Position numbers and translations under genes: made by a program. A DNA stretch of 23,786 bases from a virus: positions 1 to 23,786 of the IMG/VR virus record IMGVR_UViG_3300028548_002669. One strand, 5' to 3'. The notes under the pieces were generated by a model. The model was not told where the DNA came from, searched no databases, and saw only the letters and a program-made list of their open reading frames with translations. This document shows, in pieces, positions 1 through 23,786 of the stretch; the first letter of the stretch is position 1, and the number at the start of each line of letters is the position of its first letter.

Positions 1-737
1 ATATAGGTAAAGGTGTAGATAAAAAACTAGGTAATAATACCGAATGGGAAGGTTGGGGAACCGCACTCAAACCAGCGCACGAACCTATTGCAGTAGGACG
101 TAAGCCTTTATCAGAAAGTTCTAATGTAAATAATGTATTGAAACATAGAACTGGTGGTATAAACATTGATGGGTGTAGAATAGAAGGTGGTAGATTTCCT
201 GCCAATGTAATGCATGATGGAAGTGATGTAATTGTAAATCAATTTCCAAATACCAAGAGTGAAAAACTAACACCTGATATGAATATAAAGCCTAGCACAG
301 GTTGGTCGGGTGGTTCTAGATCAGATAGAGTAAAGAATACCTTTAATGGTGATGAGGGTTCAGCCGCAAGGTTTTTCTATTGTCCAAAAACTTCTAAGAC
401 TGAAAGACACAGTAATCTAGATGATCACGAAACATCAGTTGGTGCAAATGGTAATAAGTGGACAGACCAAGATTACAGAAAAGGCGAAACTAAACCTACA
501 ACTGAAAGAAAGAATACACACCCAACTGTAAAACCAGTTGAGTTAATGAAGTACCTTTGTAGATTAGTTACACCAAAAGGTGGTACAGTTCTTGACCCAT
601 TTATGGGAAGTGGTTCTACAGGAATGGCTGCAAAAGACGAGGGGTTTGATTTTATAGGTATTGAAAAAGACGAAGAATACTTTAAGATTTGCGAATCACG
701 AATAAAAATAACTTCACCACTTATGGATTTCATGTGA
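1..737 (+). CDS. DNA methyltransferase (N6-adenine or N4-cytosine, beta class), 5' end missing
   Basis: Open frame from base 3 to the stop at 735-737, about 244 residues, with no start inside the window. A TTG at 138 lies in the middle of conserved sequence and is not the start. Visible blocks are GWGTALKPAHEPI near the left edge, GGINIDGCRI, GRFPANV, FFYCPKTSK, then NTHPTVKPVELM and the SAM-binding motif DPFMGSGSTG near the C terminus. Motif I lying C-terminal means the catalytic (D/N)PP(Y/W) motif should lie upstream, outside the window; this is the beta-class order. The family methylates an exocyclic amino group of A or C at a specific site. In phages such enzymes are usually orphan (no cognate nuclease), which protects against host restriction or marks phage DNA. 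Base specificity cannot be told from this part. Family assignment is firm. Confidence 0.9.
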   Translation, partial: IGKGVDKKLGNNTEWEGWGTALKPAHEPIAVGRKPLSESSNVNNVLKHRTGGINIDGCRIEGGRFPANVMHDGSDVIVNQFPNTKSEKLTPDMNIKPSTGWSGGSRSDRVKNTFNGDEGSAARFFYCPKTSKTERHSNLDDHETSVGANGNKWTDQDYRKGETKPTTERKNTHPTVKPVELMKYLCRLVTPKGGTVLDPFMGSGSTGMAAKDEGFDFIGIEKDEEYFKICESRIKITSPLMDFM

Positions 738-741
738 AATC

Positions 742-774
742 GTGATAGTAATCACAAATTTATTTTAAAATAAA
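742..774. other. Small AT-rich inverted repeats after the methyltransferase gene
   Basis: GTGAT at 742-746 and ATCAC at 751-755 form a 5-bp stem with a 4-base loop. A perfect 16-base AT-only palindrome follows at 759-774 (TTTATTTTAAAATAAA). Together they sit between the methyltransferase stop and the next promoter. They may act as a weak terminator or as AT-rich upstream promoter DNA. Because the palindrome is all A/T, chance is a real alternative. Confidence 0.25.
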
Positions 775-786
775 GCTCAAAAGCCC

Positions 787-815
787 TTGACTTTGCTTTG
801 TATATCATGTATAAT
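787..815 (+). promoter_or_regulatory. Sigma70-like promoter for the CobT-like gene
   Basis: TTGACT at 787-792 and TATAAT at 810-815 are separated by exactly 17 bases. The -10 is followed by GG and ACATA and is bracketed by ATGT (807-810) and ACAT (820-823). The start codon of the next gene is at 846, so the leader is short, with a purine-rich ribosome binding site (AGAAGAG). The same decamer AGCCCTTGAC and the same TATAATGG-NN-ACATA recur at the promoter near 3111. Confidence 0.85.
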
Positions 816-845
816 GGTAACATAGAATAAAAAAAGAGAAGAGTT

Positions 846-3107
846 ATGAGAGACTTATCCACCATTGCAAAACTACTTGCTGAAGAAGACATTTTGGTTC
901 AACATATGAACCAAAAAACAGCATGTTTTGATGTTAAAAATAGAATACTTTCGCTTCCAATCTGGAAGGAAATGTCTAAACCAATTCAAGAGTTAATGAC
1001 TATACACGAAGTAGGTCATGCTCTGGACACACCATTATCTTTGATAAAAGACTCAGAAAAACAAAACCTAGATTTTTCGGTGGTGAATGTTCTTGAAGAT
1101 GTTCGTATTGAAAAATCTGTCCAAAAGAAATATCCCGGCTCAGTTCGTATTTTCAAAAAAGGTTATAAAGAACTGATCGCCATGAATTTCTTTGGAACTA
1201 ATGAACTTAATGTCGATGAACTCAATCTTATCGACAGAATCAATCTACACTACAAACATCATTCAAATGTTCTTTTTTCTGACAATGAAAATGTTTGGGT
1301 TAAAAAAGCAAATCAAACGGTAACTGCTGATGATGTAATTACACTTGCAAAAGAACTAGTTGAATATATAGAAAACACCCCAGAGAGTCAGTCTAAACTA
1401 CCCTCTGAGGACGATATGAAGGGGGCTGAGGACACGCAAGACTCTACCCCAGAGTCACAAGATGAAGATGAAAAAAACAATGATTCTGACAAATCTGAGG
1501 CGGTTTCTAAAGAAAATGGGGTTCAATCTAATGAAGATAAACCCAAAGAAAAAGAAACTGATGGTGATTCTGAAGAAGAAGTTACTGCTAAAAATCAATC
1601 TCAGGGTGGTAAAAATTCTGACAAAGAGATAATAATTACTGCTACTACTGATACTGCGTCAAAACGCATAGCTGATAAAATGTTATCTGATGATACAACT
1701 ACATTTAGTTATGCGTATACTCCAAAATTGATACTTAAAAATATAATTGTTCCGACTAAAGACATACTAAAAGGATTTGATGAACACTATTCAAATCAAA
1801 GAATTGAGTCTGGTAGTGATTTATATTACGATTATACACTTGCTGAATTTGAAAAGGTTAAAAAAGATAATAAGAAAACTGTATCCTATATGGTTAAAGA
1901 GTTTGAAATGAAAAAGTCAGCTGATCTTTATGCGCGTTCTTCTTCTTCAAAAACAGGCACTCTTGATATGAGTAAGTTACACACTTACAAGTATAATGAT
2001 GATTTATTTGCAAAAGTTACTACTTTGCCTGGCGCCACCAATCATGGTTTGGTTCTATTCCTTGATTGGTCTGGTTCTATGGCGAAAAACTTAGTTGGTA
2101 CTCTGAATCAACTTTATACTATTATTTGGTTTTGTAATAGAACAAAAATTCCATTTGAAGTTTTTGCCTTTTCTGACAGGGGAAATATTCTTGAAAAACT
2201 TCAAGACAGAAAATATGAAGAAATACAAAAATTTAAACCTGATGATATTGATGTTGAAAAATTAAATCTTCTTCAGTTCTTTTCAAGTAAATTATCTTTA
2301 CCCGACCAGAATAAAATGATGCACAATCTTTACATGATGGCTGCTAGATGGAGCCATTCTGATTGGGATACACATGGTTATCCTTACGCTTCACCCAGCA
2401 GATTCAGTTTATGTAGTACTCCATTAAATTCTACAATTATTGCTGCAATGGACATAATTCCTATGTTCCAAAAACAATCTGGCGTTCAAAAGGTTAATAC
2501 TATTTTCTTGACTGATGGTGCTTCTAATTCATTGACACACAAATATGTTCTCAAAACTAATCAAGATGGTGAGGACTTTCAGTCAAAACAATTCTTTGGG
2601 AACGGTTACAGTTATTACTCAGGTGCTAATGCTGAACAAACTATTATTACTGATCCTGTTACTAGAAATAAAGTAATGAGTGGTGATTTTAAAGGTGCAG
2701 GAAGACAAGAGTTACAAACTACAATGTTGTTATCACTTCTAAAGAAAAGACTGCCTGATATGAATGTTGTGAATTTCTTTGTCGCTGGCGGTACTAATGG
2801 TAGAGTTAGTAAATCTACAGTTTTAGATATGACTCAGGATATATCATATGATACCGCAGCTGCTTGTGAATATATTAAGAAAGCAATGAAAACTTTGAGA
2901 AAAGATAACTGCTTGATTATTCCTAAAGGTCTAGGATTCGATAGTTTATATCTTTTGCCCGGCTTGAATGATCTAGATGCTGAATTAGAACTTGAAGTTG
3001 AATTCGGTGCAAGCAAATCACAACTGAAAAAAGCATTTGGTAAAATGTCAAAAGACAAGATAAGTGTTCGACCAATGCTAAATAATTTCATAAAAATGAT
3101 TGCTTAG
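846..3107 (+). CDS. CobT-like VWA protein with N-terminal HEXXH metallopeptidase motif
   Basis: 753 residues. The N-terminal part carries HEVGH at 54-58 and, further on, NVLEDVRIEK (Glu84 could be a third zinc ligand), so a zinc peptidase fold is likely. Residues about 175-260 form a very acidic, Ser/Asp/Glu-rich linker like that of CobT. A C-terminal von Willebrand A domain has the metal-site motif DWSGS at 407-411 and FLTDG around 554-558. Proteins of this type sit beside CobS-like ATPases in many marine T4-like phages and are often annotated as cobaltochelatase CobT or peptidase. True cobaltochelatase needs CobN, which is not present here, so a role in cobalamin synthesis is doubtful. A chaperone/protease machine formed with the next gene product, like MoxR-VWA pairs, is more plausible (inference). 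Start: ATG 846 with AGAAGAG about 6 bases upstream. Confidence 0.85.
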   Translation: MRDLSTIAKLLAEEDILVQHMNQKTACFDVKNRILSLPIWKEMSKPIQELMTIHEVGHALDTPLSLIKDSEKQNLDFSVVNVLEDVRIEKSVQKKYPGSVRIFKKGYKELIAMNFFGTNELNVDELNLIDRINLHYKHHSNVLFSDNENVWVKKANQTVTADDVITLAKELVEYIENTPESQSKLPSEDDMKGAEDTQDSTPESQDEDEKNNDSDKSEAVSKENGVQSNEDKPKEKETDGDSEEEVTAKNQSQGGKNSDKEIIITATTDTASKRIADKMLSDDTTTFSYAYTPKLILKNIIVPTKDILKGFDEHYSNQRIESGSDLYYDYTLAEFEKVKKDNKKTVSYMVKEFEMKKSADLYARSSSSKTGTLDMSKLHTYKYNDDLFAKVTTLPGATNHGLVLFLDWSGSMAKNLVGTLNQLYTIIWFCNRTKIPFEVFAFSDRGNILEKLQDRKYEEIQKFKPDDIDVEKLNLLQFFSSKLSLPDQNKMMHNLYMMAARWSHSDWDTHGYPYASPSRFSLCSTPLNSTIIAAMDIIPMFQKQSGVQKVNTIFLTDGASNSLTHKYVLKTNQDGEDFQSKQFFGNGYSYYSGANAEQTIITDPVTRNKVMSGDFKGAGRQELQTTMLLSLLKKRLPDMNVVNFFVAGGTNGRVSKSTVLDMTQDISYDTAAACEYIKKAMKTLRKDNCLIIPKGLGFDSLYLLPGLNDLDAELELEVEFGASKSQLKKAFGKMSKDKISVRPMLNNFIKMIA

Positions 3108-3110
3108 CCC

Positions 3111-3139
3111 TTGACATTACATTAAAAGTGTAGTATAAT
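3111..3139 (+). promoter_or_regulatory. Sigma70-like promoter for the CobS-like gene
   Basis: TTGACA at 3111-3116 and TATAAT at 3134-3139 with a 17-base spacer, starting three bases after the upstream stop codon. The -10 is framed by TGTAG (3129-3133) and CTACA (3142-3146), a 5-bp inverted repeat. Similarity to the 787-815 promoter extends beyond the two hexamers, which suggests the paired genes are switched on together. Confidence 0.88.
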
Positions 3140-3190
3140 GGCTACATAAGATAAAAAAAGTTTTTAAATTTGAGATAGAGAGAGTATATT

Positions 3191-4342
3191 ATGATGGTAT
3201 TTACACCACAAAAACAAAAGTTTATTGATCGAGCAAACCAAATGTTTGGCGCTGGTTCAATTATTTCTAACCAAGAAGTGGTTCAGGCGTCTAAGTCTGC
3301 TGGTGTTCCAAAGGCTGGTTGGTTTAAGAAAAAATTTAAAGTTGGTTATAACAAATTTAAGTTACCGACTGAAAGTTCTCCAACTACTATTGTAGATGGA
3401 AAATCTGCTGATGTTCTTGAACAAACATCAGTATCATTGATTGCAACTAATATGGAAAAACAAAATTTAGTTCCTGTTCCCTTTGAAGGTTTCGTGCCGT
3501 GGGGTCATTTCAAAACACTAAAGCAGATTACTAAATCTGGTCTGTTTTATCCTTCTTTTGTTACCGGATTATCTGGTAATGGTAAAACATTGATGATTGA
3601 ACAAATTCACTCTGATATGAAAAAAGAACTTATTCGTGTGAACATCACAATCGAAACTGATGAAGATGATTTGCTCGGTGGTTTTCGTCTAGTAAATGGC
3701 GAAACTAAGTTCGTGCCCGGCCCAGTAATTGAGGCAATGGAACGCGGTTGCACTTTACTTCTTGACGAGTGTGATCTTGGTTCTAACAAATTGATGTGCC
3801 TCCAGCCGGTTCTTGAAGGTAAAGGTGTTTACTTGAAAAAAGTTAACAAGTGGGTCACTCCTAAAGATGGTTTCAATGTGATGGCAACTGCCAACACTAA
3901 AGGTAAAGGTTCTGAAGATGGACGCTTTATTGGAACTAACATTCTAAACGAAGCATTTCTTGAAAGATTTGCAATCACTATTGAACAACCATACGCTAGT
4001 GCCGCGATTGAGAAAAAAATCATCATGGGTTCTATGAAAAAATATGGTTCAGTTGATGAAAATTTCGCAGATAACTTAGTCACTTGGGCTGAGGTTATCA
4101 GAAAGACTTTTTATGATGGTGGTATTGATGAAGTTATTTCAACTCGCCGACTTGACCATATTGCAAAAGCATATGCAATCTTTGGTGATAAATCTAAATC
4201 AATTGAACTTTGTGTTGCTCGCTTTGATGAAGACACAAAAGATTCATTCATGGATTTGTATAGCAAAATTGATGCGGGTATAAATCCATTAGAAGAATCA
4301 ACTGATGATGAAGAAAATAGTGATCTAGAAACTTTGTTCTAA
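3191..4342 (+). CDS. CobS/MoxR-type AAA+ ATPase
   Basis: 383 residues. Walker A GLSGNGKT is at 126-133 and Walker B LLLDECD has its acidic pair at 192-193. A segment with NTKGKG, then FIGTNILNEAFLERF, matches the sensor/arginine-finger region of CobS- and MoxR-like ATPases. The N-terminal ~60 residues look like a small basic helical domain containing GWFKKKF, seen in phage members. The C terminus is acidic. It is marked cobS in many marine phage genomes. Its partner is very probably the VWA/metallopeptidase protein encoded just upstream, by analogy with CobS-CobT and MoxR-VWA complexes in which the ATPase remodels a substrate brought by the VWA protein. Start: ATG 3191 (ATG-ATG) behind an AGAGAGAG stretch; 3194 is also possible. 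Confidence 0.87.
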   Translation: MMVFTPQKQKFIDRANQMFGAGSIISNQEVVQASKSAGVPKAGWFKKKFKVGYNKFKLPTESSPTTIVDGKSADVLEQTSVSLIATNMEKQNLVPVPFEGFVPWGHFKTLKQITKSGLFYPSFVTGLSGNGKTLMIEQIHSDMKKELIRVNITIETDEDDLLGGFRLVNGETKFVPGPVIEAMERGCTLLLDECDLGSNKLMCLQPVLEGKGVYLKKVNKWVTPKDGFNVMATANTKGKGSEDGRFIGTNILNEAFLERFAITIEQPYASAAIEKKIIMGSMKKYGSVDENFADNLVTWAEVIRKTFYDGGIDEVISTRRLDHIAKAYAIFGDKSKSIELCVARFDEDTKDSFMDLYSKIDAGINPLEESTDDEENSDLETLF

Positions 4343-4355
4343 AAAAATGTTTATT

Positions 4356-4380
4356 CGGTTGTAATGTAATGTTACAATCG
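4356..4380 (+). terminator. Stem-loop after the CobS-like gene
   Basis: CGGTTGTAA (4356-4364) pairs with TTACAATCG (4372-4380): a 9-bp RNA stem with one G-U pair and a 7-base loop. It lies 14 bases after the CobS-like stop and just ahead of the late promoter. There is no clean U-run, so it may be a weak terminator or a transcript-end stabiliser separating early transcription from hsp20. Confidence 0.45.
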
Positions 4381-4381
4381 T

Positions 4382-4389
4382 TATAAATA
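4382..4389 (+). promoter_or_regulatory. T4-type late promoter upstream of hsp20
   Basis: Exact match to the T4 late promoter octamer TATAAATA. By T4 spacing (octamer at about -13 to -6), transcription should begin near 4395, exactly at the first hairpin of the hsp20 leader. It would depend on the phage late sigma factor gp55 and the sliding clamp gp45. The only other exact octamer noticed precedes the block of large virion-type proteins at 17989. Confidence 0.7.
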
Positions 4390-4394
4390 TAGTT

Positions 4395-4446
4395 GTGATG
4401 CCGCAAGGGTCACACACATAAATCTTGCTTAAATTAAAAAGGAGAT
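4395..4446 (+). ncRNA. Candidate ROSE-like RNA thermometer in the hsp20 leader
   Basis: Two hairpins can form in the leader. Hairpin 1 pairs GTGA (4395-4398) with TCAC (4410-4413) and holds CC-GCAA-GG, a GNRA-capped tip. Hairpin 2 pairs 4422-4430 with 4439-4446: A4422-U4446, U4423-A4445, C4424-G4444, U4425-A4443, C4428-G4441, U4429-A4440 and U4430-A4439, leaving U4426/G4427 opposite G4442, with an 8-base loop. This hides the AAGGAG ribosome binding site of hsp20. The UUGCU opposite AGGA is the hallmark of ROSE thermometers, which control small heat-shock genes in proteobacteria. Folding was done by eye only. Confidence 0.6.
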
Positions 4447-4453
4447 AACTATT

Positions 4454-4912
4454 ATGGTTACTACAAGCAAAAATATTACTATGAGTCTACTTGAGAGTAT
4501 CAATCAACTCAATCCATATGCCGTAGGTTTTGAAAGGCAACTCAATCGTCTAAACAGCAACGAGTATACCCAACAAAAGTCTACAGGATATCCACCCTAT
4601 AACATTCGTAAAACAGATGACTTTACTCATGTTATCGAAATGGCAATCGCCGGTTTCGGTAAAGATGATGTCGAAGTTGAAATCGCTGATGGGATACTTA
4701 CTATTCGTTCTGTAAAAGAAACTGAAGCAAATTCGGAAGTTACAGATGGGTTACTTCATCATGGCATATCTTACAGAAAGTTTAATCGTAAGTTTACACT
4801 TGCTGATGATATTGTGGTGAATGAAGCTCTAATAGAAAATGGTCTTTTGACAGTTACTTTGGAACAAATTGTTCCAGAGGAAAAGAAACCAAGACTTATT
4901 AAGATAAAGTAA
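4454..4912 (+). CDS. hsp20: Small heat-shock protein Hsp20 (IbpA-like)
   Basis: 152 residues with an alpha-crystallin domain: PPYNIRKTDDFTHVIEMAIAG at about 47-67, GISYRKFNRKFTLADDI at 104-120, then the conserved A-x-x-x-x-G-L-L motif (ALIENGLLTV, 125-134) and a short C-terminal tail ending KPRLIKIK. The I-x-I-type tail motif would dock between dimers. Small heat-shock proteins are ATP-independent holdases. Cyanophage and pelagiphage genomes commonly carry one, thought to protect capsid or replication proteins. Start: ATG 4454 with AAGGAG nine bases upstream. That site is predicted to be masked by the leader hairpin, and the gene has its own late promoter. Confidence 0.95.
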   Translation: MVTTSKNITMSLLESINQLNPYAVGFERQLNRLNSNEYTQQKSTGYPPYNIRKTDDFTHVIEMAIAGFGKDDVEVEIADGILTIRSVKETEANSEVTDGLLHHGISYRKFNRKFTLADDIVVNEALIENGLLTVTLEQIVPEEKKPRLIKIK

Positions 4913-4918
4913 AAAAAT

Positions 4919-4950
4919 CAAGAATGGGGTTGACAACAGCCCCATTCTTG
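4919..4950. repeat. 11-bp perfect inverted repeat whose loop holds a -35 box
   Basis: CAAGAATGGGG (4919-4929) and CCCCATTCTTG (4940-4950) are perfect inverse complements around a 10-base loop that begins with TTGACA. It starts seven bases after the hsp20 stop. It could terminate hsp20 transcripts (no U-run follows), or be an operator around the -35 box of the next promoter, or both. Confidence 0.75.
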
Positions 4951-4959
4951 TGTTACTAT
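4930..4959 (+). promoter_or_regulatory. Sigma70-like promoter for the 2OG oxygenase gene, with operator-like dyads
   Basis: TTGACA (4930-4935), 18-base spacer, TACTAT (4954-4959). The -35 lies in the loop of the 11-bp inverted repeat. The -10 lies inside a second dyad, GTTACTA (4952-4958) and TAGTAAC (4962-4968). The start codon follows at 4994. Confidence 0.65.
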
Positions 4960-4993
4960 AGTAGTAACAACATTTAAAAAAGAGAATTATATT

Positions 4994-6067
4994 ATGGGAC
5001 TAAAAGTTCATGACTTAGAAACTGGCGAATTAAAAGACGGTGTAGTCGCAGAACCATCAAAAGATAGAAAATATGAGATACCTCCCTGCTCTCCAGAAGA
5101 ATGGGAAACTATTGAACCAACTGAAAATGATATTAAAAATGTAAAAAATGCATTTCCAGATATGTGTGATGAAGACGAAATCTTGTTTCAAGCTAAAACC
5201 AAACGATATAGAAAAAACTTTGCTCAACGACATCGCGATGTATTTGAACAACACGAAAAAGATGGCACACTAGACAAACTTCCAAAAGATAACATGTTTA
5301 ATCCTCATGCAAAACCAGCTGTTGGCACATCTGCGTCAAATCCTGCTTCCATGCAAATTGTAATGCGACCACGAAATGCTTTTCATATGATGAAGGTTGA
5401 ACTTCCAGAAAATGTAATTGGTGACATCAATGGTTTTGTTGATGATACATTAATTCCTAATGATAAAGATTTATCTAATTCTTTAGTTGGACAAATCAAT
5501 CGCACCGATAAATCAAAACAATTAGAGTTTGACCATAAAGATGAAAGTGTTGGTCAGATGTTAGGTGGTTTAATTGAAAATCTGGGTAATGCGTATTTAC
5601 AAAATGCTTTGGATGGTAATAGTCATTGGACAAAACTAAAAGATGATGAAGAATACAAAACAAGAATAAGTAGTATGTGGACAGTCCATAGTTATGCGGG
5701 AGATTACAACCCTTTACACGATCATGGCACTGAAACAGAAATAGGACTATCTTGTATTCTATATCTAAAAGTACCAGAACAAATTGCAGCACTCCCCAAT
5801 CCCGCTGAAGATTATTTTTGTAAAGGATTAAATGGTGCAAGTGGTTGTTTCGATGGATTTACATATTTCTGTTGGGGTGCTCATGGTATGCGTGATGCAA
5901 ATATGTTACGGCCAGTGACAGAAGAATATGTCAAACCAGAAGTTGGAACTATGTTGATATTTCCATCATGGTTAAGACATTCTGTCAATCCATTTTTTGG
6001 AGAAGGCGAACGCAGAACTTTATCTGCTAATCTTAATGTAGATAAAAAGAAGAAGGTTATTAAATGA
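4994..6067 (+). CDS. 2OG-Fe(II) oxygenase family protein (phage type)
   Basis: 357 residues. The C-terminal half matches the phage/bacterial 2-oxoglutarate-Fe(II) oxygenase fold: HSYAGDYNPLHDHGT (232-246, metal ligands among His242/His244), LSCILYLKVP (252-261), PEVGTMLIFPSWLRHSVNPF (315-334, His329 as distal ligand) and GEGERRTLSANL (337-348, Arg for the 2OG carboxylate). The N-terminal ~130 residues are charged and not recognised. Such enzymes hydroxylate a protein, nucleic acid or small molecule; the substrate here is unknown. It is the first of three 2OG oxygenases in the window. Start: ATG 4994 with AGAGAA upstream. The stop overlaps the next gene (ATGA). Confidence 0.82.
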   Translation: MGLKVHDLETGELKDGVVAEPSKDRKYEIPPCSPEEWETIEPTENDIKNVKNAFPDMCDEDEILFQAKTKRYRKNFAQRHRDVFEQHEKDGTLDKLPKDNMFNPHAKPAVGTSASNPASMQIVMRPRNAFHMMKVELPENVIGDINGFVDDTLIPNDKDLSNSLVGQINRTDKSKQLEFDHKDESVGQMLGGLIENLGNAYLQNALDGNSHWTKLKDDEEYKTRISSMWTVHSYAGDYNPLHDHGTETEIGLSCILYLKVPEQIAALPNPAEDYFCKGLNGASGCFDGFTYFCWGAHGMRDANMLRPVTEEYVKPEVGTMLIFPSWLRHSVNPFFGEGERRTLSANLNVDKKKKVIK

Positions 6068-6387
6068 TTGATTACAAATATAATGAACTTGCTGTTTTAG
6101 ATGAACTGAAACAGTACATTGACTCTACTTATGATGCACACTATAGTAAGGATAAGTTCCAAGCTACAGAATTCATCATTGATGGTGGTCATGGTGAAGG
6201 TTTCTGTATCGGCAACATACTCAAGTATGCACAACGCTATGGAAAAAAGAACGGTAAGAACAGAGCAGATTTATTGAAGGTAATTCATTATGGAATTATC
6301 GCCCTACATGTCAATGATATGGAATGCAATGTTAGTGACCAAAGAAAAAAATCAGTTCGTAAAATCATGGGCGATCTACCTAAATGA
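6064..6387 (+). CDS. DUF3310-like small protein
   Basis: 107 residues, starting at ATG 6064 and sharing ATGA with the preceding stop, so probably translationally coupled. Residues 47-80 (GFCIGNILKYAQRYGKK followed by NRADLLKVIHYGI) match the core of the DUF3310/SaV-like family common in phages, usually seen as GN-x-x-KY-x-x-R-x-GKK-x-x-x-x-DL-x-K. The fold is small and helical. It is often grouped with nucleotide metabolism genes, but no biochemical role is firm. Just downstream lies a strong promoter, so this is the last gene of its transcription unit. Confidence 0.7.
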   Translation: MIDYKYNELAVLDELKQYIDSTYDAHYSKDKFQATEFIIDGGHGEGFCIGNILKYAQRYGKKNGKNRADLLKVIHYGIIALHVNDMECNVSDQRKKSVRKIMGDLPK

Positions 6388-6404
6388 TTTATCAACTTTT
6401 TATA

Positions 6405-6433
6405 TTGACACAAAGACTTCTTTGTGTTATAAT
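6405..6433 (+). promoter_or_regulatory. Consensus sigma70 promoter for the replication operon, with internal dyad
   Basis: TTGACA (6405-6410), 17-base spacer, TATAAT (6428-6433): a perfect consensus promoter. Its spacer contains a perfect 8-bp inverted repeat, ACACAAAG (6408-6415) and CTTTGTGT (6420-6427), with a 4-base centre. A second dyad, AATGTA (6431-6436) and TACATT (6440-6445), spans the expected start site. Both look like operator sites for a dimeric regulator, or could form hairpins in a read-through transcript. Confidence 0.9.
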
Positions 6434-6475
6434 GTATCTTACATTAAACGTGAAAATTCTAGGAGAATTTAAATA

Positions 6476-7150
6476 ATGAAATTAAGTAACCATACAACTT
6501 CTGTGTTGAAGAACTTTTCAACCATTAATCAAAATTTAGTGATTAAGGAAGGAAATACAATTACAACAATGTCTGCAATGAAGAATATTATTGCCAAGGC
6601 TGAAGTGGAAGAAACCTTTCCCCAACAAATCGCGATTTATGACTTAAATGAATTTCTAGGCGCTCTGTCTTTATTTTCAAGTCCTATCTTAGATTTTGAT
6701 GACAGCTATGTTATGATTAGTGAAGAAACTAAACCTTCAACTAAAATGAAGTATTTTTATTCTGACCCTTCTGTTGTTACAACTCCAACTAAAATGATTA
6801 CTATGCCTTCTAATGAAGTCAAGTTTACTATGAGCAATGATGACTTGTCTAAACTAAAGCGTGCAGCTGCAGCCATTGGCGCACCTGACATGGTTTTGGA
6901 AAAAGATAGTTCTGTTTCATCTCTTACTGTAAAAGATAAGAAGAATGATACTGCGAATAACTATTCACTTGATATTGATACTGACAGTGAAGGAGAGTTT
7001 AACTTCTACTTTAAAGTAGAAAACATGAAACTTCTTGATGGTACTTATGATGTAGAAATCTCAGCTAAGAATATTAGTCACTACAAAAATAATAATACTG
7101 ATGTTGAATATTGGATTGCACTTGAACCCGAATCAACTTACAAAGCATAA
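6476..7150 (+). CDS. 45: DNA polymerase sliding clamp gp45
   Basis: 224 residues (T4 gp45 has 228). The N terminus MKLSNHTTSVLKNFSTINQN, a central AIYDLNEFLGALSLF block, and C-terminal YKNNNTDVEYWIALE are characteristic of T4 gp45. The protein forms a trimeric ring that tethers the DNA polymerase and, in T4, also activates late transcription at TATAAATA promoters, which fits the two late promoters in this window. Start: ATG 6476 with AGGAG at 6461-6465. It is the first gene of the replication operon and is expressed from the strong 6405 promoter. Confidence 0.96.
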   Translation: MKLSNHTTSVLKNFSTINQNLVIKEGNTITTMSAMKNIIAKAEVEETFPQQIAIYDLNEFLGALSLFSSPILDFDDSYVMISEETKPSTKMKYFYSDPSVVTTPTKMITMPSNEVKFTMSNDDLSKLKRAAAAIGAPDMVLEKDSSVSSLTVKDKKNDTANNYSLDIDTDSEGEFNFYFKVENMKLLDGTYDVEISAKNISHYKNNNTDVEYWIALEPESTYKA

Positions 7151-7167
7151 GTTAGGGATATTACATA

Positions 7168-8103
7168 ATGGAAACATATTTATGGGTGGAGAAATACCGC
7201 CCAGCTAGAATAAGTGATTGCGTTTTACCAGATGAATTAAAGTCTACATTTTCTGAGTTTGTTAAAGATAAACATATACCAAATCTAATATTATCAGGCG
7301 GGCCGGGCGTAGGTAAAACTACTGTCGCAAAGGCAATGCTTGAAGAAATTGGTGCGACCTATATGATGATTAACGGTTCAGAAGAATCTGGTATTGATGT
7401 CCTGAGAACAAAAATCAAGAACTTTGCTTCTACTGTATCCCTTGAAGGTGGAAGAAAGTATCTCATTATAGATGAGGCAGACTATCTAAATTCACAATCT
7501 ACTCAACCCGCTTTGCGTGGTTTCATGGAAGAATTTCACAAGAACTGTGGATTCATTCTTACTTGTAACTACAAGAACAGATTAATACCACCACTACATT
7601 CTCGTTGTAGTGTTATTGAATTTCTTCTTCCTAACGAACAGAAACCTAAACTTGCAAACAATTTCTTTGCAAGAGTGCAAGAAATTCTGACTCAAGAAAA
7701 GGTAGAGTTTGAACCTAAACCTGTTGCAGAACTTGTATATAAGTTCTTCCCCGACTGGCGTAGAGTGTTGAATGAACTACAACGATACTCTGTATCTGGT
7801 AAGATTGATGCTGGTGTTCTGGTAAATCTATCTGAATCAAATATTAATGAACTGATGACATCTCTTAAAAACAAAGAGTTTACAAAGGTTCGTGAGTGGA
7901 TTGTTCAGAGCTTAGACAATGATGCTGTGCGTGTTTATAGAAGCATCTACGATAGTCTATATGACCACTTAGATGCTAGTACTATTCCTCATGCGGTTGT
8001 TATCATTGCTGACTATCAATACAAGGCTGCTTTTGTTGCTGACCAAGAAATCAATCTACTTGCTTGCATGACAGAGTTGATGGGTCAGGTTAAGTTTAAA
8101 TGA
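7168..8103 (+). CDS. 44: Clamp-loader large subunit gp44
   Basis: 311 residues (T4 gp44 has 319). AAA+ clamp-loader ATPase: N-terminal WVEKYRP, Walker A GGPGVGKT at 44-51, Walker B LIIDEAD with Asp102/Glu103, and the SRC arginine-finger motif at 145-147. Four gp44 and one gp62 open the gp45 ring and load it at primer ends. It lies 17 bases after gp45, with AGGGA upstream of ATG 7168. Its stop shares ATGA with the following oxygenase gene, not with gp62 as in T4. Confidence 0.97.
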   Translation: METYLWVEKYRPARISDCVLPDELKSTFSEFVKDKHIPNLILSGGPGVGKTTVAKAMLEEIGATYMMINGSEESGIDVLRTKIKNFASTVSLEGGRKYLIIDEADYLNSQSTQPALRGFMEEFHKNCGFILTCNYKNRLIPPLHSRCSVIEFLLPNEQKPKLANNFFARVQEILTQEKVEFEPKPVAELVYKFFPDWRRVLNELQRYSVSGKIDAGVLVNLSESNINELMTSLKNKEFTKVREWIVQSLDNDAVRVYRSIYDSLYDHLDASTIPHAVVIIADYQYKAAFVADQEINLLACMTELMGQVKFK

Positions 8104-8735
8104 TTAGAACTAAGCTTTCAACTAGGGAAATAACTTCTCTAGATACTTACAATTTAAAAAATGTGCCAAACGACAAGATAGCAGAACTGATTAAATCATC
8201 TGGCGATTTACAAGATCATAAAACAAATCTGAAATGTGATATGACTTCTTGGTCGTTTCATAAGGAAAATGAATTAATAGTAAAGCTAACTGATGTAATC
8301 ACAGAAATAATAAATGAAGATACGAAACCCTTTAAACATGTATTGCTAGATTGCTGGGGTGCTGTTTATCGTAAAGGTGAACATGCTATACCACACTTTC
8401 ATTTGCCCTGTTCACTGAGCTTTGTCTATTGTGTAAAAACACCGAAAGGAAGTAGTCCATTAGTTTTTGATAATGCGTTTGAATACGACAAAAAGAAAAA
8501 AAACTCTAAAAATAAACCTTTTTGTATACACCCTAAAGATGGGCAGCTGATAGTTTTTACATCAGATACTACTCATAGTGTTCCTAAAAGCACTATTGAC
8601 GAAGAACGAATAGTCATTGCAGGCAATTACTTTTACTTGCCAGAAAGAGAATTTGCATTTACACCATCATTTACAGAAACATGGTCTGCATCAGCAAATG
8701 AATTATTAAGCGCAAGATTTGGAGGTAAAAAATGA
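8100..8735 (+). CDS. 2OG-Fe(II) oxygenase-like protein inserted between gp44 and gp62
   Basis: 211 residues. Motifs: WGAVYRKGEHAIPHFHLPCS (86-105, metal ligands from His99/His101), LSFVYCVKTPKG (106-117), PKDGQLIVFTSDTTHSV (145-161, His159) and EERIVIAGNYFYL (168-180, Arg170 as likely 2OG ligand). This is the double-stranded beta-helix oxygenase pattern, of a different subfamily from the 4994 protein. Substrate unknown. ATGA overlaps at both ends place it neatly between the two clamp-loader genes, which are adjacent and translationally coupled in T4. It should therefore be made with the replisome and might act on a replication protein or on nucleotides (inference). Confidence 0.75.
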   Translation: MIRTKLSTREITSLDTYNLKNVPNDKIAELIKSSGDLQDHKTNLKCDMTSWSFHKENELIVKLTDVITEIINEDTKPFKHVLLDCWGAVYRKGEHAIPHFHLPCSLSFVYCVKTPKGSSPLVFDNAFEYDKKKKNSKNKPFCIHPKDGQLIVFTSDTTHSVPKSTIDEERIVIAGNYFYLPEREFAFTPSFTETWSASANELLSARFGGKK

Positions 8736-9130
8736 CATACGATTTAAAAGATTACCTCAAAGAAATCAATACAGATAAAACACCTCTGATGGATTCAGAA
8801 GATGAAATGTGGGAAAAGAAATATCCCCCATACATTGTAAATAAATGTCTGGCTCCATTTCTAGACACCATTCATCTTGTTAATGAAATGAATGTTAACT
8901 GCCACCTTGACCATAAACTTCAATTTGATTTTCTTCTAAATAGTCTAAGAGCAAGGAAAAGATTTACTCCTTGGCTGAAGGCGAGTAAAATAGACGATCT
9001 AGAGTATGTTAAAGAGTATTATGGTTATAATAATGAAAAGGCAAAGTCTGCTCTTAAAATACTTAATGATGAACAGATAAAGGCTATCAAAGATAGTTTG
9101 AATAAAGGTGGAAGAAATGGAAAGCATTAA
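8732..9130 (+). CDS. 62: Clamp-loader small subunit gp62
   Basis: 132 residues, shorter than T4 gp62 (187) but like the short form of marine T4-like phages. Typical blocks are YDLKDYLKEIN at the N terminus, PPYIVNKCLAPFLDT in the middle, LDHKLQFDFLLNSLRARKRF, then YVKEYYGYNNEKAK near the C terminus. It forms the clamp loader with gp44. Start ATG 8732 overlaps the previous stop (ATGA), and its 3' end overlaps regA by 14 bases. Confidence 0.9.
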   Translation: MTYDLKDYLKEINTDKTPLMDSEDEMWEKKYPPYIVNKCLAPFLDTIHLVNEMNVNCHLDHKLQFDFLLNSLRARKRFTPWLKASKIDDLEYVKEYYGYNNEKAKSALKILNDEQIKAIKDSLNKGGRNGKH

Positions 9131-9521
9131 CTGGAAACAGGAGCATATGCTTGAAGTCGTACTGAAAGAACCAGACGATTTTTTAAAAGTACGAGAGACT
9201 CTATCTCGTATTGGCGTTGCTTCAAGAAAAGAAAAAATACTATATCAATCCTGTCATATCCTACACAAACAAGGTAAATACTTTATTGTACACTTTAAAG
9301 AATTGTTTGCATTGGACGGCAAAGAAACTAATTTATCAGAAAATGATATTGCAAGGCGTAACACAATCTCAAAGTTATTAGGGGATTGGGGATTGGTAGA
9401 TATTAAGGGAGATTTAGAACCTATTGCTCCTCTTAGTCAAATTAAAATTATTTCATTCAAAGAAAAAGATGAATGGACTCTTGAAACTAAATACAATATA
9501 GGCAAAAAGAGAGAGAGTTAA
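9117..9521 (+). CDS. regA: RegA translational repressor
   Basis: 134 residues from ATG 9117. A GTG at 9108 in the same frame is possible, but ATG 9117 has AGGTGG just upstream and gives the usual RegA N terminus. Similarity to T4 RegA (122 aa) is clear: EPDDFLKVRETLSRIG, ILYQSCHILHKQGKYFIVHF, RRNTISKLLGDWGL, IISFKEKDEW and KYNIGK. RegA binds the initiation regions of early phage mRNAs, including clamp and clamp-loader genes in T4, and blocks their translation. The T4 order 45-44-62-regA is kept apart from the inserted oxygenase. In T4 the next gene is DNA polymerase gp43; here it is not. Confidence 0.95.
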   Translation: MESINWKQEHMLEVVLKEPDDFLKVRETLSRIGVASRKEKILYQSCHILHKQGKYFIVHFKELFALDGKETNLSENDIARRNTISKLLGDWGLVDIKGDLEPIAPLSQIKIISFKEKDEWTLETKYNIGKKRES

Positions 9522-9522
9522 C

Positions 9523-10962
9523 TTGGAACAATTTAAGACATTTATTACAGAACAAGTAACAAGAAGTGAAATTCAAGTTGTTGTTCTGACAAAGGTTGAT
9601 GCTGACAACAAAACTAATGTTAGTAATATGATTGACAAAGAATGTGCAAAAAGAAACATTACTTGTCATATTATTAACATTGAAGATGCTTGGGTTTCAA
9701 AAAATGACTTAGATAAAGGTACTTTGCACATATCAAACATTGATGGTGAAGATACCGAAGCTAAACTTGAACTTTCAAAAACCATTTGTTTTGTTCGTGC
9801 AGGAGCTCTAAAAGACGAAACCGGATTAGCAATATTATCTACATTCCAAAATGCCGGTGCATTTATGATAAACACTAGAGATAGTATGTTGACTTGTGAT
9901 AACAAAATGTCTGCATATATTTCTTTTGAAAGAGATAATATTCCAACACCAAGAACTGCTCTTATTTCAAATGAAAAGGGATTGCTTGCCGCACACGAAA
10001 GACTAGGTGGTAATTTTCCTGCGATTATGAAAACAATTACAGGAACACAGGGTATTGGTGTTTCAATTGTTGAATCTGAAAAAAGTATGGTTTCTGTTGC
10101 ACAATCACTTTGGAAGTTTGGCGCATCACTTTTGCTCCAAGAATTCTTAAAATTTGATTTTGATGTTCGTACAATAGTAATTGATGGTAAAGTTTTGGCA
10201 TCAACCAAAAGAACTCAATCAAAGGAAGACTTTCGTTCTAATAGACACAGAGGTGCAACCACTGAAGGTTACAAACTATCAAAAGAAGAACATAAGATAG
10301 TTTTAAACGCAGCTCGTTCTGTTGGTGCTTACATGGTAGGTGTAGATCATGCGATAGTTGATGGTCAAATTTATGTCCTAGAATGTAATGGTAGCCCCGG
10401 CCTCGGTTCAAACTTTGGACTTTATGATATAACTAAAAGAGATGAAACCTATATTGGTAAGGTTAAATCAGAAAACATAATGAAAAGTTTGTTTGATTAT
10501 ATTACCCAAGATAACCACAGAAGACACTCATTTATAAAAGAATCTGGTTACGCTGAAAGAATTGATGTTCATGGGTACGGCCCAATTAGAGGAAAATTTG
10601 ATACAGGAAATGGAACTAATGCGTCTATGTTTGTTGTAGACAAAATTGATGTTTCTGGTAAAAGTGTTAGATGGGAAAAAGACGGCAAGAAGTTTACAAG
10701 TAAATTACAAGGTATGTCTTACCCAGAACATGTTGATAAAATTGATGAAAGACCAATTGTCTTTGTTAATATTACTTTCAACAATAAATTATATAAGGAA
10801 GTTCCAATAGGATTGACAACAAAAGATTCTAAAAGTACCTTTCTTATTAATAGGGAGTTATTGACTAGATTTAAAGTTAATATAAATCCCAATAGGAAGT
10901 TTGTTTTGTCTGATTGGATTGACCGATACGATAAAAACGACAAAGATACAAATACTATTTAA
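9523..10962 (+). CDS. RimK-like ATP-grasp ligase fused to a RimB/retropepsin-like domain
   Basis: 479 residues. The ATP-grasp part (about 85-330) has CDNKMSAYISFERDNIPTPR, PAIMKTITGTQGIGV (Lys170), LLLQEFLKFDFDVRTIVIDG, and VLECNGSPGLG with Glu287/Asn289, as in RimK, which adds glutamates to ribosomal protein S6. Residues 350-465 resemble the aspartyl-protease-like domain of the RimK-associated protease family (RimB): RGKFDTGNGTNAS with Asp360-Thr-Gly, and VPIGLTTKDSKSTFLINREL. A ligase and a possible trimming protease therefore share one chain. Likely role: peptide ligation to a host or phage protein tail; substrate unknown. Start: TTG 9523 is the only credible one, behind AGAGAGAG; an in-frame stop lies at 9499-9501. 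It occupies the position of T4 gene 43. Confidence 0.8.
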   Translation: MEQFKTFITEQVTRSEIQVVVLTKVDADNKTNVSNMIDKECAKRNITCHIINIEDAWVSKNDLDKGTLHISNIDGEDTEAKLELSKTICFVRAGALKDETGLAILSTFQNAGAFMINTRDSMLTCDNKMSAYISFERDNIPTPRTALISNEKGLLAAHERLGGNFPAIMKTITGTQGIGVSIVESEKSMVSVAQSLWKFGASLLLQEFLKFDFDVRTIVIDGKVLASTKRTQSKEDFRSNRHRGATTEGYKLSKEEHKIVLNAARSVGAYMVGVDHAIVDGQIYVLECNGSPGLGSNFGLYDITKRDETYIGKVKSENIMKSLFDYITQDNHRRHSFIKESGYAERIDVHGYGPIRGKFDTGNGTNASMFVVDKIDVSGKSVRWEKDGKKFTSKLQGMSYPEHVDKIDERPIVFVNITFNNKLYKEVPIGLTTKDSKSTFLINRELLTRFKVNINPNRKFVLSDWIDRYDKNDKDTNTI

Positions 10963-10975
10963 TTAAGGAAAAAAA

Positions 10976-11230
10976 ATGAAGCGAATGATAATTGATGTAC
11001 TAAGAAAAAAATACGAATACGAAATAGCTGTTAGTAAAACCAATATTGAACTTTATAAAGATGGCAATGCTCCTGTCGGTATGAGTAGTAATGTAGTAGA
11101 TGCTGTTCATAGGGAAATAATTAATCTTGCAGTTGCAAGAGATCATCTTGAAACTTTAGACAAAGAGTTTCCCATAGTACCAAAAACTCAAACTCTTGGT
11201 GAAACATATAACGATCAAATAAAGTCTTGA
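10976..11230 (+). CDS. Small helical protein of unknown function
   Basis: 84 residues, start ATG 10976 with AAGGAAAA just upstream, 13 bases after the RimK-like stop. The sequence is charged and looks helical (MKRMIIDVLRKKYEYEIAVSK, then REIINLAVARDHLETLDKEF), with no cysteines or membrane segment. Similar short proteins are common in marine T4-like phages, but no function is recognised. Its TGA stop lies inside the -35 box of the next promoter. Confidence 0.7.
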   Translation: MKRMIIDVLRKKYEYEIAVSKTNIELYKDGNAPVGMSSNVVDAVHREIINLAVARDHLETLDKEFPIVPKTQTLGETYNDQIKS

Positions 11231-11255
11231 CATTTACCCCAAAGGGCAGTACAAT
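11227..11255 (+). promoter_or_regulatory. Upstream promoter of a tandem pair
   Basis: TTGACA (11227-11232), 17-base spacer, TACAAT (11250-11255). The TGA stop of the 84-aa gene is part of the -35. It is the first of two promoters 88 bases apart ahead of the PP-loop/C5-methyltransferase/CmoA-like genes. Confidence 0.75.
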
Positions 11256-11314
11256 TATACAATGAATCCTGTGATAGAACTTTTGAAAAACTTCAAATTA
11301 TTTCAGAATAACTC

Positions 11315-11343
11315 TTGACAATCCAACAACAACTTGGTATAAT
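11315..11343 (+). promoter_or_regulatory. Downstream promoter of the tandem pair
   Basis: TTGACA (11315-11320), 17-base spacer, TATAAT (11338-11343), a perfect consensus. Transcription would start near 11350, at or next to a tiny reading frame (11351-11398) that runs into the PP-loop gene start. Confidence 0.88.
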
Positions 11344-11350
11344 GTAAGTA

Positions 11351-11398
11351 ATGGGAACTATGAGCTTGAATGATTATATGGAACAATTAGTTGCATGA
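11351..11398 (+). CDS. Possible 15-codon leader reading frame
   Basis: ATG at 11351 (or 11360, giving MSLNDYMEQLVA) reads to TGA at 11396-11398, sharing ATGA with the start of the PP-loop gene at 11395. It would be the first thing translated from the 11315 promoter. From 11360 there is a weak GGGAA upstream. It may couple translation of the downstream gene, since no good ribosome binding site is seen directly before 11395, or it may be chance. Confidence 0.35.
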   Translation: MGTMSLNDYMEQLVA

Positions 11399-12213
11399 TT
11401 AAAACCCTTTTAGAAAATCATATTGAAAAGAACGCACCAGATAGTGAGATTGCCGTCTTGCTATCTGGCGGTGTTGATTCTATATCAGTAGCCTTTGCAG
11501 CTGCTAACTTAGGTAAAAAAAATCATGCATATAGTTTTCGTTTGGATACTCACACCTCTTACGATTTTGAAAAGGCCAAAGAAATTGCAAAACAATTTGA
11601 TTGGAAATTTACTGAAATTATAATTCCAACTAATAATCTAGTTAAAGACTTTCACAGACTAATCGAACTTGGTTGCAAATCTAAAACAAGTGTAGAATGT
11701 ACTTACGCCTTTTTGTATGTTTATCCTCAAATATCACAGAAATATGTTATTTCAGGTTGGGCTGCAGATGGATACTATGGAATTAGTAAAAAGGCTCAAA
11801 TTAATTACAAACACACACAAGAATTATTTGATGAGTTTAGGGATAATTACTTTAAGCCTGATAAGTGTGCAAATTATATCTGGCACAAAAAAGTATCTGA
11901 TGCCCATAGAAAAATATTTATTACACCATACCTTGACGATTCAGTTAAACAATTCTTTTATAGTAAGAGTTGGGACGAACTGAATAAGCCCCTTCAAAAG
12001 CACCATGTAAGAAATGCGTTTGATGAATTTAAATTGATAGGAAATGTGAAAAAACACTTGAACTTACAGATAGATTCTGGTATAATAGACTTGTTCGATA
12101 AATTAATTGATAATAAAGAAATCAATTTTAAAAATAGGACAAGGGTGATGGATATTTGTCGTGATTGGAGCATGCTAAATAATACATCAACACTAGAAGG
12201 ATTTATGAAATAA
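11395..12213 (+). CDS. Asparagine-synthase-like PP-loop enzyme without glutaminase domain
   Basis: 272 residues. PP-loop VLLSGGVDS (21-29) binds ATP pyrophosphate, and SGWAADGYYG (120-129) matches the second conserved loop of asparagine synthetase C domains (SGEGxDE type). The N-terminal glutaminase domain is absent, so the nitrogen donor would be free ammonia or another amine. This family adenylates a carboxylate and turns it into an amide. The next gene starts at ATG 12213, on the last base of this TAA stop, so the two are probably co-translated. Substrate unknown. Context (C5-cytosine methyltransferase and CmoA-like) raises the possibility that it amidates a carboxyl group on a modified base. 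Free asparagine synthesis is less likely for a one-domain, diverged enzyme but is not excluded. ATG 11395 lacks a clear ribosome binding site. Confidence 0.75.
   Translation: MIKTLLENHIEKNAPDSEIAVLLSGGVDSISVAFAAANLGKKNHAYSFRLDTHTSYDFEKAKEIAKQFDWKFTEIIIPTNNLVKDFHRLIELGCKSKTSVECTYAFLYVYPQISQKYVISGWAADGYYGISKKAQINYKHTQELFDEFRDNYFKPDKCANYIWHKKVSDAHRKIFITPYLDDSVKQFFYSKSWDELNKPLQKHHVRNAFDEFKLIGNVKKHLNLQIDSGIIDLFDKLIDNKEINFKNRTRVMDICRDWSMLNNTSTLEGFMK
12058..12086 (+). promoter_or_regulatory. Possible internal promoter before the C5-methyltransferase
   Basis: TTGAAC (12058-12063), 17-base spacer, TATAAT (12081-12086), with TG at the extended -10 position (TGGTATAAT). It lies inside the PP-loop gene, about 130 bases ahead of the C5-methyltransferase start, and could raise expression of the last two genes. 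It sits in coding sequence, so chance is possible. Confidence 0.4.
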
Positions 12214-13409
12214 TGAAATATAAACCATATAATTTAAAAGACGTATATGATGCGTCTGCACAAGAAAAATTTAAAGTTATCTCCACCTTTGCAGGAGGTG
12301 GTGGCAGTTCCACAGGCTACCGTCTTGCGGGTGGTAAAGTTCTTTGCGTCAATGAGTTCGTTGAAGAAGCTGTAAATACTTACAAAGAAAACTATCCAGA
12401 CACACCAATTTTATCTGGAGACATTAAAGCACTCACTGGCCAAGACTTTTTAGATGCGGCAGGTGTCGGTGTAGGTGAGATTGATATCCTAGATGGAAGT
12501 CCACCATGTTCTGCATTCTCTGTGGCGGGTAAGTTATCACACAATTCACTCGAAGAAGAACGAGTCGACCTTTTTGGAAATGTCACTCTTGAAAAGGTCA
12601 GTGGAAAACATAGTGATGGGTGGAATCAGACTAAGAATTATTCTGATGGTAAGACTGTAGAAAACATCGAAGACTTGTTTTTTGAGTTTCTGCGTATTGC
12701 AGAAGAAATCAAACCTAAAGTAATTATTGCAGAGAATGTAAAAGGATTGACTATCGGTGAAGCTCGTCAGATGTATAACAAGATTCTAAAAACCTTTGAA
12801 AGTATTGGATATGATGTCTGTGCCCAAGTTCTAGATAGTAGGTATTATGGAGTATCACAAACCAGAACAAGGGTTATCTTTATTGCGGTTCGTGAGGATG
12901 TTGCTGAAGCTGTAGGATTGAACTTTATGACCCTATCAAGCATATTTCCAGAACCAAGTCGTGAGACTATTCCAGTAAAAGATGTAATGATTGATTTAGA
13001 ATATGATAAAGAAGAAGTAAAATATCTAACCGAGAAGTTTACTAATACTGCATACTGGAAACAAACAGGAAGTATTATGCCAATTGACCCCGAAAAGGTT
13101 CTTACTGGCGGTGATTATCACCCTAAAGGACACCACTTCAATCTAAAACGTGTGTCGCAATATGCGCCAGCACCAACTTTAACTGCAATGGGTAGTGCTG
13201 ATACAACTGCTGGTGCATTTCATTGGATTGAACCACGCAAGCTGACACTAGGTGAACTAAAAAGAATACAATCACTACCAGATGATTTCAAGCTTACAGG
13301 TAAGTGGAATCAGAAATCTGAGAGGATAGGAAGAATGGTTCCCCCGATTATGATGGAAAAAATTGCAACATCTGTTTATGAGAAAGTATTGGAGAAATAT
13401 AATGGTTGA
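12213..13409 (+). CDS. C5-cytosine DNA methyltransferase with Arg in motif X
   Basis: 398 residues with all main motifs of the family. Motif I is STFAGGGGSSTGY (24-36); motif IV is GSPPCSAFS with catalytic Cys99; motif VI is AENVKGL (Glu174); motif VIII is QTRTR (216-220). A target-recognition region of about 110 residues follows, then motif IX RKLTLGELKRIQSLPDDF, and motif X ERIGRMVPP (370-378). The family flips out cytosine and transfers the SAM methyl group to C5. In motif X the usual Asn after IG (IGN) is Arg374. This lies near the cofactor pocket and may matter for cofactor choice, as the next gene encodes a carboxy-SAM synthase homologue. Start ATG 12213 overlaps the upstream stop (TAATG). 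No restriction endonuclease is encoded nearby. Confidence 0.93.
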   Translation: MKYKPYNLKDVYDASAQEKFKVISTFAGGGGSSTGYRLAGGKVLCVNEFVEEAVNTYKENYPDTPILSGDIKALTGQDFLDAAGVGVGEIDILDGSPPCSAFSVAGKLSHNSLEEERVDLFGNVTLEKVSGKHSDGWNQTKNYSDGKTVENIEDLFFEFLRIAEEIKPKVIIAENVKGLTIGEARQMYNKILKTFESIGYDVCAQVLDSRYYGVSQTRTRVIFIAVREDVAEAVGLNFMTLSSIFPEPSRETIPVKDVMIDLEYDKEEVKYLTEKFTNTAYWKQTGSIMPIDPEKVLTGGDYHPKGHHFNLKRVSQYAPAPTLTAMGSADTTAGAFHWIEPRKLTLGELKRIQSLPDDFKLTGKWNQKSERIGRMVPPIMMEKIATSVYEKVLEKYNG

Positions 13410-14124
13410 TTTTACATTTGCACACAGAGAAGAAGGTTTCGATGAACATATTGACAAATCAATTCGTGGTTACAGTTACTTGCTTGATGATGTGGTGTCA
13501 CTATCACGACATTTTGTTGAGAACGATACTAATGTTTATGATATTGGGTGTTCTACTGGCAAAATGACACAGAGATTGGTTGAAGCTAATTTTGACCATT
13601 GTACTAATGCAAAATGGTATGGTATTGAGATTGCTGATGGGTTTCAAGAAGAACTTAAACTGCGTCACGCAGAAATAAATAAGACTGTCAGACAATTGTT
13701 AGGTGTGGGTGAAAGTAGTAAAACAAAGGTATACTTTCATCAGCAGGACATTCGCAACACAATAATTAAAAACGCATCACTAGTAACATCTATCTTTACT
13801 TTACAGTTTATGCCCAAGAAGGATAGACAGAATGTTATTGACTCCATTTGGGAAGGTCTTAATGATGGTGGTGCATATATTTTTGCAGAAAAGACAATCT
13901 GCGAATCAGCAAGACATCAAGATATGTTGACATTTAATTATTATGACCACAAAAGAAAATCATTTACTACAGATGATATTATGAATAAAGAAGTTACTTT
14001 GCGTTCAATGATGAAACCAAATACATGGGCAGAGATACAAGAAATGTTACTAATGGCAGGATTTCAAGAGGTTCAACCCTTCTGGAGAAATCATATGTTC
14101 GTTGGTGCAATTGCAATTAAATAG
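13402..14124 (+). CDS. CmoA-like carboxy-SAM synthase homologue
   Basis: 240 residues from ATG 13402, chosen because GGAG lies seven bases upstream; a longer frame to 13363 would bury the ribosome binding site. The gene overlaps the C5-methyltransferase end by 8 bases. Similarity to E. coli CmoA (247 aa) runs end to end: FDEHIDKSIRGYS (13-25), TNVYDIGCSTG (43-53), ASLVTSIFTLQFM (125-137), GLNDGGAYIFAEK (152-164), DHKRK (182-186), TLRSMM (199-204), AGF and a C-terminal VGAIAIK. Arg201 aligns with CmoA Arg199, which contacts the carboxylate of carboxy-SAM. CmoA makes carboxy-S-adenosyl-methionine from SAM and prephenate, normally for tRNA wobble uridine modification by CmoB. No CmoB is seen here, so the product may serve the neighbouring DNA methyltransferase. 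A plain methyltransferase role remains possible. Confidence 0.8.
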   Translation: MVDFTFAHREEGFDEHIDKSIRGYSYLLDDVVSLSRHFVENDTNVYDIGCSTGKMTQRLVEANFDHCTNAKWYGIEIADGFQEELKLRHAEINKTVRQLLGVGESSKTKVYFHQQDIRNTIIKNASLVTSIFTLQFMPKKDRQNVIDSIWEGLNDGGAYIFAEKTICESARHQDMLTFNYYDHKRKSFTTDDIMNKEVTLRSMMKPNTWAEIQEMLLMAGFQEVQPFWRNHMFVGAIAIK

Positions 14125-14133
14125 GAGAATATA

Positions 14134-14550
14134 ATGGATGATGACCTTACAGTTAGTAAGTTTGAAGAATATGTTAGTTTTGTTGATGCGGTGAGTAGTG
14201 AATCTACTCAATCGACTAAAAGTCTAATTGACACAATTGGTATAATGGAAGAACAAGGTGCAAAGGTATCACGACTACTTACTGCCGGAATAGGACTTTC
14301 TGGTGAAGTAGGAGAGCTGAATGATATTATCAAGAAGGTAGTCTTTCAAGGTGCTGAATATGATGATTACACCAAGTTGCATCTCAAGAAAGAACTAGGA
14401 GATATTTGCTGGTATATGGCTCAGGCCTGTATGGCACTTGACACCTCGTTTGAAGAAATACTAGACATTAACATCGAAAAGTTATCTGATCGCTACCCCG
14501 AAGGATTTGATGCTTTACGATCTGCAAGTAGAAAAGAAGGAGACATTTAA
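14134..14550 (+). CDS. mazG: MazG-like nucleotide pyrophosphohydrolase
   Basis: 138 residues. All-alpha NTP pyrophosphatase motifs: [13 protein letters not shown] with Glu58/Glu61, and [10 protein letters not shown] with Glu87/Asp90, which bind Mg2+. The C-terminal DRYPEGFD is typical of the phage branch. MazG-type enzymes hydrolyse NTPs or dNTPs to monophosphates. In marine phages the role is debated: alarmone control, or clearing of unwanted (d)NTPs to suit the low-GC phage genome. Start ATG 14134 has AGGAG nine bases upstream. It sits 9 bases after the CmoA-like gene and 2 bases before uvsX, so they are probably one transcript. Confidence 0.9.
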
Positions 14551-14552
14551 AT

Positions 14553-15611
14553 ATGAGTGATTTTTTAAAGGATATTATTAAACAAACAGGTAATGAATAC
14601 GCATCACTAGTTTCTGATGGTGTAGAAGCAGGAGATTGTGATTCGTTTATTGACACTGGAAGTTACATTTTCAATGCGTTATTATCCGGTAGTATCAATG
14701 GTGGATTACCAGCTAATAAGATAACAGCGATTGCTGGTGAAAGTGCCACAGGTAAGACTTTCTTTGTAATGGGTATGGTCAAAGCGTTTCTCGATGAAAA
14801 TCCTGAGGCGGGTGTTTTGTACTTTGAATCAGAAAGTGCGATTACAAAATCAATGGTAGTTGATCGTGGAATTGACCCTAAAAGAATGGTTATCATTCCT
14901 GTCACAACAGTACAAGAATTTAGAACACAAGCACTTAAAATATTAGATTCATATCTCGCAAAGAAAGAATCTGATAGGCGTCCAATTATGATGGCACTTG
15001 ATTCATTGGGTATGTTATCCACTACCAAAGAAGTAGAAGATACTTCTGATGGTAAAGAAACACGAGATATGACAAGGGCTCAAGTTCTTAAAGCTGCATT
15101 TAGAGTATTGACTTTGAAACTTGGTCGTGCAAAAGTACCTATGGTTGTTACTAACCACACTTATGATTCAATGGGATTATTCGCCACGAAAGAAATGGGT
15201 GGTGGTTCTGGACTGAAATACGCAGCTTCATCTATTATATTCCTATCTAAGAAGAAAGATAAGGACGGTACAGAAGTTGTTGGTAATATTGTTCATTGTA
15301 AGAACCATAAGTCACGATTGACCATTGAGAACAAAATGGTTGATGTTCGTCTGTCATATGAAAAAGGACTTGATAGATACTACGGACTATTGGAACTAGC
15401 TATCAAGTATGATATATTTAAACAAATATCAACTCGCATAGAACTTCCTGATGGTACTACACAGTTTGCCAAAACGATTAATAACAATCCAAAAAAATAC
15501 TTTACAGAAGATGTGATGCAACAACTTGACGCTGCAGCTAGTAAAGAGTTTAAGTATGGTCAAACAGATGTGCTTCTTGAAGATGAAGTAGAGGAAGAAT
15601 CTGAAAGTTAA
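14553..15611 (+). CDS. uvsX: UvsX RecA-like recombinase
   Basis: 352 residues (T4 UvsX has 391). Walker A GESATGKT at 62-69, Walker B MMALDSLG with Asp150, and RecA-fold [10 protein letters not shown] followed by [19 protein letters not shown]. UvsX forms filaments on single-stranded DNA for strand exchange, recombination-dependent replication and repair, with helper proteins UvsY and Dda encoded elsewhere. The tail is acidic. Start ATG 14553 has GAAGGAG upstream. The next gene starts at 15611 on the last base of the TAA stop. Confidence 0.96.
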
Positions 15612-16159
15612 TGGATAACTATATTAGAAAGTATGACAATGTAGTGACCGATGATTTCTGTGATGGTTTGATTGAAAAGTTTGAATCCCACCCAGAACAT
15701 CAAGAGAAACTATCTCAGGGCTTAATGTCTTTAACACACCTTGAAATGATGCGTCCAGACACACAAGTCTGGAACAAAGACATTATGTACCTTGTAGATA
15801 TTTTTAAGCAAAATGTCGCGACATACAAAAAGGATTGCAAGATTGAGCCAGTAATGTGGCCCAATAAATACTCAGTTGAATCATTTAGAATAAAACGGTA
15901 TTTACCAGATGATGTTGACCAATTTGGGCCTCATGTAGATTCAAAAGATTCAAATACTTGCAAAAGATTTCTTAGCTTCTTTTTATATCTAGATAACAAC
16001 GATAGTGGTTCAACTATGTTTCCACAAATGGATATAACATCAGAGTGCAAGAAGGGAACACTGTTAATGTTTCCACCGCTGTGGCCTTGGCTACATGCTG
16101 GAGAAAAACCAGTCAATAAACCAAAATATATATTAGGGAGTTATTTAAAATATGTCTGA
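15611..16159 (+). CDS. 2OG-Fe(II) oxygenase, prolyl-4-hydroxylase type
   Basis: 182 residues. Complete iron/2OG signature: FGPHVDS with His108-x-Asp110, FLSFFLYLDNNDSGSTMFPQ (120-139), KKGTLLMFPPLWPWLHAG with His162, and PKYILGSYLKYV with Lys172 in the position that binds the 2OG carboxylate. This is the compact prolyl-hydroxylase-like subfamily frequent in cyanophages. The substrate is unknown; hydroxylation of a protein proline or other residue is usual for the fold. It lies between uvsX and the gp40-position gene and overlaps both. Confidence 0.88.
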   Translation: MDNYIRKYDNVVTDDFCDGLIEKFESHPEHQEKLSQGLMSLTHLEMMRPDTQVWNKDIMYLVDIFKQNVATYKKDCKIEPVMWPNKYSVESFRIKRYLPDDVDQFGPHVDSKDSNTCKRFLSFFLYLDNNDSGSTMFPQMDITSECKKGTLLMFPPLWPWLHAGEKPVNKPKYILGSYLKYV

Positions 16160-16571
16160 GTTATTAGACCAATTCGGTCAACCAATTAGAAGTAAAACTG
16201 CTGATGCACCTACTAGTTTACCAACAGTAGAACAAATTCTACAAGACCCCATCACAAAGAAATTTCTTTTTCTTAACACCAAAGAAGAACCAGATGTTAC
16301 TTGCATTGGTCTTACAGATGAAACAGATTATTCTGGTGTCGTCTATAAGTATGGCCAAGTCACTATTCCAGATGAATCTAAAATAGTTGATGGAGAAGCA
16401 TTGCGTTTAGAGTTTAAATATGATATAATAGAGAACAATGGATACGACAAAGAAAAGTTTGGAGAAGATTTCTTTAAACTTATTGGAGATATTCTATACC
16501 ATATTATTATAACTCAAGCAGAGGATGGATCAATTGACGAACCAAACGATAGAACGGACAGCGTTAAGTAA
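16152..16571 (+). CDS. Unknown protein in the gp40 position
   Basis: 139 residues, start ATG 16152 overlapping the previous stop by 8 bases. The C-terminal part (LRLEFKYDIIEN, then GEDFFKLIGDILYHIIITQ) suggests an alpha/beta protein; the tail is acidic. It precedes gp41 as gene 40 does in T4 (uvsX-40-41), but I see no recognisable similarity to gp40, so only position is shared. Its end overlaps the gp41 start by 47 bases. Confidence 0.65.
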   Translation: MSELLDQFGQPIRSKTADAPTSLPTVEQILQDPITKKFLFLNTKEEPDVTCIGLTDETDYSGVVYKYGQVTIPDESKIVDGEALRLEFKYDIIENNGYDKEKFGEDFFKLIGDILYHIIITQAEDGSIDEPNDRTDSVK

Positions 16572-17940
16572 TTTAGTCCATAATGAAGAATATTGCCGAA
16601 AGGTATTACCATTCATTAAACCAGATTATTTTGCTGTCAAAGAAGAACGAGTCGTCTTTGAAGAAATTACAAGTTTTGTTGATAAGTATCGAAAGATGCC
16701 AACAAAGATTTCTTTAGAGATTGAGATTGAAACTCGTAAAGATTTAACCGAAAACGAACACCAAAAGATTGTAGAGATTCTCAAAACACTTGATGCAACA
16801 GATGTTGATATGGAGTGGTTGGTTGATACTACTGAAAAGTTCTGTAAAGATAAGGCGATTTACAATGCAATTGTTGAAGGTATATCAATTATTGATGGAA
16901 AAGATAAGAATCGTGGCGCAGACTCTATACCAAGTCTGCTCACAGATGCCCTTGCCGTATCTTTTGATAATGCTGTTGGTCATGATTACTTTGACGACAG
17001 CATCGCAAGATTTGACTTCTATCATAAAATAGAAGAACGCATACCATTTGACCTAGAGTTTTTCAACAAGATTACAAAGGGTGGATTACCACAGAAGACT
17101 TTGAATATTGCACTGGCTGGTACAGGTGTTGGTAAATCTCTGTTTATGTGTCACATGGCTGCAAACTGTTTATCTCAAGGTAAGAATGTACTCTACATAA
17201 CTTTAGAAATGGCTGAGGAACGCATCGCAGAACGCATTGATGCAAACCTACTAAATGTTTCTATGGAAGACTTGCACGATCTACCAAAGTCTATGTTTGA
17301 AAACAAGATTAAGAAAATTCAGAAAAAGACTAATGGTAAGTTAATTATCAAAGAGTATCCAACTGCATCTGCTCACTCTGCACACTTTCGTGGTTTGCTC
17401 AAAGAACTATCAATCAAAAGGTCTTTCAAACCAGATATGATTTTTATTGACTATCTAAATATATGTGCATCAAGTAGATTGAAAGGTGCAGCTAATGTCA
17501 ACTCTTACACTTATATCAAGAGTATTGCAGAAGAACTTAGAGGACTTGCCGTTGAAACTAATGTACCGATCATGTCAGCAACACAGACAACGAGAGGTGG
17601 ATTCACTTCAACAGACATTGGACTTGAGGACACATCTGAATCATTTGGTTTACCCGCGACAGCAGATTTTATGTTTGCTCTCATATCTAATGAAGAACTT
17701 GATGGATTAAACCAAATTGTAGTAAAACAACTCAAAAACCGATACAATGACCCTACTATGAATAAAAGATTCGTTTTAGGTATTGACAGAAGTAAAATGA
17801 GATTGTATGATGTAGATAATAGAGAACAAGAGGACTTGGTAGATAGTGGTCAAGATAAACCAGTATTTGACAATACAAGCTTTGGATCAAAATCTACAGC
17901 CGATAAACGCATGGCTGCATACAACGATTTCAAGGTTTAA
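16525..17940 (+). CDS. 41: Replicative DNA helicase gp41 (DnaB-like)
   Basis: 471 residues (T4 gp41 has 475). The N domain matches T4 gp41 (NLVHNEEYCRKVLPFIKPDYF versus SHLIFDQAYFSKVWPYM). Also seen are VGHDYFDD, ITKGGLPQKTLNIALAG, Walker A AGTGVGKS (198-205), YITLEMAEERIAERIDAN, Walker B MIFIDYLN, and LPATADFMFALI. It forms the hexameric 5'-3' helicase that works with primase gp61. ATG 16525 is directly behind GAGG, which is tight; TTG 16534 is better spaced and could be the true start. The long overlap with the preceding frame suggests coupled translation. Confidence 0.95.
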   Translation: MDQLTNQTIERTALSNLVHNEEYCRKVLPFIKPDYFAVKEERVVFEEITSFVDKYRKMPTKISLEIEIETRKDLTENEHQKIVEILKTLDATDVDMEWLVDTTEKFCKDKAIYNAIVEGISIIDGKDKNRGADSIPSLLTDALAVSFDNAVGHDYFDDSIARFDFYHKIEERIPFDLEFFNKITKGGLPQKTLNIALAGTGVGKSLFMCHMAANCLSQGKNVLYITLEMAEERIAERIDANLLNVSMEDLHDLPKSMFENKIKKIQKKTNGKLIIKEYPTASAHSAHFRGLLKELSIKRSFKPDMIFIDYLNICASSRLKGAANVNSYTYIKSIAEELRGLAVETNVPIMSATQTTRGGFTSTDIGLEDTSESFGLPATADFMFALISNEELDGLNQIVVKQLKNRYNDPTMNKRFVLGIDRSKMRLYDVDNREQEDLVDSGQDKPVFDNTSFGSKSTADKRMAAYNDFKV

Positions 17941-17945
17941 TCTCT

Positions 17946-17953
17946 TATAAATA
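17946..17953 (+). promoter_or_regulatory. T4-type late promoter before the virion-type gene block
   Basis: Exact TATAAATA octamer just after the gp41 stop. The predicted start is near 17959, leaving a leader of about 30 bases to ATG 17989, with GGAG in between. This marks the switch from replication genes to late genes. Confidence 0.75.
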
Positions 17954-17988
17954 GTATATAAACTATATGTAGATGGAGTCATTGAAGT

Positions 17989-19179
17989 ATGTCGTTACGA
18001 AAGTCTGTTCGTCAACTTAGACCTATTCAGGAAAACTTTACTGCACCTGTAGATAAAGTTCAGTCTTTTTTATCTGAAGCTAAAATGCCAGCAGCAGATT
18101 GGGAAAAAGTAATTTGCGTGGCATATAATATGAAAAGTGGTTTGTCAGAAGAAGATGCCATATCTGCTGCTGAAATAAGTGAATTTAAACCCAAACATCA
18201 AGAAGTCCTTCCAATTGGTCAAAAGATAGTAGAAAATTCTTTTGGTAATCCATCTAACATTATGACACACTATGGTCAGGGAAAAGGAACTTTGACTAAA
18301 GAGTGGGATAATTACTTTATAAAGATGACGGGCAAATCTGCATCATCGCCAACAAAAACACCTAAAACAGATATGAAACTGACAGGAAAAAATATTAGTC
18401 TTAAAAAATATGGTGGTTCTCAATTAATGTCTGGTGGTCAATCTGAAACTCTTGCCACATTAGGATTTGCTTATGATAATGCACCAGATAGTATTAAATC
18501 AAAATCATTTGATACAGCATGGAATAAATTAAATAAAGATATAGAAAAACAATATGTTTCTTTTAAGTTACCAGCTGGTGGTCAGATTGGTAAAATTTCT
18601 ACTGGCAAAATAAAAGTTGATACAAAATTAAAAAACTTGGTTAAAGATTCTTTGACTAAACAATCAGCTATGACAAATGCTCTTAATGAAATTTTTCAAA
18701 CTAATGAAATTAAGAAAGAAGTTGTGAGAGAAGCTATGTCTGGAAAAGCTAAGTTTGCAGATAAAGAATCTACAGCAACTCACATGATGAAATTTGATGA
18801 TGATGGTTCAAGCGATTTTATCGCTATAGATGAAAAATTGGTTAATAGTTATACAAGTAAAACTAAATTTAACATATCGTTCAAAACTTCTGGCACTGGT
18901 GGTCGTGCTTGGACTGCTTTAAAAGGTATTTACAAAGAAGAAAATGAAATACTTGATAATATTATAACAGAAAGTATTAGGGAAACAGATAAAGAAATTT
19001 TACAAGAAAGTGTTTTTTCTAAAGCTGTAAAAGTAGTTAAAAGTTGGATTTCGAGATTTCTTAATAAAGTGTGGAATAAAATAAAAGCATTTTTAATTAA
19101 AGGTTTAGATGTTGCTTTAGATTTACTTGGTGTAAAAATTACTGCATCTGGTGATGGATATAAATTTGGTGGATTTTAA
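17989..19179 (+). CDS. Large late protein with a possible PD-(D/E)XK nuclease core
   Basis: 396 residues. A helix ADWEKVICVAYN (36-47) is followed by TPKTDMKLTGKNISLKKYGG (124-143). The pattern Glu - Thr-Asp128 - Ser137-Leu-Lys139-Lys resembles the core of type II restriction enzymes and other PD-(D/E)XK nucleases, with Ser at the usual Asp/Glu. Then comes SQLMSGGQSETLA. A later segment (REAMSGKAKFADK, ATHMMKFDDDG) and a basic, amphipathic C-terminal helix (VKSWISRFLNKVWNKIKAF) follow. Homologues are known in marine T4-like phages as uncharacterised proteins. Expressed from the 17946 late promoter, so a virion or packaging role is possible. The nuclease idea is inference from pattern only. 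Confidence 0.7.
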   Translation: MSLRKSVRQLRPIQENFTAPVDKVQSFLSEAKMPAADWEKVICVAYNMKSGLSEEDAISAAEISEFKPKHQEVLPIGQKIVENSFGNPSNIMTHYGQGKGTLTKEWDNYFIKMTGKSASSPTKTPKTDMKLTGKNISLKKYGGSQLMSGGQSETLATLGFAYDNAPDSIKSKSFDTAWNKLNKDIEKQYVSFKLPAGGQIGKISTGKIKVDTKLKNLVKDSLTKQSAMTNALNEIFQTNEIKKEVVREAMSGKAKFADKESTATHMMKFDDDGSSDFIAIDEKLVNSYTSKTKFNISFKTSGTGGRAWTALKGIYKEENEILDNIITESIRETDKEILQESVFSKAVKVVKSWISRFLNKVWNKIKAFLIKGLDVALDLLGVKITASGDGYKFGGF

Positions 19180-20421
19180 ATGATATCATTCACACAATTA
19201 ACAGAAGACAAGGGTGGTAAGAACTTACACCTAGAGCATCTGGAAGATGAAATCCTTAACTATGGAGTTGATGGTGGTAGAGCTGCAATCAACTTCCTAC
19301 TTTCACTAAGAGATATGCTTGCTGGTAATGCTCGGTCTTCAATTAACATGACTGTCAAATGGGATGGTGCGCCTGCGATATTCGCTGGTATCGACCCAGA
19401 AGATGGTAAGTTTTTTGTTGCGAAGAAATCAGTATTTAATGTCAACCCTAAACTATACAAATCAAATAAAGAAATAGACGATGACCTATCAGGGACACTC
19501 AACGAAAAATTTAAAGTTGCATTAGCAGAGTTTTCAAAGCTTGGTATTAAAAATGTATTGCAGGGTGACCTTATGTTCACCAATGATGTGAACACAGATA
19601 CCATTGATGGTGTTAATTACTATACTTTCCAACCTAATACTATTGTTTATGCTGCACCTGTTGATTCTGATCTTGGTAAGAGTATTAACAACGCAAAAGT
19701 TGGTATCGTTTGGCATACCACATACACAGGTAAAGCATTACAAGATATGAAAGCATCATTTGGTGCAGACATTAGAGGACTGAAAAACCTGTCTTCAGTT
19801 TGGATGGACGATGCAACTTATAAAGATGTATCAGGTAGTGCTACAATGAACTCAAAAGAAACAGCTGCGGTAACTGCTGCATTGTCTTCTACTGGTTCTA
19901 CTTTCAAAAGAATTAACGCAACACAACTAAAGAAGTTTCTTAATCTACAGGAAAGTATGACAGGTGCAATCGCTGGTGCATCACTCAAGACATACAATAA
20001 CAGCAAGGTTCGTGCGGGAGAGAAGATTACTAATCCCAAAGCACACGCAAAAGGATATGAAAAGTGGGTTGAGATGTCAATCCAGAAACAGATTGATAAA
20101 GCAAAGAGTGTTGCTGGTAAAGATAAATATACTAAAATACAGAAAGAATATGTACGAGAAGTAGGAAAACATACTAATAATTTGATACAAATCATTACAT
20201 TTCAGAACTATTTGGTTGATGCAAAATCACAGATTGTAAATAAACTAAATAGTGTAAAGGGATTAACAAATACCTTTATTAAGACCGCAAATGGATTTAA
20301 AGTAACTAACCCAGAGGGTTATGTTGCTATTGATAGAGTCAGTGGTGGTGCTGTTAAACTAGTGGACAGAATGGAGTTCTCGTTTAACAACTTTACTGCA
20401 ATTAAGAGCTGGGATAAATGA
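19180..20421 (+). CDS. Ligase/nucleotidyltransferase-like late protein
   Basis: 413 residues, starting on the base after the previous TAA. The N terminus (LTEDKGGKNLHLEHLEDEIL) is typical of a conserved marine phage family. Residues 60-63 are KWDG, like motif I (KxDG) of ATP-dependent DNA/RNA ligases. VLQGDLMF (126-133) fits the motif III position (GE replaced by GD), PEGYVAI (378-384) fits motif IV (EGxV), and AVKLVDR (391-397) fits motif V. A long helical insert rich in Lys (about 260-360) separates the two halves, unlike standard ligases. It may be an RNA/DNA ligase-fold enzyme or an inactive relative; I have not seen it characterised. The stop overlaps the next gene (ATGA). Confidence 0.7.
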   Translation: MISFTQLTEDKGGKNLHLEHLEDEILNYGVDGGRAAINFLLSLRDMLAGNARSSINMTVKWDGAPAIFAGIDPEDGKFFVAKKSVFNVNPKLYKSNKEIDDDLSGTLNEKFKVALAEFSKLGIKNVLQGDLMFTNDVNTDTIDGVNYYTFQPNTIVYAAPVDSDLGKSINNAKVGIVWHTTYTGKALQDMKASFGADIRGLKNLSSVWMDDATYKDVSGSATMNSKETAAVTAALSSTGSTFKRINATQLKKFLNLQESMTGAIAGASLKTYNNSKVRAGEKITNPKAHAKGYEKWVEMSIQKQIDKAKSVAGKDKYTKIQKEYVREVGKHTNNLIQIITFQNYLVDAKSQIVNKLNSVKGLTNTFIKTANGFKVTNPEGYVAIDRVSGGAVKLVDRMEFSFNNFTAIKSWDK

Positions 20422-23027
20422 AAAATTTTAGAGATATTGTAGAGGTTCGTGGGGATATAGCTGTATTTACCTTTGGTAGATTCAATCCACCGACTACGGG
20501 CCACGAAAAACTCATAGATGCACTTGCAAAACAACAATCTAATAACGCTGGTTCTGCGATGTATGTGTATCCATCACATTCGCAAAACGCTAAGAAAGAC
20601 CCATTACCTCATGCACTAAAAATTGCATATATGAGGAAAATGTTTCCAAAATATAAAGGCAATATCACAGTAAGCAAATCAAGAACTGCTCTTGAAGCCG
20701 CAGTAGAGTTGCACAAAAAAAGACATCGTTCTATTGTAATGGTTGTTGGTTCTGATAGAGTCACAGAGTTTAATACTCTCCTCAATAAATATAATGGTGT
20801 AGATTCTAAACATGGTTTTTATAGTTTTGATGATATCAAAGTTGTGTCTGCTGGTGAACGCGACCCAGACGCAGAAGGTGTTTCGGGTATGTCTGCGTCT
20901 AAGATGCGAGCTGCAGCATCTTCTGGTGATTTTGATTCATTCAAAACTGGTGTTCCGTCTACCTTTAAAGATTCACTAAAACTCTATAACGATGTTCGTA
21001 AGAATATGGGCATTCGCGAAGAACGAGATATGGGTGAGATGACAGACTTTGAAACACTCAGAGATTTGTATCTTACCGGCAAACTTTGGAATGTGGGTGA
21101 TATTGTAGAATCTCATGGTCACGAAGGTAAAGTTATTAACAAAGGTACAAACTATTTAACATTTGTATCAGAAGATGGTAAAGTGCATAAGACTTGGTTA
21201 CACGATATAGTAGAACGAGACTATAAAAAAGAATACGCAAATTATCAAGGAACACCAGAACAGATTGCAAGACGCTCTTCAAGAAACAAAGCTCGTAGAA
21301 TTATGGGTGACAAAGCAGTAGAGGGTAAAGATGTAGGACATAAAGACAATAATCCTCTAAACAATGACCCCTCTAATTTGAAAATGGAAGACCCATCAAA
21401 GAATCGTAGAGAACCAAGATTAAGAGAAGTAAAACAAGACAAAGAGATTAAAGATAAGAAAGGTACTCAACCCGCAAAGTATTATAGTGATATGGCAAAG
21501 TCTACTAAAGACAAACGTGCCGCACACTTCAACAAAAAGAAAGCAGGGCCAGCGCCCGGCGATGCATCAGCTAAAACTAAACTATCTACTCACACTAAAG
21601 ACTTTAAGAAAATGTATGGTGAGGCCTCTATAGATGAAGTAAGAGCAAAACAAGCAGTCAATTCTCGTGGTAAGGTTCAGAAACTTGTAACTGCACATGG
21701 TCTTAAATTTAAAGGTAAAGTATATAAAGAAATAGACATGGAGTTGGTAAAAATTAACAACTCTACTGAAATAGTTACATTTAATATTATTCATCCAAAA
21801 GAAATCTTTGGTAATGAAGTTAAACTTCCATTTAAAACTATTAGAAGAGGCCCATTTATGGCAACCGATACTTCTAAAATAAATGAAGTTCTTGGTAAAG
21901 ACGCAGACATGGGTGATTACATTGATGATTTCGAGAAGTCTGATTCTCCACAGTTTAAAGGTAAGTCTAAAGAAAAACGCAAAGAAATGGCAATCGCTGC
22001 ATTTTTATCAAAGAATGAAGCAACCGACTATGGTATGATTCCTAAGAAAAATAAAAAAGGACACGAAGTACTTGGTACTGGAGGCCCTTTTGCTGCTGGT
22101 GAAGAACTGACCACAGAAGCAATAGAAGCTCTTACAAAGAAAGCTAAAAAAACTGGTATGTCATACAGCATTCTGAAGAAAGTATACGATAGAGGAATGG
22201 CTGCATGGAAGACAGGACATCGGCCCGGCACAACTCCACAACAATGGGCATTTGCAAGAGTTAACTCTTTTGCTACTAAGTCTGCGGGTACATGGGGCAA
22301 AGCAGATGCTGACCTTGCAAAACAAGTTCGTGGAGAATCAGTAGAAATATGCTGTGATGATTGTGTCACCGAAGAAAATCCTTGTTGGGATGGTTTTAAA
22401 CAAGTTGGTATGAAAACAAAAGGTGGCAAACAAGTACCAAACTGTGTTCCAGAGGAAACAGAAATATCAGAAAAAACTTTAGGTAAGATGGTATTTGATG
22501 CAATTTACAAAATCTCTCACCCACAAGAATATGACGCAGTTGTTAAAAGATATGCAGAGTTAGTAAGGGATAATCCACAAAAAACTCACAGTAATGCTGC
22601 TGCAACTGCGGTTAAACAGTTTAAAACAAAGATAGATGCAAGAGCTTTAGTTGCATATATTAACAAATTAGTTGTTCAGAAGAAATTACCGAAAGAACTA
22701 GCCGCAAGTTTTAAAGTCAACCAATCAGAATCCCTAAATAGTTGGGGTGAAATAACAGAAACCGACAAGAATAGTGGTAAAGAACTTAATAATCCCACAA
22801 AAGGTGATGTTAAGAAATACAAAGTCTATGTTAAAAATGATAAAGGAAATGTGGTCAAGGTAGAATTTGGTGATCCAAATATGGAAATCAAACGAGATGA
22901 CCCAGAAAGAAGAAAAGCATTCAGAGCTAGACACAATTGCGATCAGAAAAAAGATAAAACTACAGCAGGATATTGGTCTTGCAAGTTTTGGTCTGGCAAA
23001 TCTGTAACCGATTTAATGAAGGGATAG
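20418..23027 (+). CDS. Mosaic late protein: cytidylyltransferase-like, SH3-like, HNH-like and virion modules
   Basis: 869 residues. 1-200: nucleotidyltransferase fold with FTFGRFNPPTTGHEKL (TGH as the HxGH-type motif, 27-29), VVGSDRV and MSASKMRAA, like NMN adenylyltransferases. 222-266: SH3/KOW-like segment LWNVGDIVESHGHEGKV. 276-332: HNH-like pattern DVGHKDNNPLNNDPSNL then NRRE. 540-640: module with KKVYDRGMAAWKTGHRPGT and QQWAFARVNSF, found in large viruses and phages. 645-678: Cys module (CCDDC, CWDGFKQVGMK, VPNCVPEE). 800-869: FGDPNMEIKRDDP, FRARHNC and YWSCKFW. These modules recur in marine phage virion-associated proteins. It follows the ligase-like gene in the late block. One active NTase and several structural or nucleic-acid-binding modules is the best guess. 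Confidence 0.8.
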   Translation: MKNFRDIVEVRGDIAVFTFGRFNPPTTGHEKLIDALAKQQSNNAGSAMYVYPSHSQNAKKDPLPHALKIAYMRKMFPKYKGNITVSKSRTALEAAVELHKKRHRSIVMVVGSDRVTEFNTLLNKYNGVDSKHGFYSFDDIKVVSAGERDPDAEGVSGMSASKMRAAASSGDFDSFKTGVPSTFKDSLKLYNDVRKNMGIREERDMGEMTDFETLRDLYLTGKLWNVGDIVESHGHEGKVINKGTNYLTFVSEDGKVHKTWLHDIVERDYKKEYANYQGTPEQIARRSSRNKARRIMGDKAVEGKDVGHKDNNPLNNDPSNLKMEDPSKNRREPRLREVKQDKEIKDKKGTQPAKYYSDMAKSTKDKRAAHFNKKKAGPAPGDASAKTKLSTHTKDFKKMYGEASIDEVRAKQAVNSRGKVQKLVTAHGLKFKGKVYKEIDMELVKINNSTEIVTFNIIHPKEIFGNEVKLPFKTIRRGPFMATDTSKINEVLGKDADMGDYIDDFEKSDSPQFKGKSKEKRKEMAIAAFLSKNEATDYGMIPKKNKKGHEVLGTGGPFAAGEELTTEAIEALTKKAKKTGMSYSILKKVYDRGMAAWKTGHRPGTTPQQWAFARVNSFATKSAGTWGKADADLAKQVRGESVEICCDDCVTEENPCWDGFKQVGMKTKGGKQVPNCVPEETEISEKTLGKMVFDAIYKISHPQEYDAVVKRYAELVRDNPQKTHSNAAATAVKQFKTKIDARALVAYINKLVVQKKLPKELAASFKVNQSESLNSWGEITETDKNSGKELNNPTKGDVKKYKVYVKNDKGNVVKVEFGDPNMEIKRDDPERRKAFRARHNCDQKKDKTTAGYWSCKFWSGKSVTDLMKG

Positions 23028-23031
23028 GAAT

Positions 23032-23786
23032 ATGAGCACAGTTAGAATGTCAGAGTTATTGGAACAAGCGAGATCGTTTGATTCCAGTAAGTTAAAACCA
23101 CAAACAACATCGTGGGCTCCTTTACAAGAAGGTGTCAACGAAGCAGTATCTCCTGAACAACAGGCTGCAATTGCAATCTCTAAGAAAAATAAATCTAAAA
23201 ATAAAGACGAAGAAACTGAGATTGAGGAAAGCGGTCATACAGATGTTGCTTCTGCAATAACTAATGTTAAGGTTGCTATGTCAGCTCTTACAAAGATGTC
23301 TGGTGAACTTTCTAAGTTGAGTCCAGAAGATTCGCTTCCCTCATGGTGGACAAACAAAGTCGCAGTCGCAGTTGATAAACTAGACGGTATGGCAGACTAC
23401 CTTGATGCGAAAGTAGAATCTGTTAAACTTGATGAGTTAGTGCCTACAAGTCGACACGTTGGCAAGAGTAAAAAGAATAAAGACATGTTCGCTGTGTTTG
23501 ATACAAATGGCGAAGAAGTAAAACTATTTAAAGATGAAGATGATGCTAGAGAATATTCTCTTAAAAACCATGATAAGTTGATGGGTCATGATAAAAAACC
23601 ATTTAAGAAAGAAGAAGTTGAACCTGATACTATGAATCCAAGAGATCATGTTGCTAAGAGTAAAAAGAACCCAGATATGTTCTGTGTGTTTGATACAAAA
23701 GGTAATGAAGTAAAACTATTTAAAGACAGAAAAGATGCTGAGGAATATGCAATTAAGAATCACGATTCATTAATGAGTGAAGAAGT
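23032..23786 (+). CDS. Repeat-containing late protein, 3' end missing
   Basis: Open from ATG 23032 to the window edge, about 251 residues, no stop. It begins MSTVRMSELLEQARSFDSSK. A segment with GHTDVASAITNVKVAMSAL and PEDSLPSWWTNKVAVAVDKL (about 65-115) is a block seen in several marine T4-like virion-type proteins. It then carries two copies of a 41-residue repeat (KSKKN-x-DMF-x-VFDT-x-G-x-EVKLFKD), 64 residues apart. A ribosome binding site (GGGATAGGA) lies at the end of the preceding gene, 4 bases upstream. No enzymatic motif is seen. Likely structural or host-surface interaction protein (inference). Confidence 0.75.
   Translation, partial: MSTVRMSELLEQARSFDSSKLKPQTTSWAPLQEGVNEAVSPEQQAAIAISKKNKSKNKDEETEIEESGHTDVASAITNVKVAMSALTKMSGELSKLSPEDSLPSWWTNKVAVAVDKLDGMADYLDAKVESVKLDELVPTSRHVGKSKKNKDMFAVFDTNGEEVKLFKDEDDAREYSLKNHDKLMGHDKKPFKKEEVEPDTMNPRDHVAKSKKNPDMFCVFDTKGNEVKLFKDRKDAEEYAIKNHDSLMSEE
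23461..23775 (+). repeat. Two coding repeats of 123 bases
   Basis: Copy 1 at 23461-23583 and copy 2 at 23653-23775, with a period of 192 bases (64 codons). Both encode 41 residues sharing KSKKN, DMF, VFDT, EVKLFKD, a DA/EY pair and KNHD near the end. DNA identity is high but broken by silent and coding changes, so it is an old duplication kept in frame. More copies may lie beyond the window. Confidence 0.85.

Follow-up and report, generated by a model that had tools for sequence, protein, structure and literature searches.

Three overlapping genes in a marine T4-like phage most likely specify a DNA hypermodification of the CmoA-CmoX-CmoY type, in which a carboxymethyl group on cytosine would be capped with an amino acid, probably glycine; we put the probability of this reading at about 0.88. 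The genes lie in an IMG/VR virus fragment (IMGVR_UViG_3300028548_002669), all 23.8 kb of which was analysed and is called the window here. Homologues of all three products were described in Synechococcus phage S-B43 by Yang et al. (Nat Commun, 7 Dec 2025; PMC12783734). In that system, SpCmoA has carboxy-SAM synthase activity, SpCmoX (PDB 8YF3, with carboxy-SAM) makes 5-carboxymethylcytosine (5cxmC) at GC sites and is unable to use SAM, and SpCmoY ligates glycine to 5-carboxymethylcytosine; carboxymethylation blocks HhaI (PMC12783734). A literature search on 5cxmC returned nothing relevant besides this paper.

By analogy with S-B43, the window CmoA would convert SAM and prephenate to carboxy-SAM. 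CmoX would flip out a cytosine, Cys99 would attack C6, and the carboxymethyl group of carboxy-SAM, held by Arg374, would be transferred to C5 to give 5-carboxymethylcytosine, probably at GC dinucleotides. CmoY would then adenylate the new carboxylate with ATP and join an amine to it, most likely glycine, and the resulting 5-glycylcarboxymethylcytosine would shield the phage DNA from host restriction. Each chemical step has been shown for homologues elsewhere; from these we infer, for the window phage, that the enzymes are active, that they target GC, that the amine is glycine and that the DNA is protected.

The initial annotation of this DNA had proposed carboxymethylation of cytosine followed by amidation. 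Its DNA-carboxymethylation idea was right and is no longer new, having been published for homologues in December 2025. Carboxy-SAM, 5-carboxymethylcytosine and amide formation all match the published chemistry of enzymes 45–61% identical to those of the window (PMC12783734); carbamoylmethylcytosine, the product it named, gives way to a glycine amide as the likelier one. The window operon corroborates 5-carboxymethylcytosine hypermodification as a common phage strategy, here in a marine backbone like that of OM43 phages. To this we add three predictions, taken up below: phages RN05-S and S-CRM01 would have naked 5cxmC, cassettes would be swapped behind a common promoter, and a class of CmoA-linked methyltransferases in Staphylococcus phages would do without the key Arg.

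The operon and its setting

The three genes that the initial annotation had read at 11395-14124 are indeed there, on the same strand and with fitting Pfam and PHROG classes (table). cmoY and cmoX overlap by 1 nt, and cmoX and cmoA by 8 nt. The same Y-X-A order occurs in 95 other viral loci, and the trio recurs in well over a hundred, some of these records being overlapping or near-identical; the arrangement is far beyond chance. Upstream of cmoY are two sequences close to the sigma-70 consensus, which we infer to function as promoters.

Features of the window, with positions counted from its first nucleotide
Feature	Position	Strand	Description	Evidence
RimK-like ATP-grasp gene	9523-10962			
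2OG-oxygenase gene, first	4994-6067			
2OG-oxygenase gene, second	8100-8735			
2OG-oxygenase gene, third	15611-16159			
Second sigma-70-like promoter (predicted), upstream of operon	11227..11255	+	TTGACA-17-TACAAT	Consensus scan, 11/12
Putative sigma-70 promoter of operon	11315..11343	+	TTGACA-17-TATAAT, with TG	12/12 consensus match
cmoY	11395..12213	+	AMP-forming, ATP-dependent amide ligase type, 272 aa	Pfam Asn_synthase 1.1e-13
PP-loop of CmoY	11464-11481		SGGVDS, residues 24-29	
cmoX	12213..13409	+	Predicted DNA cytosine C5-carboxymethyltransferase, 398 aa	Pfam DNA_methylase (PF00145) 3.8e-56; best structure match 8yf3
Catalytic Cys99 codon	12507..12509	+	SPPC motif	SpCmoX Cys98 by alignment
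Arg374 codon	13332..13334	+	Motif X	Aligns with SpCmoX Arg350; role taken from PMC12783734
cmoA	13402..14124	+	Predicted carboxy-SAM synthase, 240 aa, ATG at 13402	4gek/4iwn/1im8 matched over whole length

As in the window, the three enzymes of S-B43 are encoded by adjacent, overlapping genes. Global alignments give identities of 61% for CmoX, 57% for CmoA (range 55-57%) and 45% for CmoY (over 95%). In contrast, the gene order is A-Y-X in S-B43, the window CmoX is about 17 residues longer after motif IV in the alignment, the window CmoY has Ser96 and Ala105, and the backbone around the operon is T4-like and nearer to that of an OM43 phage than to that of a Synechococcus phage. The window encodes a clamp loader, RegA, a UvsX/RecA-like protein and a DnaB-type helicase; among named phages, the OM43 phage Melnitz (Methylophilales phage) is the closest to it in DNA sequence. 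Megablast of window 5057-14124 against named phages gave no match.

Melnitz (EXVC044M) carries a homologous methyltransferase (39-44% identity) between the same neighbours, a RimK-like ATP-grasp gene on one side and MazG/RecA/2OG-oxygenase/primase/DnaB genes on the other. However, the Melnitz enzyme has Leu at the carboxylate-binding site and a TET/JBP oxygenase beside it, with no CmoA or CmoY; its chemistry is predicted to be methylation and hydroxymethylation. The RimK-like gene and the three 2OG-oxygenase genes of the window were considered as parts of the pathway. The RimK-like gene and the third 2OG-oxygenase gene are also present in Melnitz, a phage without CmoA, and these two look like backbone.

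The ligase and its amine

CmoY belongs to the Asn_synthase-type PP-loop synthetases and is linked to cmoX and cmoA. It shares its PP-loop and its predicted fold with beta-lactam synthetase and asparagine synthetase B: an AlphaFold2 model (pLDDT 91.8), used for fold class only, has beta-lactam synthetase 1mc1 as its best match and also matches AsnB 1ct9. Unlike those enzymes, CmoY lacks the N-terminal glutaminase/Ntn domain, being a stand-alone synthetase domain, and its proposed substrate is DNA. Acidic, basic and polar residues conserved in the family are kept (Lys97, Glu101, Asp125, Arg149, Asn197, Lys202, His221, Asn223, Gln225 and Arg248).

Which amine does CmoY join? The same operon might use another alpha-amino acid, or free ammonia, which would give carbamoylmethylcytosine. 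The window protein has Ser96 and Ala105 where the family has Lys (92%) and Pro (96%), and these changes are clade-specific. Given these changes, and an identity of only 45% between CmoY and the glycine ligase, an amino acid other than glycine is possible. Moreover, ligase clusters with other pocket residues, one of them with a glutaminase domain, have been described (PMC12783734). On the other side, the missing glutaminase domain and the kinship to SpCmoY make plain amidation less likely, and hence an amide of glycine, or of another amino acid, is a better guess than carbamoylmethylcytosine. Overall, we consider an amine other than glycine somewhat unlikely.

It is far less likely that CmoY does not act on DNA and that the final base is naked 5-carboxymethylcytosine. 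Such a base is apparently tolerated: the complete genomes of RN05-S, S-CRM01 and Mcat8 all have cmoA and cmoX, and no Asn_synthase-family gene was found in them. Without a ligase gene, these phages are predicted to carry naked 5cxmC. In RN05-S there is no cmoY between cmoA and cmoX, and its cmoA is 97% identical to that of S-B43. In the window, however, no gene stands between the putative promoter and cmoY, which overlaps cmoX. In E. coli, SpCmoY left no 5cxmC unconverted, and mass spectrometry of S-B43 phage DNA detected 5gcxmdC and no 5cxmdC (PMC12783734).

The methyltransferase, CmoA and their linkage

The window CmoX matches the structure of SpCmoX with carboxy-SAM (8yf3) over residues 5-395 with an E value of 4e-140, and its Pfam class and SPPC cysteine place it among C5-methyltransferases. 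All SpCmoX cofactor residues named in PMC12783734 are kept; the carboxy-SAM contacts F25, E47, F48 and D69 align with Phe26, Glu48, Phe49 and Asp70. As the initial annotation had noted, motif X reads IGRM, with Arg374 as the basic residue. Its counterpart in SpCmoX, Arg350, occupies the position of HhaI Asn304, touches the carboxymethyl group of carboxy-SAM, and is said to “mirror” N374K of M.MpeI (PMC12783734). The earlier guess that Arg374 sits at the position of the engineered M.MpeI Asn374 was thus correct. In both enzymes a basic residue stands at the motif X Asn position, which in M.MpeI N374K leads to use of carboxy-SAM (PMC12783734). The M.MpeI residue is an engineered Lys in an enzyme with CG specificity, whereas the window has a natural Arg and presumably GC specificity. 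GpC dinucleotides occur in the window about as often as expected (observed/expected 0.98), a ratio that is uninformative, speaking neither for nor against GC targeting.

The likeness of the third product to CmoA over its whole length was borne out by the E. coli and Haemophilus CmoA structures (E values 3e-25 to 3e-23); 4gek matches residues 3-239 with an E value of 3e-25. Pfam assigns a generic methyltransferase domain, and PHROG a tRNA methyltransferase (5.7e-57). The initial annotation had placed Arg201 at the position of Arg199, a residue important in E. coli CmoA, but this is off by four residues. In the 4gek and 4iwn alignments, Glu197 of the window protein stands opposite E. coli Arg199 (QK-R-SMLENVM); Arg201 lies a helical turn further on and pairs with E. 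coli Glu203. Among 136 distinct CmoA sequences from phages, 121 show this Glu/Arg arrangement and 3 the E. coli-like Arg/Glu. Since the active S-B43 CmoA also has Glu/Arg, the swap is compatible with CmoA activity and is not disqualifying.

We surveyed 281 viral loci, found with CmoY, CmoA, CmoX and the Melnitz methyltransferase as baits, plus a few named phages. CmoA was present on the fetched stretch at 187 of the 200 loci with Arg in motif X, and CmoY at 135. Neither was present at any of the 81 loci with Leu, 65 of which had a TET/JBP oxygenase. These loci are not independent, as some contigs are present twice, and the CmoA and CmoY baits favour linked loci. After clustering at 92% identity, 71 of 80 Arg representatives had CmoA, compared with 0 of 25 Leu representatives. 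In a quick tree (SH-aLRT) one branch separates Arg from Leu, so that the linkage statistic largely reflects one evolutionary switch rather than many. In this survey Arg was not ordinary among methyltransferases of the subfamily that lack CmoA neighbours, an outcome that the initial annotation had named as one that would refute its proposal.

A small Arg clade (L181, L187, L189 and L197) has no neighbouring CmoA, and none was found in the 12-20 kb records of L187, L188 and L197. These phages may depend on the CmoA of their host, as was the case with recombinant E. coli in the published work (PMC12783734), or may carry CmoA elsewhere.

That CmoX is an ordinary 5-methylcytosine methyltransferase beside a CmoA serving tRNA cmo5U, as the tRNA role of bacterial CmoA and the PHROG label could suggest, is rejected as very unlikely on the structure match and the linkage: its best match is a carboxymethyltransferase unable to use SAM, S-B43 has CmoA without CmoB (PMC12783734), and in viral loci the motif X Arg goes with CmoA, whereas the Leu relatives go with a TET/JBP oxygenase and without CmoA.

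Apparent cassette exchange and variants in related phages

Three observations on related phages, namely an apparent exchange of cassettes in contig L265, the ligase-free phages above, and methyltransferase-CmoA pairs in Staphylococcus phages, were not found in the main text of PMC12783734.

Over most of the flanking genes, the DNA of contigs L265 and L266 is 84-89% identical to that of the window. In the promoter region, a 68-bp stretch of the window (11286-11353) matches, at 94% identity, the L265 sequence that precedes a different methyltransferase cassette. Behind this shared promoter, L265 has a Leu-type methyltransferase followed by ParB-like, unknown and P-loop kinase-like genes, the ParB-like gene being assigned by reading the sequence, with no Pfam hit. 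In L265 uvsX is found at another place, so this cannot strictly be called a three-gene exchange. In a bolder and rather unlikely reading, the window CmoY would join a non-glycine amine to give a DNA base not yet described, and the cmoY-X-A operon would be interchangeable with the alternative methyltransferase cassette behind one conserved promoter, such that close relatives would switch DNA chemistry wholesale.

In the Staphylococcus phages SPbeta-like and vB-SscS-F1, CmoA adjoins, or lies one gene from, a C5-methyltransferase homologue. In this homologue the key residue is Gly (Gly312 in SPbeta-like), and GSPC replaces SPPC. The usual Asn (GNGW) is found in the closest relatives that lack CmoA. 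The filter used in the published work, SPPC and Arg350 (PMC12783734), would miss these pairs. Our guess is that loss of the Asn side chain in the Gly-type methyltransferase could make room for the carboxylate.

Inferred exchange of modification cassettes

Two viral loci share a phage backbone and differ in the genes it carries. Between L265 (5900-9353), a contig used for comparison, and the window (11280-16159), backbone DNA is 84-89% identical, and a 68 bp promoter region common to both is 94% identical. In L265, this region is followed by genes for a Leu-type C5-methyltransferase, a ParB-like protein, an unknown protein and a P-loop kinase-like protein. From the DNA comparison, we infer an exchange of modification cassettes.

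Presence and absence of the ligase gene

The ligase gene cmoY lies between cmoA and cmoX in Synechococcus phage S-B43 (L002, 4488-7110), but is absent from Synechococcus phage RN05-S (L004, 5271-7110), whose cmoA DNA is 97% identical to that of S-B43. No Asn_synthase-family gene was found in S-CRM01 or Mcat8. The lack of a ligase gene predicts naked 5-carboxymethylcytosine in RN05-S, S-CRM01 and Mcat8.

In another contig (L211, 4811-7852), the gene immediately 5ʹ of cmoX-cmoA encodes serine hydroxymethyltransferase, a glycine-forming enzyme; no Asn_synthase-family ligase was detectable in this 30-kb contig. In Erwinia phage pEa_SNUABM_1 (L008, 2762-5996), DUF1611 and alanine-racemase N-terminal domain genes separate cmoA from a CmoY-like ligase gene, hinting at an unusual amine as ligase substrate.

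Variation in CmoX and other C5-methyltransferases

Staphylococcus-phage-type CmoA is encoded close to C5-methyltransferases in L311 (5947-7646), L007 (4950-7468) and L318 (608-3996). The carboxylate-binding position of these methyltransferases is Gly (VVGGVINQ), neither Arg nor Asn; L318 also encodes a second, Arg-type methyltransferase (RAGRTV). One supported clade (L181, L187, L189 and L197) consists of Arg-type CmoX proteins without a nearby CmoA and may depend on host CmoA. The CmoX homologue of Erwinia phage Alexandra (L315, 2624-4753) contains an intein, inserted immediately N-terminal of the catalytic Cys in the SPPC motif, and retains the motif X Arg.

Other features of the window

Besides the promoter at 11315, the window has two further perfect predicted promoters, which suggests that strong early promoters of host type occur here as a set. 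The N6/N4 methyltransferase gene is probably truncated by the window edge.

Additional features predicted in the window
Feature	Position	Basis
N6/N4 DNA methyltransferase, C-terminal part	138-737	PF01555
Perfect TTGACA-17-TATAAT predicted promoter	3111-3139	Consensus match
Perfect TTGACA-17-TATAAT predicted promoter	6405-6433	Consensus match
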